64,000 nt of DNA from Alphaproteobacteria bacterium (GTDB taxonomy: Bacteria; Pseudomonadota; Alphaproteobacteria; Bin65), in NCBI GenBank assembly GCA_021776685.1, contig JAJFFJ010000068.1:1-64000 (forward strand). Reading direction: 5' to 3'. The notes beneath the pieces are model-generated. The model saw only the letters and a program-made list of their open reading frames with translations, searched no databases and was not told where the DNA came from. Shown piece by piece: positions 1 through 64,000 of this stretch. The position numbers and the translations under genes were made by a program. Each line of letters opens with the position of its first letter. Within the stretch, counting starts at the first letter, position 1.

Positions 1-75
1 TCCGACCCAATCCTCGAGGCATTCGGGAAACAGGGTCGTCTGATCACGGTCCAGACCCGCCACAAAACGCTTCAT
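1..75 (-). CDS. Transposase N-terminus (IS1182/IS5-type, DUF772), cut by window edge
   Basis: The minus strand from 75 reads 25 codons open to the window edge, starting MKRFVAGLDRDQTTLF and continuing PECLEDWVG. This closely resembles the conserved start of IS1182-like transposases of the DUF772 type (a basic MKRF start, then TLFPE, then LEDW). Only the N-terminus is inside the window, so intactness cannot be judged. It lies at the left of the element that also carries the integrase, consistent with an IS inserted in the island. The assignment rests on 25 residues recalled by eye. Confidence 0.65.
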   Translation of the reverse strand, partial: MKRFVAGLDRDQTTLFPECLEDWVG

Positions 76-232
76 ATCGACCCCCGCATCACCAAGCCCG
101 GAATCGTAACATCCAGAAGCGTTTTCACACAGCCTGGGTCAGAAGCGGACATTGGGCGTCGGAGTCAGCGACGACCGCTATACCCCTAGAAGCAGACATT
201 CTGAACGGCGCGCTTCGAGTGCTATTGCCAGT
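76..232. other. Non-coding flank of the transposase fragment with a short direct repeat
   Basis: No convincing gene is seen. The segment directly upstream of the transposase start should contain the IS terminus, and a TTTTCACACAGCCTGGGTC stretch at about 122-140 is a candidate terminal repeat. Two near-identical 13-mers follow (AGAAGCGGACATT at about 142 and AGAAGCAGACATT at about 188), differing by one base. The IS boundary cannot be fixed without the other end. Confidence 0.3.
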
Positions 233-445
233 TCAGTTGACGATTTTCCAGATCAACCAGTCCGTATAGGGCACCGGCTGATCTGGAGGCAGGTTCGGCA
301 GGCGTCGGTAGACGGCGCGGACAGCAGCCGGATAGCCGCCACCCTTGAAAGCCCGCTCCACGATCCCGCACATTTCGTCAAGGAAGGCGTCAGGATCGAC
401 GGCTGGGCGCATCGTGGCGGAGGGGCGGAAGATTTCAGGGGCCAT
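233..445 (-). CDS. Small hypothetical protein (70 aa)
   Basis: The product starts MAPEIFRPSATMRPAVDPDA and is acidic/basic mixed with no signal peptide or membrane segment. The ATG at 445 is preferred over an in-frame TTG at 451. It follows the XRE gene on the same strand after a 57-bp gap, so it may be co-transcribed with it. No family is recognised. Residues 8-20 after the first tract read PDAFLDEMCGIVE, helical in character. Short accessory genes of this kind are common beside phage-type regulators, but no function can be given. Confidence 0.45.
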   Translation of the reverse strand: MAPEIFRPSATMRPAVDPDAFLDEMCGIVERAFKGGGYPAAVRAVYRRLPNLPPDQPVPYTDWLIWKIVN

Positions 446-502
446 TGTCAAACACCGCTTCTTGGACCTCCGATTGTTGACTGCCGACTGGAAGCGGATT
501 CG

Positions 503-727
503 TTATTTTGCCCTCGGATCGATGCCGCCTGATTCAGTCAGCCGGACGCCCGCATCCTCCAGAGCCTCGGTTATCTTCCGCGCTGTCCCCTGGCGCATCG
601 CCTCATCGCCACCGGGCTGCTCCACCCGCCGGATCGTGAAGACGCCGACACCCGCCTCATCAGCCAACTCTTGCTGTGTCCAGTCCAGGAAGCCGCGGGC
701 AGCCCTTATCTGCGCCGATGTAATCAT
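503..727 (-). CDS. XRE-family helix-turn-helix regulator (74 aa)
   Basis: The protein is a single Cro/CI-type HTH. Residues 3-20 (SAQIRAARGFLDWTQQEL) form the typical first helices, and ADEAGVGVFTIRRVEQ is the turn and recognition helix. The short C-terminus (KITEALEDAGVRL) is typical of minimal phage and island repressors. It is transcribed away from the integrase gene across an AT-rich, dyad-rich 190-bp region, so autoregulation and control of the integrase are likely but inferred. No clear Shine-Dalgarno precedes the ATG at 727, which could mean leaderless or weak translation. Confidence 0.85.
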   Translation of the reverse strand: MITSAQIRAARGFLDWTQQELADEAGVGVFTIRRVEQPGGDEAMRQGTARKITEALEDAGVRLTESGGIDPRAK

Positions 728-759
728 GGCGGGACTATACAGAATCTGCTTTTAGGGAG

Positions 760-825
760 AAGATATTATTGTCGGATAATGCAAATTATCATTGATATAT
801 AATCGATAAACTATCATATTATCTT
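760..825. promoter_or_regulatory. AT-rich divergent operator/promoter region between XRE gene and integrase
   Basis: The region is strikingly AT-rich compared with its surroundings. It contains a perfect dyad GATAAT-GCAA-ATTATC (775-790) and further TTATC/GATAA half-sites at about 766, 805 and 818, spaced through the interval. It lies between the divergent XRE gene and integrase, the usual place for a phage-type operator. Binding by the XRE protein is inferred. Confidence 0.55.
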
Positions 826-918
826 AAACAAACAGCCTGTAGAGCGGACGCCCCCAGCGTTACCGCGCTGGGCACGCCCTAGGCCCCCCAACTGAAGGCA
901 GCAGAAAGAGAGCCTGTT

Positions 919-1962
919 ATGGCTACTAAGAACGAATCCGTTCACGGTCAAGCGACCATCCCCGATCTCAACCAGGCCTATTTTGCCCTCAAGACGAAAG
1001 CACGCGGCATGGCCAATGAGATTCAGAAGCAGGCCGGTATCGGCAGGGCGTTGCAGACCTACGCAGAGAACGCGGAAGGTGCCTACGCCGAAAACACCAC
1101 CCGCGCGATCAAGAGTGACCTTCGAGTTTTCAAGGCATGGTGCCAGAAGAGCGGCGCGTCAGAGTTCCCGGCCACTCCGGAGACTGTCGCCGCGTTCCTG
1201 TCTGCAATGGCAGAAAAGCGAAAGCCTGCCACCCTTCAGAGATACCTTGCCAGCATCGCCCACATTCACCGGGCGGCAGGCATCGACAACCCTACTGCCC
1301 ATGAAACCGTCAGGCTTACCATGCGCCGGATACGGAGAGAGCTTGGCACCCGGCAGAAGCAGGCGCCAGGTTTGAACCGTCCGCACATTGACCGGATCAT
1401 TGAAGCCGCCGGCGACGAGTTGATAGACCTGCGGGACAAGGCCCTCTTGTCCATGGCCTATGACACTCTCTGTCGCCGGTCGGAACTGGCTTTAATGCAA
1501 GTTGAAGACCTGACCTTGGGCTTGGACGGCACCGCCCTTATCCGCAGATCCAAGACCGACCAAGAGGGCGAAGGCTCTACCCGATACCTTGCCCCTGATA
1601 CCGTGGAGCACGTCCGCCATTGGCTTGAGGCTGCCGGGATAGAGGACGGGCCGGTGTTCCGCTCCGTCAGGAAGGGCGGCAACGTTGGCAGACCGCTGTC
1701 GTGGTCTGAGACGGACCCAGGCGCTGCCGTTGCGGTCATATTCAAGAAGATGGCGGACAGAGCAGGTGTTGATCTGCCCGTATCCGGCCATTCAACCCGT
1801 GTCGGAGCCGCGCAGGATATGACCAATGCCGGGTTTGGTATTACCGAGACCATGCAATCTGGCGGCTGGAAGGGGCCGCAGATGGTGGGGCGGTATACGG
1901 AGAATCAGCGAGCGAGGCGTGGTGCGGCGGCGAAGCTGGCCGCCTTGCAGAATCGGGCTTAA
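919..1962 (+). CDS. Tyrosine recombinase / site-specific integrase
   Basis: This 347-residue protein has a SAM-like core-binding domain at about 40-135 and a catalytic domain at about 155-340. The catalytic set is visible: R186 (in CRRSEL), K212 (in RRSKTD), H291 and R294 (HSTR), W317 (GGWK in place of the usual H/W) and the nucleophile Y326 (GRYTEN). Length and motifs fit an active phage/island integrase that forms a 3'-phosphotyrosyl intermediate. It sits in an element ending in a tRNA-Thr 3' fragment, so it is the likely integrase of that element, although it lies 4.4 kb from the visible att site and probably acts with a site near the other end. The next gene starts 5 bp after its stop. 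Confidence 0.93.
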   Translation: MATKNESVHGQATIPDLNQAYFALKTKARGMANEIQKQAGIGRALQTYAENAEGAYAENTTRAIKSDLRVFKAWCQKSGASEFPATPETVAAFLSAMAEKRKPATLQRYLASIAHIHRAAGIDNPTAHETVRLTMRRIRRELGTRQKQAPGLNRPHIDRIIEAAGDELIDLRDKALLSMAYDTLCRRSELALMQVEDLTLGLDGTALIRRSKTDQEGEGSTRYLAPDTVEHVRHWLEAAGIEDGPVFRSVRKGGNVGRPLSWSETDPGAAVAVIFKKMADRAGVDLPVSGHSTRVGAAQDMTNAGFGITETMQSGGWKGPQMVGRYTENQRARRGAAAKLAALQNRA

Positions 1963-1967
1963 TAGCG

Positions 1968-2654
1968 ATGGACCACCGGATTGAGAGATTGATAGCCGCT
2001 GTTGAGCGTCTCAGAACTGAAATAACGGAGGTGATAATGCTCCGGACCATTTTCCGTGAGGCCAACGACGACCGAAGCTTTACCAGCGCCATCAACCACA
2101 CTCAGGAAGCTTGGGCCTACGAAGCGATAATTCGCTCGCTTGTGCGCAGCATGGCAGCATCCTGCAATCGAACGCTCGATGCGCCCAGTGACGATCGAGC
2201 TTCGTTGCCCCAAATATTTGACCGTCTGTTACTCCCAGATGTGACGCTTGCTATTCTCGATGAAGCTCAGCGAAGGCCTGATTTTCCGAGGCTTTACAGC
2301 AAGAACAGGCAATACGCAGCCGACGCACTAAAGGCGGCGAAAGACGCTTATCAATCGATAGATCAAGATGCAAAACAACGGCTAAAGGACTTTAGGAACC
2401 GGCACGAATCCCACTTATTGATAGGTCTTGAGGAGGTGCCTCATCCATCTTTTGGCGATCTTCTTGATACTATTGATACGGTAATCGGAATTGTCGCAAA
2501 CCTTGACCACGCCGTGCTTGGCGGGAACCTTGGCGAAGACGATATCGAACTTGTATGGCGAGTGCGCGCCAAGAGCTTTTGGTCGAGATTGGTCAACGGT
2601 GTGCCAGACGAGGGCATTGAAGACGCACTACGCGAGATCGACAAACAAAACTGA
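1968..2654 (+). CDS. HEPN/AbiU2-like protein, possible RNase or abortive-infection factor
   Basis: This 228-residue, largely helical protein begins 5 bp after the integrase stop and is probably translated from the same mRNA. Two features recall the AbiU2-type HEPN family. An N-terminal half reads LRTIFREANDDRSF then AWAYEAIIRSLVRSM and DDRASLP. The second is a polar motif RNRHESH at residues 143-149, an R-N-x4-H arrangement as in the HEPN R-x4-6-H RNase site. HEPN proteins commonly cleave RNA in toxin-antitoxin and phage-defence systems. Assignment is by eye and no partner antitoxin gene is visible. It could instead be a non-catalytic HEPN protein. Confidence 0.5.
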   Translation: MDHRIERLIAAVERLRTEITEVIMLRTIFREANDDRSFTSAINHTQEAWAYEAIIRSLVRSMAASCNRTLDAPSDDRASLPQIFDRLLLPDVTLAILDEAQRRPDFPRLYSKNRQYAADALKAAKDAYQSIDQDAKQRLKDFRNRHESHLLIGLEEVPHPSFGDLLDTIDTVIGIVANLDHAVLGGNLGEDDIELVWRVRAKSFWSRLVNGVPDEGIEDALREIDKQN

Positions 2655-2832
2655 AAGGCGGGGCTCGGCGATGACCGGACCTATCGGCAGGCGCCGCGTG
2701 TTATCGAAGCAGCGGGCAGGTAAAGACTGTAAGCTTTGAGAATGGCACGTCGATTAGACCCCCTCATCTACAACCATACCCTAGCGGCCACGACTGGTCG
2801 TATAATGCGCCTTTCAAATGATGGAGCAGGCC

Positions 2833-3147
2833 ATGAATAGATTTCGCCGTGTCGCGCCGTTCTTGATTTTAGTGTTCCTGGCGGCTTGTACAGCTGCGCA
2901 GAAACTCCCCCAAATTCGTGAGGGTATGACCCACGGCCAGGTGCGTTCGGTAATGGGCGCACCAGACGGATTTGCCCGCAGGGGTCGGTTCTCAGCCATG
3001 GAATACAAAGACCGATTGATATCAGGGTGGAGCTGGAATCGGACAGACTACGGTTTCATTTTCAAGGACGGGAAACTGATTCAGTGGGGCGCCGGTAGAG
3101 TGCGGCAGGGTGGGCCACAGACTTTGCTCCTGTACCGAATCAACTAA
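2833..3147 (+). CDS. Small BamE/SmpA-like lipoprotein
   Basis: The start at 2833 (MNRFRRVAPFLIL) is chosen over an in-frame ATG at 2818 because GGAG lies 8 bp upstream and it gives a normal signal peptide. A type II signal peptide ends in a lipobox (LAAC at residues 16-19), so the mature protein should be a membrane-anchored lipoprotein. The mature part has REGMTHGQVRSVMGAPDG, the turn typical of BamE/OmlA/SmpA domains, followed by a beta-strand region with DYGFIFKDGKLI. At 104 residues it is a minimal version. It lies inside the island, so a role in the main BAM complex is not implied. Confidence 0.75.
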   Translation: MNRFRRVAPFLILVFLAACTAAQKLPQIREGMTHGQVRSVMGAPDGFARRGRFSAMEYKDRLISGWSWNRTDYGFIFKDGKLIQWGAGRVRQGGPQTLLLYRIN

Positions 3148-3535
3148 ACCCAAGTTCAGCGTATTCCCCAGCTCGGGTAGGTCGGACCTGTGGCGGCCCC
3201 TATAGGGGTGATATTGGGGTTGACCTGCTCCGCGGCCCCGCTTTTCCCACACCGTTTCATCAGCAACCGTATCCGTCCGTAGGTACGGTCAGGTTAGGGA
3301 AATATTAGTGTGCGCCCGATCTGGGCGGCTAGGAAAAAGCTAGGATGGTTTAGTCTCCGGCGTATGCTTCCAGATGCTATGTTTTGTCAGGTTCTGCGCA
3401 GCGGTGGATGGGCGTCAAACTTTACCGAACTTAACCACCCACGCTGCGGACTGATGTGTCCGTGAGCCGTCTCCAAAACTTTAGCTTTGTTTAGTAGTAG
3501 GAGGCCGCCAAGACTTAATCGAACTTAACCGACCC
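3148..3535. other. 388-bp intergenic region with a palindrome and a repeated 11-mer
   Basis: No coding frame looks real. It contains the 12-bp palindrome CCCCTATAGGGG (3197-3208). An 11-mer CGAACTTAACC occurs twice in the same orientation (3426-3436 and 3520-3530), each inside a longer imperfect match. These may be protein-binding sites or element-specific repeats. No clear promoter or terminator is visible. Confidence 0.4.
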
Positions 3536-3709
3536 TCAGCGGAAAATGCCCTTGATCGCTGCCCGCCAATTCTGGGGAAGGTTCACCCAAACGGCAGCAA
3601 GGCACGCGAACAGAAGCAGGATTGCCAAAGCGCTGCTCGAGGCGTTGTGGATCTGGGTAGATAGAACCCCAATCGCCGCGCCTGCCTTCATGAGCAGAAA
3701 GTCCGCCAT
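3536..3709 (-). CDS. Possible 57-aa single-pass membrane protein
   Basis: The minus frame from ATG 3709 gives MADFLLMKAGAAIGVLSTQ, then a hydrophobic run LAILLLFACLAAVWV, then a basic amphipathic tail ending AAIKGIFR. This is a sensible single membrane span with a cytoplasm-type basic end. The overlapping plus-strand frame has no such logic and is taken as its shadow. A weak point is the lack of a Shine-Dalgarno ahead of the ATG. Small membrane proteins of this type (holin-like or toxin-like) are frequent in integrated elements, but no specific family is recognised. Confidence 0.4.
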   Translation of the reverse strand: MADFLLMKAGAAIGVLSTQIHNASSSALAILLLFACLAAVWVNLPQNWRAAIKGIFR

Positions 3710-3767
3710 GGGGGAGATATGGGGATTCTAACGCCCGATTTCATCCTTTTGGGTTCGTTGGATCACC

Positions 3768-4037
3768 TCACCCATCATCACCACGCCCATGCATCGGGTA
3801 GCCCTTCGCCTTCCTGGGCTCCACATCTGGATAGGCCCGCCCGGAGATGATTGCGCAGATTGATTGGACGGTCATTCCGTAGCGCTTCGCCAGCTTGGCC
3901 CGAAAACCTCTTACTGGCTTGTAGGCCAGCCTGATCTCGGCAGCGATTTCCGGTGACGCCTTCGCAGTCGCATGACGCCCTGCCGCAATGCAGTCATAGA
4001 CGTTCTGTCTCTGCGTACTGTTTGGTTGATTGGGTTC
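3768..4037 (-). pseudogene. HTH-domain open frame without a start codon (possible remnant)
   Basis: One minus frame between stops reads AEIRLAYKPVRG, then AKLAKRYGMTVQSICAI, then SGRAYPDV. This is a homeodomain-like HTH of the type found in phage HNH/terminase-associated proteins. No ATG, GTG or TTG lies between the upstream in-frame stop (4038-4040) and the HTH. An ATG in the neighbouring frame at about 4005 suggests a frameshift. It is therefore reported as a decayed gene, or as a gene using a rare start such as ATT. Confidence 0.4.
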
Positions 4038-4241
4038 TCAGGAGGAGGTGGACGTGCTTTCTCCCTGCTCGGTCCTCTCGCGTCTCTTCGGCTGGCTCCA
4101 GTCTGGTGTTCTCTCCCGACCATCAGCACACACCCAGGCAAGGGGGCCAGGAGGGCGGCAGCAAGGGAGCCACTCCCATAGTCAGACTTTTAGGTATGAA
4201 AAGCCCAGAGTTTGGGGAAGAACTCGTAACGGAACGGGGCA

Positions 4242-5483
4242 TCATGCGGCGGCCCTCAGAACGTCGTGTTTCGCCCTCGCCATTGCCTCAAGAACACGGC
4301 CTTCGTCCCTTGCCTTGCATCGGAACCCATCGTGGAGCGGGAGGACGATCCCGCCACGTCTGAGCGCGTCTTGCATCACTCGTTCGGCCATCTGCGAATC
4401 TAGATATTGAAGCCGTCCCCACGCACCGGAACAAAAGTGCTTGGCTATCGACGCGTGCCGTTCATCCACTCGAGCCGCCATCAGCCGAGCCAGCGGGTAA
4501 GCCCCTGGCCGCTTTAGGTGCTGTGCAATAGCCTTGACTGCGCTCTCGCGGGTTTCCGCATTGAGCATGATGTTGACGGCGACCTTGACGTTCTTCCGCG
4601 TCACTCCATCGGGCAACAGGCCTATGTCATAGGCTGGGCCATCCATCTGGCGACCACCAAGGGCATAGAGCATCGATGGGTGTAGCTCGGGATAGTCCGG
4701 CTCTCTGGTTGGCTCACCGTCGATCCGAATGCGGGAACGATATTCGCTGCGGGTGTTCTGCCACCATCCTCCATAAAACCTGCCGCCCAGCCTTTGACGG
4801 CTGTATCGCCATTTCCGTATCAGCGGCCGAAAGCTGGTGTTGATATGATAGTGGGCGCGCGTGCCGTCCTCTTTCAAAACCACCTCACGATAGAGCGGCC
4901 CGAACCATTCACCGCCCGGCAGGTCTATCCGAAGGTTGGCAGCTGCCAGCGCCTCGTTGAATGCGTGAAGCCGACGACGCTCACGACGTGTGCTTTCGGT
5001 GTCGCGGTAGTCCACTGGGATCTTGATTGTCCGCGTGCCAACGGTTTGGACTTCCCGATATTCAATGACCTCATGGGGCATCAGAGAGAGAAGGTCCGGC
5101 GCTACCGCTGCCAGGTATTCCAGGAACTCGGGGTGCGGATCAAACTCACTCCGATAGCTGGACACTACGCCGGGCGACGCCCTGCGATGATCAATCAACC
5201 CGCAAGCGTCGAGCGCATCCACGCAGCCAACAACATTTGCGTATGTGTAGAGCCCACGGGAGTAGCGCTTGCCGACTGCCGCGTAGTGGCTGCGATCCCG
5301 GCTGTAAAAGATAGGGCGGCCAAGGCCGATGGATTCAAGAAGGATGCCCGCCGACATGCAGCGCCTTACCAGCGCTTCTTTCTTTGTCTGTGGCGAAGGC
5401 ATGAGACCAACAAGGTCAAGTTCCTCCCGGTCTTTGGCAGCCCAGTTGAGGCGCACCGGCACGCCCTTGCGCTCGCCGATCAT
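4242..5483 (-). CDS. Uncharacterised protein with family-A-polymerase-like palm motifs
   Basis: This 413-residue protein is the last gene of a coupled operon. The start at ATG 5483 is chosen because it overlaps the upstream stop as ATGA; an in-frame TTG lies at 5492. The C-terminal half shows three motifs in the order and spacing of a polymerase palm/fingers: D263 in DYPELHPSMLY (motif A-like), R296-x3-K300 followed by VAVNIML (motif B-like) and H384-D385 in LPLHDGF (motif C-like, compare HDE in Pol I and HDS in T7 RNA polymerase). An upstream GGRFYGGWW and a basic patch lie before motif A. No exonuclease domain is apparent. The N-terminal 150 residues resemble nothing recognised. Polymerase or primase activity is inferred only; it may be a degenerate homologue. 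Confidence 0.5.
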   Translation of the reverse strand: MIGERKGVPVRLNWAAKDREELDLVGLMPSPQTKKEALVRRCMSAGILLESIGLGRPIFYSRDRSHYAAVGKRYSRGLYTYANVVGCVDALDACGLIDHRRASPGVVSSYRSEFDPHPEFLEYLAAVAPDLLSLMPHEVIEYREVQTVGTRTIKIPVDYRDTESTRRERRRLHAFNEALAAANLRIDLPGGEWFGPLYREVVLKEDGTRAHYHINTSFRPLIRKWRYSRQRLGGRFYGGWWQNTRSEYRSRIRIDGEPTREPDYPELHPSMLYALGGRQMDGPAYDIGLLPDGVTRKNVKVAVNIMLNAETRESAVKAIAQHLKRPGAYPLARLMAARVDERHASIAKHFCSGAWGRLQYLDSQMAERVMQDALRRGGIVLPLHDGFRCKARDEGRVLEAMARAKHDVLRAAA

Positions 5484-5764
5484 GACCGGCAATCCCGCCG
5501 GAGCCGTTCAATCCTGGGATGGACCTCGGGGAAGGCTTCGACCAATCGGAGCGCGGCGGCGTCTACGTCTTCGCAGCGTTCCCCAATGCAGCGCAGGAGA
5601 GTACTCCGGTAGCAGCAGTAGCTATCTCCACGCCACCCAGTGTCATTCTGGCTCTCACGGCCCTGCCGGACCTGTAGAATCCACTGCAATCGATTGAATA
5701 CGATCCGCAGATGCTCGTTCAGTTGGACAAGGACATCGCCATCGCGGTGGAGAGGCGCGCTCAT
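5480..5764 (-). CDS. Uncharacterised 94-aa protein, middle gene of polymerase-like operon
   Basis: The frame starts MSAPLHRDGDVLVQLNEH and ends RLRRDCRS. Its ATG overlaps the stop of the upstream 96-aa gene (ATGA at 5761-5764), and its own stop overlaps the start of the polymerase-like gene (ATGA at 5480-5483). This double coupling is strong support that it is real. It contains alternating helical stretches and a cysteine pair (YCCYRS). No family is recognised. Equimolar production with the polymerase-like protein suggests a shared task. Confidence 0.6.
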   Translation of the reverse strand: MSAPLHRDGDVLVQLNEHLRIVFNRLQWILQVRQGRESQNDTGWRGDSYCCYRSTLLRCIGERCEDVDAAALRLVEAFPEVHPRIERLRRDCRS

Positions 5765-6051
5765 TGGCCGGCCCCCCGCTTGGTGCCGTAACTCCGGCCA
5801 CGGGATTTGCGGTCAGGGCGGAACGGGGCCAGGCGCTCAATCAAGCCGACTTTGAAATCCGGCTCGCCGGCAAAGGCAATGGACAGGTGGAGGTCATCAA
5901 GGGCCGACGGGCCAATCTCCTGACCGATAGAGGAAGCAACAGCTTCCCAACCCCTTAGGCCGGTTCGAGTAGAGGCAACCGCTGCCCGCCACTTTGAGAG
6001 GACAGCCTCCAGGTGGGGGTTGTCAGAACTTTCCGCATTCGCTACGTACAT
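5761..6051 (-). CDS. Uncharacterised 96-aa protein, first gene of polymerase-like operon
   Basis: ATG 6051 has AGGAAG 8 bp upstream, a good ribosome-binding site, and the stop overlaps the next gene as ATGA. The product (MYVANAESSDNPHLEAVLSK) continues with a WRAAVAST...GWEAVASSIGQEIG region and a positively charged C-terminus (PDRKSRGRSYGTKRGAG) that could contact nucleic acid. No signal peptide, membrane span or known domain is seen. The operon's upstream region (6052-6318) should hold its promoter. Confidence 0.6.
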   Translation of the reverse strand: MYVANAESSDNPHLEAVLSKWRAAVASTRTGLRGWEAVASSIGQEIGPSALDDLHLSIAFAGEPDFKVGLIERLAPFRPDRKSRGRSYGTKRGAGQ

Positions 6052-6084
6052 AAGTGTTCTTCCTGTGGTTTGGGGGAACGCCTA

Positions 6085-6122
6085 AAGGCCGCTCGGGTTG
6101 CATCCCGGCGGCCTTCATTTTT
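6085..6122 (+). terminator. Probable rho-independent terminator
   Basis: An 8-bp perfect stem AAGGCCGC/GCGGCCTT (6085-6092 with 6108-6115) is extended by an inner CGGG/CCCG pairing and followed by CA and five Ts (6118-6122). The T-run is on the plus strand, so it would stop rightward transcription opposite the minus-strand operon, or shield the operon's 5' region. Confidence 0.5.
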
Positions 6123-6140
6123 GGTCGGCGTATGGTGAGA

Positions 6141-6156
6141 GTCGTCAGTTGACGAC
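6141..6156. promoter_or_regulatory. Inverted repeat upstream of the three-gene operon
   Basis: GTCGTCA-GT-TGACGAC is a perfect 7-bp inverted repeat with a 2-bp centre, about 90 bp upstream of the operon start. Size and symmetry fit a dimeric regulator site. Nothing in the sequence identifies the regulator. The rest of 6157-6318 shows no gene. Confidence 0.35.
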
Positions 6157-6318
6157 GGTGGAGGCGCAGTGCGCGCCATGAGCAGGGACAACTACCCCAC
6201 CCCACCGACCGAGAATGGCCGGAATTTTTTTCCAAACCGCCGCTAACGCATTGTTTTGTAATGCGCGTTTTTCCAGATTTTGGCGGCGTAACCCTATAAA
6301 AAGACAGGGTTGGCGAAT

Positions 6319-6364
6319 AATTTGTAATCAGTAGGTCGGGGGTTCGAGTCCCTCTTGCGGCACC
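6319..6364 (+). other. tRNA-Thr(TGT) 3' half: attachment site (att) at island end
   Basis: From the anticodon loop onward the sequence is tRNA: TGT anticodon in TTTGTAATCAG, variable loop, T-arm with GGGGG/CCCTC stem around TTCGAGT, then TTGCGGC-A-CCA. No D-arm or 5' acceptor strand precedes it, so it is not a functional tRNA. The implied 5' acceptor strand is GCCGCAA. Such fragments mark the distal crossover point of tRNA-integrating elements. The orientation places the intact gene to the left of the window. Confidence 0.8.
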
Positions 6365-6588
6365 ATATTCTTCGATGGGTTGAGCCCCTCCGCGACGCCA
6401 GACCGTTAATTGCTGCCACATCGAAAAAGCCATCCGAGTCACGATGGACCGGTGCAATCGCTATTTTTTGGCTCCGAGTGCCTGACGGAATTTTCTGAGG
6501 ACTTCGAAATGTTAGAGATCAACATTCCCGCAGATTTCAAAACGGTGTCGCTGAATAGTCTGCCTGATCCCGCCAGAGGAGACGACGC

Positions 6589-7347
6589 ATGAACCGGGTC
6601 GCCCTCGTGACCGGCGCGGCCGGCAGCGGAATCGGCGCCAAGTCCTGCGCCTCGCTGGCCGATGCAGGGTTCACGGTGGCCGCGGCCGACATCCGGGGCG
6701 ATGGCGCCAAAGAGGTGGCCGCCGCACTCTCCGGCAGCGGCCATCTGGGCTTGACCGTTGATGTCACTGATGAAGCCAGCGTCCATACCGCTTTCGATGA
6801 AGCAGAGGCCGCCCTGGGGCCGGTCGCCGTTCTTGTCTGCTCGGCCGGGATCATGATTGCCCCACCGGGCAAAAGTCCCTCGATCACCGAAATCGATCCG
6901 GCGGACTGGGACCGCACATTCGCGGTCAACACCCGCGGCCCCTTCTTTTGCATCCGCGAATATCTGGCCCGCCGCCGGGATACACCGGCGCAGGGCGGTC
7001 GGATCATCACCTTGTCTTCGGCGGCGGCGCAATCCGGCGGCGTCCGCGGCGGTGCCGACTATGCGGCCTCGAAGGCGGCGGTCCTTGCGCTCACCAAAAC
7101 CGTGGCCCGCGAGGCGGCGGAACTAGGCGCAACGGCCAACGCGATCGCACCCGGACCGGTCGACACCCCGCTGTTTCGGGAAATGTGGCCGCCGGGCAGT
7201 GAAAGCGGACTCATCGACATCATGCCGTTCAAGCGGCTGATCGAGCCGGAAGAGATAGCTGCGCTGGTTGCTTTTCTGGCGTCGGACGCGGCCGCCAATA
7301 TTTCCGGCAGCACCATCGACATCAATGGCGGGTATCAAATGCGTTGA
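6589..7347 (+). CDS. Short-chain dehydrogenase/reductase (SDR)
   Basis: At 252 residues it is a classical SDR. The nucleotide-binding TGxxxxGIG motif is at residues 8-16, D34 in AADIRG suggests NAD(H) preference, and an SAG motif replaces the usual NAG at about 85-87. The catalytic S143/S144, Y158 and K162 (YAASK) are present. The C-terminal DINGGY is typical of FabG-like oxidoreductases. GGAG lies 8 bp upstream of the ATG. It is the first gene outside the island and has no clear operon partner, so the substrate cannot be deduced. Confidence 0.9.
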   Translation: MNRVALVTGAAGSGIGAKSCASLADAGFTVAAADIRGDGAKEVAAALSGSGHLGLTVDVTDEASVHTAFDEAEAALGPVAVLVCSAGIMIAPPGKSPSITEIDPADWDRTFAVNTRGPFFCIREYLARRRDTPAQGGRIITLSSAAAQSGGVRGGADYAASKAAVLALTKTVAREAAELGATANAIAPGPVDTPLFREMWPPGSESGLIDIMPFKRLIEPEEIAALVAFLASDAAANISGSTIDINGGYQMR

Positions 7348-7407
7348 TGCGAAGAACTACTAAACGCCCCACCAAAGAACCTGCACCAGTTGGGGGAGCG
7401 GCGACGC

Positions 7408-7971
7408 CTACTGGATCTTTTTGCACCCTGAGTTATTCATTTTGCCGTTCGGCATCTTGGCGCGGCAAAAAAAGGCGTCCTGGACATTGGCGCCGGTGAG
7501 CTTGGCGCCGGTCAGGTCCACATCGCGCAACACCGTGCGGTCGAGCAGCGCATTGGTCAGGTTGGCGCCCTTGAGCGACGCGCCGGAAAGATCCGCGCCG
7601 CGCAGGTCGACGTCGTTGAGATTGGCGCGGTCGAACTTGCTGTCGCCGAGGAAACTGTGGCGCATGACCGCGCCGTCCAGATTGGCGCCGGTCAGATTGC
7701 TGCTGCGCATATCCACGGCGCGCATGTTCACATCCACAAGAGTTGCGCCGGAGAGATTTGCGCCAGACAGCTTGGCGTCGCGCAGGCGCGAACCCGTCAG
7801 AACCACGCCCTTCAAGTTGGCGCCATCAAGGCGCGCGCCAACAAGATCGCACCTCAGGCACTCTTTCGATTTTGCGAGCAGCTTGAGGGCCGCGGGGTCG
7901 ACCGCACCGGCCGGGCCGGCCAGAAGCAGCAGGCCGCCACAACAGGCCAGAAAGGTAATCAGATTCTTCAC
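7408..7971 (-). CDS. Secreted pentapeptide-repeat protein
   Basis: The GTG at 7971 is chosen as start: AAGGGG lies 7 bp upstream and the product begins with a clean signal peptide (KNLITFLACCGGLLLLAGPAGA). A longer frame upstream encodes low-complexity sequence over a tandem repeat. The mature 165 residues are built of A(D/N)LxG-type pentapeptides (for example GANLSGATL and RGADLSGASL) from about residue 40 to 170, predicting a right-handed quadrilateral beta-helix. A CxxC (CLRC) precedes the repeat, and two further cysteines follow it (FCRAK and the SGCKK end). The role is unknown; periplasmic or exported location is inferred. Confidence 0.85.
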   Translation of the reverse strand: MKNLITFLACCGGLLLLAGPAGAVDPAALKLLAKSKECLRCDLVGARLDGANLKGVVLTGSRLRDAKLSGANLSGATLVDVNMRAVDMRSSNLTGANLDGAVMRHSFLGDSKFDRANLNDVDLRGADLSGASLKGANLTNALLDRTVLRDVDLTGAKLTGANVQDAFFCRAKMPNGKMNNSGCKKIQ

Positions 7972-8080
7972 AATCAGCCCCTTTGAGAGACAGCAATATT
8001 TGTTACGGTTGGGGTAGCAGTCCGCTTCCCCGCGGAAAAGTGTTTTTGGGACAGATGGGCGCAATCGCGCCCGTGGCCAG

Positions 8081-8113
8081 GGCATGTGACCGGGCATGTG
8101 ACCAGGCATGTGG
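8081..8113. repeat. Tandem 12-bp repeat, about 2.7 copies
   Basis: The unit GGCATGTGACCG/A occurs at 8081-8092 and 8093-8104, with a partial third copy GGCATGTGG at 8105. It lies in the divergent intergenic region between the pentapeptide-repeat gene and the copper-chaperone gene, and could hold a binding site for a regulator of either. Confidence 0.7.
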
Positions 8114-8259
8114 CTTGAGCAACTGGCCTGAGGATGGGGCTCGGGCACGGGGCCAACATTTGTCAGCGTGCGACGGTATAAAGCTTGAAGCGCCGCCGCG
8201 CGCCGCCAATCTTGGAATTGAACCTGCTGCCCGTATTTCCCGCTGCCCAGACGAGACCC

Positions 8260-8715
8260 ATGCGCCTAGCCATTCCGATCCTTGCCTTCCTGTTGCCCCT
8301 GATGCCTGTTGCGGCCGTTGCCGAATCTACCGGCGCTGTGTCCGTGACGCGGCCCTGGGCCCGAGCGTCATTAGGCAAAATCGGCGCCGCCTATGTGACC
8401 CTGTCTATCCGGAGCGGCGCGGGCGACGTGCTGGTCGGTGTTTCCTCGGAGGCGGCCGGGCGGGTGGAGATTCACACCCATCGCATCGACAGCCGCGGGA
8501 TCGCGCGAATGCTTCAGTTGACCACCGTTGCGGTCAAGCCGGGGGCGCCGGTGGTGTTTCATCCCGGCGGCCTCCATCTGATGCTGTTCAATCTGAAATC
8601 GCCCCTGAAACAAGGCGCGAAGCTGCCCCTGACGCTCAACTTCAAACACGCGGGCAAGGTGCGCGTGACCGCGCACATCCTCGGTATGGGCTCCCGGGGC
8701 CCGAAGACCAAATAG
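8260..8715 (+). CDS. PCu(A)C-type periplasmic copper chaperone (DUF461)
   Basis: The ATG at 8260 is preferred because it gives a direct signal peptide (MRLAIPILAFLLPLMPVAAVA, cut before ES); a longer TTG frame adds an Arg-rich N-terminus. The mature 130-residue domain shows the PCu(A)C pattern. It has TRPWARAS near the start, GAAYVTLSI, a VEIHTH region followed by M in ARMLQL, and a downstream HPGGLHLML supplying the second His/Met pair. The family carries Cu(I) to the CuA/CuB sites of cytochrome oxidase. The spacing differs slightly from the usual HM...HxM, since HTH replaces HxM at the first site. No sco or cytochrome-oxidase gene is adjacent. Confidence 0.85.
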   Translation: MRLAIPILAFLLPLMPVAAVAESTGAVSVTRPWARASLGKIGAAYVTLSIRSGAGDVLVGVSSEAAGRVEIHTHRIDSRGIARMLQLTTVAVKPGAPVVFHPGGLHLMLFNLKSPLKQGAKLPLTLNFKHAGKVRVTAHILGMGSRGPKTK

Positions 8716-8737
8716 AAGACCCTGCTGACTGCCCTAC

Positions 8738-10252
8738 CTAGTCCAGGGTCGACAACTCCCGGCGCATGACCTTGCCGGTGGACGTGGTCGGCAGCGCGTC
8801 CACAAACTGCACCATCCGCGGGACCTTATATGCGGCCAGGTGCTCCCGGCAGTAGTTGACGAACTCATCCTCCGTGGCAGAAGCACCGGGCTTCAGGACG
8901 ATATAGGCCTTTGCCAGTTCGCCTTTAACGTCGTCCAGCACCCGGCCCACAGCGTTCATCGCCACAGACGGATGGCCAGCCAATACACGTTCAATCTCCG
9001 CTGGATAGACGTTGAACCCGCCTGTCAGCAGCATGTCCTTCTTGCGGTCGACCATGAAGTAGTAGCCGTCCTCGTCAACGCGGGCGAGATCGCCCGTGCG
9101 TAGCCAATCGTCGACAATAGTTTCTTTGGTCGCGTCATCGTTGTTGAAATAGCCCATCATTACGGACGGCCCCTTGACGACGACCTCGCCCACATCGCCC
9201 TGCGGCAGGGTGATGGTGGAATCGTCCGGGTCGGCAATGCGCAGATCGAAATAGGGCATCGCCACCCCCATGGAGCCGATCTTGTTATCCGCATAGAGCG
9301 CGTGGGTGGTGCCCAGACCGGCCAACTCGGTCATGCCCCACAGCTCCAGGCACGGCGCCTGAAACTTTTCCTCGGTCTCAGCGCCTTTGGCCGCCGGCAT
9401 GGTCTGGCCGCCAACCGACAGTTTCTGAATGCTGGACAGGTCGTATTTTTCAAAGTCCGGATGCGCCAGCATCATCATGAATGCTGTGGGGACACCGTCG
9501 AACATGGTCGCCCCGTGATTCTGGATCGCCTGGAACGCCGCCACTTCGTCGAACCGCGGCAGCAAGACCAGCTTTGCGCCATACATGAAGGACGCCAGCT
9601 GGATGATCACGCCATAAGCATGGGCCGTAGGCAGCGCCGTGCAGAAGACGTCGTGGCTGTTGCGGCCATGCATGATCGAGGTCAACGCCGTATTGATGAT
9701 CAACGCCCGGTGTCGGGACATGGCGCCTTTGGGATGCCCCGTCGTGCCGGAAGTATATGAAATCTTCGCCATCGCCATGGGATCACCCGGCGCACTGTCA
9801 AAGCTGCTGTCGGCGCTGGTCAGAATATCTTCAAAGGTGGTGACTCCACTGCCGCCCTCGCCACCAAAAATGATGATGTCATCCAGCGGGGTGTCGCCCT
9901 GCACGTCCAGCAGTGATTGCTGCTTGTCGCCAGCAGCGATGATCGCACGTGCGCCGCAGTCACGGGTGACATAAGCGACCTCTTCCGGCGTCATCATGAC
10001 GTTGATCGGATTGACCACGGCGCCGGTCTTGGCGATGCCGTAATAGGCGACCAGCCACTCCCAGCAGTTGCCCGCGAACAGCGACACCACATCGCCCGGC
10101 CCAATGCCCTTGGCGGTCAGCCCATTGGCCACCTGACAGGCCATAGCGTCGACCTGGGTGAAGGTAAGTTCATTATCCTCCACAACCAGCGCGACCTTGT
10201 CGCCGTATCTCGCCGCAGCATAGCCGGTTACCTCGGCAAGTGTGCCCAGCAT
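8738..10252 (-). CDS. Acyl-CoA synthetase (AMP-forming, ANL superfamily)
   Basis: This 504-residue enzyme should activate a carboxylic acid through an acyl-adenylate to a CoA thioester. Visible motifs are the P-loop SYTSGTTGHPKG at about 165-176, LWGMTELAG, LRTGDLARVDEDGYYFMVDRKKDM (A8/hinge) and the C-terminal lysine in TSTGKVMRREL. Its size fits medium/long-chain or aryl acid ligases. It is the last gene of a run that begins with a TRAP transporter for organic acids on the same strand (71-bp gap), so it probably activates the imported acid. The substrate cannot be read from the sequence. Confidence 0.9.
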   Translation of the reverse strand: MLGTLAEVTGYAAARYGDKVALVVEDNELTFTQVDAMACQVANGLTAKGIGPGDVVSLFAGNCWEWLVAYYGIAKTGAVVNPINVMMTPEEVAYVTRDCGARAIIAAGDKQQSLLDVQGDTPLDDIIIFGGEGGSGVTTFEDILTSADSSFDSAPGDPMAMAKISYTSGTTGHPKGAMSRHRALIINTALTSIMHGRNSHDVFCTALPTAHAYGVIIQLASFMYGAKLVLLPRFDEVAAFQAIQNHGATMFDGVPTAFMMMLAHPDFEKYDLSSIQKLSVGGQTMPAAKGAETEEKFQAPCLELWGMTELAGLGTTHALYADNKIGSMGVAMPYFDLRIADPDDSTITLPQGDVGEVVVKGPSVMMGYFNNDDATKETIVDDWLRTGDLARVDEDGYYFMVDRKKDMLLTGGFNVYPAEIERVLAGHPSVAMNAVGRVLDDVKGELAKAYIVLKPGASATEDEFVNYCREHLAAYKVPRMVQFVDALPTTSTGKVMRRELSTLD

Positions 10253-10323
10253 ATATTTACTCCCTCAGCATATTTGCGCCGGATGTTACCGACGCCGTTT
10301 CGGTTTTACGAGACGCCTCTGCG

Positions 10324-11664
10324 TCATTTGAAAAGTTGTGGCAAGAAGAGCGTTAGATCCGGGAACAGAATCAGGACCGCCACCACACCCATCGCCATGG
10401 CGATAAAGGGGAGCACCGAGACGATGATCTGCTTCATCGTCGTGCCTTTTGGCGCGGCTCCCTTGGCCACGAACAGCAACAGCCCAAAGGGCGGCGTCGC
10501 CAATGATATCTCCAGCATCATCAGCGCCAGCACGCCAAACCAGACCTGGGTCGCCTGACGGTCACCAAAATCGAACTCCACCACGTCCAGCAGTTCCATG
10601 AAGATGGGCATGGTGATCATCATCATGCTCACCTGGTCCATGAAGCAGCCCAGAAACAACAGGATGGCCAGCATGGCGACGATCAGGAAAATCGGCGTCA
10701 GTTCAGCCGCCTCCACCACCGCGATCAGACCCTCTGAGGCCTGACTGAAGGCCAAAATCTGCGAGAAGGTAATCGAGCCGCAAATGATGAACAGCGTCAT
10801 CACTGTGAAGCGCAGCGTCTGCTTCACCGAGACGATGAAGTTCTGCAGGGTAAGGCGGCGATAGGCGGCAGCGGCAAGCAACGACGCCACTGCCCCCAGC
10901 GCCGCCGATTCGGTCGGCGTTGCAATGCCAGTAACGATGCTCCCCACCACAACAATGAAGATGCCCATCAGCGGCAGCACGTAGACGACGAACGGCGTCA
11001 GCCGTTCGCGCAGGGTCAGGTCGCCGATATCATAGGCAGGCGCGATCTTTGGATTGATGGCGCAGCGCACCACGATATAGCCGAAGAACAATACGGCCAG
11101 CATCAGGGCCGGCACGACCGATGCAATCAGGAGATCGCCAATGGGAATGCGGGCGACGCTGCCCAGCAGAACGGCCAATGCTGACGGTGGGATCAACATC
11201 GCAAGGCCACCTACAGCGACGATGGGGCCGATCGATATTTCCGGTTTGTAGCCGCGCTTATACATCTCCGGCAGCAGTGTCGAACTGAGCATCGCCGTGT
11301 TGGCGATGGTCGAACCAGAGAGGGACGAGAAAATCGTGCCGCCGGTGATCGCCACCAGCGACAGACGCCCCGGCACCCGCGCGATCAACTTGTCGATGGC
11401 ATCAATCGCCCGGGACGCGATTCCGGTATAGAACATGATCTCGCCCATCAGGATGAACAGCGGGATCGGCAACAACGCAAACGCCTGCACCGATTCCTCA
11501 GCGCTGCGTACCAGTTGAATTACCCCTTTCTCCCCACCCATGAAGATGAAGGCGCCGGCGATGTTTACGCTGAAGAAGGCGAAGACAACCGGCATCCCCA
11601 GCAGCATGAGGAAGACCACGCTGCCGATCAGACCGGAAATCACCCAATACCATTCGAGCTCCAT
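10324..11664 (-). CDS. dctM: TRAP transporter large membrane subunit (DctM)
   Basis: This 446-residue protein has about 12 hydrophobic segments. Family signatures include LLGMPVVFAFF near the N-terminus, SGSTIANTAMLSS at about 115-125 and GIATPTESAALGAVASL in the second half. DctM carries the sodium-coupled translocation path in tripartite ATP-independent periplasmic transporters. It starts 6 bp after the dctQ stop, and the two subunits form the membrane complex. It ends near the acyl-CoA ligase gene, likely in the same operon. Confidence 0.95.
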   Translation of the reverse strand: MELEWYWVISGLIGSVVFLMLLGMPVVFAFFSVNIAGAFIFMGGEKGVIQLVRSAEESVQAFALLPIPLFILMGEIMFYTGIASRAIDAIDKLIARVPGRLSLVAITGGTIFSSLSGSTIANTAMLSSTLLPEMYKRGYKPEISIGPIVAVGGLAMLIPPSALAVLLGSVARIPIGDLLIASVVPALMLAVLFFGYIVVRCAINPKIAPAYDIGDLTLRERLTPFVVYVLPLMGIFIVVVGSIVTGIATPTESAALGAVASLLAAAAYRRLTLQNFIVSVKQTLRFTVMTLFIICGSITFSQILAFSQASEGLIAVVEAAELTPIFLIVAMLAILLFLGCFMDQVSMMMITMPIFMELLDVVEFDFGDRQATQVWFGVLALMMLEISLATPPFGLLLFVAKGAAPKGTTMKQIIVSVLPFIAMAMGVVAVLILFPDLTLFLPQLFK

Positions 11665-11670
11665 GCCGCC

Positions 11671-12276
11671 CTACACCCCGTCGCTCAGGTCGTCGGCGTC
11701 GTCATCGAAGGGCGGCGGCTGAAACAGCCAGCGGATAAAGATCAGCGCCAACAGCAAAAAAATCGGCGGCGCAATCATCTGCGGTAGCCACTCCGGGAAT
11801 TCCCAGGTCTTGACCACCATATTGCCTGCGGAAATAGACCGGATCATCACCCGCACAGCGTAGTAGCAGAGCACAAGGCAGACCGCCGCGCCAATCACAC
11901 TGCTGATATAGAATGCCCGGCGTTTCCCCCGCGGCGAAAGGGCCTGCGTCACGAGGTCGACCGAAATATGACCCTGGTCGCGCAGCACCCAGGGCGCACC
12001 GAAGAAAGTAATGATGTAGAGCAGGTATTCATTGAGTTCAGGAATCCACGGCAGACTGAAGGTTTGCAGGGATTTTCTGACAGCAGCCACGGACTCGTCC
12101 GGCAAAATCAATCCCAGCAATCCCGGGACCACATCCGGCGAATTCCGCACGGAAACATCGACACAGACCAAAGCCACCAGCAGCACAAGCACGATGCCCG
12201 CGATCCACGCCAGCACATCGATCAGCCGGTCGAACGGGGTATTGGCATGGGACAGTGGCGAAGACGGCGCGTCCAC
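11671..12276 (-). CDS. dctQ: TRAP transporter small membrane subunit (DctQ)
   Basis: This 201-residue protein has four membrane segments: residues about 20-45, a second after NEYLLYIITFFGAPWVLRDQGHISVDL, a third after GKRRAFY and a last one in MIAPPIFLLLALIFIRWLF. The W-x-LRDxGHIxVD motif is diagnostic of DctQ. It lies between dctP and dctM. The loop between the first two spans is longer than usual and carries a hydrophilic segment (VPGLLGLILPDESVAAVRKSL). It partners DctM to stabilise the transporter. Confidence 0.93.
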   Translation of the reverse strand: MDAPSSPLSHANTPFDRLIDVLAWIAGIVLVLLVALVCVDVSVRNSPDVVPGLLGLILPDESVAAVRKSLQTFSLPWIPELNEYLLYIITFFGAPWVLRDQGHISVDLVTQALSPRGKRRAFYISSVIGAAVCLVLCYYAVRVMIRSISAGNMVVKTWEFPEWLPQMIAPPIFLLLALIFIRWLFQPPPFDDDADDLSDGV

Positions 12277-12318
12277 CAGGGCCTCTCACACTTGCGGGTC
12301 GTTGTCAGAACGAACGGC

Positions 12319-12358
12319 AAAAAACGAACGGGCGGAGCCGAAAATGTTGCTCCGCCCG
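12319..12358 (-). terminator. Intra-operon terminator after dctP
   Basis: On the minus strand a 10-bp perfect stem (CGGGCGGAGC/GCTCCGCCCG at 12329-12338 and 12349-12358) with a 10-nt loop is followed by a run of six Ts (12319-12324) after a short TTCG spacer. It lies between dctP and dctQ, so it probably reduces transcription of the membrane subunits relative to the abundant binding protein. Confidence 0.85.
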
Positions 12359-12373
12359 CCGCTATACCGAACG

Positions 12374-13360
12374 CTATTTCTTGGTTACGAGGGGCTTGAT
12401 CTTGTCGACCCATGCCGGGTCGCCTTTGCGGACTTTTGCCCAGTAGAGTTTGTGTGCGCGCGCTTTGAACGAGGGGCCGAGATCGATATATTTGACCCCA
12501 GCCTTGTCCTGGCCCGCCTGCTGTTTGGCGTTCTCAACCGCGCGCCACTTGGGATATTCAGCCTCAAGCCAGATGGCCATCTTGTTGAGGCAATCCCGCT
12601 GGCCCTGGTTGAGCTTTTTCCAGCGGTCCAGGTTGACCATGATGATCACGGACGCGCTGAAGAATCCCGGTCCATAGCGGTATTTGATAAATTTGGTCCA
12701 ACCGAACTGGTGCACCGCCCAAAGTGGCCAGCCAAGGCCATCAACGGTCTTCCGCTCCAGCGCGGTGTAGACCGCCGGGGCACCCATGCGCACGGTTTGT
12801 GCGCCCAATGACTTGAAGAAGTCGTCATAGATCGGCACGGAACGCAGCCGGAGCCCGTCAAACCGTCCGTTCTTCCCCGGCTTGGTGGTGTAGAGGAAGA
12901 AATTGATACCGTTATGAATGTGGGTCAGATATTGCACATTCATTTTCTTGCGGTACTGCGACTGGAGCAGTTTCATCGCGCCGTTCTTGCGCATCTCCGC
13001 CGGCGAGATTTCCGCCAGGCTCGACACGTCGGCTTCCGGCATCGTGCCGGCAAAATAGGTGGCCGGGCCGAAGTGCATGTCGACCACGCCATTCTTGACG
13101 GCATTCCACTGCTCCAGCGACTTGATCGCTGCGGGACCGACGACGTTGATCTTCACCTTGCCGCGGCAGGTCTTGTTGACCTGACGAGCCCAGCGATAAA
13201 AGTGCGTTGCGAAGACGATGCGCCGCGGCAGGAAGCTGGCGGCCTTCAGGGTCGCGGTTTGCGCCCATGCGGTATTGCCGGTGATGCCAGTCGCGCCTGT
13301 GGCCAGGCCGAGGCCGACAACAGCGGCCGCCGACAGCGCCGCAAAACGAATATTAGACAT
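12374..13360 (-). CDS. dctP: TRAP transporter substrate-binding protein (DctP)
   Basis: The start at 13360 (MSNIRFAALSAAAVVGLGLA) has GGGAGG 6 bp upstream and gives a signal peptide ending near TAWA. The long upstream extension of the frame is not coding. The mature protein, about 298 residues, is the periplasmic solute receptor. Features of the DctP fold include LKAASFLP at the first strand, FGPATYFAG, LRSVPIYDDFFKSLGA (with the conserved R that salt-bridges carboxylates) and ALERKTVDGLGWPLW. It delivers a carboxylate to DctQM. The ligand is not deducible. Confidence 0.95.
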   Translation of the reverse strand: MSNIRFAALSAAAVVGLGLATGATGITGNTAWAQTATLKAASFLPRRIVFATHFYRWARQVNKTCRGKVKINVVGPAAIKSLEQWNAVKNGVVDMHFGPATYFAGTMPEADVSSLAEISPAEMRKNGAMKLLQSQYRKKMNVQYLTHIHNGINFFLYTTKPGKNGRFDGLRLRSVPIYDDFFKSLGAQTVRMGAPAVYTALERKTVDGLGWPLWAVHQFGWTKFIKYRYGPGFFSASVIIMVNLDRWKKLNQGQRDCLNKMAIWLEAEYPKWRAVENAKQQAGQDKAGVKYIDLGPSFKARAHKLYWAKVRKGDPAWVDKIKPLVTKK

Positions 13361-13524
13361 GAAACCTCCCTTTGGGTTCGTGCGCTCCCGCCCACACGGT
13401 GGAAGCATCCCTTGAACGTGGGTTTTCCAATGAAACCCTATCGATTTGACCCCGCAGGGGCAAGAGTACGCACCAGAAGGTATGGCACTTTGCCACCTAA
13501 TAGGCGTGGTCGAAGTGGCAGCAG

Positions 13525-14178
13525 CTAGCTCTCGAAGATCTTGATGCCCAGGGGCGCAGATTTGCCGTCGTTGGTGGGCGAGGTGTCGGCGGGACAGGCT
13601 GAAACTGCGGCGAGTACGTCCATGTCTGCCCGGATGTCCATATAGTCGTCCGGCCCGACGGTCGTCGGCTTGATGGTGAACGACCCGTCCGGGTGCAGAT
13701 CCACGTCCATGAAGATGTTGAAGATATCGAAGACATCGTCCCCGGTGAGACCATAAGGGGCGAGTGCTTCCGTCAGATTCTCCTGGCACGATCGATGAGT
13801 GCCGGCCTCCAGGCTGTCACGCAGTTCATAGAGGCGGGTCGAACAGCGCCCTCCCATATTGCCCCAATGGTTCTGGCAGGTATCCGCCACGACCGTCATC
13901 ATCACATTCTCGCGTGGCGGCTTTGAATAAAAATGCCGGAAGCTTTTCGACGTGCCGGTGCCAAGGATGCCGTTGATGGCCCAGCTCTGGCCCACATGGA
14001 ACATCTCCTTGTAGTCGTGGGCGTTGTAGAAACAGCAGTCCCCCACCTGCCCTCCCACCAGTTGGTGGACGCGGAACACTTGCCCGGCCTTGATCTCAAA
14101 GGCCCGTCCCTCGGTAGCCGGAATAGTGAATTCCTCGACCAGTGGGCCGCGATCTATTTCCTGGACGATGGTGCTCAT
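13525..14178 (-). CDS. DUF1989 / urea carboxylase-associated family protein
   Basis: This 217-residue protein has the typical N-terminal cupin-like part (RAFEIKAGQVFRVHQLVGGQVGD), then FYNAHDYKEMF, TSKSFRHFYSKPPRENVMMTVV, GGRCSTRLYEL and a C-terminal DVFDIFNIFMDV...DDYMDIRADMDVL. DUF1989 proteins accompany urea carboxylase, guanidine and amino-compound pathways, and a metal-binding role has been suggested. Conserved H, C and D residues support metal binding, but no enzyme reaction is established for this branch. Its start overlaps the stop of the VOC gene (ATGA at 14175-14178), so the two are translationally coupled. Confidence 0.85.
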   Translation of the reverse strand: MSTIVQEIDRGPLVEEFTIPATEGRAFEIKAGQVFRVHQLVGGQVGDCCFYNAHDYKEMFHVGQSWAINGILGTGTSKSFRHFYSKPPRENVMMTVVADTCQNHWGNMGGRCSTRLYELRDSLEAGTHRSCQENLTEALAPYGLTGDDVFDIFNIFMDVDLHPDGSFTIKPTTVGPDDYMDIRADMDVLAAVSACPADTSPTNDGKSAPLGIKIFES

Positions 14179-14576
14179 TGTGTTTCCTTTGCCGTATGCC
14201 AGCCGTGTTCGGTGATGTCGAAGGCGATGCCATGGTTGTCACGGTATTTCATTTCCGCATCCACGCCTGGAAAGGCGGGCAACTTCATGAAGAATTCCCC
14301 GCCGGCAGATTCGATCTGCTTGCCTGTCGCCACCTCATCCTCGACCACAAAGCCCATATGGTGGAGGCCGGCCCAGTCAGGACCGTTGATCTGACCGCCC
14401 TTGCCGTCAGGAAAATGCAGCAGCGTGAGATTCATGACCCCGTCCGACAGCATGACCGCATTGCCAATCGGGCTTTCGGCCTGGTGCACACGATCGAGCT
14501 CGAAGACGCTTTCGTAAAATGTTGCGGCTTTTTCCAGGTCCGGCACCTGAAGGGCGATGTGGCGAAGTTTGGCCAT
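14175..14576 (-). CDS. VOC-family (glyoxalase/dioxygenase-fold) protein
   Basis: This 133-residue protein contains two paired beta-alpha-beta-beta-beta motifs. The first begins LRHIALQVPDLEKAATFYESVF with H6 as a likely metal ligand. The second has GLHHMGFVVEDEV with H in the metal position, and E in GVDAEMKYRDNHG is near the last metal site. Such proteins use Fe or Mn for dioxygenase, epimerase or lyase chemistry. It is the first gene of a two-gene unit with DUF1989, divergent from ridA. The reaction is unknown. Confidence 0.85.
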   Translation of the reverse strand: MAKLRHIALQVPDLEKAATFYESVFELDRVHQAESPIGNAVMLSDGVMNLTLLHFPDGKGGQINGPDWAGLHHMGFVVEDEVATGKQIESAGGEFFMKLPAFPGVDAEMKYRDNHGIAFDITEHGWHTAKETQ

Positions 14577-14699
14577 GATGAAATTCCCTGCATAGGTTCA
14601 GCCCCTAGGGACTGTTTGCAATTCTAGTTGCCTATGGCAGTTTGGCCAACGACCGTCGGTCGCCGAATTTTCATGTCAGGCAGAGAGGGGAACCAACTC

Positions 14700-15104
14700 A
14701 TGGCCAAGAAAGAAGCTGTTTACGTCAAGGGACTGTCCGAAGCGCTCAAGAAAGCCAAGGTGCCGCTGTCGCCGGCCGTCAAGGCGAACGGGTTCATCTA
14801 CGTTTCCGGCCAGCCACCCTTCGACCCCAAGACCGGCGCCCTTATTGGCGGCGATATCAAGCGTCAGACCAAAGCCGTCATGAATAATCTCAAACTGGTG
14901 CTGAAAGCAGCCGGCGCGACCATGGACGACATCATCAAGGTCAATGTCTACACGGTGAATGCCGCCCATTTCGCCGATGTAAACGAGGTCTACAAGACCT
15001 ACTTCAAGAAAGACCCGCCGGCCCGCACCTTTGCGGTGGTTGGTTCCTGGCCGATGAATTTCGACATCGAGATTGAATGCATCGCGCTGGATCCAAAGGC
15101 CTGA
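14700..15104 (+). CDS. RidA-family reactive-intermediate deaminase
   Basis: At 134 residues, starting MAKKEAVYVK, it has GAGAGG followed by GGAACC upstream, making ATG 14700 the best start; an upstream in-frame extension is not needed. Family marks are GFIYVSGQPPFDPKTGALIGGDI, QTKAVMNNLKLVLKAAGATMDDIIKVNVY, DPPARTFAVVGSWPMNFDIEIECIAL. The arginine in PARTF is the conserved imine-binding residue of the family. RidA hydrolyses reactive enamine/imine intermediates made by PLP or flavin amino-acid enzymes. Its neighbour downstream (18 bp) is a DadA-like oxidase, which produces imines, a coherent pair. Confidence 0.92.
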   Translation: MAKKEAVYVKGLSEALKKAKVPLSPAVKANGFIYVSGQPPFDPKTGALIGGDIKRQTKAVMNNLKLVLKAAGATMDDIIKVNVYTVNAAHFADVNEVYKTYFKKDPPARTFAVVGSWPMNFDIEIECIALDPKA

Positions 15105-15122
15105 TCTCCGAAAGCCTTTCAG

Positions 15123-16373
15123 ATGTCTGAAGCGGGGTCTGAACATGTGGCCGTTCTGGGCGCGGGCGTCGTGGGCGCTGCCACGGCGCTCGCCCTGCAG
15201 AAGGACGGCCACACCATTACCCTGATCGATCGGGACGAACCCGGCATGGGCGCGTCCTTCGGCAATGCCGGCTTTATCCATACGGGGGGCAACATCCCGC
15301 TGGCGGCGCAGGGCATCGTCCGCGCCGCCATGAAGATGATGTTCGACGAAGAGGCGCCGCTGGTGATCCGGTGGCGTTACCTGCCGGGCATGCTGCCATG
15401 GATCCGGCGTTTCGTGAAACGGGGCAAGCCAGACGTATTTATGGCCGACGCCCATGCGCTGAACGCCCTCACGAGCCGTGCTGTGCCGGCCTGGAAGGCC
15501 CTATCCTCGGACAGTCAGACGGAACGCTTCTTCGGCGCCCGCGGAGAACTCTATCTGTTTCGTAGCCGGGAAAAGTTCGAAGCAACGCGCAGCGAATTCG
15601 ACCTGCGCCGCAATCTGGGCGTGGATGTACAGGAGGTCTCGGCCGACGATATCCGCCAGATGGAGCCCGCGGTTACCCGCGAGGCCCAGCATGGTTGGTA
15701 CCTGGCAGACAGCATGTATGTGAAAAGTCCGCACCAGTTGACCCGGCATCTGGCGGCGCGGGTTATTGCTAATGGCGGCCGCCTGCAAAAGATGGATGCA
15801 CGGCAGATCTCTATTACCGGGAATGGCGTGCAACTCACCGGTGCAAATGGCGACACACTCGACGCCGACAGGCTGGTCATCGCCACCGGCGCCCACTCAA
15901 AGAGTTTTGCCCGTCAGGTTGGCGCCCGGGTGCCGCTGCATACCTTGCGCGGCTATCACGTCATGCTGGCTGGCGACGCCGCCGACCTGAAAGGGCCGGT
16001 GATTGACGCCGAGAAAAAAATTGGCGTGGTGCCGATGAACGAGGGCATCCGTGTTGCCGGAATGATCGAGATGGCCGGCGAACACGCGAAGCCGAATGAC
16101 AAGCGCGCCGATGTGCTGCTGCGCCTGGCGCGCCGCCTGGTTCCGGAAATCCCTGACAGGCTGGAATCCCGCTGGCTCGGGCATCGCCCTGGTATCCCGG
16201 ACAGCAGGCCGGTGATCGGCAAATCCCCTGCAAGCGACCGGGTTCTGTTCGCTTTCGGTCACGGCACCATCGGCCTGACGCTCGCCGCTGTCACAGGGCA
16301 GATCGTGGCTGACATGGTCGCAGGACGGGAACCGCCAGTGGATCTCAGCCTCTTCTCGCCAACACGCTTCTAG
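15123..16373 (+). CDS. D-amino-acid dehydrogenase-like FAD oxidoreductase (DadA family)
   Basis: This 416-residue protein starts with a dinucleotide-binding fold (HVAVLGAGVVGAATALALQKDGH, FAD adenosine site) and the DadA-type GASFGNAGFIHTGG loop. Mid-protein FARQVGARVPLHTLRGYHV is the substrate-domain start, and the C-terminus has RPVIGKSP and FAFGHGTIGLTLA, the FAD-closing motif. The family oxidises amines or D-amino acids to imines and passes electrons to the respiratory chain. Its 18-bp spacing from ridA suggests co-transcription, with RidA quenching its imine products. The substrate is inferred to be an amino compound. Confidence 0.88.
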   Translation: MSEAGSEHVAVLGAGVVGAATALALQKDGHTITLIDRDEPGMGASFGNAGFIHTGGNIPLAAQGIVRAAMKMMFDEEAPLVIRWRYLPGMLPWIRRFVKRGKPDVFMADAHALNALTSRAVPAWKALSSDSQTERFFGARGELYLFRSREKFEATRSEFDLRRNLGVDVQEVSADDIRQMEPAVTREAQHGWYLADSMYVKSPHQLTRHLAARVIANGGRLQKMDARQISITGNGVQLTGANGDTLDADRLVIATGAHSKSFARQVGARVPLHTLRGYHVMLAGDAADLKGPVIDAEKKIGVVPMNEGIRVAGMIEMAGEHAKPNDKRADVLLRLARRLVPEIPDRLESRWLGHRPGIPDSRPVIGKSPASDRVLFAFGHGTIGLTLAAVTGQIVADMVAGREPPVDLSLFSPTRF

Positions 16374-16390
16374 AAACTGTTCGCGGGGCC

Positions 16391-17713
16391 TCAGTCCAGA
16401 TAGTCGCGAAGGTCGATCTGGTCCGCACCCGGCACGCGCTTCAGATCAAATTCCGCCCGGCGGTCCAGCGGCATGGTGGCGTCGATGCCGATGCGGCCAC
16501 GATGGTCGCCATGGGGATCGCGGTAGAAGCCCGCGCGGTCATCGACGATATGGGTGCGTTGGTCCACCCGTCCGCGGGTCAGGAAGGACCACCAGACCCG
16601 GTCCATGTCGTGGATGTCCACGTCCTGGTCGACGACGATGCAGGCCTTGGAATAATCGAGATGCGCGTCCCAGGCGGCCTCCATCACCTGCCGGGGATGG
16701 TCGTCACTCTGCTTGTCGATGCGCACCACGGTGTTGAGCAACTGCGGTCGGGTGGAGACATCGAGCACGCCAGGTATCTGAGCCTTTACCAGATGCCGGT
16801 AGATGCGCGCGGCAATCGCCGTCTCCAAGGGGCGCATATCCTCAGGCGAGCCGCAGAGAAGGCCATGCCAGATGGGATCGGGCCGTGCGGTGACGCCGGT
16901 GATCTCGAACACGTGGTTCAACCCTTCGGGCACGTAATAGCCCATGAATTCGCCGAAGGGCGCTTCCGGCCGTCTCTCACCGGGTAGGATGCGGCCCTCG
17001 ATCACCACCTCCGTATCGGCCGGCACCTGCAAATCGATGGTCGCCGCGGGCCGCATGGGGATGGGTGCGCCGCGAAGCGCCGCCGCGACCGCCAGTTCAT
17101 CAGCCTCCGGCGGGAGGGAGGCGCAGGCGGCGATGAAGATCTCGGGCGCTGTTCCCACCAGGATGGCCACTTCCAGCGCCGCCCCCTGCGCCTCTGCCGC
17201 TTCCATATAAAGCGCGAGGTCGTGGGACGCGCCGATGCGAACGCGCAACTCCGTGTCGGAGACATGCATGGCGCGGTGGAAGGACAGGTTGGGCACCCTG
17301 GTCTCCGGATGCCGGGCGATGACGATGCCGGCAGTGATGTAGGGCGCGGCATCCTTCTCGTGCCAGGTGATCTGCGGCAGGGCGCTGAAGGAAAGGCTGG
17401 AATAGTCCGCAGGCTCTGCGGCGAACGTAATAGGCTCCTGAGGCGCCGTTTCAAAGCCGTCGGCCAACGCCGACCAGCGGGAGCAGAAATTATCATCCGG
17501 CGCGCCAATCAGGTCGCACAAGCGCCGGTGACTGCCATAGAGATTCGTGACCACCGGCAGGTCAGATCCCGCAACCTCCTCGAACAGCAGCGCCGCTTCA
17601 CCTGCGGCCTGTGCTGCATGGGTGACGGCCGCAAGTTCATAGCGCGGGTCGACAGATCGCCTAACCGTTTTGAGATCGCCGCTCTGCTGCAATCGATCTA
17701 CAAACTCGCGCAT
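16391..17713 (-). CDS. UbiD-family prenylated-FMN decarboxylase
   Basis: This 440-residue protein is a little shorter than typical UbiD (about 490). It has the N-terminal MREFVDRLQQSGDLKTVRR, the central prFMN region with VPNLSFHRAM, and EAPFGEFMGYY at about 250-260, which holds the paired glutamates used in decarboxylation. RTHIVDDRAGFYRDPHGDHRGRIGIDAT near the end is also family-like. UbiD enzymes need prenylated FMN made by UbiX. No ubiX is in the window. It is divergent from gntR-hyuA-hyuB across a 95-bp region with a palindromic operator, so it probably belongs to the same pathway. It may act reversibly on a heteroaromatic or unsaturated acid. Confidence 0.88.
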   Translation of the reverse strand: MREFVDRLQQSGDLKTVRRSVDPRYELAAVTHAAQAAGEAALLFEEVAGSDLPVVTNLYGSHRRLCDLIGAPDDNFCSRWSALADGFETAPQEPITFAAEPADYSSLSFSALPQITWHEKDAAPYITAGIVIARHPETRVPNLSFHRAMHVSDTELRVRIGASHDLALYMEAAEAQGAALEVAILVGTAPEIFIAACASLPPEADELAVAAALRGAPIPMRPAATIDLQVPADTEVVIEGRILPGERRPEAPFGEFMGYYVPEGLNHVFEITGVTARPDPIWHGLLCGSPEDMRPLETAIAARIYRHLVKAQIPGVLDVSTRPQLLNTVVRIDKQSDDHPRQVMEAAWDAHLDYSKACIVVDQDVDIHDMDRVWWSFLTRGRVDQRTHIVDDRAGFYRDPHGDHRGRIGIDATMPLDRRAEFDLKRVPGADQIDLRDYLD

Positions 17714-17750
17714 TCTCCATGCTCCCTATTGACAAGCGGTGACCTTTTGC

Positions 17751-17766
17751 ATTTTGTATACAAAAT
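17751..17766. promoter_or_regulatory. Perfect 16-bp palindrome, GntR/FCD-type operator
   Basis: ATTTTGTATACAAAAT is a perfect palindrome centred in the divergent region, 38 bp from the ubiD start and 43 bp from the gntR start. Its core TTGTATACAA matches the TNGTNNACNA pattern known for FadR/VanR-type GntR regulators. Control of both divergent units by the adjacent GntR protein is the natural reading. Confidence 0.8.
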
Positions 17767-17808
17767 ACAAACACAACACCAGCTGTTGCAACCATCTATC
17801 ATGGCGCC

Positions 17809-18480
17809 ATGACACTTTCGCTCAGCACCCTAAAACGCCCGACCCGCCTGCGCGACCAGGTATTCGAGGCGATTCGCGACAAGGTCCGCTCCGGCGCAGT
17901 CGCACCCAGCGAACGATTGAGCGAACAGAGCCTCGCCGATCAGCTCGGCGTGTCGCGGACACCCATCCGGGAAGCACTGTTTCAGCTGACCCGGGACGGG
18001 CTGCTGGAAGAGCAGGCGCGTGGCTATGTTTTGCCGCGTCTGACACCCGGCGACGTGGCGGAGATCACAGAATTGCGCCTGCTCCTGGAACCGCCGCTGA
18101 TAAAAGGCGTGGCAGAGTCCGGGGACTCGAAACTCATCGACCGCATATGCACCATCGTGGCGCGGGAACGCCGGGCCATGAATGATCCGAAACCACGAGC
18201 CTTTGTCGCCGCGAATGCTGACTTTCGCCGGGCCCTCTTTGACGCCTGTGGGAACCGGCGGCTGGCGACCTACGCTGATCAGGTGAACGATCAGATCCAG
18301 TCCATCCGCATGAAGACGCTGCAGGATAAAGGCAATCGCCGATATGTGGTCGAAGCGCATGAGCGGCTGATCGAAACCCTTCGCCGCGGCGATGCAGATG
18401 CCGCAATGGCAGAGATCATCGGTCTGATCGAAGGTGCGGGCGACGCCTACATCTCTGAAATTCCGGGACATACGCCATGA
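17809..18480 (+). CDS. GntR-family regulator, FCD subfamily
   Basis: This 223-residue protein has an N-terminal winged HTH (residues about 12-75; LADQLGVSRTPIREALFQL is the recognition helix) and an FCD effector domain of about 130 residues, beginning ITELRLLLEPPL. FCD proteins often bind a metal and a carboxylate through D and H residues; ADFRRALFDACGN and HERLIETL supply candidates. It overlaps hyuA by 4 bp (ATGA) and heads a three-gene operon. The palindrome upstream is likely its own operator, so it would sense a pathway metabolite. Confidence 0.92.
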   Translation: MTLSLSTLKRPTRLRDQVFEAIRDKVRSGAVAPSERLSEQSLADQLGVSRTPIREALFQLTRDGLLEEQARGYVLPRLTPGDVAEITELRLLLEPPLIKGVAESGDSKLIDRICTIVARERRAMNDPKPRAFVAANADFRRALFDACGNRRLATYADQVNDQIQSIRMKTLQDKGNRRYVVEAHERLIETLRRGDADAAMAEIIGLIEGAGDAYISEIPGHTP

Positions 18481-20552
18481 CATCGAAAGCGCGAATCGGC
18501 GTCGATATCGGCGGCACCTTTACAGATGTGGTGCTGGAAACCGGCGCACGGCAGGTCACGGCGAAGGTGCTGACAACCCACGACGCGCCGGCCCGCGCCG
18601 TGCTGGACGCCGTCCGCACCGTCACCGACGAGGCAGGTCTGACACCGGGCGATATCGCGGCCGTCATCCACGGCACCACCCTGGCGACCAATGCCCTGAT
18701 CGAGCGCAAGGGCGCGGTCACGGCGCTGGTGACCACAGAGGGCTTTCGGGATGTGGTGCAAATGGGGACCGAGAGCCGCTTCGAGCAATATGACCTGAGC
18801 ATCCAGAAGCCCGACCCGCTGGTGCCCCGGCGCCTGCGCTTCACGGTACCCGAACGAGCCACCGTGGGCGGTGACATACTCCTGCCGCTGGACGAGAAAG
18901 CGGCCGAGAGTGTGGTCGATCAGATCCGGCAGGCCGATGTCGAGAGTGTCGCCATCGGCCTGATGCACAGCTACCGCAACCCTGCCCACGAGCAACGGAT
19001 CGCTGAGCTATTCCGCACACAGGCGCCGGAGATAGCGCTCAGTCTGTCCTCTGACGTATCGCCGGAGATTCGGGAGTTCGAGAGATTCTCCACTACGTGC
19101 GCCAATGCATATGTGAAGCCTTTGATGGCCCGCTACCTGACCGATCTGGAAGCCTCGCTCAAGGCCGACGGATATGGCTGTCCGCTGTTCCTGATGCTGT
19201 CCAATGGCGGCGTCACAACACCAGAGATCGCGCGGGAATATCCGGTGCGACTGGTTGAGTCGGGCCCAGCCGGCGGCACGATCCTTGCCGCGCATCTCGC
19301 GGCGCAGAGCAGCTTCGACAAGGTGCTGTCTTTCGATATGGGCGGGACCACTGCCAAGATCTGCCTGATCGACGATGCCCGGCCCCAACCAGCGCGCAAC
19401 TTCGAGGTCGCGCGCATGTACCGGTTCAAACCGGGCAGCGGCCTGCCGTTGCGCATCCCGGTGATCGAGATGGTCGAGATCGGCGCGGGCGGCGGCTCCA
19501 TTGCCCGGGTGGACGGGCTGAAGCGTTTGACTGTAGGACCGGACAGTGCCGGCTCCGATCCCGGCCCTGCCTGCTACGACCTGGGCGGCGGCGCGCCAAC
19601 GGTCACCGATGCAAATGTGGTGTTGGGCCGGATCAGCCCTGACGGATTCGCCGGCGGGTCGATTGCGCTCAAACCTGAAAAATCCGTGGCGGTGATCGAC
19701 CGGGATGTGGGGACACCACTGTCGCTCACGCCAACCCTGGGCGCGTTCGGTATCGGCGAGATCGTCGACGAGAACATGGCCAACGCTGCGCGCGAACACG
19801 CTGCTGAGCGGGGCAAATCCCTGGGTGGGCGCACGATGATCGTCTTCGGCGGTGGCGCACCGCTGCACGCAGCGCACATCGCGGACAAGATCGGCATCGA
19901 CCGTATCATGGTGCCGGTGGCCGCGGGGGTCGGCTCAGCGGTTGGCTTCCTGCGCGCACCGGTCGCCTACGAGATCGCCCGCACGGCCTACCAGCGGCTG
20001 GGTGCCTTTGAGCCTGGCAGTCTGAATGGCGTACTGGCGGAAATGAGCGCCGAGGCCCACGAGGTCGTGACCCGCGGCGCGCCCGGCGTGGACCGTCAGG
20101 AAGAACGGTTCGGCTATATGCGTTATGTGGGACAGGGACATGAAATTCCAGTCCCCCTGCCCGTACGAGATTTAACGACCACAGACAGCCCGGTCCTGAA
20201 GGAGGCCTATGACCGCGCCTACCTCGGTACCTATGGCCGGCTGATGGAAGGGGTAGATGTAGAGGTGGCAAGCTGGACCGTGACGGTGACCGCAGAAGTG
20301 GCGGACACCGCGCCTGCGCCCGCGGACACAGTCAGCACCGACGCTACCCCTACAGGCATCAGGTCGCTGTTCGATGCAGATGCCGGCGCGGGGGTGGATG
20401 TGCCCGTCTACGACCGGGCGGCGCTTGCAAGCGGCATCGCGCTCGACGGCCCCTGCATCGTGGCGGAGGCACAGACGACCACAATCGTCCCGGCGGGGTT
20501 TGGGCTGAACGTAGATCCCTACGGCAACTTGATTCTGGAGCGGCAGACATGA
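18477..20552 (+). CDS. hyuA: Hydantoinase/oxoprolinase A-type subunit (HyuA)
   Basis: This 691-residue protein belongs to the ASKHA-fold family that ATP-dependently activates cyclic amides or ketones (N-methylhydantoinase, 5-oxoprolinase, acetone/acetophenone carboxylase). ATP-binding motifs are GVDIGGTFTDVVL at residues 7-19, HGTTLATNALIERKG at about 65, FDMGGTTAKICLIDD at about 290 and GAGGGSIARVDG. It is coupled to gntR upstream and to hyuB downstream by 4-bp overlaps, so the A and B subunits should form a complex. The substrate is not evident; neighbours (UbiD, RidA, DadA) suggest an N-containing acid. Confidence 0.92.
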   Translation: MTSKARIGVDIGGTFTDVVLETGARQVTAKVLTTHDAPARAVLDAVRTVTDEAGLTPGDIAAVIHGTTLATNALIERKGAVTALVTTEGFRDVVQMGTESRFEQYDLSIQKPDPLVPRRLRFTVPERATVGGDILLPLDEKAAESVVDQIRQADVESVAIGLMHSYRNPAHEQRIAELFRTQAPEIALSLSSDVSPEIREFERFSTTCANAYVKPLMARYLTDLEASLKADGYGCPLFLMLSNGGVTTPEIAREYPVRLVESGPAGGTILAAHLAAQSSFDKVLSFDMGGTTAKICLIDDARPQPARNFEVARMYRFKPGSGLPLRIPVIEMVEIGAGGGSIARVDGLKRLTVGPDSAGSDPGPACYDLGGGAPTVTDANVVLGRISPDGFAGGSIALKPEKSVAVIDRDVGTPLSLTPTLGAFGIGEIVDENMANAAREHAAERGKSLGGRTMIVFGGGAPLHAAHIADKIGIDRIMVPVAAGVGSAVGFLRAPVAYEIARTAYQRLGAFEPGSLNGVLAEMSAEAHEVVTRGAPGVDRQEERFGYMRYVGQGHEIPVPLPVRDLTTTDSPVLKEAYDRAYLGTYGRLMEGVDVEVASWTVTVTAEVADTAPAPADTVSTDATPTGIRSLFDADAGAGVDVPVYDRAALASGIALDGPCIVAEAQTTTIVPAGFGLNVDPYGNLILERQT

Positions 20553-22312
20553 GCGAGACAGACGGCAACGGCGCCTCAAAGGGGGCATTGGGCGAAATCC
20601 GCAATCAAGTGATGTGGACGCGGCTGATCGCCGTGGTCGAAGAACAGGCGCGAACCCTGATGGCCACTGCCTTCAGCTCCGTCGTGCGGGAGGCGGGTGA
20701 CCTTTCAGCAGGCGTCTTCGACCGGCGCGGCCGCATGGTGGCGCAGGCCATCACCGGCACGCCGGGACACGTCAACTCCATGGCGCTCTGCGTCGGCCAC
20801 TTCCTCGAGAAATTCCCTGTCGAGACCATGCAGCCGGGTGAGCACTTCATTACCAACGACCCCTGGCTGACGTCTGGACACCTGCATGATGTGACCGTTG
20901 TGACCCCCGTGTTCCGCGACGGCCGGGTCGTCGCCATGTTCGCCTGCACCTGTCACCAGGTGGATATCGGCGGGCTGGGCCAGGGCCCCGATGGCCGTTC
21001 GGTCTACGAGGAAGGCCTCTATATCCCGATCATGAAGCTGGCCGACGCCGACGGCATCAATCAGAGCCTGATGGAAATCGTCCGGGGCAATGTCCGCACA
21101 CCGCTCGAGGTGGAGGGTGACATTCTCAGCTACATGACCAGCAACGAGCTGGGCGGCCGACAATTGCTCGCCATGATGAAAGAATTCGGCATCCCCGATA
21201 TCGAGAACCTCTCGGACTTCATCATCGACCGCTCCCACGACGCCATGATCGAAGCGATTCGGAAGCTGCCCCAAGGGTCATACCGGAACGAGCTGCAACT
21301 GGACGGTTACAAGGAGCCGGTCGATCTGGTCGCGACCCTGACCATCGAGGACGACCGGGTGGTGGTGGACTATGCCGGCAGCAGCACAGCCAGTCCCTAC
21401 GGCATAAATGTGGTGCTGAACTATTGCACCGCCTATACCGCCTTTGGCGTGCGCTGCGTGGTGGCGCCGGAGATTCCCAACAATGCAGGGTCGCTGGCGC
21501 CGATCCACGTGACCGCGCCCGAAGGCAGCATCGTCAACGTGCAGCGGCCTTGGCCGGTGGCGGCCCGTCACATCATCGGCCAATTCCTGCCCGACGTGGT
21601 GCTGGGCTGCATGGCCAAGGCGCTGCCAGGGCAGGTGCAGGCGGAAGGCGCCGCATGCCTGTGGGGGGTGCAGCTGCGCGGCGGTCCAGAGGTGTCGGCC
21701 CAGGCTGGACCAAGCCGCCAATCCGGGGACAATGTCGAGGACCAGCGCTACGACCTGATCTTTTTCAACAGTGGCGGGTCAGGCGGACGGCCGGCACTGG
21801 ATGGCCTCGAGGCCACAGCCTTCCCCAGCGGCGTCCGCTCCACCTCATCGGAGCTGATCGAGTCCCTGGGGCCTGTGGTGATCTGGCGGAAAGAATTGGC
21901 GCCCGACACCGGCGGAGCAGGAAAACAGCGGGGCGGCATGGGCCAGCAAATCGAGGTGGGCACCGCCAACGGCAGCGCCTTCTCCATCTATGCCATGTTC
22001 GACCGGGTTTCGAATCCGGCGCGGGGACGACTGGGCGGAAAAAACGGCGCGGCGGGCAAGCTGGCGCGGCTTGAAGGCGGCGACCTTCCGGCCAAGGGCA
22101 TGCACGTGATTCCGGGCACTGACCGGCTCTGCATTGACGTGCCGGGTGGCGCCGGTTTCGGCGATCCGCACGCGCGCGCGCCGGATGCGGTCGCCGTCGA
22201 CGTCGCGAACGGCCTGGTCAGCCCCGAAGCAGCCGCGGAACATTATGGCGTTGCTGTGGATGGCACCGGTGATGTGGACGCCGCCGCTACCGAGGCTATG
22301 CGAGCCAGCTAG
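20549..22312 (+). CDS. hyuB: Hydantoinase/oxoprolinase B-type subunit (HyuB)
   Basis: This 587-residue protein is the partner of the preceding A subunit and overlaps it by 4 bp. Typical HyuB features are the N-terminal VVEEQARTLMATAFSSVVREAGDLSAGVFDR, TGTPGHVNSMALCVGHF, the NDPWLTSGHLHDVTVVTP motif at about 105-120, and CTCHQVDIGG in the metal-site region. The C-terminal PGGAGFGDPHARAP is also conserved. HyuB proteins bind metal and complete the hydrolysis or carboxylation. Comparison with the second copy (22378-24201) shows the same domain order at low similarity, so they are distinct paralogues. Confidence 0.92.
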   Translation: MSETDGNGASKGALGEIRNQVMWTRLIAVVEEQARTLMATAFSSVVREAGDLSAGVFDRRGRMVAQAITGTPGHVNSMALCVGHFLEKFPVETMQPGEHFITNDPWLTSGHLHDVTVVTPVFRDGRVVAMFACTCHQVDIGGLGQGPDGRSVYEEGLYIPIMKLADADGINQSLMEIVRGNVRTPLEVEGDILSYMTSNELGGRQLLAMMKEFGIPDIENLSDFIIDRSHDAMIEAIRKLPQGSYRNELQLDGYKEPVDLVATLTIEDDRVVVDYAGSSTASPYGINVVLNYCTAYTAFGVRCVVAPEIPNNAGSLAPIHVTAPEGSIVNVQRPWPVAARHIIGQFLPDVVLGCMAKALPGQVQAEGAACLWGVQLRGGPEVSAQAGPSRQSGDNVEDQRYDLIFFNSGGSGGRPALDGLEATAFPSGVRSTSSELIESLGPVVIWRKELAPDTGGAGKQRGGMGQQIEVGTANGSAFSIYAMFDRVSNPARGRLGGKNGAAGKLARLEGGDLPAKGMHVIPGTDRLCIDVPGGAGFGDPHARAPDAVAVDVANGLVSPEAAAEHYGVAVDGTGDVDAAATEAMRAS

Positions 22313-22325
22313 AACCTGAAATGGA

Positions 22326-22347
22326 TTCCCCCACCAAGGCGGGGGAA
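22326..22347. terminator. Hairpin between convergent hyuB genes
   Basis: A 7-bp perfect stem (TTCCCCC at 22326-22332, GGGGGAA at 22341-22347) with an 8-nt loop lies between the two convergent hyuB genes. There is no U-run on either side, so it may act as a bidirectional barrier or be a REP-like element rather than a classical terminator. Confidence 0.5.
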
Positions 22348-22377
22348 ACGGGTGAACGAGCCTTCGACCGGCAACGA

Positions 22378-24201
22378 TCAATCGTAATGGACGATGCCGT
22401 CCTTCACCAGGAAATCGTCGATCCCCAGGGCACCCAATGCAAAGTCCAGATATGCATGGCCGTTACCACCCCGCAGTTCCTCGCGTTTTGCAGCGGTCGC
22501 GGCGGCATCCACCCTGCCCTCACCGTCGATGACAACGCCATAGACCGCTTTCACATACGCTGCGGTCAGCTGCTCCTCACGCACATCTTCCAGCACCATC
22601 GCCGGGTCCCGTTCCAGGGGGTCGCCATAACCGCCGCCGCCCGCACCCACATGCAGGAAGACTTCATCCACGCCGAACTTTACGGGATCGCTCGGCATAG
22701 GCGGCAGCAGGCGCTGGCCGGGACCCGGATTGACAATATGCAGACACGGTGTGCCTGGCGCACCGCCGCCCAGCGCCCAGGGCAAATGATGTTTACGGTC
22801 GGAGCGGAGCACCACCAGCGTTTCGTCATTCAACATCCGGTAGCTGCGGACGATGCCCGGTGCACCGCGGAATTTTCCTGGGCCGCCCGAATTTTCGAGC
22901 ATGCCATAGCGCTGGATTTCGATGGGATAGAGCGCCTCGATCATTTCGATCGGCTGATTTGTCAGGTTGCCGCCGGGATTGGGAATGCCGAAGACGCCGT
23001 CCCGTTCCGGCAGAGCACCCCAGCTGCCACACAGGGTCTCGGAGACCACAAAGCGCCGGCCCTGGTCCCAGCCACTGATTGCCGGGAAGGTGACGCCGCC
23101 CTCCCCCGCCGCTGGCACATCGTCGGGAACGATCTGCGCGAAGACGCCCTGCAACACATCCACCGCGCGCCAGCCGATGATCGCTCGGGCGGCGACCGCT
23201 GCCGGCGGCGTCGGATTAACCAGGGTCCCCTCAGGCAGAATGATCTCGATCGGCCGGCTAAAGCCGTCAAAATTGGGGATCTCCTGCTTGGCCACGCATT
23301 TCAGCATCATCTGCACGGTGGAGACCACAAAGGGTGACGGACAGTTGATGCCAGCCGGCACCTGCGGCGCCGACCCGGTCCAGTCGACCAACATGTTGTC
23401 GCCGTCGATGGTGACCGTCGCCTTGAGGGGCAAGGGCTCCGGGTCATCACCAAGACCGTCGAGATAGTCGGTGAAGCTCCAGGTGCCGTCCGGCAGGCGG
23501 CGAATTTCCTCGCGCGCCACATGCTCCGCATAGTCGTGCAGGTCATCGATCAGGCGGCGGAAGGTTTCCGAGCCGTGTTTCGCCACAAGCTTTGCATAGG
23601 CCTGGGCGGCGGAGTTGCAGGCGGCGACCTGGGCGCGCATATCGCCGAGCAGCTTGTCCGGCACCCGTGAATTGAGGCTCATGATTTTGAAGAACGTGTC
23701 GTTCGGCCGGCCCTGCTCGTAGAGCTTGATGACCGGAATTCTCAACCCTTCCTGAAATATTTCCGTGGCGAAGGTGGCGGTGCTGCCCGGCGCGATGCCG
23801 CCCATATCGATCTGGTGCACCAGGGTGGCCGCATATCCTTCAAGCTCTCCCGCCTCGAAAATTGGTTTAACGATATAGACGTCCGGCAGGTGCATGCCGC
23901 CGGCGGTGTAAGGGTCATTGAAAACGAAAATGTCGCCTTCGAGGATATCGCCCTCATACTGGCTCACCAGTTGGGTCATGGCGTCCGGGAATGAACCCAG
24001 ATGCAACGCCATGGTCATGCCATGGGCGACAACCCGGCCGTGCCGGTCACAGACGCCTGTGGAATAGTCCATCGAGTCGCGGACGATTGACGAATAGGCC
24101 GTCCGCATGATCACGAGCGCCATCTCGTCGGCGATGGAGCTGAGCGCGTTCTTGACCACTTCCATGGTGATCGGATCGGTATTGCCGTAGCTCGCCATCA
24201 C
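22378..24201 (-). CDS. hyuB: Second hydantoinase B-type subunit (HyuB paralogue)
   Basis: This 607-residue protein starts MASYGNTDPITMEVVKNAL (second ATG of a MM pair). Visible HyuB marks are MRTAYSSIVRDSMDYSTGVCDRHGRVVAHG, LGSFPDAMTQL, the FNDPYTAGGMHLPDVYIVKP motif and a C-terminal GAGGGGYGDPLERDP. It overlaps the A-type gene upstream by 4 bp (24198-24201), so subunits are made together. It is oriented tail-to-tail with the first hyuA-hyuB pair. The low similarity between the two copies argues against a recent tandem duplication. Confidence 0.92.
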   Translation of the reverse strand: MMASYGNTDPITMEVVKNALSSIADEMALVIMRTAYSSIVRDSMDYSTGVCDRHGRVVAHGMTMALHLGSFPDAMTQLVSQYEGDILEGDIFVFNDPYTAGGMHLPDVYIVKPIFEAGELEGYAATLVHQIDMGGIAPGSTATFATEIFQEGLRIPVIKLYEQGRPNDTFFKIMSLNSRVPDKLLGDMRAQVAACNSAAQAYAKLVAKHGSETFRRLIDDLHDYAEHVAREEIRRLPDGTWSFTDYLDGLGDDPEPLPLKATVTIDGDNMLVDWTGSAPQVPAGINCPSPFVVSTVQMMLKCVAKQEIPNFDGFSRPIEIILPEGTLVNPTPPAAVAARAIIGWRAVDVLQGVFAQIVPDDVPAAGEGGVTFPAISGWDQGRRFVVSETLCGSWGALPERDGVFGIPNPGGNLTNQPIEMIEALYPIEIQRYGMLENSGGPGKFRGAPGIVRSYRMLNDETLVVLRSDRKHHLPWALGGGAPGTPCLHIVNPGPGQRLLPPMPSDPVKFGVDEVFLHVGAGGGGYGDPLERDPAMVLEDVREEQLTAAYVKAVYGVVIDGEGRVDAAATAAKREELRGGNGHAYLDFALGALGIDDFLVKDGIVHYD

Positions 24202-26270
24202 ATTACCCTCAGGTGAATATTGCCGGCGTCATCCAGCGATGCCTGCCAGCCGGGCGGGACCACGCAGGTGGCGTCATATTCCTCGACGATCAGCGGTCCG
24301 GCGACGGGTTCGACGAGGGCCGCGCGCGATACAACGCGGGCATCCACCTGGCCGGCTGGACCGAAATAGGCTGCGCGCGAACCGGGCGGCCCGCCGTCCG
24401 CCACTGCAATCTTGTCTGGCGTGAATTCCGCAGCAACACGCCCATTCACCCTCAAGGTGACGCACTCGACCTCTTCTGCCTCCGCCTGGTGGCCGTAGGT
24501 GCGCTCGTGTTCGTCGCCAAAGGCTTTTTGCAGACCGTCAAAGTCCGGTGCGCCATCAGACGTTCGCGGCACCGGCACGGTCAACTCATGGGCCTGACCG
24601 GCATAGCGCGTGTCCGCCCGCCATTCGGCGTCGAAGGCGCCGACGCCGTAGCCTTCGTCGGCCATCAGCTGGGCCAATTCTTCTTCCAGTTCCCCGAAAC
24701 GCGCACCCAGATCCGCGGGCGTTGTCTCTGCCAGACGCACCAGGTGCCCCCGGGTAACTTCATGCTCAATACCGGACAGCAACAGGCCATAGGCGCTGTA
24801 GACCCCCGGGTTGGGCGGCACGATCACATGGGTCATTTCCAGCAGCTCGGCGATGGCCGTCGCCACAACAGGTCCGTTGCCGCCAAATGCGAACAGCGCG
24901 AAGTCCCGGGGATCGCGGCCCCGGTAGGTGGAAACCGCTTTGACCGCCCGGACCATTGTTCCACAGGCCACCTGGAAGACACCCCAGGCAGCGTCCAGAG
25001 CTTCCTTTTTCAGGGTCTTGGCAACCTGCTCCATCAGCGCGGCGCGCGCGGCATCGGTATCCAGTTTGAGCCCGCCGCCAACCAGATGGTCCGGGTTCAG
25101 GTATCCGAGGTTCAGCACGGCATCGGTGAATGTCACCTGCTCGCCGCCCTGGCCGTAAGCAACAGGTCCGGGATGGGCACCGGCGCTCTCCGGTCCCACA
25201 TGCACGAGGCCGCCTGCGTCGATGCTGACCAGGCTGCCGCCGCCCGCGCCAATCTCCGAGATGTCGATCACGGGGAGTTTGAGTGCGTAGCCGCCCCCCA
25301 TGATCAGCTTGCTGGAAAGGTTTATGCCGGCGCCAACTTCATAATCCGCCGTACGCGCTACCTCACCGCCCTCCACGATGGAGGCCTTGGCGGTCGTGCC
25401 ACCCATATCGAGGGTGATGCTGTTCACATCCGCTGCCGTCCGCGCCGCGCCGATGACCCCCGCCGCCGGACCGGACTCAACGATATAGGATGGGCGGTCC
25501 GATGCCGCTTCCAGGGTCATGACGCCGCCATCGGACTTCATTATCTGAATGGGCGCATCGACATCGATGGCGCGCAGATGGCCCATGACAGACTCAAAAT
25601 AGTGGCGCAGCGCCGGACCCAGATAAGCGTTGATCACCGTGGTGCTGGTGCGTTCGTATTCCCGGATCACCGGCAGGATATCGCTGGAGCAGGTGATATA
25701 GACCTCGCCATCCAACGTTTCGCGCAGGATCTCAGCCACCCGGTGTTCGTGGTCCGGATTGGCGTAGGCATGGATCAGGCTGATCGCGACGGCGCCAACG
25801 CCGGCTGCGTTGATACGCTCTGCCGCTGTGGTGACGGTTGCTTCGTCCAGCGGCACCCGCACCTCGCCGCGCGGACCCAATCGTTCCGTGACCTCCAGCC
25901 GTAGGCGGCGGGGCACCAGCGGCTCGGGCCGCTGGTATTTGAGCGTATACATTTCCGGAATGCGCAAGCGGCGCATTTCCAGCACATCGCGGAAGCCCTG
26001 GGTGGTAATCAGCGCAGTCTTCGCGCCCTTTTTCTCCAGCACGGTATTGGTGGCCACGGTCGTCGCGTGCACGACCCGGCGGACCGCAGACGCGGCAATG
26101 CCCTGCCCCTCCAGCACCGCGCGCACGCCCGTCGCGATACCCCGGCCATAGTCGTCCGGTGTCGACAGGGTCTTGTGCACAAAAAGCGCACCTTCCGGCC
26201 CGGCCAGCACAATGTCGGTGAATGTGCCGCCGATATCGACGCCAACAGTCCAGTCAGCAGGTTTGCTCAC
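24198..26270 (-). CDS. hyuA: Second hydantoinase A-type subunit (HyuA paralogue)
   Basis: This 690-residue protein starts MSKPADWTVGVDIGGTFTDI. It has GVDIGGTFTDIVL, HATTVATNTVLEKKGAKTALITT, LDMGGTTAKASIVEGG, EIGAGGGSLVSIDA and a C-terminal PPGWQASLDDAGNIHL, typical for the ATPase subunit of hydantoinase/oxoprolinase enzymes. It is the upstream member of a two-gene operon with hyuB; the neighbouring quinone oxidoreductase (46 bp upstream, same strand) may be co-transcribed. The family spans hydantoin, oxoproline and ketone chemistry, so the exact substrate is open. Confidence 0.92.
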   Translation of the reverse strand: MSKPADWTVGVDIGGTFTDIVLAGPEGALFVHKTLSTPDDYGRGIATGVRAVLEGQGIAASAVRRVVHATTVATNTVLEKKGAKTALITTQGFRDVLEMRRLRIPEMYTLKYQRPEPLVPRRLRLEVTERLGPRGEVRVPLDEATVTTAAERINAAGVGAVAISLIHAYANPDHEHRVAEILRETLDGEVYITCSSDILPVIREYERTSTTVINAYLGPALRHYFESVMGHLRAIDVDAPIQIMKSDGGVMTLEAASDRPSYIVESGPAAGVIGAARTAADVNSITLDMGGTTAKASIVEGGEVARTADYEVGAGINLSSKLIMGGGYALKLPVIDISEIGAGGGSLVSIDAGGLVHVGPESAGAHPGPVAYGQGGEQVTFTDAVLNLGYLNPDHLVGGGLKLDTDAARAALMEQVAKTLKKEALDAAWGVFQVACGTMVRAVKAVSTYRGRDPRDFALFAFGGNGPVVATAIAELLEMTHVIVPPNPGVYSAYGLLLSGIEHEVTRGHLVRLAETTPADLGARFGELEEELAQLMADEGYGVGAFDAEWRADTRYAGQAHELTVPVPRTSDGAPDFDGLQKAFGDEHERTYGHQAEAEEVECVTLRVNGRVAAEFTPDKIAVADGGPPGSRAAYFGPAGQVDARVVSRAALVEPVAGPLIVEEYDATCVVPPGWQASLDDAGNIHLRVM

Positions 26271-26315
26271 GCAACTCCCTCCCCGCGCGCAACCAAACCC
26301 GCGAATGAACGGGTG

Positions 26316-27272
26316 TCAAGCAGGCTCGGGGAACCGGTCCGCGCCAGCAACATCGATGACAATTCTTCCGCGGCTCACCTGGCCGGTCGCAAGCTTGTGA
26401 TGGGCCTCGCCGATCTTGCCTATCGGCATGATCTCGCTGATCTGCGGCCGCAGGACACCATCCACCGCCATTTTCACCACGATATCGTGAATCTCCCGCT
26501 CCTCGCGGATCGGACCCAGGATGGTTTCGACACCATATTGGGCGGAGAGGTCTTCAATGTGCTTGGCAAGCAGGTAGACCAGCTTGCCGCCGGGTTTCAG
26601 AACCTCGTAGGACCGGCGGTGCACGTCGCCGCCGATCAGGTCGATCACCACGTCGTAGCGCTCATCGGTGGCGGCGAAATCCTCCACGTCATAGGCGACC
26701 ACATGGTCTGCCCCCAAGGTCTGGCAGTGGTCGCGGTTGCGGCTATTGCAGGTGGTGGTCACCTGCGCCCCCATATGCCGCGCGATCTGAAGCGCCGCGC
26801 CGCCGATGGCACCACCGCCGCCATGGACCAACAGCCGGGTGCCCTGCCCCACCTTGCCTGCTTCGAGACAGATCCAGGCACAGACGCCCGCATGCATTAG
26901 CGCGGCACCCTCGCCAAAGGACATGCCCGGCGGCATCGGCACCACGTCTTTTTCCGGCCGGCAGATAAGTTCCGCGCACGTACCCTGTTCGGTATGAACG
27001 GATACAAAACAGACCGCATCGCCCGGTTTCACCGATGTCACACCGTTGGCCACAGCACGAACCACGCCGGCGCCATCGCGACCGGGCACCTTCGGGAAGG
27101 TGACGGGAAACAGGTGCTTGAGTTCGCCCGACCGCAGGCGGTAGTCGCCCGGGATTACGCTCGCTGCCCTGACGTCGATCAGCACGCCACCATCCCGCAG
27201 TTCCGGGTCCGGCAGCTCACCGATCCGCAAGACATCGGGCTCACCGAAATCCTCGTAGAAAGCGGCTTTCAT
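26316..27272 (-). CDS. NADPH:quinone reductase-like zinc-independent MDR oxidoreductase
   Basis: This 318-residue protein fits medium-chain reductases. The catalytic/GroES-like half opens MKAAFYEDFGEPDVLRIGELP, with PGDYRLRSGELKH and PGRDGAGVVRAV. The Rossmann half carries LLVHGGGGAIGGAALQIARHMGAQV (a slightly unusual GGGGAIGG in place of GAAGGVG). No structural zinc cysteine set is seen, which fits quinone-oxidoreductase and enoyl-reductase types. It lies between the STPK gene and the hyuA2-hyuB2 pair, all on the minus strand, and may be co-transcribed with the latter. Confidence 0.88.
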   Translation of the reverse strand: MKAAFYEDFGEPDVLRIGELPDPELRDGGVLIDVRAASVIPGDYRLRSGELKHLFPVTFPKVPGRDGAGVVRAVANGVTSVKPGDAVCFVSVHTEQGTCAELICRPEKDVVPMPPGMSFGEGAALMHAGVCAWICLEAGKVGQGTRLLVHGGGGAIGGAALQIARHMGAQVTTTCNSRNRDHCQTLGADHVVAYDVEDFAATDERYDVVIDLIGGDVHRRSYEVLKPGGKLVYLLAKHIEDLSAQYGVETILGPIREEREIHDIVVKMAVDGVLRPQISEIMPIGKIGEAHHKLATGQVSRGRIVIDVAGADRFPEPA

Positions 27273-27287
27273 GACCTTATGCGCCGC

Positions 27288-29000
27288 CTAGTAGGCGAGC
27301 GTACCGCGGAAAGCCCCTGCGCGACCGACGGCATTGACCCGGACCTTCTTGGCGGTCGCCGCGCCGGTGTACTTGACGGAGAAGCAACCGACCTTGCCGG
27401 CATTCCAGTCACTGAGTTTGAGGCAGATCGCCTTGCCCTTGGCTGACCATCTCCCGGTCTCGCGCAGGTCGCCGCCATCCCTGTCAGGACGCGAGCTGTA
27501 GGCGACCAGGCCGCCCCCGGTGCGGAACCGGATCAGGGTCGCGAATGTGCGTCCCGGCAGGACAGTTTGCAGCCGGCGCTTGGCGAAGAGCGTGTTGAGT
27601 GCGCCTGCCGCAGGTGCGCTCTTGTTTACGGACCGGACCGCCGACGACATTTTGCGCAGCATGCCGTCCTTCTGCTCCTTGCGCGCGATCTTGCCGAGAA
27701 TTGCATTGGCATCCCGCTTGGCAAGCTCTTCGTCGCTCTTGCCGCCGGAAAACGCGCCAAATCCGACGCCGACCACAACCAGCAAACAGGCCGCCGCGGC
27801 GCCAACCATGACCACTGGCCGTTTCCAGAAGGGCGTTTGGCCACTGGAACTGCCGGTGGCTCCCCCGGCCATTTTGGTTTCCGCGTCATGAACCGACGCC
27901 GTCGCCGCCATTGCGGTGGGTGCTTGGGAGGCAGGATCAGCCGCAGCGACCCCTGCCGTGGCCATTGTGGTTGGTGCGCCTGATGGGTCGTCTGGCATAT
28001 GGGTGGCTGCCATCGCCGGGTCCGCGGAGGCTGACGATACAGGCATGGCTGTCGCTGCGTCGGCTGCGGCCGTCACCGCAATTACCGGCGCAGCTGCGGG
28101 AACCACGGAGCCATCAAGGATGGCCGCAAACTCGGCCACTGACTGGGGTCTGGATTTCTCCAGGATCTGCAATGCCTGGGTAATGGCAGCAAATGTGCCT
28201 GCGGTGTATTCGCCGGCGGCCACAGACTCCGCGGGCGGCAGGGGATCGGCTTCGCCCCGGAAGGCAGCGGACGCCCGCGCTGGCGCCTCAACCGGCCGCT
28301 TACCTGTCACACAACGGTAGAGGATTGCGCCCAATGCGTAGATATCCGTCCACGCGCCCTGGTTCCCCTCGCGCTCATACTGCTCATAAGGCGCATAGCC
28401 TTCGGAGACGATGGCGGTCAGGCTTTGGCTGCGGACTCCCATCGCCTGGCGAGCGGCGCCGAAATCCAGGATTACCGGCGAGCCATCTTCACGCACATAG
28501 ACATTGTCGGGCTTGAGGTCGCGATGCAGAAATCCGGTCTCGTGAACCAATTCCAACGCTTCGAGCACGGGCGGCAGCATCGTGTCGATTTCTTCCTGGG
28601 ACAGAACGCCTTTCGCCCGAAGGACACCGCCCAGGCTGTCGCCGTGCTGGTATTCCATGACCATATAGGCGGTGCCGAAATCCTCGAAGAAACGCAGAAC
28701 CGGCACAATATTGGGATGGCGCAGCTGAATAAGCACCTGCGCTTCCTGCTTGAAGCGGCTCAGGCCCCAGGCAAAGTCGTCCTCCTGGGATTTCGAGACG
28801 GGAACGACCACAGAACTGTCGCCCATGCGCATGGCAAAGGCACTCGGCAGGTATTCCTTGATCGCCACCTCCCGCTCCAGCGAGAGTTCCAGCGCCTTGT
28901 AAGTGATACCAAAGCCACCGGCGCCCAGCACCGAGTCGACCCGATATCCTTCCATCTCCTGCCCGATGGGCAGTGCATTGCGAAATTCTTCGTCCGTCAT
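27288..29000 (-). CDS. Membrane-anchored serine/threonine protein kinase
   Basis: This 570-residue protein is a Hanks-type kinase. Residues 26-31 give GAGGFG, K48 is the ATP lysine (VAIKEY), HRDLKPDN is at 159-166 and DFG is at 179-181. A Pro/Ala/Thr-rich linker of about 100 residues then runs to one membrane helix near 393-413 (VVMVGAAAACLLVVVGVGFGAF). The C-terminal domain, which ends CFSVKYTGAATAKKVRV, looks like an exported sensor, possibly DUF995-like (RETGRWSAKGKAICLKLSDW). It should be periplasmic, opposite the kinase. The minus-strand gene is divergent from the FAD oxidoreductase at 29167. Confidence 0.9.
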   Translation of the reverse strand: MTDEEFRNALPIGQEMEGYRVDSVLGAGGFGITYKALELSLEREVAIKEYLPSAFAMRMGDSSVVVPVSKSQEDDFAWGLSRFKQEAQVLIQLRHPNIVPVLRFFEDFGTAYMVMEYQHGDSLGGVLRAKGVLSQEEIDTMLPPVLEALELVHETGFLHRDLKPDNVYVREDGSPVILDFGAARQAMGVRSQSLTAIVSEGYAPYEQYEREGNQGAWTDIYALGAILYRCVTGKRPVEAPARASAAFRGEADPLPPAESVAAGEYTAGTFAAITQALQILEKSRPQSVAEFAAILDGSVVPAAAPVIAVTAAADAATAMPVSSASADPAMAATHMPDDPSGAPTTMATAGVAAADPASQAPTAMAATASVHDAETKMAGGATGSSSGQTPFWKRPVVMVGAAAACLLVVVGVGFGAFSGGKSDEELAKRDANAILGKIARKEQKDGMLRKMSSAVRSVNKSAPAAGALNTLFAKRRLQTVLPGRTFATLIRFRTGGGLVAYSSRPDRDGGDLRETGRWSAKGKAICLKLSDWNAGKVGCFSVKYTGAATAKKVRVNAVGRAGAFRGTLAY

Positions 29001-29166
29001 GGCTTCCCCTTCGCGTGTCGAACTCTATACGAGCCCGACAGCGGCATTCATTCGCCAATTTCTTGTTTGTTGCCGATGAGGATGCCCGATGATACGCCCA
29101 TGTGCAATTGCGGGCGGCAGCAAATCCACCCAAAACCGTCCATTTATGGAAACCGGAGCCTCCGAA

Positions 29167-30564
29167 ATGCCAGTTTTGCCCGCTGACACTCTTGATACCG
29201 ATGTCCACATACCCGCCTTGATAATTGGCGCCGGGGCCTGTGGGCAGGTGGCTGCGCTGACCCTTCACGATGCCGGTCAACCGGTTTTGCTGATCGAGCG
29301 GGATCCGGTGCCCCAGGGCTCCACAGCATTGTCATCAGGAATGATCCCGGCCTGCGGCACCCAGTTGCAGGCGGAAAAAGGCGTCATCGACCCGGTGGGG
29401 CAAATGCGTGGCGATCTGATCGCCAAGGCAAAGGGCGAGTCCGATCCGGCAATCGTTGAGCGTGTTTGCGAAGTGTCCGGTCCGACCATCGACTGGCTGA
29501 CGGGCGAAAAGGGTATTCCGCTGGAACTGGTGGACAGCTTCACCTACCCCGGCCATTCGGTGCACCGGATGCACGCACCGCCATCCCGTACCGGCGCGGA
29601 ATTGATGGGCGCCTTGACCAACCGCTGCGCTACCGAAGGTATCGACATCCTGACCGACGCCTTTGTGACCGACCTATTCGCAACGGCTGAAAGCGCGATC
29701 ACCGGCGTCCGCATCGCCCGCCCGGATGGAGGCGTGGAAGAGATCGGCTGTGATGCGCTGATCCTCGCCTGCAACGGCTTCGGCGGGAACATCGATATGG
29801 TGCGCCAGTACATCCCGGAAATCGCCGAAGCGATCTATTGCGGCCATGTGGGAAATCAAGGCGACGCGATCCGCTGGGGCGAGACGCTCGGCGCGGCTGC
29901 GGCAGACCTCGGCTCGTTCCAGGGGCACGGCTCAGTTGCACATCAGCACAACATCCTGATCTCCTGGGCCCTGATGATGGAAGGCGGATTCCAGGTGAAC
30001 CGCGACGGCCGGCGCTTCTCCAACGAACATGGCGGCTACTCCGAGCAGGGCAAAATCGTCGCCTCGCAGCCCGACGCCCTCGCCTGGGATATTTACGACA
30101 CCCGCTGTCATGAGCTCGGGCTGGAGTTCGAAGACTATCGGGACGCGGTCGAGGCTGGCGCTGTTATCCAGGCCGATACGATCGAAGGGCTCGCCCGCGA
30201 GCTGGGGTTGCCAAAGGATGCGCTGGAAGCGACCGCAGGCGGCGTTGCCGGATTCGCCCAGGGTCTGGGCCAAGATTCTTTTGGCCGTGATTTTACAAAA
30301 TCGCCACCACTGGCGGCGCCCTATTTCGGGATCAAGGTGTGCGGCGCGCTGTTCCACACCCAGGGCGGGCTGGTGATCGACACGGCCGCGCGGGTTTTGC
30401 GGGAAGATGGCTCGCGCCTGCCCAATCTATTCGCAGGCGGTGGCGCCGCACGCGGCCTTTCAGGCAAAGCCGACTATGGCTATCTCTCCGGCAACGGCCT
30501 GCTGGCGGCTGTCATGCTGGGGCGGATTGCCGGGCAGTCCGCGGCCGCGCTGCTCAACCCCTAA
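29167..30564 (+). CDS. FAD-dependent oxidoreductase (fumarate reductase/KsdD/TcuA-like flavoprotein)
   Basis: The start at 29167 (MPVLPADTLDTDV) is chosen because GGAG lies 9 bp upstream; the longer frames overlap the promoter region. The 465-residue protein begins with FAD-binding PALIIGAGACGQVAALTLHDAG and STALSSGMIPA. It has the succinate dehydrogenase/fumarate reductase flavoprotein fold with an inserted catalytic domain, including FSNEHGGYSEQGK. It ends with the FAD motif YGYLSGNGLLAAVMLGRIAG. It is unlikely to be part of respiratory SDH, since no FeS or membrane subunit is next to it. It may dehydrogenate an organic acid or steroid-like substrate. Confidence 0.85.
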   Translation: MPVLPADTLDTDVHIPALIIGAGACGQVAALTLHDAGQPVLLIERDPVPQGSTALSSGMIPACGTQLQAEKGVIDPVGQMRGDLIAKAKGESDPAIVERVCEVSGPTIDWLTGEKGIPLELVDSFTYPGHSVHRMHAPPSRTGAELMGALTNRCATEGIDILTDAFVTDLFATAESAITGVRIARPDGGVEEIGCDALILACNGFGGNIDMVRQYIPEIAEAIYCGHVGNQGDAIRWGETLGAAAADLGSFQGHGSVAHQHNILISWALMMEGGFQVNRDGRRFSNEHGGYSEQGKIVASQPDALAWDIYDTRCHELGLEFEDYRDAVEAGAVIQADTIEGLARELGLPKDALEATAGGVAGFAQGLGQDSFGRDFTKSPPLAAPYFGIKVCGALFHTQGGLVIDTAARVLREDGSRLPNLFAGGGAARGLSGKADYGYLSGNGLLAAVMLGRIAGQSAAALLNP

Positions 30565-30589
30565 TCCCTACGACATCCCTGCGAGATCG

Positions 30590-31072
30590 CTACGAGGCAA
30601 GTTTTTGCGCATCCTCTTCGTCCAGCGCAGCCATATTCTCGAACAGGCGATCAAGCAAATGTTTGAGCGTGGCCACTTCCTGCTCGCTCAACCCGTCGAG
30701 CGCGATCTCCTCGTATTGGAGGGCAAGCGGAATAATTGCTTCGGTCAGACTGTGACCATCTTTGGTAAGATTGATTGTCACCACCCTGGCATCCGCCCCA
30801 GGCTGACGCGATGGTCGCCGCCGCTCCACCAGCCCGCGCGCTTCCATTGTGGTAAGCAAGCGGGACAGCGTTGAAATCTCGATCGACGTGGTTCCGGAGA
30901 GTTCCCCCACGCGCTGGCCGTCCTGGTGGTGGACGGCCGCCATCACCCGCCACATCTGCAGCGTGATCCCATAGCTGTTGCGGAGGTTCACGCTAAAACT
31001 GTCAGCAATGCGTGTGCCCGACCGGTTCAGCAGGTACGGCAGATAACGCTTGAGATCAAAATCGCGGGACAT
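30590..31072 (-). CDS. MarR-family transcriptional regulator
   Basis: This 160-residue protein is a winged-HTH dimer of the MarR type, with VGELSGTTSIEISTLSRLLTTMEARGLVERRRP as the HTH and wing (residues about 55-90) and long dimerisation helices at both ends. It is the second gene of a two-gene operon, 11 bp after the LLM gene, and the perfect dyad TATTTGCATTTGCAAATA lies upstream of that gene. Classic MarR autoregulation by a small aromatic ligand is likely. Confidence 0.9.
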   Translation of the reverse strand: MSRDFDLKRYLPYLLNRSGTRIADSFSVNLRNSYGITLQMWRVMAAVHHQDGQRVGELSGTTSIEISTLSRLLTTMEARGLVERRRPSRQPGADARVVTINLTKDGHSLTEAIIPLALQYEEIALDGLSEQEVATLKHLLDRLFENMAALDEEDAQKLAS

Positions 31073-31083
31073 GCCCGAAGGCC

Positions 31084-32166
31084 CTATTCAGCAGCGGCGG
31101 CGTAGCGCTGCTTGTGCAGGCCGTCGAAGTTGGGTGCGATTTCTTCCATGAACTGATGCATCTGATCCTTGACCACCTCGTGGGGTTTATTGCCCACGTT
31201 GAAGTAGAGGATGACCTCGTCGATGCCCGCATCCTGTACCTTGCCCAGGGTGTCGGTAATTTCCTGGGGCGAGCCGAGCAGGATCGATTTGTCGGTCAAA
31301 TCGCCCGCTTCCATATTGTCCAGGATATCCACGATCTTCAGCCAATACTGCATGGTCGGCGGCAGGTCCTCGGACTTCTTGGCAAAGGCCGGCAGGCAAC
31401 ATTCCTTGAAATATGAAATCTGCCGTTCACGGCCATAGGTCTCTGCGTCGCCGTCACCGATATGGATGAAATAGCTGCACATTTTGCGGCCCGGCGTAGT
31501 TCCAGCCTTTTCGCATTTTTCCTTGTAGGCCACAGCCGCCTTGTCGAGGCCGCCGTAAATCATGCCGGTCGCAAACGGCGCCCAGATGACATTGAGACCC
31601 TTCTTCGCGGCCATATCCAGGCTGGTTTCAGAGAATGACGCCACATAGAACGGAATCGGCTGTTGCACCGGCAGCGGGGTGATTTCCATCTCCGGAATAT
31701 CGTGAAAATCACTCTTGTGCGACCAGGGGCCGTCTGAGTTCCAGGCCTTCAGAATGATGTCCATGGCGTCGTCGAAATATTCCGCCGACTTCATGAAATC
31801 TGCGCCAAATGGCTTGTATTCACGAGGGTCATAGCCCCGCCCGGCAGCGAAATCCACGCGCCCACCGGACAACAGGTCGAGCGTCGCCCAGGTCTCGGCC
31901 ACGTGCACCGGATGATGGAGCGGCAGTACGGATACAGCTGGCGCCATACGAATATGCTTGGTCTCGGAGATGATGCTCGCCAGAAGCAGATCAGGCCTGC
32001 TGTTCACCCCAAGGGAATCGAAGTGATGCTCGCCGATCCAGGCAGAGTGGTAGCCAAGCTGGTCCGCCAGAATCGCCTGTTCCCGGATCTGCTTGATGAA
32101 CTCGTTGGCGGTGCGGTCTGTGCCGGAATAGTGATTGTCGCTAAGCGTGAAATAGCCGAATTCCAT
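31084..32166 (-). CDS. LLM-class flavin-dependent oxidoreductase (luciferase-like)
   Basis: The ATG at 32166 is chosen, as GAGGGAGG lies 6-13 bp upstream; the frame extends 8 codons further. The 360-residue protein has the bacterial luciferase alpha-fold: MEFGYFTLSDNHY, AILADQLGYHSAWIGEHHF, RIRMAPAVSVLPLHHPVHVAE, GGRVDFAAGRGYDPREY (FMN phosphate region). Such enzymes use FMNH2 and O2 for mono-oxygenation of small molecules or sulfonates. It forms an operon with the MarR regulator and has a MarR-type operator in its leader, so its substrate may be an aromatic-like inducer. Confidence 0.9.
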   Translation of the reverse strand: MEFGYFTLSDNHYSGTDRTANEFIKQIREQAILADQLGYHSAWIGEHHFDSLGVNSRPDLLLASIISETKHIRMAPAVSVLPLHHPVHVAETWATLDLLSGGRVDFAAGRGYDPREYKPFGADFMKSAEYFDDAMDIILKAWNSDGPWSHKSDFHDIPEMEITPLPVQQPIPFYVASFSETSLDMAAKKGLNVIWAPFATGMIYGGLDKAAVAYKEKCEKAGTTPGRKMCSYFIHIGDGDAETYGRERQISYFKECCLPAFAKKSEDLPPTMQYWLKIVDILDNMEAGDLTDKSILLGSPQEITDTLGKVQDAGIDEVILYFNVGNKPHEVVKDQMHQFMEEIAPNFDGLHKQRYAAAAE

Positions 32167-32191
32167 TTTCGCCTCCCTCAGGTCGAGCATT

Positions 32192-32209
32192 TATTTGCAT
32201 TTGCAAATA
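32192..32209. promoter_or_regulatory. MarR-type operator upstream of the LLM-marR operon
   Basis: TATTTGCA-TT-TGCAAATA is a perfect 18-bp inverted repeat, 26 bp upstream of the LLM start. Its size and sequence style (8-bp AT-rich half-sites with TTGC) fit MarR-family sites. Repression of the LLM-marR operon by its own MarR product is inferred. Confidence 0.8.
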
Positions 32210-32289
32210 GATTGCCGAAAGACGATCCGCGAGTCAAGCGTCGCGGTGGGGACCTGTTGACTCGTCCATGTGGGCTCTGATAGCAGCAG

Positions 32290-32475
32290 CGCACCGTAGT
32301 GGTTCCCACATGGGATCAAAAGGGAACACGGACCGGCAACAAAAGATTTTGCCGGAAGCCGTGGCTGCCCCCGCAACTGTACGCGGCGAGCATCGGTCTT
32401 AAGACGCCACTGGGAAAGTCCCGGGAAGGCAAGGCCGGCATGCGACGACCCGCAAGCCAGGAGACCTGCCATTAC
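32290..32475 (+). ncRNA. Cobalamin (B12) riboswitch
   Basis: The leader of btuB holds the cobalamin aptamer signature. GGTTCCC and AGGGAAC flank the P3/P2 region (32301-32328). GCCGTGGCTGCCCCCGCAACTGT is split here as the conserved core at 32357-32380, and CCACTGGGAAAGTCCCGGGAAGG follows. The B12-box ends as AGCCAGGAGACCTGCC (32456-32470). Adenosylcobalamin binding would repress the uptake operon that starts at 32569. Confidence 0.93.
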
Positions 32476-32486
32476 GGGATCACCCA

Positions 32487-32554
32487 CTGTCAGGGCGGGG
32501 TGGCTCCTGACAGACGGAATTCTCCGAAGCGGTGATCGGGTTAAACCTATCACC
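32487..32554 (+). promoter_or_regulatory. Riboswitch expression platform
   Basis: Two hairpins follow the aptamer. CTGTCAGG/CCTGACAG (32487-32494 with 32506-32513) is the first, and GGTGAT/ATCACC (32531-32536 with 32549-32554) the second. The latter sits directly before the CCGGGGAG ribosome-binding site of btuB, so control is more likely translational than by a terminator; no U-run is seen. Confidence 0.6.
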
Positions 32555-32568
32555 CCGGGGAGTCCGTT

Positions 32569-34578
32569 TTGATCAATCACAACAAGACCAGATATCTGAA
32601 GCTGTGGCCCGCCGCCATTGCGTTGGGCCTGCTGCCCATCGCTGCAACTGCGGAAACCAGCAAAACAACCCTGTTTCCGGAGACCGTCGTCAGCGCGAGC
32701 CGCGTGCCGGTCGACCGGCAGAAGGTCGGCAGTGCCGTCAGCGTGTTGAGCCAGCAGGACCTGGAGCAAAGTGGCACGACGTTCCTGTCCAACAACCTGC
32801 GCGATCTGCCGAGCATGAGCGTCAGCCGCAGCGGCACGTTCGGCTCATTCACGGAAATCCGCCTGCGCGGTTCAGAAAGTAATCACGTGTTGATCGTGAT
32901 TGATGGCGTGCGGTCCAACGACCCCGCGCTGGGCAACCAGTTCGACTTCGCCCGCATGCTCAGCTACGGGCTGAGCCGGGTTGAGGTCCTTCGCGGCCCC
33001 CAAAGCGGCATCTTCGGGCCGGATGCCTTGGCCGGGGTCATCAGCATCGAAACGCCGGAGGGCACGCCCGGACTGAGGACCCAAATCTTCTCCGAATACG
33101 GGTCGTTCAATACACGCATCGGCGGCGGCCGCATCAGTGGCGGTATCAAGGGCCTGACTTTCTCTGTCTTCGGGGCCCGGTTCGAAACCTCCGGCACGAA
33201 TACATCCCGGCCGACAGCCTTGGGGTTCGTCAACGAAGACGATGACAGCGACAACTCCACGATTCACGGCAAGATCGCGGCAATACCGTTCCCATGGCTC
33301 AAGCTGACATTCGCGGGCCGCTATCTGAAAAGCCGGAACCAGTTTGACGCCGATAACCTGCCGCTGGGCCCATTCGCAGGATTTACCTTCGACGACGGTG
33401 ATGGTCTCAGCAATGACGCGAATCGGGAGACAAGGTTCGAATCGTCCAGCTGGATCACCAAGGCCGCATTGAATTTTTTCAACAAGCGGTGGCGGATCAT
33501 CTTGTCGGTCAGCGGACTCAATACCGATACTGAAACCCAGAACAACGGGACCTTCAACAATAGCTTTGCCGGTACCCGTATCCGGTATTCCGGACAGACC
33601 TCCTTCACCTTTTCGACGCCCGGGATCGCACGCGCGGAACACAAGCTGATTTTCGCCGTCGAGCATGAAAAGCAGACATTCAGGCAGAATGTGATCAACA
33701 CGCCGGCGGCCACCCAGGATCAGGCGCGGAAGCAGACGGGATTTGTCGGCGAGTATCGTCTGTCGCTCTGGAATGTATTGTTCCTGTCCGGCGCGCTTCG
33801 ATACGACATCAACGACGACTTCAAGAACTCCTTCACTTTCCGCGGCACGGCTGCCTACCTCTTGCGCAGGTACCGCACGCGATTCCATGCGAGTATTGGC
33901 CGAGGCGTGAAAAACCCCACGTTTCTCGAGCAATTTGGCTTCTTTCCCAACACTTTTGTTGGCAATCCGAACCTGACGCCTGAAAGTTCGATCAGCTTCG
34001 ATCTTGGTGTCGAGCAGAAGCTGTGGGGCGACCGAATCCTGGTCGACCTCACCTACTTCGATGCCCAGCTCCACAATGAGATCAATGGCTTCGCGTCCCT
34101 CGGCGGCGGTCTGTTCACGGCGCAGAACGTGGCGGGTCTGAGCCGGCGGCGCGGCTTTGAATTCATCCTCGCAGCCAAGCCGTTTCCGCGCACGACAATC
34201 AAAGGACAGTACAGCTATTTGATTTCACAGCAGGCCGGCACCGAGGAGATCCGCCGGGCCAGGCACTCCGGCGCCGTCAGTGCCAGCTATCTGTTCCCGG
34301 GCGACCGCGCCAATGTCAATGTGGCCTTCCGGTTCAACGGTCCGCAAAAAGACACGCTGTTCGGTTCCTTCGGCAACGGATTTGTGAATCGGCGGGTAAC
34401 CGTCGGCGGCTATGTCCTGATGAGCATCTCCGGCGCCTACAAGATCAATCGGTTCATCGAAATTTTTGGCCGGGTCGAAAATGCCTTGAACCAGCGCTAT
34501 GAAGAAGTGGTCAGCTTTCAGTCGCCACGGATCGGCGTCTTCGCGGGTATCAAGATAAAGTTGGACATGTTGCGGTGA
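32569..34578 (+). CDS. btuB: TonB-dependent cobalamin receptor (BtuB)
   Basis: This 669-residue outer-membrane receptor begins at TTG 32569, with GGGGAG 8 bp upstream and a signal peptide ending near AATA. A TonB-box-like ETVVSASR follows (the ETVVVSA pattern), then the plug domain with LRDLPSMSVSRSGTFGS, EIRLRGSESNHVLIVIDGVRSNDPAL and VEVLRGPQSGIFGPDALAGVISIETPEG. The barrel follows, ending with FAGIKIKLDMLR. The upstream B12 riboswitch and the ABC system downstream identify the substrate as cobalamin or a corrinoid. Its stop overlaps the next start (GTGA). Confidence 0.93.
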   Translation: MINHNKTRYLKLWPAAIALGLLPIAATAETSKTTLFPETVVSASRVPVDRQKVGSAVSVLSQQDLEQSGTTFLSNNLRDLPSMSVSRSGTFGSFTEIRLRGSESNHVLIVIDGVRSNDPALGNQFDFARMLSYGLSRVEVLRGPQSGIFGPDALAGVISIETPEGTPGLRTQIFSEYGSFNTRIGGGRISGGIKGLTFSVFGARFETSGTNTSRPTALGFVNEDDDSDNSTIHGKIAAIPFPWLKLTFAGRYLKSRNQFDADNLPLGPFAGFTFDDGDGLSNDANRETRFESSSWITKAALNFFNKRWRIILSVSGLNTDTETQNNGTFNNSFAGTRIRYSGQTSFTFSTPGIARAEHKLIFAVEHEKQTFRQNVINTPAATQDQARKQTGFVGEYRLSLWNVLFLSGALRYDINDDFKNSFTFRGTAAYLLRRYRTRFHASIGRGVKNPTFLEQFGFFPNTFVGNPNLTPESSISFDLGVEQKLWGDRILVDLTYFDAQLHNEINGFASLGGGLFTAQNVAGLSRRRGFEFILAAKPFPRTTIKGQYSYLISQQAGTEEIRRARHSGAVSASYLFPGDRANVNVAFRFNGPQKDTLFGSFGNGFVNRRVTVGGYVLMSISGAYKINRFIEIFGRVENALNQRYEEVVSFQSPRIGVFAGIKIKLDMLR

Positions 34579-35465
34579 CCCATCGGGCAAACCAGAAAGA
34601 TAGATATCTACCAGACTGGCGGCGGCTTCTTCTGCCGCCGCTTCTTTTCCTCTTCACCGGAATTGCCAGCGCCGCGACCACCGCTGACGCGCGGCCCAGG
34701 CGCATCGTTTCGATCAACGTCTGCACCGACCAGCTGCTACTGCTTGTCGCCGACCGAAAGCAGATTGCTGGTGTGACCCGCCTGGCCGGTGACCCTTTCT
34801 TCTCCAACTGGCCCTCGCGGGCTGTGGGTCTGCGCCGGACCAGCGGCCTGGCGGAAGAGGTGATGACCCTGAAGCCTGACCTGATTCTGGCAGGCTTGTT
34901 CAGCGCCAAGGCAACCGTGGCGCTGTTGCGCCGCCTGGGGTTTCGCGTGGACGTCTTGCCGGTGGCCAACTCGCTCAACGACGTGCGCAGGAATATCCGG
35001 CGGGTGGGAGAATTGACCAAGAACAAGGCTCGCGCTGAAAAGGTGATCAGGGCATTTGATGCGCGCCTGAAACGCCATCCGCCACCTGCACGGCGGCCCA
35101 CTGTCGCCTTCTATTGGCTGGGCGGCTACAGCACAGGCAGCGCCACCTTGGCCGGCGATGCCGCACGGGCGGCGGGTTTCAACAATCTTGCGGATCGCAG
35201 CGGCCTGCGCTTTGTCGGTCCATTGCCCATGGAGACCCTGATTCGCGGACGGCCCGATGCCCTCGTGCTGGCCGTCAGCCGCGATGACCCGCCCTCTCTT
35301 TCCCGCCAGGTCCTGCATCACCCAGCGCTCCGTTTGCTTTTGAAGGACAGGCCCAACATCGCGATTCCCAGCCGGCTGTGGGTCTGCGGTACGCCGGCGG
35401 TGGCGGAAGCGGTGGAGCGACTACGGGCCCTGCGCGACAAGATCCAACTCAAGGACAGCCGGTGA
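34575..35465 (+). CDS. btuF: Periplasmic cobalamin-binding protein (BtuF-like)
   Basis: This 296-residue protein starts with GTG overlapping the btuB stop as GTGA. An N-terminal twin-arginine-like stretch and a hydrophobic segment (LLLPPLLFLFTGIASAA) form a signal peptide. The helical-backbone-class III fold is shown by RRIVSINVCTDQLLLLVAD, ADLILAGLFSAKATVALLRRLGF, VANSLNDVRRNIRRVGELT, and a C-terminal lobe with GRPDALVLAVS. These proteins bind vitamin B12 or hemes; the riboswitch context favours cobalamin. Its stop overlaps the permease start (GTGA), a compact operon. Confidence 0.88.
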   Translation: MTHRANQKDRYLPDWRRLLLPPLLFLFTGIASAATTADARPRRIVSINVCTDQLLLLVADRKQIAGVTRLAGDPFFSNWPSRAVGLRRTSGLAEEVMTLKPDLILAGLFSAKATVALLRRLGFRVDVLPVANSLNDVRRNIRRVGELTKNKARAEKVIRAFDARLKRHPPPARRPTVAFYWLGGYSTGSATLAGDAARAAGFNNLADRSGLRFVGPLPMETLIRGRPDALVLAVSRDDPPSLSRQVLHHPALRLLLKDRPNIAIPSRLWVCGTPAVAEAVERLRALRDKIQLKDSR

Positions 35466-36475
35466 CGGCGGCGGCCCAACCTCGCGTACGTGCCTGGCGT
35501 CTCAATCTCGGCCTGTCACTCCTGCTCGCGCTGCTGCTTGTTGCGTCCTTGCTTGTGGGGCCTTCGGGCGTGGGCCTGACGGAATTTCTGGAAGCCCTCA
35601 CTTCCAGCGCCACCGAAGAAGCCTCAATCATTCTGCTCGAGATCCGGCTGCCGAGAACTCTGCTGGGCCTGTTGGTCGGCGCCACCCTGGGACTCGCCGG
35701 TGCGGCCATGCAGGGCTATCTGCGCAATCCCCTGGCCGAGCCGGGATTAATCGGCATTTCTTCCTCCGCTGCCCTGGGCGCAGTGATCATGTTCTACTTC
35801 GGCATCGCGTCGATGTTCGCGCTGGCGTTGCCGCTTGGCGGCATGGCTGGCGCAGCGGTGGCAGCCGTTCTGCTCCGGCTTCTCGCGGGCCGCACCACCA
35901 ACTCCCTGACACTGATCCTCGCGGGCATCGCCATTACCAGCTTCGCCGGTGCGTTGACCTCTCTGGCGCTTAATCTGGCGCCAAGCCCTTTCGCAGCACT
36001 GGAAATCGTTTTCTGGATTCTGGGCTCCCTCGAGGACCGCAGCTTCGACCATGTGTGGCTGGCGGGGCCCTTTATCCTGGTGGGTTGGGTGATGCTGGCT
36101 GGCAGCAGCCGTGGCCTGGATGCGCTGACCCTTGGCGAAGATGCTGCGGCCAGTATGGGCATCAATCTGGTGCGCACCCAACGGCTGGTCGTCTATGGCA
36201 CTGCACTGTCTGTGGGCGCTGCAACTGCGGTCACCGGCGTGATCGGATTTGTCGGCCTGGTGGTGCCGCATCTATTGCGGCCGCTAGTGGGGCACCGCCC
36301 GGGCGCGTTGTTGGGCGCGAGCGCCCTGGGGGGCGCCGTTCTGACCCTGACGGCAGACTTGGTGGTGCGACTGACCGGCACCGGCGCCACCCTGAAGCTG
36401 GGTGTGCTGACAGCCCTGGTCGGCGCACCCTTTTTTCTCTGGCTGGTGTTGCGGACGCGGAGGCTGGAGGGATGA
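35462..36475 (+). CDS. btuC: Cobalamin ABC transporter permease (BtuC, FecCD family)
   Basis: The start at GTG 35462 (VTAAAQPRVRAWRLN) overlaps the btuF stop, a more likely start than the longer in-frame extension. The 337-residue protein has about ten membrane segments. FecCD signatures are RLPRTLLGLLVGATLGLAGAAMQGYLRNPLAEPGLIGIS and GFVGLVVPHLLRPLVGHRPG, plus the cytoplasmic coupling helix following. It transports the BtuF-bound corrinoid. The start of the ATPase gene overlaps its stop (ATGA). Confidence 0.9.
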   Translation: MTAAAQPRVRAWRLNLGLSLLLALLLVASLLVGPSGVGLTEFLEALTSSATEEASIILLEIRLPRTLLGLLVGATLGLAGAAMQGYLRNPLAEPGLIGISSSAALGAVIMFYFGIASMFALALPLGGMAGAAVAAVLLRLLAGRTTNSLTLILAGIAITSFAGALTSLALNLAPSPFAALEIVFWILGSLEDRSFDHVWLAGPFILVGWVMLAGSSRGLDALTLGEDAAASMGINLVRTQRLVVYGTALSVGAATAVTGVIGFVGLVVPHLLRPLVGHRPGALLGASALGGAVLTLTADLVVRLTGTGATLKLGVLTALVGAPFFLWLVLRTRRLEG

Positions 36476-37245
36476 GCCAACTGACAGCCAAAGGCGTCTC
36501 GGTCCGTCTGGGCAAGCGCCCCGTCCTACAGGATATCGACCTCGACCTGGCAGGGGGCACTCTGGTGGGCCTGATCGGCCCGAATGGCGCAGGGAAGACA
36601 ACCCTGCTGCGCACCATGGCGGGCCTGCAACCCACGACAGAGGGTGCCTTGTCCCTTGATGGCAGACCCCTGACGCAGATCGATCCACGCCGCCGGGCCC
36701 AGCAGATTGGCTACCTGCCCCAGGAGGGACGCATTTCCTGGCGGGTCAGCGTCGAAGACCTGGTCTTCACGGGCCGCCTTCCTCACCGGAGCTATTTCAC
36801 CGGCCAGAACAGCACCGACAGCGAGGCGGTTGCCGCGGCCCTGGCCGCGGTTGGTGCAGACGAGCTTCGCCCGCGGATCGCGACGGACTTGTCAGGCGGC
36901 GAGAAAGCGCGGGTCCTGCTGGCCCGCGCACTGGCGGGCGAACCCGCCATCTTGCTTGCAGATGAACCGGTGGCCGGCCTCGACCCTTATCATCGCCTCG
37001 AAGTCATGGAGCATTTCGCGAGCCTGGCCGCTGGCGGTCGAGCGATCATGGTGGTTCTGCACGACCTGACCCTGGCTGCGCGCTTCTGTGACCAGCTGGT
37101 CTTGCTCGACGAGGGCACGGTCGCCGCGTCGGGCAAGCCCGAGGATGTGCTGGACGATGAACGACTGGAATCGGTTTACCGCATCCGTGCGATCCGGGGA
37201 TCAGAGGACGGACGGCCCTTTTTCGTCCCCTGGGAGCGGCTTTAG
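36472..37245 (+). CDS. btuD: Cobalamin ABC transporter ATPase (BtuD-like)
   Basis: This 257-residue ABC ATPase shows Walker A GPNGAGKTT at about 37-45, a Q-loop in GYLPQEG, the signature LSGGEKARVLLARAL and Walker B ILLADEPVAGLD, with the H-loop in VVLHDLT. The ATG overlaps the btuC stop (ATGA). It drives the BtuCD import step. Its 3' end overlaps the opposite-strand cobU gene by 45 bp, so the two messages have complementary ends. Confidence 0.92.
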   Translation: MSQLTAKGVSVRLGKRPVLQDIDLDLAGGTLVGLIGPNGAGKTTLLRTMAGLQPTTEGALSLDGRPLTQIDPRRRAQQIGYLPQEGRISWRVSVEDLVFTGRLPHRSYFTGQNSTDSEAVAAALAAVGADELRPRIATDLSGGEKARVLLARALAGEPAILLADEPVAGLDPYHRLEVMEHFASLAAGGRAIMVVLHDLTLAARFCDQLVLLDEGTVAASGKPEDVLDDERLESVYRIRAIRGSEDGRPFFVPWERL

Positions 37246-37752
37246 GTCGAGCGGTAGCCCGGCAACCATCAGAATCGCCCGGTCCGCGATTGCTGCAAGC
37301 TGCTGGTGCAGGCGGCCCGTCTCATCGCGAAACCGCCGCGCCAGGGCATTGTCCGGTACGATGCCGAACCCAACCTCATTCGACACCAGGATCACAGGAA
37401 TCTGCCGTTCTGCCAGGGCGTCTTGAAGGTCCAGTGCCGCCGCCGGTATATCGCGATCCGCCGCCATGAGATTGGCGACCCACAGGGTCAGGCAATCAAC
37501 CACACAAACCACTGCCTGTGATGCCGGCGTCCGCAGCGCATCCGGTAGATCGAGTGGCGCCTCAACGGTCGCCCAGCGCGCGTCACGTTCGGCCTGATGG
37601 CGCTGAATACGGTCTGCCATTTCGGCATCGCTTGCGGTCGCGGTTGCGATAAAGACCGCATTGCCCGGATGGGCGCTGGCAAGCTTCAGCGCATGCCGGC
37701 TCTTCCCGGAACGGGCGCCCCCCAAGATCAGGGTCAGCGGCGGGGCGGTCAT
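37201..37752 (-). CDS. cobU: Adenosylcobinamide kinase/guanylyltransferase (CobU/CobP)
   Basis: This 183-residue bifunctional enzyme phosphorylates adenosylcobinamide and adds GMP, giving GDP-cobinamide in the nucleotide-loop assembly of cobalamin. The P-loop is ILGGARSGKSRHA at the N-terminus. A histidine in QRHQAERDARW could be the guanylated residue by position. A later VCVVDCLTLWVANL and LVSNEVGFGIVPDNALARRFRDE are family signatures. It overlaps the gene to its right by 4 bp (37749-37752) and the convergent btuD by 45 bp. Its presence by a B12-uptake operon suggests corrinoid salvage. Confidence 0.92.
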   Translation of the reverse strand: MTAPPLTLILGGARSGKSRHALKLASAHPGNAVFIATATASDAEMADRIQRHQAERDARWATVEAPLDLPDALRTPASQAVVCVVDCLTLWVANLMAADRDIPAAALDLQDALAERQIPVILVSNEVGFGIVPDNALARRFRDETGRLHQQLAAIADRAILMVAGLPLDLKPLPGDEKGPSVL

Positions 37753-38666
37753 TTTTCGCCGGGTGGCGTCCAGAACTGGCGCTCGCCGGTAACGCCCAGA
37801 ATCCAGCCCTCTTCCTCGACCACATTTTCCGCCTGCTCCGCGCTGAGGCTGGGTGAACCGGCAAAGTAACGCGTCAGCTGCTCTTCTTCATCGAGTGCCG
37901 ACATGTGCTCCACCATCGCCGCCACCTGTCCGGCATCTTTCGGCTTGCCGCGCAACTTTTTGGGCTCGATCAGGGACGGATAGATTTCCGCCAGGATAAA
38001 GCGGTAGGCCGGATCGTCCGCCAGGCCGGTTTCAAACGGCCAGATCGCCGCTTCCTTGGCGAACCGGGGATCGTTTCGCAGCGTCCAGACCCGGGGAATG
38101 CCAAGGAGGGTTTGACTGCCGACGGAGCCTGCATAGGCCAGCTTCCACACCGGCTGGGCCGTGGGCGTCATCGCCTCCACCAGCCGCTTCTCCGGCAGGT
38201 CACCCTCGCCGTGGTCGCGGAAGCGCTTGCGGAGCAGATGCGACCTGTCTTCTTCCCGCACATTGCCCCAGAAAGGAAATGCCTCGCCGCTGATATAACG
38301 ATTCCAGGCCTCCGCCACATCGAAGCGGTTGTTGCGGTTTTCACCGTCGTCGCGAATATCCGCGGAGATACGCCGCCACATATGCCGCCAGGCCGGCGGG
38401 TCCATACCCAGAGCGGCCGCGGTGCCCTGGACATAGCCGAAAGGAAAATCAAATCCGATCACGGCGCGGCCGCGCTTCGGCACGGCGTCCATAAGGTTCG
38501 CCAGAATCTCTGTGGCTTCATGCCGGGTGGTCGGATTCTGCAGCCGGGTACGGCTCACCTTACCCTGACGCCGGCGCGTGCTGGCGATCCAGATGCTGTC
38601 TGCCCCGGTCTTGGGCAGGCTGGCCGCGCTCCAGTCGACCATGATGTAGTTGGTGAATGCGGGCAC
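37749..38666 (-). CDS. DUF429-like predicted RNase H-fold protein
   Basis: This 305-residue protein has two possible metal-binding acidic motifs typical of RNase H-fold families: VDWSAA at the N-terminus and GFDFPFGY at about 70-77. An AEIYPSLIEP segment at about 230 resembles the last conserved block of DUF429 proteins. No signal peptide or span is seen. It is coupled to cobU by an ATGA overlap, which hints at a link to corrinoid metabolism or simply shared expression. Enzyme activity is unknown; the fold is inferred from motifs only. Confidence 0.65.
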   Translation of the reverse strand: MPAFTNYIMVDWSAASLPKTGADSIWIASTRRRQGKVSRTRLQNPTTRHEATEILANLMDAVPKRGRAVIGFDFPFGYVQGTAAALGMDPPAWRHMWRRISADIRDDGENRNNRFDVAEAWNRYISGEAFPFWGNVREEDRSHLLRKRFRDHGEGDLPEKRLVEAMTPTAQPVWKLAYAGSVGSQTLLGIPRVWTLRNDPRFAKEAAIWPFETGLADDPAYRFILAEIYPSLIEPKKLRGKPKDAGQVAAMVEHMSALDEEEQLTRYFAGSPSLSAEQAENVVEEEGWILGVTGERQFWTPPGEK

Positions 38667-38740
38667 AGGCTGGTTTCTTCGTCTGGCCTCTGTCGCTTAG
38701 CCGCCAACAATTGCCGCCGGCAGCGCGATACGGGAGAAAA

Positions 38741-38816
38741 TGGAGGGCGATGCGAGACTCGAACTCGCGACCCGGTGATTAAGAGTCACCTGCTCTACCA
38801 ACTGAGCTAATCGCCC
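38741..38816 (-). tRNA. tRNA-Lys (anticodon CTT)
   Basis: The minus strand gives a full 76-nt cloverleaf: acceptor GGGCGAT/ATCGCCC, D-arm with AGCTCAGTTGGTAGAGC, anticodon loop CTCTTAA (CTT), T-arm GCGAG-TTCGAGT-CTCGC, and encoded CCA after a T discriminator. Anticodon CTT reads AAG (Lys). It lies alone between the DUF429-like gene and rodA. Confidence 0.97.
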
Positions 38817-38932
38817 ACCCGCCCCGGAAAGCATCTGCGCCATCCGGGGGCTGGTCCTATAACAAAACCCCGGGAATCTGTCGAGCCGGGCAGGCTCCAC
38901 CGGACAGGCAGCATTGCCGCACCGGCTAGCGA

Positions 38933-40084
38933 TCATTCCTCATCGGCGAAGCGGCTGATCCATTCGTTGCGGTCGGCATGGGCGCTCAGGATGACGCCAA
39001 AACCGAACATGAGACTGAGCATCGATGTGCCACCATAAGACACCAGCGGCAGAGGCACGCCCACCACCGGGAGCATACCCATCACCATCGCCATGTTGAT
39101 AAAGACATACAGGAAGAACGTGGTGGTGATGCCATAGACGGTCAGCCGCGCATACTGGGTACGGCAGCGGGCGCCAATGCCCAGGCTGACCGCGATGATG
39201 AAGGCATAGAGCAGCACGAGCACCAGCCCGCCCATAAAGCCAAATTCCTCCGCGAGGATCGGAAAAATGAAATCGGTGTGGTTTTCCGGCAGGAAATTCA
39301 GGTGGATCTGTGTCCCCCCAAGGAACCCCTTGCCCCACAAGCCACCCGAGCCGAGTGCGATGACCGACTGAATAACATGATACCCGGTGCCGAGCGGATC
39401 GGTCTCCGGATCGAGGAATGTCAGGATCCTCTGCCTCTGGTAGCCGTGCAGAAGGTTCCAGACCACCGGGATCGCGCCGGCCACGGCTGCAGCGACCACG
39501 CCGAATTTCCACAGCTTCACGCCTGAGAGAAACATGATGGCGGCGCCGATCGCGCAGAGGATCACAGCCGTGCCCAGATCCGGCTGCTTGAGCACCAGCG
39601 CCGCAGGAATGCCGATCAGGATCACCGGCAGGATCAACAGGTGCAGCCGACCGATATCTTCGTGCCGTTGCCAGTGGTAGTAGCGCGCCAGAACCATCAC
39701 CAGCGCGATCTTCATGATCTCCGACGGCTGGATCTTGAAGCCCGCGACGCCAATCCACCGCTCCGCCCCGGCCCCGGTACCGAGCAGCGCATTGGCGACA
39801 AGTAGAGCGACAGCGAAGAGGTAAACCGGTACCGAGGCCCGTAGCCAAAATCGGATCGGCGCCAGCGCCGCGATCAGCAGGATGACCAGCGCGACGGCGA
39901 ACCGTTGGATCTGGGTCGACGCCCATGGCGCCATCTTGCCGCCAGCGGCAGAGTAGAGGAGGACAACGCCGATGGCTGCCACCAGTGTCAGGGCGATGAT
40001 CAGCGTCCAGCGGAGGCGCAGCAGTCGGTCGAGCAACCCTGGCGGTGTATCGCCACTGCGCAGGAGCGGGAGCGGCCTAGCCAC
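38933..40084 (-). CDS. rodA: Rod shape-determining SEDS glycosyltransferase (RodA/MrdB)
   Basis: The GTG at 40084 is preferred because it overlaps the PBP2 stop; a longer frame into mrdA is improbable. The 383-residue protein has about ten membrane segments. SEDS marks include FLDPETDPLGTGYHVIQSVIALGSGGLWGKGFLGGTQ (the conserved loop) and LPENHTDFIFPILAEEFGFMGG, with the catalytic Asp in the DFIFP motif region. A further conserved block is MVMGMLPVVGVPLPLVSYGGTSML. RodA polymerises lipid II for elongation with PBP2. It is the last gene of the mre-mrd cluster. Confidence 0.94.
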   Translation of the reverse strand: MARPLPLLRSGDTPPGLLDRLLRLRWTLIIALTLVAAIGVVLLYSAAGGKMAPWASTQIQRFAVALVILLIAALAPIRFWLRASVPVYLFAVALLVANALLGTGAGAERWIGVAGFKIQPSEIMKIALVMVLARYYHWQRHEDIGRLHLLILPVILIGIPAALVLKQPDLGTAVILCAIGAAIMFLSGVKLWKFGVVAAAVAGAIPVVWNLLHGYQRQRILTFLDPETDPLGTGYHVIQSVIALGSGGLWGKGFLGGTQIHLNFLPENHTDFIFPILAEEFGFMGGLVLVLLYAFIIAVSLGIGARCRTQYARLTVYGITTTFFLYVFINMAMVMGMLPVVGVPLPLVSYGGTSMLSLMFGFGVILSAHADRNEWISRFADEE

Positions 40085-41963
40085 GGCGCTCGCCTTTGCC
40101 ACCGGTCTTGGTGCCCGAACCGCCCGCAGGACCCGTCGGGCCAACCGTGGCAGAGCGCCGCTTTTGCGCCGTCAGCAAAATATCCTTCGCGACCGGCGCG
40201 GCGGCTCGCGATCCGGAACCGCCGTGCTCGACGATGACAGACACGGCGTAGCGCGGGTTGTCTACCGGCGCAAACGCGACGAACAGCGCGTGGTCGCGCC
40301 GCTCCCAGGGCAGGTCCTTGTTGCGAATCACGCCGCGGGCGCGCTCTGCCCGGGTAATGCGGCGCACTTGGGACGTCCCGGTTTTGCCGGCCATGGCGAA
40401 CTGCTTCTCGACAATACGCGTCCAGAAGGCTGTGCCACCGGGCTCGTTGGTGACACCGGACATAGCTTTCTGCACGGCCGCCAGGTGCCGTGGATTTATG
40501 CCCATCGACGAAAAATCGGGCAGACCAGCATCTTCTTTTCGCACCATCCGGGGCGTCACAGCCTTGCCCGTCGCCAACCGCGCCGACATCACCGCCAGTT
40601 GCAGCGGCGTCGTCAACACATAGCCCTGACCGATGCCTGCAACCACCGTTTCACCCGGATACCAGCGGTCCCGCACGTATTTCTTTTTCCAGGCCGCCGT
40701 GGGAATCAGCCCGGTGTTCTCGCGGGGCAAGTCGATTCCCGTCCGTGCGCCCAGACCCAGCCTGACCGCCATATCGTGGATCCGTTGGATGCCGATGCGA
40801 TGGGCGACATTGTAGAAATAGACATCGCAGGACTGCTTGATGCCGTTGTGCAATGAAACGACGCCATGGCCGCCGCGCCGCCAGCAATGGAACCGGGCCG
40901 ACCCAAGGCTGAAATGGCCCGGGCAAACAAACCCGGTGTGTGGCTTGATCAGCCCCGAATCCAAACCTGCAAGCGCCACCAGCATCTTGAAAGTGGAACC
41001 GGGCGCATAGGTGCCGGAGATCGCCTTATTGGTCAGTGGTCCCAGCGGATTGGTGCGTAGGCTGCGCCAGGTCTTGGGGCTGATTCCCTGCACAAAGGCA
41101 TTGGGCTCATAGCCAGGTGTCGATGCCATCGCCAATACATCACCGGTGAGAATGTCGACGACAACCGCAGCTGCAGCTTTTTCCTTGGCGATGCGACCGG
41201 CCAGGTAGGCTTGCAGACCAATATCCAGGGTCGATGTCACATCGGCGCCGGCGGTCCCCGGCTTACGGCGCAATTCGCGCTGAACCCGCCCGGATGCGTT
41301 GATCTCAACCACTTTTGTACCGCTGCTGCCGCGAAGCAGTTGATCATAAGTACGCTCCAGCCCCGCCTTGCCAATGCGGAACTCGGGCAGATCGAACATG
41401 GGGTCGCGGCCGGGACGTTTGTCGCGGTCGGTCACAGGTCCAACATAGCCGAGCACATGGGCAACCGCGTCATAGGGATAGTTGCGCGACAGGCCCCGCT
41501 CGATTCGCAGGCCCGCAAGATCCGGCGCGTTGATCTCCAGCTTCGCCACCTGTTCCCATGTCAGGCCGGTTTTCAGGACCAGCGGCTGGAAACGACGGCG
41601 CCGACGCCGGTTGCGCGAAATGCGTGCCCGGTCCTCGTCGGTTATTTCCACCACGGAAGCGACCCGGCTGAGGATCTGAGCCAGGTTTCTGACCTGCTCG
41701 GGCACGATCAGCACCCGGTAGTCTTCCTGGTTGATGGCGATGGGCACCCCAAAGCGGTCGAGGATGCGGCCCCGCGGCGGAATCAGGATATGGGTGTTGA
41801 TGCGGTTCTCTTCCGAGAGCACTGCATATTTTTCGGCATTCCGAACCTGAAGGTCGAACATCCGCCACAGGAGAGCACCGCCAAGCAGGATCTGCCCTCC
41901 CACCAGCATGGCGGCGCGTCGGGCAAAGGTGCGTTGCTGGTCAATATCCTTGAGCGCGCTCAT
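40077..41963 (-). CDS. mrdA: Penicillin-binding protein 2 (MrdA)
   Basis: This 628-residue bitopic transpeptidase has a membrane anchor at residues about 16-38 and a pedestal/dimerisation domain (RGRILDRFGVPIA). The catalytic domain has S323-T-F-K326 (acyl-enzyme Ser), SCD at 378-380 (the SxN/SxD motif) and K527-T-G529. It cross-links peptidoglycan in the elongasome. It lies between mreD and rodA; its C-terminal tail is Gly/Lys-rich (GGSGTKTGGKGERRG) and its stop overlaps the likely rodA start. Confidence 0.96.
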   Translation of the reverse strand: MSALKDIDQQRTFARRAAMLVGGQILLGGALLWRMFDLQVRNAEKYAVLSEENRINTHILIPPRGRILDRFGVPIAINQEDYRVLIVPEQVRNLAQILSRVASVVEITDEDRARISRNRRRRRRFQPLVLKTGLTWEQVAKLEINAPDLAGLRIERGLSRNYPYDAVAHVLGYVGPVTDRDKRPGRDPMFDLPEFRIGKAGLERTYDQLLRGSSGTKVVEINASGRVQRELRRKPGTAGADVTSTLDIGLQAYLAGRIAKEKAAAAVVVDILTGDVLAMASTPGYEPNAFVQGISPKTWRSLRTNPLGPLTNKAISGTYAPGSTFKMLVALAGLDSGLIKPHTGFVCPGHFSLGSARFHCWRRGGHGVVSLHNGIKQSCDVYFYNVAHRIGIQRIHDMAVRLGLGARTGIDLPRENTGLIPTAAWKKKYVRDRWYPGETVVAGIGQGYVLTTPLQLAVMSARLATGKAVTPRMVRKEDAGLPDFSSMGINPRHLAAVQKAMSGVTNEPGGTAFWTRIVEKQFAMAGKTGTSQVRRITRAERARGVIRNKDLPWERRDHALFVAFAPVDNPRYAVSVIVEHGGSGSRAAAPVAKDILLTAQKRRSATVGPTGPAGGSGTKTGGKGERRG

Positions 41964-41966
41964 GGG

Positions 41967-42482
41967 CTAGATCGACACCCGGAAGGCACGGCCCGTGCGG
42001 AGCAAGAGCCACGCAAGGATCGGGAAAACGGCGACAGAAAACATTAGCTGAAACAAGCCCGGTTCAGGGCCGACATAGCCGCCGGACAGAGCCACGGCCG
42101 CGATCCATTGCAGGATTGCGTGCAGTGCGGCTGTGAGCACAAAACCGATCCAGAAGATATCGAACGTGCGCCCGTGGATATGGCGATGCTGGGACCTGAC
42201 GACGGCCTGCATGATCAGCAGCAACAGCGGCGTCAGGCCCAGGGGCAGCCCACGCAACAGGTCTTCCAGCATGCCGATCAGGAAAACCGCCCCAAACGGC
42301 AGGCTCAAAGGCCGCCAGACCGACCAGCAGTAGATCGCCATCAGCGTCAACCCGGGCGCGACGGAAACATAGCCACTCATGGGTAACGAAATGACACTGA
42401 AGAGAGATGCCAGAAAAGTCGTGGTGACCGGCAAGGACAGCCTGGCCAGACGTTCGGCGGTCAGAAGCGTCGCCCTGCTCAT
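41967..42482 (-). CDS. mreD: Rod shape-determining protein MreD
   Basis: This 171-residue integral membrane protein has five to six spans: LPVTTTFLASLFSVISL, VAPGLTLMAIYCWSVW, LPFGAVFLIGMLEDLLRGLPLGL (with the conserved GxxxDxxxGxPLG-like signature), FVLTAALHAILQWIAAV and LFQLMFSVAVFPILAWLLL. It is the least conserved elongasome subunit, so position between mreC and mrdA supports the call. It overlaps mreC by 4 bp and is 3 bp from mrdA. Confidence 0.93.
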   Translation of the reverse strand: MSRATLLTAERLARLSLPVTTTFLASLFSVISLPMSGYVSVAPGLTLMAIYCWSVWRPLSLPFGAVFLIGMLEDLLRGLPLGLTPLLLLIMQAVVRSQHRHIHGRTFDIFWIGFVLTAALHAILQWIAAVALSGGYVGPEPGLFQLMFSVAVFPILAWLLLRTGRAFRVSI

Positions 42483-43393
42483 CGCTCCGCCTTGTTCCGC
42501 CCCTTTTCAGGCGCGCCTGCGGGCTTTTTTGGCTTCTCGCCCCCGCCCGTGCCGATCAGCCCGCTAGGCTGATAGTCGAGCACCCGGACAAAGACAATGC
42601 GGTTGAGGTTGGCGTAGGGTCGAACCAGCACCAGGCCTTTCTCGACCGTGACGACCTTGCCCACCGGCAGCCCCGGCGGCATGACGCCGCCATGGCCGGA
42701 GGTGACAACCCGTGCGCCGGCCTTCACCGAATGGCGCGTTGGTAGATATTTGAGCTCAGCGAGACGGCCATTGCGCCCGCTCAGAATTGCCCGCTCTCCG
42801 GTATCAGCCAGCATCACCGGCAGGCGTGAGTTGAGGTCGGTAATCAACAGCACGCGCGAGGTGAACTCACCCACGTTAACGATGCGTCCAACCAACCCGT
42901 TTGGACCAAGGACCGCCAGGCCCCGCCGCACCTTGTGATCGCTGCCGGCCGCCAGGATGAAGGAACGGGTATAAGCACCCCCACCGCTGGCCATGACCCG
43001 CGCGCCGATATGCTTGCCCTCGCGGGGCGGCGGCGCGCCCACCAGTTCACGCAGGCGGCGGTTTTCCGCCAGGTAGCGCTGCGCCTGCACAATGCCCATC
43101 TGCAGCCTGCGGTTCTCATCGCGCAAACGCGCGTTCTCGTGCCGCAGAGACTCGATATCCTCGAACGAGGAGAACCAGCTAGACACCGCGCGAACAGGTA
43201 CTGCCAAAGTTTCGATAAGCGGCGCCGTGGCGTCGGTAAAGCCGGCGCGGAAACCATTGATCCAGGGCGCGTCCGAGCGGCTCACCACGATGGAGCCCAA
43301 GGCCAGCAGCAGCAGCAGCAGGAAGGAAAAACGCTGAAACCAGCGGCGGACTGATACCAGCCGTCTGACAGCCTTGCCGCGCTTGGGGATCAC
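42479..43393 (-). CDS. mreC: Rod shape-determining protein MreC
   Basis: This 304-residue protein has a short cytoplasmic N-terminus, a membrane span at about residues 22-40, a coiled-coil stretch (SLRHENARLRDENRRLQMGIVQ, about 77-98) and then the two-lobed periplasmic beta-domain with GLVGRIVNVGEFTSRVLLITDLNSRLPVML and VVTSGHGGVMPPGLPVGKV. MreC scaffolds PBP2 and RodA at the wall. The Pro/Lys-rich C-terminal tail (GEKPKKPAGAPEKGR) is typical of alphaproteobacterial forms. It is followed by mreD with a 4-bp overlap. Confidence 0.95.
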   Translation of the reverse strand: MIPKRGKAVRRLVSVRRWFQRFSFLLLLLLALGSIVVSRSDAPWINGFRAGFTDATAPLIETLAVPVRAVSSWFSSFEDIESLRHENARLRDENRRLQMGIVQAQRYLAENRRLRELVGAPPPREGKHIGARVMASGGGAYTRSFILAAGSDHKVRRGLAVLGPNGLVGRIVNVGEFTSRVLLITDLNSRLPVMLADTGERAILSGRNGRLAELKYLPTRHSVKAGARVVTSGHGGVMPPGLPVGKVVTVEKGLVLVRPYANLNRIVFVRVLDYQPSGLIGTGGGEKPKKPAGAPEKGRNKAER

Positions 43394-43444
43394 TTGGCGA
43401 TTTCCTCGACTGCACAGGCCGCCGGCACAGGCGGACCCGGCCGG

Positions 43445-44757
<1,313 letters not shown>

Positions 44758-44888
44758 AACCGTCTCGCCCACAAAATGTTGGGCGCAAACCTGTTTTGCA
44801 TCATCGTGCGGCACCGCGCAAGAATATACCGCGAAAACCAGCGCCAATTTTCCAGAAGGCTTGGGAAAAGTGACGTTGCAGCGGATTA

Positions 44889-45000
44889 TTAACCGCGACG
44901 ATCAGGAATGGTCGAAGATTAACCGCCGAAGATTAACCTACGCCTACCCCATATCGCGGCATTGTTGGTGCCAGTGTGGACTCGGGCCCGTTAAGATTAA
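44889..45000. promoter_or_regulatory. Cluster of TTAACC/TTAA motifs between ilvC and mreB
   Basis: TTAACC occurs at 44889-44894, 44919-44924 and 44933-44938, two of them within the repeat GAAGATTAACC at a 14-bp interval; TTAA also occurs at 44991 and 44997. CtrA of alphaproteobacteria recognises paired TTAA sites with 7-nt spacing; the spacings here (10 bp between the two, 2 bp at 44991) do not fit that exactly. The remaining 44758-45084 region shows no gene. Confidence 0.35.
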
Positions 45001-45084
45001 CTGCAAGGACAAGCCTAACCGGCCGCCAGCGCCGGTAAGGAATTGCATTTGCTGACGTATCCACGGAAAAAAGCGCGGCGAACG

Positions 45085-46164
<1,080 letters not shown>

Positions 46165-46267
46165 CTACTGCTGCCCCGAGGCCTCCGCAATGTCGCAGTT
46201 GCCGCGGTCTCGCGGGGAGATATAGTGCGCGCCACTCAGCCGAGCCCTGGACACCGAATCCGCGCCC

Positions 46268-47140
46268 ATGCACAAACTTCGCGCACAACTGAAAGCCGCC
46301 GGCACCATGCCGCTGGGCCTGATCGCCGCCAAGCTTCTGCGGCGTGCGGGCATCCGAACGGCAGCGGTGCGCCGGGCCGAGGTCCTGGGCAATCCGCAAG
46401 CGCATATCCCGGACCGCATGGGCCGCCTCTACGTGGACTTCACTGCCCGGGCCGAGGCCGCAGGCTGGCAACCCATCGATTTCGCAGGCGCGCGGGTGCT
46501 TGAGGTTGGCTGCGGCCCCTTGGCCGGTCTCGCCCCCTACGTGGTGCCGGCAGGCGCGGCGGCCTATCTGGGGGTCGATCCGGGAGCTGATCCGCGGTTG
46601 CTGCGCCACAGGAAGACCATCCGGCGCTATCTTAAGCCTGCGCTGAACGCGACGGCACCGCTCACATCCCAACCGGATGCGGATACCGATATAGAGGCAT
46701 TTTTTTCGAAAGTGACGCTGTTCACAGGCGGGCTGGGCGAAATCGAATCAAGCGATCCGCCCTTCGACGCGGCAGTGTCGATTTCCTGCCTGGAGCATAT
46801 CAACGGGCTCGAGGCGGCCCTGAGGGCGCTCGGCCGGGTGCTCTCACCAACGGCGCGTCAGTTGCACCTGGTGAACTTTTCCAATCACCTGGACAAGGCG
46901 GCGCCGTTCAAACACCTCTATGACTTGGCGCCAAAAGAACATCACCGACGCTATGGCCGGCATATCAACCTGATGCGCCCGGACGAGGTGCTGGCCGCTT
47001 TTACGGCGGCGGGGTTTGACGCAAAACTTGTACCTGTGGATGTGCGCCCTGACGCCCTGCCAGCTGACCTGGATCCCTGGTGGCGTGATCGCTACTCGCC
47101 CGAAGAACTCGCGGTCAGGACGGCTCTCGTCGTCTGCTGA
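46268..47140 (+). CDS. SAM-dependent methyltransferase
   Basis: This 290-residue protein has a class I methyltransferase core: motif I ARVLEVGCGPLAGLAPYVV at about 77-95, followed by a D residue in LGVDPGADPRLL. Motif IV is AAVSISCLEHINGLEAALRALGRVL (a CLEHI pattern). The N-terminal 60 residues, with HKLRAQLKAAGTMPLGLIAAKLLRRAGI, are helical and unlike known substrate domains. It stands alone between ilvC and ilvH on the opposite strand. The acceptor is unknown. Confidence 0.85.
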   Translation: MHKLRAQLKAAGTMPLGLIAAKLLRRAGIRTAAVRRAEVLGNPQAHIPDRMGRLYVDFTARAEAAGWQPIDFAGARVLEVGCGPLAGLAPYVVPAGAAAYLGVDPGADPRLLRHRKTIRRYLKPALNATAPLTSQPDADTDIEAFFSKVTLFTGGLGEIESSDPPFDAAVSISCLEHINGLEAALRALGRVLSPTARQLHLVNFSNHLDKAAPFKHLYDLAPKEHHRRYGRHINLMRPDEVLAAFTAAGFDAKLVPVDVRPDALPADLDPWWRDRYSPEELAVRTALVVC

Positions 47141-47154
47141 ACCAATCAGACAGA

Positions 47155-47670
47155 TCAGGTCCTGTCAGCGCCTCTGGCGATCGCCACGACTCCAGTCCGG
47201 GCAATATCCGTCTCCCCGAGCGCACGCATCAGATCGATGAACCGGTCGACCGTCTCGCTGGTGCCAGCGACCCGGAAGACGAATGACTGGAGTGTGGTGT
47301 CGTCCACACGCGCGTTGAAAATATCGGCGATGCGAAGCGCTTCCACCCGCTGTTCGCCGGAGGCGACGATTTTGACGAGCGCCAGTTCAGTTTCAATATG
47401 GTGCGGATTTTCCTCGGTCAGATCATTGACCTGCCGAACCGGCACCAGGCGCGAAAGCTGCGCCTTGATCTGCACAATCACCATGGGAGTGCCGGTGGTA
47501 ACGACCGTGATGCGCGACAGGCTTGAACCGCGGTCCACCTCGGCCACAGTCAGGCTCTCGATGTTATAGCCGCGGCCCGAGAACAGGCCGATGACACGTG
47601 CGAGCACACCCGGCTCATTGTCGACCAGGACGGAGATTGTATGGCGTTCTTCGGCAACGGGGGCAGTCAT
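47155..47670 (-). CDS. ilvH: Acetolactate synthase small (regulatory) subunit IlvH
   Basis: This 171-residue protein has two ACT-type domains. The first begins RHTISVLVDNEPGVLARVIGLFSGRGYNIESLTV, with DRGSSLSRITVVTTG; the second carries LALVKIVASGEQRVEALRIADIFNARVDD and SFVFRVAGTSETVDRFIDLMRALG. It stabilises the catalytic IlvB subunit and confers valine feedback inhibition. It lies 49 bp after ilvB on the minus strand. Confidence 0.96.
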   Translation of the reverse strand: MTAPVAEERHTISVLVDNEPGVLARVIGLFSGRGYNIESLTVAEVDRGSSLSRITVVTTGTPMVIVQIKAQLSRLVPVRQVNDLTEENPHHIETELALVKIVASGEQRVEALRIADIFNARVDDTTLQSFVFRVAGTSETVDRFIDLMRALGETDIARTGVVAIARGADRT

Positions 47671-47719
47671 GCGATCAGGCTTGCTCTGGTTGGTGTCTGT
47701 GTCACAGGCAGTGCGGGTA

Positions 47720-49483
47720 CTAGACCAGCACCATGCCCTCTTCGGAAATTGGCTTCTCTACCTGATCGTCCGGGCCCAGCAGCATCTCATTATGCGCAGC
47801 GCCTGACGGGATCATCGGGAAGCAGTTCTCGGCCTTGTCCACCATGATATCGGCAATCACGGGCCGGTCCACTTCGAGCATTTCGCCGATCACATCGTCG
47901 AGTTCGTCTGGCTTAGTGGCGCGCAGGCCGACTGCGTGGAAGGATTCCGCCAGCTTTACGAAGTCTGGCAGCGACTCCATGTAGCTCTCGGAATAGCGGC
48001 CGCCATGCAGCAGTTCCTGCCACTGGCGCACCATGCCCATATATTCGTTGTTGAGGATGAACACCTTCACTGGCAGCCGGTATTGCGCCAGCGTCGACAT
48101 CTCCTGAATGTTCATCAGGATCGACGCTTCGCCGGCCACATCGATCACCAGCGCATCGGGATGGGCCACCTGCACACCCATGGCGGCTGGCAGTCCGTAG
48201 CCCATGGTGCCCAGGCCACCTGATGTCATCCAGTGGTTCGGCTTGTCAAACGGCAGGAACTGCGCCGCCCACATCTGATGCTGGCCCACCTCGGTGGTGA
48301 TGAAGACATCTTCGCGGCCCTTAATGGCGGCGCCCAACCGTTCCAAGGCCTGCTGCGGTTTGATCACCTTGGCGCCTGGCTCGTAGGCGAGGCAGTTCTT
48401 GCCGCGCCAATCCTCGATTGTACTCCACCAGTCCTTCAACGCGTCCTTGTCCGGGCGGCATTGCCTGGCCTTCCAGATCTTGATCATGTCTTCCAGCACA
48501 TGGCCGGCATCGCCGATGATCGGGATATCGACGGAAACATTCTTGTTGATCGACGACGGATCTATGTCGACGTGGATCTTGGTGGAGTTAGGCGAAAACT
48601 CGTCCAGCTTGCCGGTGACCCGGTCGTCAAATCGCGCGCCGATGTTGATCATCACATCACAATTGTACATGGCGAGATTCGCCTCGTACGTGCCGTGCAT
48701 TCCCAGCATGCCCAGGAACTGGCGATCGGAGGCCGGATATGCGCCCAGCCCCATTAGCGTCAGAGTGCAGGGGTAGCCGGTCAGGCGCACAAATTCGGTC
48801 AGCAGTTGCGATGCGCGCGGCCCCGCATTCACCACACCACCACCGCAGTAGAAGATCGGCCGCTTCGCCTTGGCGATGGCATCCACCGCCTTCTCGATCT
48901 GGCTCAGGTCGCCTTTAATCTGTGGCTGATATTTTGTTTGGCTGAACTTTTCCGGCCCCTGATACGCGCCGATGCCCTGCAGGATGTCCTTTGGCAAATC
49001 GACAACCACCGGTCCCGGACGGCCGCTACGCGCCACATGGAAGGCCTCGTGCATGACCCCAGGCAGGTCCTCCATCTTCTTGACCAGATAGTTATGCTTG
49101 GTGCACGGGCGGGTGATGCCTGTGGTATCCGCTTCCTGGAAGGCGTCATTGCCAATCAGGTGGGTCGGCACCTGGCCGGTGAGGCAGACCACCGGCACCG
49201 AATCCATCAGCGCGTCGGTCAGGCCCGTGACGGCGTTGGTCGCGCCCGGACCGGATGTCACCAGAACGACGCCAACTTTGCCCGTGGAGCGGGCGTAGCC
49301 CTCCGCCGCGTGAACCGCGCCGCCTTCCTGGCGCACCAGCACATGCTTGATCGAATTCTGCTGGAAAAGCGCATCATATATGGGCAGCACTGCGCCGCCG
49401 GGATAGCCGAAGATCGTATCGACACCCTGGTCAACCAGCGCGCGAAGGACGATTTCCGAACCTGTCAGGCCGTCTTTCGACAT
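47720..49483 (-). CDS. ilvB: Acetolactate synthase large catalytic subunit IlvB
   Basis: This 587-residue ThDP enzyme makes acetolactate or acetohydroxybutyrate, the first step of branched-chain amino acid synthesis. E53 in RQEGGAVHAAEGYAR activates ThDP, and GARFDDRVTG is in the FAD-binding middle domain. The ThDP/Mg motif region reads DVAGEASILMNIQEMST, with E452 where the canonical motif has Asp (GDG/GDA), followed by NN at 478-479. Glu can still bind Mg, and I recall it may occur in related proteins, so activity is assumed. It is translated ahead of ilvH and 159 bp after miaA on the same strand. Confidence 0.95.
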   Translation of the reverse strand: MSKDGLTGSEIVLRALVDQGVDTIFGYPGGAVLPIYDALFQQNSIKHVLVRQEGGAVHAAEGYARSTGKVGVVLVTSGPGATNAVTGLTDALMDSVPVVCLTGQVPTHLIGNDAFQEADTTGITRPCTKHNYLVKKMEDLPGVMHEAFHVARSGRPGPVVVDLPKDILQGIGAYQGPEKFSQTKYQPQIKGDLSQIEKAVDAIAKAKRPIFYCGGGVVNAGPRASQLLTEFVRLTGYPCTLTLMGLGAYPASDRQFLGMLGMHGTYEANLAMYNCDVMINIGARFDDRVTGKLDEFSPNSTKIHVDIDPSSINKNVSVDIPIIGDAGHVLEDMIKIWKARQCRPDKDALKDWWSTIEDWRGKNCLAYEPGAKVIKPQQALERLGAAIKGREDVFITTEVGQHQMWAAQFLPFDKPNHWMTSGGLGTMGYGLPAAMGVQVAHPDALVIDVAGEASILMNIQEMSTLAQYRLPVKVFILNNEYMGMVRQWQELLHGGRYSESYMESLPDFVKLAESFHAVGLRATKPDELDDVIGEMLEVDRPVIADIMVDKAENCFPMIPSGAAHNEMLLGPDDQVEKPISEEGMVLV

Positions 49484-49642
49484 TGTCTTTCACCAATCAG
49501 CGGCGTCCTGCTCAGATATACAGGCGCCAAATATCAGAAGTGCGAATCAAATCGCCCGGCCCCATCGTCACCGCCAAGTGCGGGAAAACGGCGGGAGCGC
49601 GGACGTTCCTTGGGAGGCTGATAGGCCCCCTGATTCACCCGG

Positions 49643-50638
49643 TCAACTAAAATAGCGAATTTTCGTAAAGATTTTTTGTCGCAAACTTTCCGAATATTGC
49701 GCGACGTATCTCTCGTCGAATACCTGATCCGCCGCCATTTGCCGGCCAAACCAGGTAAACTGGCGTTTGGCATACTGGCGCGTGGCCGTCTGCCCCCGGT
49801 CAATCATCTGATCCCGGGTCAGGTTTCCAGCTAGAAAAGCCGCAATTTCCCGGACTCCCACAGCCCGCATTGCCGGGAGCGACGGGTCGAGCCCAAGGGT
49901 CTGCAACCGCTCAACCTCATCGACCGCACCGCCCGCGACCATCGCCCCAAACCGTTGATCGCATACAGGGTATAAGACCTCCCGATCGGGCAGGAACAGC
50001 AGCTTCAGAAATGCCAGATTCGTGGCGGCCCCGACATTTCCATCCTGCTGCCATGCGCTGAGTGTCCGTCCGGTGTGGGCCAGCACCGACCAAGCACGCA
50101 GCATCCGCTGCGAATCGCTGGACGGGATGCGTGAGGCTGTCTCAGGATCCTGTGCGCCCAGCGCAGCGTGAAATGCGGCTGCCCCCTGGGAGGCGAGTTC
50201 ACGCTTTGCTGCGTCGAGGACTTCCCCGGGCACGGCCGGGATTTGGGCAAGCCCTTCCTCGAAGGCTTTCAGATACAGGCCCGTGCCGCCGACCAGCACA
50301 GGTAAGCGGCCGGCCTTGTGCGCCGCGGCAACGGCCTGATGGGCCTTCTCCGCCCAAATTCCCGCAGAGCAGGCCTCAGCCGCGGGCATGACGCCATATA
50401 TCTCATGAGGCGCCTGCGCCATCTCCGCATCGGTGGGCCTGGCGGTCAGCACCCGCAATTCGCGATACACCTGCATACTGTCGGCATTGATCACCGTACC
50501 GCCGAACTCCACTGCGATATCCAAGGCCGCCGCAGACTTGCCGCTGCCGGTCGCTCCGGCGACCACCACCACCGGCAAATCACCGCCTGTGCGGCGATTT
50601 GTATGCGCTTCCACCCTGTCGTCCAAATTCCCCATCAC
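49643..50638 (-). CDS. miaA: tRNA dimethylallyltransferase (MiaA)
   Basis: This 331-residue enzyme transfers dimethylallyl to A37 of tRNAs reading UNN codons. The P-loop is VVAGATGSGKSAAALDIA at about 25-42, with NADSMQVYRELRVLTARPTDAEM (the conserved D/S and substrate motifs) and LVGGTGLYLKAF. The C-terminal region has RQYAKRQFTWFGRQ, which includes the tRNA-binding basic residues. It is divergent from serB, with 41 bp between the two starts. MMG at the start leaves two possible ATGs, at 50638 and 50635. Confidence 0.95.
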   Translation of the reverse strand: MMGNLDDRVEAHTNRRTGGDLPVVVVAGATGSGKSAAALDIAVEFGGTVINADSMQVYRELRVLTARPTDAEMAQAPHEIYGVMPAAEACSAGIWAEKAHQAVAAAHKAGRLPVLVGGTGLYLKAFEEGLAQIPAVPGEVLDAAKRELASQGAAAFHAALGAQDPETASRIPSSDSQRMLRAWSVLAHTGRTLSAWQQDGNVGAATNLAFLKLLFLPDREVLYPVCDQRFGAMVAGGAVDEVERLQTLGLDPSLPAMRAVGVREIAAFLAGNLTRDQMIDRGQTATRQYAKRQFTWFGRQMAADQVFDERYVAQYSESLRQKIFTKIRYFS

Positions 50639-50679
50639 CTACATTTCGGCCACCTCATGACCCCCAACCTACGCGCACG

Positions 50680-51603
50680 ATGCGGCTTGTCGCCACGCTA
50701 ATCGCAGAGCCGCGGTCCGGCCGGCTGTCTCCGGAAATTGCGGCCGCAGCCCTGGCGCGCGTCGCCCCTGGCAGTGCGCCCGATTCCATCTCGTGGCTGG
50801 CGCCGGGCATCGCCTGCGACCTCCCGGTCGGCGATATGGGCGCTGATGTGGCGGCCCGGCGGCTGCGAGAGGCATTAGGCGCTGCTCCCATCGACACGGT
50901 TGTCCAGCCCCGCGAAGGACGGCGCAAGAAGCTGATCGTCGCCGATATGGAATCAACCATCATCGCCAACGAAATGGTCGACGAGTTGGCCGAGTTCCTG
51001 AACATCCGCAAACAGGTGGCAGATGTAACCGCCCGGGCCATGGCCGGCGAGATACCCTTCCGGCGGGCATTGATTGACCGAACGGCGCTGCTCGGGGGGC
51101 TGGAGGAGGATCTTCTGATCGCTGCCTGTGAGCACATCCGCTTCACCCCAGGCGCGTTGACATTGATACGCACCATGGCCGCGCACGGCGCCCGATCGGC
51201 ACTGATTACCGGCGGATTCCAGACGTTCGCCAAATGGGTCCAGGTCAAGGCGGGCTTCGATCACCAGTTCTCCAACGTGCTTGTTACCGATGGCGGGATC
51301 ATTACTGGCGAAGTCGCGGAGCCGATCATCGGCAAATTGGCCAAACGAACGGTGATGGAAGATCTGGCAGCCGAATACGACATCCCGATCGCGGAGGTCA
51401 TCGCGGTAGGCGACGGCGCCAACGACGTGGACATGCTGGCGGCTGCAGGGATCGGCGTCGCCTATCACGCTAAACCGTCGGTGCGGCAGGCCGCGCGCCG
51501 GCGCATTGACCATGGGGATCTGACGGCCTTGCTCTACATGCAGGGCTATCAGCAGGACGAATTCGTCACCACCGTCGTGGAAGAAGCATCTGAAGCGGCT
51601 TGA
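50680..51603 (+). CDS. serB: Phosphoserine phosphatase (SerB)
   Basis: The start at ATG 50680 gives a 307-residue protein beginning MRLVATLIAEPRSG; upstream frame is non-typical. The N-terminal domain is ACT-like, and the C-terminal HAD domain has VADMESTIIANEM at about 87-99 (catalytic D89). The second acidic residue of the DxDxT motif is Glu (E91), a variant known to occur in some alphaproteobacterial SerB proteins by my recall. Motif II has ALITGGFQTFAKWV, motif III K in IGKLAKRTV and GDGANDVDML near the end. It removes phosphate from phosphoserine in serine synthesis. Confidence 0.93.
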   Translation: MRLVATLIAEPRSGRLSPEIAAAALARVAPGSAPDSISWLAPGIACDLPVGDMGADVAARRLREALGAAPIDTVVQPREGRRKKLIVADMESTIIANEMVDELAEFLNIRKQVADVTARAMAGEIPFRRALIDRTALLGGLEEDLLIAACEHIRFTPGALTLIRTMAAHGARSALITGGFQTFAKWVQVKAGFDHQFSNVLVTDGGIITGEVAEPIIGKLAKRTVMEDLAAEYDIPIAEVIAVGDGANDVDMLAAAGIGVAYHAKPSVRQAARRRIDHGDLTALLYMQGYQQDEFVTTVVEEASEAA

Positions 51604-51658
51604 GTCCTAAGCTCCACGCCCAGCACCCGAATCCCAATCCGAGCTCCGGCTTGCTGGG

Positions 51659-53107
51659 TTAGTTGGCAATCCTGAGAGAGACGAAGTTGCGGTCCTGGCC
51701 GCGTTGCAACAGCACCAGCACCGCACGCTTGCGATCCTTGCGAGCCTTGACCAGCAGCTTACGCACGTCGACCGGCGATTTAACCTTCACCAGATCCAGC
51801 TCCAGAATCACATGGCCGGGGCGAATGCCCTTGCGCGCGGCCTCGCTACCGCGGGCCACGTTTACGACCACTACGCCAACGTCCGAGGCTATCTGATATT
51901 GGCGTTTCAGCTTCGGCGTCATGGGCGACAGTTGCATGCCTAGGATGGCGCCTGCCCCATCAGGCAGGGCGCCCTTGCCGCCCTTCTTTTTCGACAGCGT
52001 CGCCTTTTCAAGCTCGCCAAGTTTCACCTGGAAAGTCATGCGCCCCTTACTTTTGCGCCACACAACCACATCAACTGCCTTGCCCACCTCTGTCGCCGCC
52101 ACGATCTGCGGCAGCTTGCGGCTGTTGGGCACTGTCTGGCCATTGAAGGTGAGGATCACATCGCCCGCAAGCAGGCCGGCGGCAGCCGCCGGGCTGCCGG
52201 GGAATACATTGACGACGATCGCGCCGGTCGGCCGCGCGAGACCGATGGTTTTGGCCACATCCGCGCCGACTTCACGAATATGCACGCCCAGCCAGCCCCG
52301 GCGGGTGCGTCCGAATTTCCGCAACTGTTCGACAATTGGCTTGGCCAGGTTTGACGGCACGGCAAAGGCAATGCCCACATTGGTGCCAACGCGCGAGTAG
52401 ATCGCCGTGTTGATGCCGATGACCTCGCCCTTGAGATTGAATAGCGGGCCGCCGGAGTTGCCCTTGTTGATCGCCGCATCAGTCTGCAGGAAATCGACAA
52501 AGCCGCTGGCAGAGATGCGGCCCATGTTGGGCAGGAACCGCGACCGGGCGGAAATGATGCCCTTGGTCACCGTGCTGCTGAGGCCGAAGGGATTGCCGAT
52601 CGCAATAACGTCCTGCCCCACAAGCATCTTGTCTGAATTGCCCCAGGGCAGCGCCGCCAGCGGCGTCTTGGATTCGACCTTGAGCAACGCCAGATCGGCC
52701 CGCCTGTCCTTGCCGACGATCTTCGCCGCGAGCTTGCGGCCGTCGCTGAAAATCACCCTGACGCGGGTAGCGTTCGCAATGACATGATGGTTGGTGACGA
52801 TATAGCCCGCCTTGTCGATGACAAAACCGCTGCCCATTGCGGAGCCGCGGCGACGGCCGGGGTTACGATCGAAATAGCGTTTGAAATATTCCTCGAACGG
52901 GGAGCCGCGGCGCGGCGTCGCCCGGCTGTTGGCGCCCGGCGTATGCTGGGCCTGGATGCTGACCACACTGGGCAGCAAGCGCGCGACCAACTCGGGAACT
53001 GTAATTGGCTGGGTTTTCGTCTGGGCCTGCGTGGCAGGCATCGCAGCAACAAGAGACAACGCCAGCGTGGCGCCGAGCATGGCGGGACGGCAGGGAACAA
53101 GAATCAC
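51659..53107 (-). CDS. degP: DegP/HtrA-type periplasmic serine protease (Do family)
   Basis: This 482-residue protein starts at GTG 53107 and carries a signal peptide (LGATLALSLVAAMPATQA). The trypsin-like domain has the triad H108 (in TNHHVIAN), D138 (RADLALLK) and S218 (GNSGGPLF). Two PDZ domains follow: the first at about 270-370 with RTRRGWLGVHIREV and LLAGDVILTFNG, the second at about 395-480 with GVVVVNVARGSEAARKGIRPGHVILEL. It degrades misfolded envelope proteins. It is placed downstream of hflK-hflC, a common alphaproteobacterial arrangement, after a terminator-like hairpin. Confidence 0.95.
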   Translation of the reverse strand: MILVPCRPAMLGATLALSLVAAMPATQAQTKTQPITVPELVARLLPSVVSIQAQHTPGANSRATPRRGSPFEEYFKRYFDRNPGRRRGSAMGSGFVIDKAGYIVTNHHVIANATRVRVIFSDGRKLAAKIVGKDRRADLALLKVESKTPLAALPWGNSDKMLVGQDVIAIGNPFGLSSTVTKGIISARSRFLPNMGRISASGFVDFLQTDAAINKGNSGGPLFNLKGEVIGINTAIYSRVGTNVGIAFAVPSNLAKPIVEQLRKFGRTRRGWLGVHIREVGADVAKTIGLARPTGAIVVNVFPGSPAAAAGLLAGDVILTFNGQTVPNSRKLPQIVAATEVGKAVDVVVWRKSKGRMTFQVKLGELEKATLSKKKGGKGALPDGAGAILGMQLSPMTPKLKRQYQIASDVGVVVVNVARGSEAARKGIRPGHVILELDLVKVKSPVDVRKLLVKARKDRKRAVLVLLQRGQDRNFVSLRIAN

Positions 53108-53220
53108 GTGTTAGCTCGCTTCAGCAATGTCTGGCGCGGCACCTCAGCCAAACCTTGGCCCGGCGGCGCGCATCGGGTCATAGCATAGTTAGATACGCCC
53201 AATATGGCGAAAATCGGTCC

Positions 53221-53254
53221 CCCCCGCTGTGCACAGAGATGTGAACAGCGGGGG
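53221..53254 (-). terminator. Terminator-like hairpin after hflC
   Basis: A 10-bp perfect GC-rich stem (CCCCCGCTGT at 53221-53230, ACAGCGGGGG at 53245-53254) with a 14-nt loop lies 22 bp beyond the hflC stop. The U-run on the minus strand is short (GATTTTCG at about 53208-53215), so termination is plausible but not certain. It separates the hfl operon from degP. Confidence 0.55.
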
Positions 53255-53275
53255 TGTCCGGTCTATTTCCGAGCC

Positions 53276-54244
53276 TTATTTCTTGGCAGGTGCTGATGCC
53301 TTGCCATGCATGTTCTTGAAATAGCGGAAGAAATCTATATTGGGCGACATCAGAAGCCGGGTATTCTTCCCCTGAAGCCCTATCTTATACGCGTTCATGG
53401 ACACCCAGAACTGGAAGAACTCCGGATCCTTGCCATAAGCCGTATTGTAGATTTCCTGGGCTTTTGCTTCGCCACGGCCGCGAAGGATTTCCGCCTGTTT
53501 CTTGGCCTTGGCGATGGTCACCCGCGCGTTGCGGTTTGCATCGGCCTTGATCTTCCGGGCTCTTGCCTCACCCTCAGCGCGAATGCGGGTGGCTTCCTGA
53601 CGGCGTTGCTCGGCCATCCGGCCCAGAATCGACTTTTTATTGCCCGCTGGCAGGTCAAGCCGCTTGATCCGCACGTCCACCACTTTGACGCCGTAGCGCT
53701 TCTCAACTTCCTTGCGCACACGGTCGGTGATGCGCTTGGTCAGCTCATCGCGGGTCTTCTCGCGGTCAGTCCGACTCAGGGTTTTGCGTTTGCCTTTCGT
53801 CAGCGCTGAGGACGTGCCGATCGCGAAGCCAAGGAGGCTTTCCAGGTTCATCTTGCCGAACTCGGCGCGGACCGCGCCGTTGACGCTGGCAGTCAAGCGG
53901 CGGCTTTCGAAAATTTCGGTCGCACCACCCCGGTTTGCCTCGTAGAAGGTCTGCGCATCATGGATCCGATAGCGCACAAAGGCATCGACGATGATCTGTT
54001 CCTGATCGCGGGTTGGAATTTCATCCGGCGGAATGTCCAGATCCAGGACACGCTTGTCGAAATAACGCGCCTTCTGGATGAAAGGCCATTTGAGGTGCAG
54101 GCCGGGCTGCTCTTCCTGGTGGACGAATTTGCCGAACTCCAGGATGACAGCGGTTTCCCGCTCATTGACCGTGTACACCGCCGACAATCCGGTGATGCCG
54201 AGCAGAATGACGAAGATGGCTGAGCCAATTCTGAGTTTGTTCAT
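53276..54244 (-). CDS. hflC: HflC, membrane SPFH-domain protein of the FtsH-modulating complex
   Basis: This 322-residue protein starts with a single membrane anchor (ILRIGSAIFVILLGITGLSAVYTV in form) and an SPFH/band-7 domain: VYTVNERETAVILEFGKF, GLHLKWPFIQKARYFDKRVLDLDI, then a coiled-coil with ATRIRAEGEARARKIKADAN. The C-terminus is FKNMHGKAS. HflK and HflC form a cage around the FtsH protease. It follows hflK by 15 bp. The acidic C-terminus seen in some homologues is absent. Confidence 0.95.
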   Translation of the reverse strand: MNKLRIGSAIFVILLGITGLSAVYTVNERETAVILEFGKFVHQEEQPGLHLKWPFIQKARYFDKRVLDLDIPPDEIPTRDQEQIIVDAFVRYRIHDAQTFYEANRGGATEIFESRRLTASVNGAVRAEFGKMNLESLLGFAIGTSSALTKGKRKTLSRTDREKTRDELTKRITDRVRKEVEKRYGVKVVDVRIKRLDLPAGNKKSILGRMAEQRRQEATRIRAEGEARARKIKADANRNARVTIAKAKKQAEILRGRGEAKAQEIYNTAYGKDPEFFQFWVSMNAYKIGLQGKNTRLLMSPNIDFFRYFKNMHGKASAPAKK

Positions 54245-54259
54245 CTATCTGTCTCCGAA

Positions 54260-55537
54260 CTAGCGTTTCGGCCCAGCGGTCGCCCGCTGGCGGCCATCGC
54301 CGTTGCCTGAGGAGCGACCTGCATTCGATGTCCCTTTGCGCAGTTCGCGCAGCGGCAGATAGGGCACCACACCGCCCGACCCCTGGGACACCAAAATCTT
54401 GTCCATACCACCTAGGATTTCCTGCATGGTGGACAGGTAAATGCGCTGCCGGGTGATGTCCTTGGCGGAAACATACTGTTTGTAAATCGCCAGGAACCGC
54501 TCGGTCTCACCGGATGCCTTGTTGATCTTTTCCTGGCGGTAGGCGTCGCCGCGGGCGATCAGCCGATCCGCCTCACCACGGGCTTCGTTCTCCACCTTGT
54601 TCTTGTGCTTGGTGGCTTCCTGGATCAGCCGGTCATTGTCCGCCCGCGCCGCCTGAACGTCACGGAAAGCATCACGGACCTCTTCTGGCGGATCCGTATT
54701 TCTCAGCGTAATCCGGATGACTTCGATGCCAGCGCCATAGCCGTTCAACAACTGCTGAACCCGGTCACGCACTTCCGATTCGATCGACGCACGGTCACGG
54801 GTTCGGATGACTTCGAATTCGCGCAGGCCCACATTTTCGCGCAGGGCGCTCTCCGCCGCGTCCTTCACCGTCTTTTCAGGATTGCGGATGTTGAAGAGGA
54901 ACTGGCGGATGCCGTTCTGGACTTTGCGGGTCTTGCCGTTCGGTTCCTTCAATTCGTAGATTTTTTCATCGACCTTCCAAAGGACCGTCACCTGAATGTC
55001 GATAATGTTCTCGTCACCAGTGAGCATCAGGCTTTCGTCGGTCGCCTGCTGAATCTGCCCGGTATTCGGATTGGCGCGGAAGCCAATATCAATCTGCCGG
55101 GGATCCTTGACACTGGGTGTAAATGTCTGGCCGATCGGCGCCGGCCAATTCCAGTTGAGCCCCGGCCCCGTTGCGTTGACCATGCGGCCGAAGACCAGCT
55201 CGACGCCCGCCTCCCGCTGATCGACGCGGTAGAACCCGGTCATCATCCAGATTACGAAGACAGCCAGTACAATCAGCGCGCCACCGCGAAAGCTCCAAAA
55301 GCCTCCCGGCAGCACCCGGCGGACGCTTTGTCCGCCGCGCCTGATCATATCTTCAAAATTAGGCCCACCCGGGCCGCGGCCGCCTGGGCCTCTGCTGCCC
55401 CAGGGATTGCGACTTCCGCCACCACCGCCGCCGCCGCTTCCGCCGCTTCCGCCGCTACCGCCACTGCCGTTGTTACTGCCACCGGCGCCGCCCCATGGGC
55501 CACCGCCACCACCACTGGACTGGTTCTTCCAAGGCAT
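54260..55537 (-). CDS. hflK: HflK, membrane SPFH-domain protein of the FtsH-modulating complex
   Basis: This 425-residue protein has a very Gly-rich N-terminus (residues about 8-50, with many GGGGG/GSGGSGG stretches), a membrane segment at about 80-100 (FRGGALIVLAVFVIWMMTGFY) and the SPFH domain VDQREAGVELVFGRM, GLNWNWPAPIG, with DAFRDVQAARADNDRLIQEATKHKNKVENEARGEADR as the coiled coil. The C-terminal segment (GTSNAGRSSGNGDGRQR) is Ser/Gly-rich. It is the first gene of hflK-hflC and is divergent from the mrp gene. Confidence 0.95.
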   Translation of the reverse strand: MPWKNQSSGGGGGPWGGAGGSNNGSGGSGGSGGSGGGGGGGSRNPWGSRGPGGRGPGGPNFEDMIRRGGQSVRRVLPGGFWSFRGGALIVLAVFVIWMMTGFYRVDQREAGVELVFGRMVNATGPGLNWNWPAPIGQTFTPSVKDPRQIDIGFRANPNTGQIQQATDESLMLTGDENIIDIQVTVLWKVDEKIYELKEPNGKTRKVQNGIRQFLFNIRNPEKTVKDAAESALRENVGLREFEVIRTRDRASIESEVRDRVQQLLNGYGAGIEVIRITLRNTDPPEEVRDAFRDVQAARADNDRLIQEATKHKNKVENEARGEADRLIARGDAYRQEKINKASGETERFLAIYKQYVSAKDITRQRIYLSTMQEILGGMDKILVSQGSGGVVPYLPLRELRKGTSNAGRSSGNGDGRQRATAGPKR

Positions 55538-55765
55538 CTGGAAACCTTTATCTTTTTGGACCGCCCCGCGCCTGTCTGGTCGGGCGGCGCTCTCGCGCTG
55601 TCGGCTTATAGGACAGCGCCTTTGTGGGGCGCAACGAATCTGGCGCCCTGTCTCGCCAAACCAATCAGAGGCATTGTGCCCTGATTGTAGCGAGGGCGCT
55701 TGACACGATAGGTGTCCGAGCCGACTTCTCCTCTCGATATTGGCTGTAGTGGGGAGTTTTCAAGC

Positions 55766-56920
55766 ATGGCGACACTGACCGAGGAAAATGTCCTTGGCGC
55801 ACTGGCGCAGGTTCCGGACCCGGACAGGGGGGGTGACATCGTCGCGCTCGGCATGGTTTCGGGGCTGGTCATCAAGGACGGCAACGTCGGTTTCGCCATC
55901 GAAGTAGACCCGGAACGGGGGCCGGCGCTGGAGCCCCTGCGCCAGTCCGCGGAGAAAGCCGTCTACGATCTGGCAGGTGTCACCTCGGTGACGGCCGTGC
56001 TGACGGCGCACCGGCAAGCCCAGGGCGGCGAGCCTGGCGGAGGCCAACCTCAACAGGCGCCGCAACAGCCTCAGGGGCAGCCTCAAGGGGAGCCGCAGGG
56101 ACAGCCCCAACAACGCGGCGGCGCGCTGCCGGATGGCGTTCGGTCAATCATCGCAGTGGCTTCCGGCAAGGGCGGCGTGGGTAAATCGACCACCGCTGCA
56201 AACGTGGCGGTTGCGCTCAGTCAGTTGGGCGCCTCGGTCGGGCTGCTGGACGCTGACATCTATGGGCCATCAATGCCGCGCATGATGGGCGTCAGCGGCA
56301 AACCGACCTCACCTGACGGTCAGAAGATCGACCCCCTGGAAAGCCACGGCGTCAAGATCATGTCCATGGGCTTTCTCGTGGACGAGGAAACGCCGATGAT
56401 CTGGCGTGGCCCCATGGTGCAGAGCGCCCTGCAACAGATGCTGCGCGAAGTGACGTGGGGCGAACTCGATGTGCTGGTCGTCGATATGCCGCCGGGCACC
56501 GGCGACGCCCAACTGACCATGGCCCAGCAGGTGCCGCTGGCCGGCGCGGTGATTGTCTCCACGCCCCAGGACATCGCCCTGCTTGACGCACGCAAGGGCC
56601 TCAACATGTTCCGCAAGGTCGAGGTGCCTTGTCTGGGCATCATCGAGAATATGAGCTATTTCGCCTGTCCCCATTGCGGTGAGCGGACCGAGATATTCGG
56701 CCATGGTGGCGCGCGGGCGGAGGCGGAACGGCTCGACGTCGACTTCCTGGGCGAGATCCCGCTGCACCTGAGCATCCGCGAAACGTCAGACGCTGGCATG
56801 CCGATCGTAGCGGCGGAGCCCGATGGTCCCTATGCCGCCGCCTATCGCCAAATCGCCGAGGCCCTGCTGCCCAAGATTGGCGGCGGCGCGCGACAAGCGC
56901 CCAAAATCGTCGTTCAGTAA
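55766..56920 (+). CDS. mrp: Mrp/ApbC-type P-loop ATPase, iron-sulfur carrier
   Basis: The start at 55766 (MATLTEENVLGALAQV) matches the usual Mrp N-terminus better than the longer frame. The 384-residue protein has an N-terminal MIP18/DUF59 domain (about 1-85, LGMVSGLVIKDGNVG). A Pro/Gln-rich linker of about 35 residues is prominent. The ATPase domain has the deviant Walker A ASGKGGVGKSTTAANVA, LDADIYGPSMPRM, DMPPGTGDAQL and a CPHCGE motif (CxxC) that binds the Fe-S cluster between subunits. It scaffolds and delivers Fe-S clusters. Confidence 0.93.
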   Translation: MATLTEENVLGALAQVPDPDRGGDIVALGMVSGLVIKDGNVGFAIEVDPERGPALEPLRQSAEKAVYDLAGVTSVTAVLTAHRQAQGGEPGGGQPQQAPQQPQGQPQGEPQGQPQQRGGALPDGVRSIIAVASGKGGVGKSTTAANVAVALSQLGASVGLLDADIYGPSMPRMMGVSGKPTSPDGQKIDPLESHGVKIMSMGFLVDEETPMIWRGPMVQSALQQMLREVTWGELDVLVVDMPPGTGDAQLTMAQQVPLAGAVIVSTPQDIALLDARKGLNMFRKVEVPCLGIIENMSYFACPHCGERTEIFGHGGARAEAERLDVDFLGEIPLHLSIRETSDAGMPIVAAEPDGPYAAAYRQIAEALLPKIGGGARQAPKIVVQ

Positions 56921-56937
56921 AAGGATTGTAAAGGGGC

Positions 56938-57990
56938 CTACCGGCGTTTGCGGACGCGCACGTAGACCGCCCGTCGATGTGCCGCCCGACGATGTGCCGC
57001 CCGCCGGTGCGCCGCCCGTCGATGTGCCGACCGGCGTATTGCCTTCCGCTTGGCCCGAATTCGACGCCAGTTGCTCGCCAAATGGCGCGACCGGCGATGG
57101 TGCGCGCGGGAATAGCGGCGCTTGCCCTTGCTCCAGCGGCGGCTGGCATACCGCCGGCCACCGGCAACCGTGCCGTCGAGCGTGCAGCGCTTGCCCGGCG
57201 ATAGATCCAGATGGATGTGGTGGCGGTGCATCCAGTTATATTCGGGGGTAAGCACCTTGGTGAAACGGCCACACGCCCGCCGCGCCACGGTTCGCCAGAA
57301 CGCCACCAGCACACCCTGACGGACCTGGGCTTCGGTCTTGGCCGGCATCTTCAGCACGCCCTTGCGAACACGCGCCGAGCGCATAGGACCATGCCAATCC
57401 ATCATGACCCGGGATTCATGCCCGTTCGCAAACCAGATGCGGGAGATGTCCACAGCGTTGGCGAATGCGTGCTGGCTCATGCGGCGAGTGGCCGGACGCC
57501 AGACCTTGCGGCCCGGCTTTTCCACCAGCTTGCGTCCGCCTTTCAGGCGACAGCTGTAGTGGTCGGAGATCTTGATCTTTTTGACGGTGGTGCCAAGCAG
57601 TGTCTGCGCAGCCGGCTGCACGTCGTGGGTCACCCAGCGCGACAGGCGCAGTGCCGTCTTGCATTGCAGGATCGTCGGTCTGCTGAGCCTGACGCTGCCC
57701 ACCATCAGGACCAGCACAGCGTCTTTGTAGCCACACCCATGGCGCGTCTGAAGATTGGGCAGCGGGATAAACACAGCCGAGCTGTGCTGCAGCTGCGCCA
57801 TGCAGGTTGGCTTGGCCGCGTTGAAATATTCGAGAAAGGCCAGCTTCGGGGTCTTGCCGCTCATCTGCACGTTGAAGAAGGGCTCTTGTGCGACCTGCTT
57901 CGCCGGCGCGGTACAGCCTGCCAGCAGGGCAAAGCCCGCGGCGGCCGCGGCCAGACGGCCGGCACGTTGTGGCAGCGTCGTCGGCTGCAT
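56938..57990 (-). CDS. Extensin-domain lipoprotein with AHRRA-repeat tail
   Basis: ATG 57990 is favoured (GGGG 8 bp upstream); an ATG at 58002 is in frame. The protein has a type II signal peptide (LLAGC lipobox at about 22-26), then the extensin-like domain: RWVTHDVQPAAQTLLG, SDHYSCRLKGG, MSQHAFANAVDISRIWFANG, MDWHGP and the last block FTKVLTPEYNWMHRHHIHLDLSPG. Histidines and aspartates match D-Ala-D-Ala-carboxypeptidase-like metal sites. The C-terminal 50 residues are Arg/His/Ala-rich with at least four AHRRA repeats (15-bp DNA units). A cell-wall role is likely; substrate unknown. It lies 17 bp from the mrp stop, convergent. Confidence 0.85.
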   Translation of the reverse strand: MQPTTLPQRAGRLAAAAAGFALLAGCTAPAKQVAQEPFFNVQMSGKTPKLAFLEYFNAAKPTCMAQLQHSSAVFIPLPNLQTRHGCGYKDAVLVLMVGSVRLSRPTILQCKTALRLSRWVTHDVQPAAQTLLGTTVKKIKISDHYSCRLKGGRKLVEKPGRKVWRPATRRMSQHAFANAVDISRIWFANGHESRVMMDWHGPMRSARVRKGVLKMPAKTEAQVRQGVLVAFWRTVARRACGRFTKVLTPEYNWMHRHHIHLDLSPGKRCTLDGTVAGGRRYASRRWSKGKRRYSRAHHRRSRHLASNWRRIRAKRKAIRRSAHRRAAHRRAAHRRAAHRRAVYVRVRKRR

Positions 57991-58102
57991 ATGGAACCCC
58001 ATTATCGTTGTCGTCCACGGGCCGCCGCGGCGGGCACTTGGCGCATTGACCTACCTACGGGCAGGGTCATGCCACCGTCCCCGCGGGCGTTGATAATCAT
58101 TG

Positions 58103-58144
58103 TGGAAAATTTTGGGTGGAAAATTCGGGGCGGAAAATTCAGGG
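58103..58144. repeat. Three tandem 14-bp repeats upstream of the extensin-type lipoprotein gene
   Basis: Three near-identical units are TGGAAAATTTTGGG (58103-58116), TGGAAAATTCGGGG (58117-58130) and CGGAAAATTCAGGG (58131-58144). They lie between the two extensin genes, 113 bp upstream of the start of the left one on the minus strand. A DNA-binding array for that promoter is the simplest idea, but the repeat could also be neutral. Confidence 0.75.
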
Positions 58145-58172
58145 CGGCGTTCCCGTCAGAACGGCGGCTGGC

Positions 58173-59126
58173 CTAGTTTGGCCGGCTGGCGACCCGTTTA
58201 CGTTTCACCGGCCGGCGAAATTCGCCGTCCAGACCGCAGAGTCGCGTCGGCGCCAGGTCAAAGTGAATATGATGCCGGTGGACCCGGTCATATTCCGGCG
58301 TGAACACCTTGTTGAAGCTGTTGCAGGCGCTGACGCTGATATAGCGCCAGAAGCCGGCCATATCGCCCTTCTTCTCGGGCAGCTTCGGCTTGCGCTCCAT
58401 ATTCTGGCGCTTCTTCTCCAGCTTGATGACCTGGCGGGCCATTTGATAACGCGCACGGCGGCTCAGCTTCTCGGTCTTATCCGCTTCCTTCTGGGCCTTT
58501 TTGCGCGCAGCCACGAGATCATATTTCCAGTGATCGCGGACCCGGGTCTGTTTGCCATTGGCGAACTGCAAACCCCACAGGTCGAAGGCGTTGCCATAGG
58601 CGTGCTGGCTCAGGCGCCAGCGCTTGCGGCCCCAGCGGCGCCCACGCGAGGTGCGGCAGCGATAGCCGCTGGACACCATCAGCTTGGTGACGCGCGTGTT
58701 CAGAATCTTGTCGGCGGCGGGTTGCACCGTCTTGGTCAGCCAATCCGCCACCCGCTCCGCCACCGGGCAGCGCAGGATGACATCCTTCGACAGCGGGACA
58801 TCGCCGATGGCGCTGATTTTGATGGCACTGGTATAGCCGCAGCCCCGCTTGGTTTCCTTGTCCGGCAGGCTGACGAACTGCACGCCCTTCTGCCTCAGAC
58901 GGGACAGGCAGGACTTGCCCGGCGTCATCACATCCAGGAACGACCGGATCGCCCGGCGCGACGCGTCGATCACTTTATCGGTCTGTTGAAGCATCAGCCG
59001 CGGTGGCTCGGTAACGATGCGTTTGGCGGTTTCCTGCTCGCAGGCCGCGGCCAGCAGCACAGAGGCGCCGAGGGCCATCCTCGTCACGCCTGCGCGGCCG
59101 GGGAATCGATTTTGTCTTTGGGTCAT
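58173..59126 (-). CDS. Extensin-domain lipoprotein (second paralogue)
   Basis: ATG 59126 has GGAGAGACAGG 5-15 bp upstream and is preferred over an in-frame codon at 59147. A signal peptide with an AAAC lipobox (LLAAACEQE) precedes the extensin-like domain, with SGYRCRTSRGRRW, LSQHAYGNAFDLWGLQFANG, CNSFNKVFTPEYDRVHRHHIHFDLAP at the end. A basic coiled stretch of about 70 residues is inserted mid-domain (RKKAQKEADKTEKLSRRARYQMARQ). The N-terminal 90 residues resemble the neighbouring paralogue. No Arg/His repeat tail is present here. The two genes are 171 bp apart. Confidence 0.85.
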   Translation of the reverse strand: MTQRQNRFPGRAGVTRMALGASVLLAAACEQETAKRIVTEPPRLMLQQTDKVIDASRRAIRSFLDVMTPGKSCLSRLRQKGVQFVSLPDKETKRGCGYTSAIKISAIGDVPLSKDVILRCPVAERVADWLTKTVQPAADKILNTRVTKLMVSSGYRCRTSRGRRWGRKRWRLSQHAYGNAFDLWGLQFANGKQTRVRDHWKYDLVAARKKAQKEADKTEKLSRRARYQMARQVIKLEKKRQNMERKPKLPEKKGDMAGFWRYISVSACNSFNKVFTPEYDRVHRHHIHFDLAPTRLCGLDGEFRRPVKRKRVASRPN

Positions 59127-59331
59127 GCCCTGTCTCTCCGGCGCCATACGCCGGGCCTTTCGATCTCAGCCGACCGATACGAGTCCCAAGGAAGCTGCTC
59201 CAGGGTCTGTGCCCGGATTGCCAGCGTCTTGTCTTGTAATGGCAGCGTTGGGTCAACCGAACGCTTCGCCGCAGCCGCCCTGGTTGTGTACCCCAGGACT
59301 TTGGCCACGAGCCGGTAAGCCTTTCGTTGCC

Positions 59332-59745
59332 TTATTGCCCAAACATTTTCTTTAGATTTTCGATACCGGCCTCATAGACGCCGCGGATCGCCGCCGTCGC
59401 CGCGCTCTCCTCGCCCACGGGCTCGAAGTTGGACGACCAGTGTACGGTACAGCCCGCGCCACCGTCGTCGGCGACCACGCGGATCGTCGCCTCATAGTCC
59501 GTGACCGGCAAATTGGCTTTCTCGATCGCGTAGGTATAACTGCGGTCGCTGTCGCTGTGATGGATCAGCTTCTCTGAAATATTCGAGCCATCCGGCAAGG
59601 TCAGGATGCGGATCTTGCCACCATCCTTCGACTCGCTCTTGGCGATCATCGGGTGCCAGTCAGGCAACGCTTGAAAGCCGCCGATCATCATCCAGAGCTG
59701 CGCCGCAGGCACCGGAAAATGTTGGGATGTGTTGACATCTGCCAT
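59332..59745 (-). CDS. SRPBCC/polyketide-cyclase-like ligand-binding protein
   Basis: This 137-residue protein has the START-like helix-grip fold: MADVNTSQHFPVPAAQLWMMIGGFQALPDWHP, with GGKIRILTLPDGSNISEKLIHHSDSDRSYTYAI, CTVHWSSNFEPVG, and a long C-terminal helix (TAAIRGVYEAGIENLKKMFGQ). Such proteins bind small hydrophobic molecules or act as cyclases. It lies between the extensin gene and the L,D-transpeptidase gene, all on the minus strand, but no functional link is evident. Confidence 0.85.
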   Translation of the reverse strand: MADVNTSQHFPVPAAQLWMMIGGFQALPDWHPMIAKSESKDGGKIRILTLPDGSNISEKLIHHSDSDRSYTYAIEKANLPVTDYEATIRVVADDGGAGCTVHWSSNFEPVGEESAATAAIRGVYEAGIENLKKMFGQ

Positions 59746-59781
59746 GGGTAGTCTCCCCGTTTTACGCCGCTGACGATTCGG

Positions 59782-60306
59782 TCAGGGCCGGATTTCGATG
59801 GGCGTGCCATTGGGCACGGCCCGCCAGATTTCGCGGATTTCCGCATTGGTGACGGCGATACACCCCAGCGTCCAGTCCTTGAGCGCGTGGGCCTTGCCGA
59901 CCATCGACCAGCTCTTGGGCAGGCCGTGAATGAAGATCTCGCCGCCTGGGCTGACCCCGCGCCGCCGCGCTTGGGCCTGGTCCGCTCGTTTGGGGTAATT
60001 GATGTGGAGCGACAGGTTGAACCGGCTCTTCGGATTGCGCCAGTCGATCACATAGTGGCCTTCGGGCGTGCGGCCGTCGCCTTCCTGGCGCTTGTGGCCC
60101 TTGGGCGCAAACCCGAGCGCAATGCGATAGGTGCGGACGATCTTGCCACGCCACATCAGATGCATTTGGCGCTTGTGTTTGATCACCAGCACCTTGTCGG
60201 CTTTGAGAGGTTGAGCCTGACTTTGCGTCGGCTTGGGTGCGGCATGAAGTTGAGGCGCGGCCATCATCAGGCCAACCAGCAGGACACAGGACATGAGCGG
60301 GCGCAT
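59782..60306 (-). CDS. L,D-transpeptidase (YkuD family), periplasmic
   Basis: The ATG at 60306 (MRPLMSCVLLVGLMMAAPQLHA) has GGAGG 6 bp upstream and supplies a signal peptide. The 174-residue protein contains the YkuD domain: VLVIKHKRQMHLMWRGKIVRTYRIALGFAP, GHYVIDWRNPKSRFNLSLHINYP, IHGLPKSWSM and TLGCIAVTNAEIREIW. The catalytic cysteine is in LGCIAV and the histidine in IHGLP. It forms 3-3 cross-links or attaches lipoproteins in peptidoglycan. The overlapping larger frames in other phases are not coding. Confidence 0.92.
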   Translation of the reverse strand: MRPLMSCVLLVGLMMAAPQLHAAPKPTQSQAQPLKADKVLVIKHKRQMHLMWRGKIVRTYRIALGFAPKGHKRQEGDGRTPEGHYVIDWRNPKSRFNLSLHINYPKRADQAQARRRGVSPGGEIFIHGLPKSWSMVGKAHALKDWTLGCIAVTNAEIREIWRAVPNGTPIEIRP

Positions 60307-60349
60307 ATCGCCTCCGGTCGCCCTTCCCCTGACCCTCAGTTGACATGGT

Positions 60350-61306
60350 CTACGACTCCTCACTACGCCCGAGGGAGGCCATCAGTTCCCGCCATTCCCG
60401 CGCAGAGAGGCCGGACGAGGACTGGTCCACCGCCTCGCCGGCCAGCATGCGTTTGACGATCTCCAACCCCTTGGCCGAAAGATGGGCGCCGCCCATACGA
60501 TATTGCTCGAACGCGTCAGCAGCGAGCGGCATCCACTTTCGCAACACGTCCATCATCGCGTCCGCATAGACGCGGATTTCGTACTGGGCGTGGCTGTCGG
60601 CCCGCAGGCTGAGAAAGTGCATGAGATTGTGCAGGTCGGTCTTCCAGTACCACTGGGTGTAGATGTTAACCGGCAGGTTCATCCGCGCCAGCTCGCGGGC
60701 GAAGCCCTGGCGACCCTCGTCGATGACGGTGCCATCTTCCCGCTCGTTCAGCATCTCCTCATAGTGGTCATAGGCGCGGGTCGAATCCTCCTTCAGGAGC
60801 TGCAGCACCCGCGCCGCCTCGTCGCCTTTCAGCACATCGCCGCGGCCCTGACGGTTCGCGGACGACTGGGCGGCAAGCTGTTCGGTAGCCGGAATATAGA
60901 ATTCCCGGTCCATGACGGAATAACGGGCGGAATATTCGTTCACATTCGCCGTACGGTGGCGGATCCACTGACGCGCCACGAAGACCGGCAGCTTCACATG
61001 GAATTTGATCTCGCACATCTCGAACGGCGTGGTGTGCCGGTGACGCATCAGATAGTTGATCAAGCCCGCGTCCTGGCTGACCTGCTTGGTGCCACGGCCA
61101 TAGCTGACCCGGGCCGCCTGCACCACGGCGTCGTCATCGCCCATATAGTCGACGACGCGGATGAAGCCGTGATCCAGCACCGGAATAATCTGGTAGAGGA
61201 TGTCCTCCAGCGCCGCCACGGTCGCCCGGCGGGTGGTGGCTGTGAGGGCCCGAACTTCATCGATTTCGGTCTGGCGAGATTTATCTTCGGTCATATCAAG
61301 CGGCAT
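60350..61306 (-). CDS. thyX: FAD-dependent thymidylate synthase (ThyX)
   Basis: This 318-residue protein (start ATG 61306; a GTG at 61351 and an ATG at 61294 are alternatives) makes dTMP using FAD and NADPH without dihydrofolate production. The ThyX motif [15 protein letters not shown] is at about 116-130, with R-H-R and the E-Y-S-A-R ending as in RHRxxSxNxxSxR (T/A replaces the first S). Further blocks are [37 protein letters not shown] and [25 protein letters not shown]. No thyA is present in the window. Confidence 0.95.
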
Positions 61307-61713
61307 GGTGACATCGGGTTTCGCAAAGCGGCGGTTATCACGGTGAGCCACGAGATGTAGCGGCTCAGCCTAGCCATATCCACCAGATTTTGTGTCTCTG
61401 GGGCAAACATCCCCACTTTCTCCTCTACCCTACGCCGCTGCTGCAGTGGGCGGCAGCGAATCTTTTCCAGATGTGGGGGATTGTGGGGGAATGTGGGGGT
61501 GCAACTCTGAAACCACGGCAATTGCTGCCGATAGCCCGGCGCAATCTGCCCACAGAAGGTTTTTTTTGACGTTGCGATCTGTAGCCTTTTGTTGCGGTTT
61601 GTTTCGATTGGCGGCGGCATCTTCGCGGCACGCACCAAATTACAATGTAGGAATTATTTCAGGAATATGAAGGCCGAGAGTGGAACCCTTTTTGGCCCGA
61701 GCTACTGACGGCC
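61307..61713. other. 407-bp intergenic region between thyX and DUF2161 gene
   Basis: No convincing gene is seen; the longest frame (61392-61670, plus) lacks coding character. It contains the TGGGG triple repeat at 61474-61498 and an AT-richer stretch near 61620-61680, where promoters for the downstream gene could lie. Confidence 0.6.
61474..61498 (+). promoter_or_regulatory. Triple TGGGG repeats with 5-nt spacers (MraZ-box-like)
   Basis: TGGGG at 61474-61478, 61484-61488 and 61494-61498, with spacers GATTG and GAATG, gives a 10-bp period. The known MraZ operator upstream of dcw clusters consists of three TGGGN repeats separated by 5 nt. The match is exact in arrangement. No mraZ is in the window, so binding by a distant MraZ is inferred. 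Confidence 0.6.
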
Positions 61714-62436
61714 ATGGCAGCTTCCAAGATCCGCGAGACCGACCTCTATGCTCCCGTCAAAGCGCTGCTTGAAGGGCAAGGCTACGAGGTCAAAAGCGAG
61801 ATTGGCGCCGCGGATGTGGTCGCCGTGCGCGACGACGAGGAGCCGGTGGTCGTAGAGCTCAAGATCGGCTTTTCACTCGCATTGTTTCACCAGGCCATCG
61901 ACCGGCAGGCGGTGACGAATTCTGTCTATGTCGCCGTCGCGCACCGGCCGGGACGGCCGTTTCTCAATTCAGTGCGCGCCAACACCCGCCTGTGCCGCCG
62001 CCTGGGTCTGGGGCTGATCACCGTGCGGCCCCGGGACGGCCATGTGAAGATCCATTGCGACCCGGCGCCCTATCGTCCCCGGGTTTCGGCGCGCAAGAAA
62101 GGCCGTCTGCTCAAGGAATTCGCCAAACGTGTTGGCGACCCCAATACCGGCGGTGCGGTTCGTCAGGGTCTGATGACGGCCTACCGCCAGGACGCTCTCC
62201 GCTGCCTCGCCTTGCTGCTGGATCAGGGGCCGACCAAGGCCGCCGAAGTCGCCAGGGCCACCGGGGTGGAGAAGGCCCGCCGCCTGATGGCCGACAACCA
62301 CTATGGCTGGTTCGATCGTGTGGGAACGGGCATCTATCACCTGAGCCCGGCCGGACAGCGCGCCTTGAGCGAGTATGCGGCTGACATCAAAAACCTGGCG
62401 GCCAATCCTGCGCCTGCCCTGCCCCCGGAAACCTAA
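61714..62436 (+). CDS. DUF2161 protein, PD-(D/E)xK nuclease-like fold
   Basis: This 240-residue protein starts MAASKIRETDLYAPVKALLEG. The first half has the PD-(D/E)xK pattern: VKSEIGAADVVAVRDDEEPVVVELKIG, with D in GAADVV and E-x-K in ELK as candidate metal residues. The second half has LRCLALLLDQGPTKAAEVARATGVEKARRLMADNHYGWFDRVGTGIYHLS, a winged-helix type domain. The family occurs widely in alphaproteobacteria, and its nuclease activity is predicted, not shown. It is convergent with the acyl-CoA-dehydrogenase-like gene, overlapping by 4 bp. Confidence 0.8.
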   Translation: MAASKIRETDLYAPVKALLEGQGYEVKSEIGAADVVAVRDDEEPVVVELKIGFSLALFHQAIDRQAVTNSVYVAVAHRPGRPFLNSVRANTRLCRRLGLGLITVRPRDGHVKIHCDPAPYRPRVSARKKGRLLKEFAKRVGDPNTGGAVRQGLMTAYRQDALRCLALLLDQGPTKAAEVARATGVEKARRLMADNHYGWFDRVGTGIYHLSPAGQRALSEYAADIKNLAANPAPALPPET

Positions 62437-63608
62437 ATCCGCGGGTCTGCAAGTGGCAGGCCGAGGCGCGCCCGGGCATAGTGTTGGCCCTGGATGTCCC
62501 AGGTAAGCGCCGCATGAGCGCTGACCGCGTGAATGTCCCGCCACAGGCGCTGGGTCGCATTGCCGGCGGCCAGACCCTTGGCGCCGTTCAGGGGATAGAG
62601 CCGCTCCACCGCCCGGCGGCAGAGCTCCACTCCATAGGCCCAGTCGCGCCGCCAGGCCGCCCGCCGGGGCACAGGGGCCACCTCGCCCGCCTGGCCGAGC
62701 CGGTCAATCTCCACACAGTCTGCCTTGAGCAGAGCGCGGGCAGCGTCGATCTCTGCGGCGGCTTCCGACAGGCGCACATGGGCGGTGGGAAGATCCGCAA
62801 CCCGCGCTCCAGCCACATTCTGGCGGTGGGTCATCTGGGCAAACAGATCTTCAAGCACGCCGGCCGCGATGCCGGGCGCCACAGTTGCCGGGCCCACGGG
62901 AAAAGTCGCCATCAACGGCAGACGATAAAGATAGCTGTCGCTGGCGGCGCTGCCCGGGGTCGGTCCGCCCATACAATCGAGGGTGCGCAGGGTGCGGTGG
63001 CGGGGGACGAAGACCTTGTTCAGCACCACACTGTTGCTGCCGGTGCCGGCCAGACCGGTAGCGTGCCAGTCATCGATGATCGTGTAATCGTCCCGGGGCA
63101 CAAGCATGAAGCGATGCTCGGGTGGACCGTCTTCTTGGCGCACCATGACATTCAGATTGTTCCAGCCACAGGCGTCAACGCCGCTGGAGATGATCCACGT
63201 CCCGTCCAGCACATAGCCGTCATCCACGGGCGTGCAGCTGGTCTCCGGCGTGAAGAAGGCGTTGGCGATCAGAGCGTCCGGATCGGCCCAAACATCGTCC
63301 TGGGCCTGCGGGTCCATCATGCCGACCACCAGCGGATGTTGGGCATAGAAGACGCCGCACCAGGCCGCGGACGCGCAGCCCTGGCCAAGGGCGTCGCCCA
63401 GGTCTGCCTGGAACGCGAAGTCCAGTTCGTAGCCGCCATAGCGTGCAGGCTGGTAGGCGCGGTGCAGGCCGGTGCCGACCAGCGCATCTACCACCGCATC
63501 GGGCAGCCGGCGCGCGGCCTCGGTTCCGGCGGCATGCTCACGCAGAACCGGGACGATGCCTTCCACCGCTGATAGCACTTCGCCCCGGCTTGGGGTGTTC
63601 GCGCTCAT
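62433..63608 (-). CDS. Acyl-CoA dehydrogenase-fold flavin monooxygenase
   Basis: This 391-residue protein has the acyl-CoA dehydrogenase fold with the group-D monooxygenase style: an N-terminal helical part (IVPVLREHAAGTEAARRLPDAVVDALVGTGLHRAYQPARYGGYELDF), ASAAWCGVFYAQHPLVVG, WIISSGVDACGWNNLNVMV and a C-terminal helical bundle ending in RLWRDIHAVSAHAALTWDIQGQHYARARLGLPL. Related enzymes (HsaA/HpaB-like) hydroxylate aromatics with reduced flavin. It overlaps the Rieske-type gene by 4 bp, so the pair probably acts together on an aromatic substrate. Confidence 0.85.
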   Translation of the reverse strand: MSANTPSRGEVLSAVEGIVPVLREHAAGTEAARRLPDAVVDALVGTGLHRAYQPARYGGYELDFAFQADLGDALGQGCASAAWCGVFYAQHPLVVGMMDPQAQDDVWADPDALIANAFFTPETSCTPVDDGYVLDGTWIISSGVDACGWNNLNVMVRQEDGPPEHRFMLVPRDDYTIIDDWHATGLAGTGSNSVVLNKVFVPRHRTLRTLDCMGGPTPGSAASDSYLYRLPLMATFPVGPATVAPGIAAGVLEDLFAQMTHRQNVAGARVADLPTAHVRLSEAAAEIDAARALLKADCVEIDRLGQAGEVAPVPRRAAWRRDWAYGVELCRRAVERLYPLNGAKGLAAGNATQRLWRDIHAVSAHAALTWDIQGQHYARARLGLPLADPRI

Positions 63609-64000
63609 TCCGCCGCCGCGCTGGACTTGTCACCATGCTGGTCACTGGGCTGGCCAAGATGCAGCCGGTCGAGGAACCGGTGGACGGCATTCACCGCCTT
63701 GTCCGCCTTGATCGGAATTGCCGGGGTGTCCGGATATTTCGTCATCCGCAATTGCTGGCCCTCGATAATCCGCACATCCTCCAGGATCACCTGGGTGTTC
63801 TGTTCAACGGCCTTTTCGGTATCCGCCGTGTCGTCCAGATTGAAATCCCGCGCCCATCCAATCCAGAAATGGGCGGTCGTCGCGGTCTCCGGCGTGATCG
63901 GGTTGATGACCATGATGGTGATGCGTTTGCCAGTGTCGCTGAAGCGGGAGCAAATCTCCATCACCGATGGCGGCCGCCACACATAGCTGGAATGGCGCTC
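63605..64000 (-). CDS. Rieske-type aromatic oxygenase alpha subunit, C-terminal part
   Basis: The frame is open to the window edge; only the last 131 residues are seen. The segment ERHSSYVWRPPSVMEICSRF then ...RITIMVINPITPETATTAHFWIGWARDFNL and QVILEDVRIIEGQQLRM fits the C-terminal catalytic-domain end of vanillate-demethylase-type Rieske oxygenases (VanA/PobA group). The Rieske and Fe ligands would be upstream, outside the window. The stop overlaps the monooxygenase start, so it is coupled to it. Function in O-demethylation is inferred from this fragment only. Confidence 0.7.
   Translation of the reverse strand, partial: ERHSSYVWRPPSVMEICSRFSDTGKRITIMVINPITPETATTAHFWIGWARDFNLDDTADTEKAVEQNTQVILEDVRIIEGQQLRMTKYPDTPAIPIKADKAVNAVHRFLDRLHLGQPSDQHGDKSSAAAE

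Follow-up and report, generated by a model that had tools for sequence, protein, structure and literature searches.

A divPolA2-family polymerase and an AEP Prim-Pol occupy the same cassette slot in one alphaproteobacterial genome: a candidate island primase-polymerase

In one alphaproteobacterial genome, an unrelated AEP Prim-Pol replaces a polymerase of the divPolA2 family within a matching three-gene cassette, an exchange that is new here. The divPolA2 enzyme, a 413-aa protein, is reasonably likely to serve as the catalytic subunit of a primase-polymerase specific to the island. The authors who reported the family in 2024 were undecided about its role, and this natural exchange within a single genome gives a direct and testable hint towards a primase-polymerase.

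The window, i.e., the whole stretch of DNA analysed, comprises 64,000 nt (positions 1-64,000 of contig JAJFFJ010000068.1, assembly GCA_021776685.1, Alphaproteobacteria bacterium). All three cassette genes lie on its reverse strand. The first encodes a 96-aa small protein (5761..6051), the second a 94-aa small protein (5480..5764), and the third the minimal family-A polymerase, which has an ATG start and lacks an exonuclease domain (4242..5483). Successive reading frames share exactly 4 nt, with ATGA at 5761-5764 and again at 5480-5483, in full agreement with the coupled three-gene operon of the original prediction. The 413-aa protein matches phrog_4756, a phage family without assigned function (PHROGs, E 2.9e-40). 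Searches of Pfam, NCBIfam, and PADLOC returned no family name for it, and the Pfam DNA_pol_A model (PF00476) matched neither this protein nor any of 34 family members.

Multiple sequence alignments show that the residues expected of a family-A palm are highly conserved. D263, R296-x3-K300, H384, and D385 had been proposed as motifs A, B, and C, and all stand at the positions claimed. D263, K300, and D385 are invariant in a set of 34 sequences (set A1) whose homologues are 17–31% identical to the 413-aa protein, as are R235 and R249; R296, H384, and Y285 are each present in 33 of the 34, and R223 is nearly invariant. A second set of 65 sequences (set A3) has D263, Y285, K300, N308, H384, and D385 invariant, while conservation of the GRFYGGW motif in this set is built in by the search pattern. 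As to a conserved fingers Asp, a feature of the TV-Pol polymerases discussed below, most relatives (31/36) carry the Asp of a DPY motif, in the column where the 413-aa protein has Pro283.

Structure prediction and profile alignment agree with this assignment. The AlphaFold model, built with 65 sequences, has a mean pLDDT of 82, rising to approximately 95 in the palm and fingers. Foldseek gave E-values only near 1e-3, yet all leading matches were family-A polymerases. In VIA-align comparisons spanning 231–253 residues, the model matched Bst Pol I (Z 10.5), T7 DNA polymerase (Z 10.2), and yeast mitochondrial RNA polymerase (Z 10.1). An hhalign comparison of set A1 with the host's own Pol I aligned all motifs in order (P 0.0005); the score was weaker for set A3 (P 0.023) than for the more diverse A1 because A3 was chosen on one motif. 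Conservation, predicted structure, and profile alignment thus uphold the proposed palm with motifs A, B, and C in order, and the 413-aa protein is almost certainly a family-A palm protein. The predicted absence of an exonuclease was also borne out: no such domain was found in the 413-aa protein, and its family-A matches begin only at about residue 130–160. For the N-terminal part, a PDB profile search returned winged-helix regulators only (1xma, E 0.005), and a confident model (mean pLDDT 85.8) of the first 232 residues of L102, a central relative, matched mostly winged-helix proteins at Z 6 or less. These predictions do no more than suggest a winged-helix-like region.

The alignment with host Pol I further places H268 on the steric-gate Glu position and N308 on the Tyr position, Glu710 and Tyr766 respectively in E. 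coli Pol I numbering. His occupies the first position in 62 of 65 sequences in set A3 and 26 of 34 in set A1; Asn occupies the second in 65/65 and 30/34, respectively. As read from these alignments, most of the divPolA2 family has substitutions at both sugar-gate positions (E710 to His, Y766 to Asn) that may change or loosen nucleotide choice and pose a clear biochemical question. The lost steric-gate Glu would also suit an RNA polymerase specific to the element, one transcribing genes of the island or phage in the manner of T7 RNA polymerase. Two further points would suit it as well: mitochondrial RNA polymerases rank alongside Pol I when folds are compared, and most family members have HDS as motif C, as does T7 RNA polymerase. 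Against an RNA polymerase, the position equivalent to Tyr639/Tyr766 is Asn, members found here are 400–650 aa long, and divPolA2 proteins lack a T7-like promoter-binding N-terminal domain (PMC11348598). The authors of that study left this reading open; we regard it as unlikely, not least since the corresponding slot of the second cassette described below is taken by a Prim-Pol and not by an RNA polymerase.

Judged by sequence, the 413-aa protein is a divPolA2 protein, as AUR84708 of Vibrio phage 1.063.O, the structural example of that family, was matched over nearly its full length, including the N-terminal domain. E-values, each stated for 200,000 sequences, were 2.8e-44 with the A1 profile, 5e-25 with the A3 profile, and 2.6e-5 with the 413-aa protein alone. 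The divPolA2 family was reported in 2024 in phages, beside a regular polymerase, and its authors left the choice between a repair DNA polymerase and an RNA polymerase open (PMC11348598). In the literature searched, the name was found only in that paper and its preprint. The original prediction mentioned similar unannotated proteins in alphaproteobacterial genomes; its statement that they had no described function is half right, given that the family has been reported with its function undecided. The published proteins and the 413-aa protein share an active-looking palm and the lack of an exonuclease. They differ in setting, as the former are in phage genomes whereas the latter is on a chromosomal island, with ATGA-coupled small genes and an exchange with Prim-Pol. 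They also differ in that the N-terminal globular domain of the published proteins, which have no canonical thumb, was described as being without detectable similarity (PMC11348598), whereas the N-terminal part of the 413-aa protein appears winged-helix-like.

The 413-aa protein is also likely to be a TV-Pol, a comparison that draws on the published description and one presumed member. TV-Pols were described in 2008 as nuclease-free proteins of 400–600 aa with a hairpin Arg, two catalytic Asp residues, and an RxxxK motif, and were placed in alphaproteobacterial mobile elements with recombinases (PMC2579912). The 413-aa protein has the corresponding residues (R235 as the beta-hairpin Arg, D263, D385, and R296-x3-K300) and fits the description in size, hosts, and the neighbourhood of a resolvase, integrase, or transposase; unlike in TV-Pol elements, no D5 helicase was seen beside it. 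A gene of Microcystis phage Ma-LMM01, which we infer to be the TV-Pol meant in PMC2579912, has the same motif order and Asn at K+8, with a weak sequence link (hmmsearch E 0.23, hhalign P 0.0022).

The second cassette came to light when the window's own genome was searched with the two small proteins. On contig C31, relatives of the 96-aa gene (37% identity, its one convincing relative) and the 94-aa gene (54%) are again joined by ATGA junctions and are followed by a 355-aa Prim-Pol (PF09250, E 1.5e-22). At the DNA level, the window and C31 are 72% identical over 210 bp, a stretch that takes in the end of the 94-aa gene and stops at the start codon of the polymerase. The similarity is absent over the polymerase and resumes 3' of it as a 111-bp segment (4017..4127) that shares 88% identity with its counterpart on the 3' side of the C31 Prim-Pol. 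This segment has two copies only in the genome, one in each cassette, and no RNA structure beyond shuffles was found in the conserved 3' flank. Further along, on the reverse strand, 3798..4007 encodes the C-terminal, HTH-like end of an HNH-type gene and resembles the end of a 231-aa gene in the C31 cassette (tblastx 44%); it is possibly a remnant, as its start appears lost. The C31 region is itself island-like, with the Prim-Pol, the two small genes, the HNH-like gene, and a P4-type integrase (L180, 8944-13771).

The catalytic families of AEP Prim-Pol and divPolA2 are unrelated, such that any equivalence between the two would be functional only. When non-homologous enzymes replace one another in a slot, this is a recognized sign of equivalent roles, an argument also made in PMC2579912; here it suggests that the divPolA2 enzyme starts or carries out the copying of island DNA.

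The genomic setting is that of an integrated element. On the forward strand at 6320..6365, 46 bp duplicate the 3' portion of tRNA-Thr(TGT), as expected from the proposed tRNA-integrated island; this repeat is presumed to be the attachment site that marks the right end of the island. The sole tRNA gene with these 46 identical bases is tRNA-Thr(TGT) on contig C78 of the same genome. The window begins at a contig end, and the island is split over contigs and not assembled in one piece. On C78, the intact tRNA gene has a helix-turn-helix (HTH_17) protein and a further integrase as neighbours (L165, 2927-4523), a region that probably forms the left end of this island or of one in tandem; we infer that a single island includes both C78 and the window. 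Within the window, on the forward strand, a 347-aa tyrosine recombinase (integrase) is encoded at 919..1962 (PF00589, E 1.4e-19), and directly 3' of it stands a HEPN AbiU2-like gene (1968-2654; PF18734, E 5.5e-9), which the island possibly carries as defence cargo. In the assembled portions of this split island, no helicase turned up.

The AbiU2-like gene beside the integrase is one of two points that would fit an anti-phage defence module, the other being the DNA methylase and helicase/restriction-like genes that adjoin two homologues (L001, L005). Defence genes are usual island cargo, the family is carried by phages themselves, and no member tested had a PADLOC match. Hence, of the roles originally put forward, defence found no support and we judge it very improbable, while the element-specific primase/polymerase is best supported, through the Prim-Pol exchange.

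Homologues are distributed widely. With the 413-aa protein as a tblastn query, 88 phage records, that of ICP1 included, and three plasmids were matched; as the sole query against the class it gave matches in 24 of 385 genomes, counting the window's own. The collection scan used a narrower alignment, the full set of 34 sequences proving too diverse for it. From one peptide pattern, 215 stretches were confirmed in species-representative genomes, and the 79 loci kept from this survey are mostly from marine Alphaproteobacteria. Ten further genomes from the window's GTDB family yielded no homologue, as would fit a mobile gene. Tyrosine recombinases occur within 10 kb in 45 of 83 family loci and serine resolvases in 11 of 83. 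Among the 36 loci with at least 9 kb on both sides, recombinase genes fall with distance, from 24 at 0–3.3 kb to 15 at 3.3–6.6 kb and five at 6.6–10 kb. The present analysis thus adds that divPolA2 is found widely across alphaproteobacterial chromosomes, often close to recombinases, and turns it from a phage curiosity into a common part of those chromosomes. In a quickly built tree with many long branches, used for this grouping only, the 413-aa protein groups with members from four genomes (G025, G088, G290, and G114) and one viral contig.

No conserved operon partner stood out across the family, and most members stand alone. The standalone gene close to recombinases in most loci is what one would expect of a primer-dependent gap-filling or repair DNA polymerase serving the element's integration, recombination, or repair, one of the options favoured by the divPolA2 authors (PMC11348598). 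Such an enzyme would not be expected to exchange with a Prim-Pol, normally a replication primase, within a cassette of shared small genes, and we consider a repair role improbable.

Slot exchange, together with the precedent of CCPol-MP, makes a primase-polymerase for island replication the best reading. In SCC elements, CCPol-MP combines a family-A polymerase with a small protein and is proven to prime DNA (PMC7581432). CCPol-MP and PolA-SSB (PMC7581432, PMC10061031) resemble the window cassette in that, within a mobile element, a family-A polymerase without a proofreading-type exonuclease role is coupled with a small protein. CCPol-MP differs in being a Firmicute family that descends from Pol I; its partner has an OB fold, and its operon includes a helicase, whereas none was found in the assembled portions of the window's island. 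In the proposed mechanism, the family-A palm and fingers, without an exonuclease, would copy a single-stranded template during island replication, while the winged-helix-like part at the N-terminus, together with either or both of the coupled small proteins, would assist in holding the template or start site. The 413-aa protein would accordingly polymerize DNA and could start without a primer, with the small proteins as putative accessory factors. We counted in favour of this role the conserved motifs, the predicted palm, the recombinase-rich setting, the tRNA repeat, the Prim-Pol exchange, and a 94-aa relative ahead of a Pol I-type polymerase in another genome; against it, we counted the lack of small genes beside most family members, the lack of a helicase in the assembled island, and the distant relatives of the 94-aa protein that have no polymerase neighbour. 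Phages with divPolA2 carry a separate replicative polymerase (PMC11348598), which makes a replicative role there doubtful.

A survey of gene neighbourhoods, as originally proposed, recovered a relative of the 94-aa gene at just one other family member, in genome G088, where the two are ATGA-coupled; the partnership is therefore not a family-wide feature. The present analysis adds that, in another genome (G195), a 94-aa relative lies upstream of a PF00476 Pol I-type polymerase with two genes between them. More distant relatives occur in prophage-like regions, where no polymerase adjoins them. The view of the 94-aa protein as a partner of divPolA2 only was rejected on account of its occurrence with other polymerases and in prophage-like regions. 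A weak match of the C31 94-aa relative to phrog_154, "replication initiation" (E 0.02), was set aside. Tentatively, the 94-aa protein, perhaps with the 96-aa protein, might be a priming or template-holding subunit for divPolA2, AEP Prim-Pol, and Pol I-type cores, with islands swapping the polymerase and keeping the accessory subunits; divPolA2 might then be a primase that belongs to neither the DnaG nor the AEP family.

Several loci of the family have features of their own. In two members that share a clade (L001, 5173-11245; L005, 5629-11216), a DNA methylase and a helicase/ResIII-type gene come after the polymerase, an arrangement like that of type III restriction. A single contig of genome G114 (C14; L025, L033) carries at least two identical-scoring divPolA2 copies, separated by about 9 kb, as well as a third, partial one, and the contig of L070 has two family members (3087-5018 and 9947-11533), the first split into two open reading frames. 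Finally, gp100 of ICP1 (L003, 7020-8687), a hypothetical protein of this well-studied Vibrio phage, is a member of the polymerase family.
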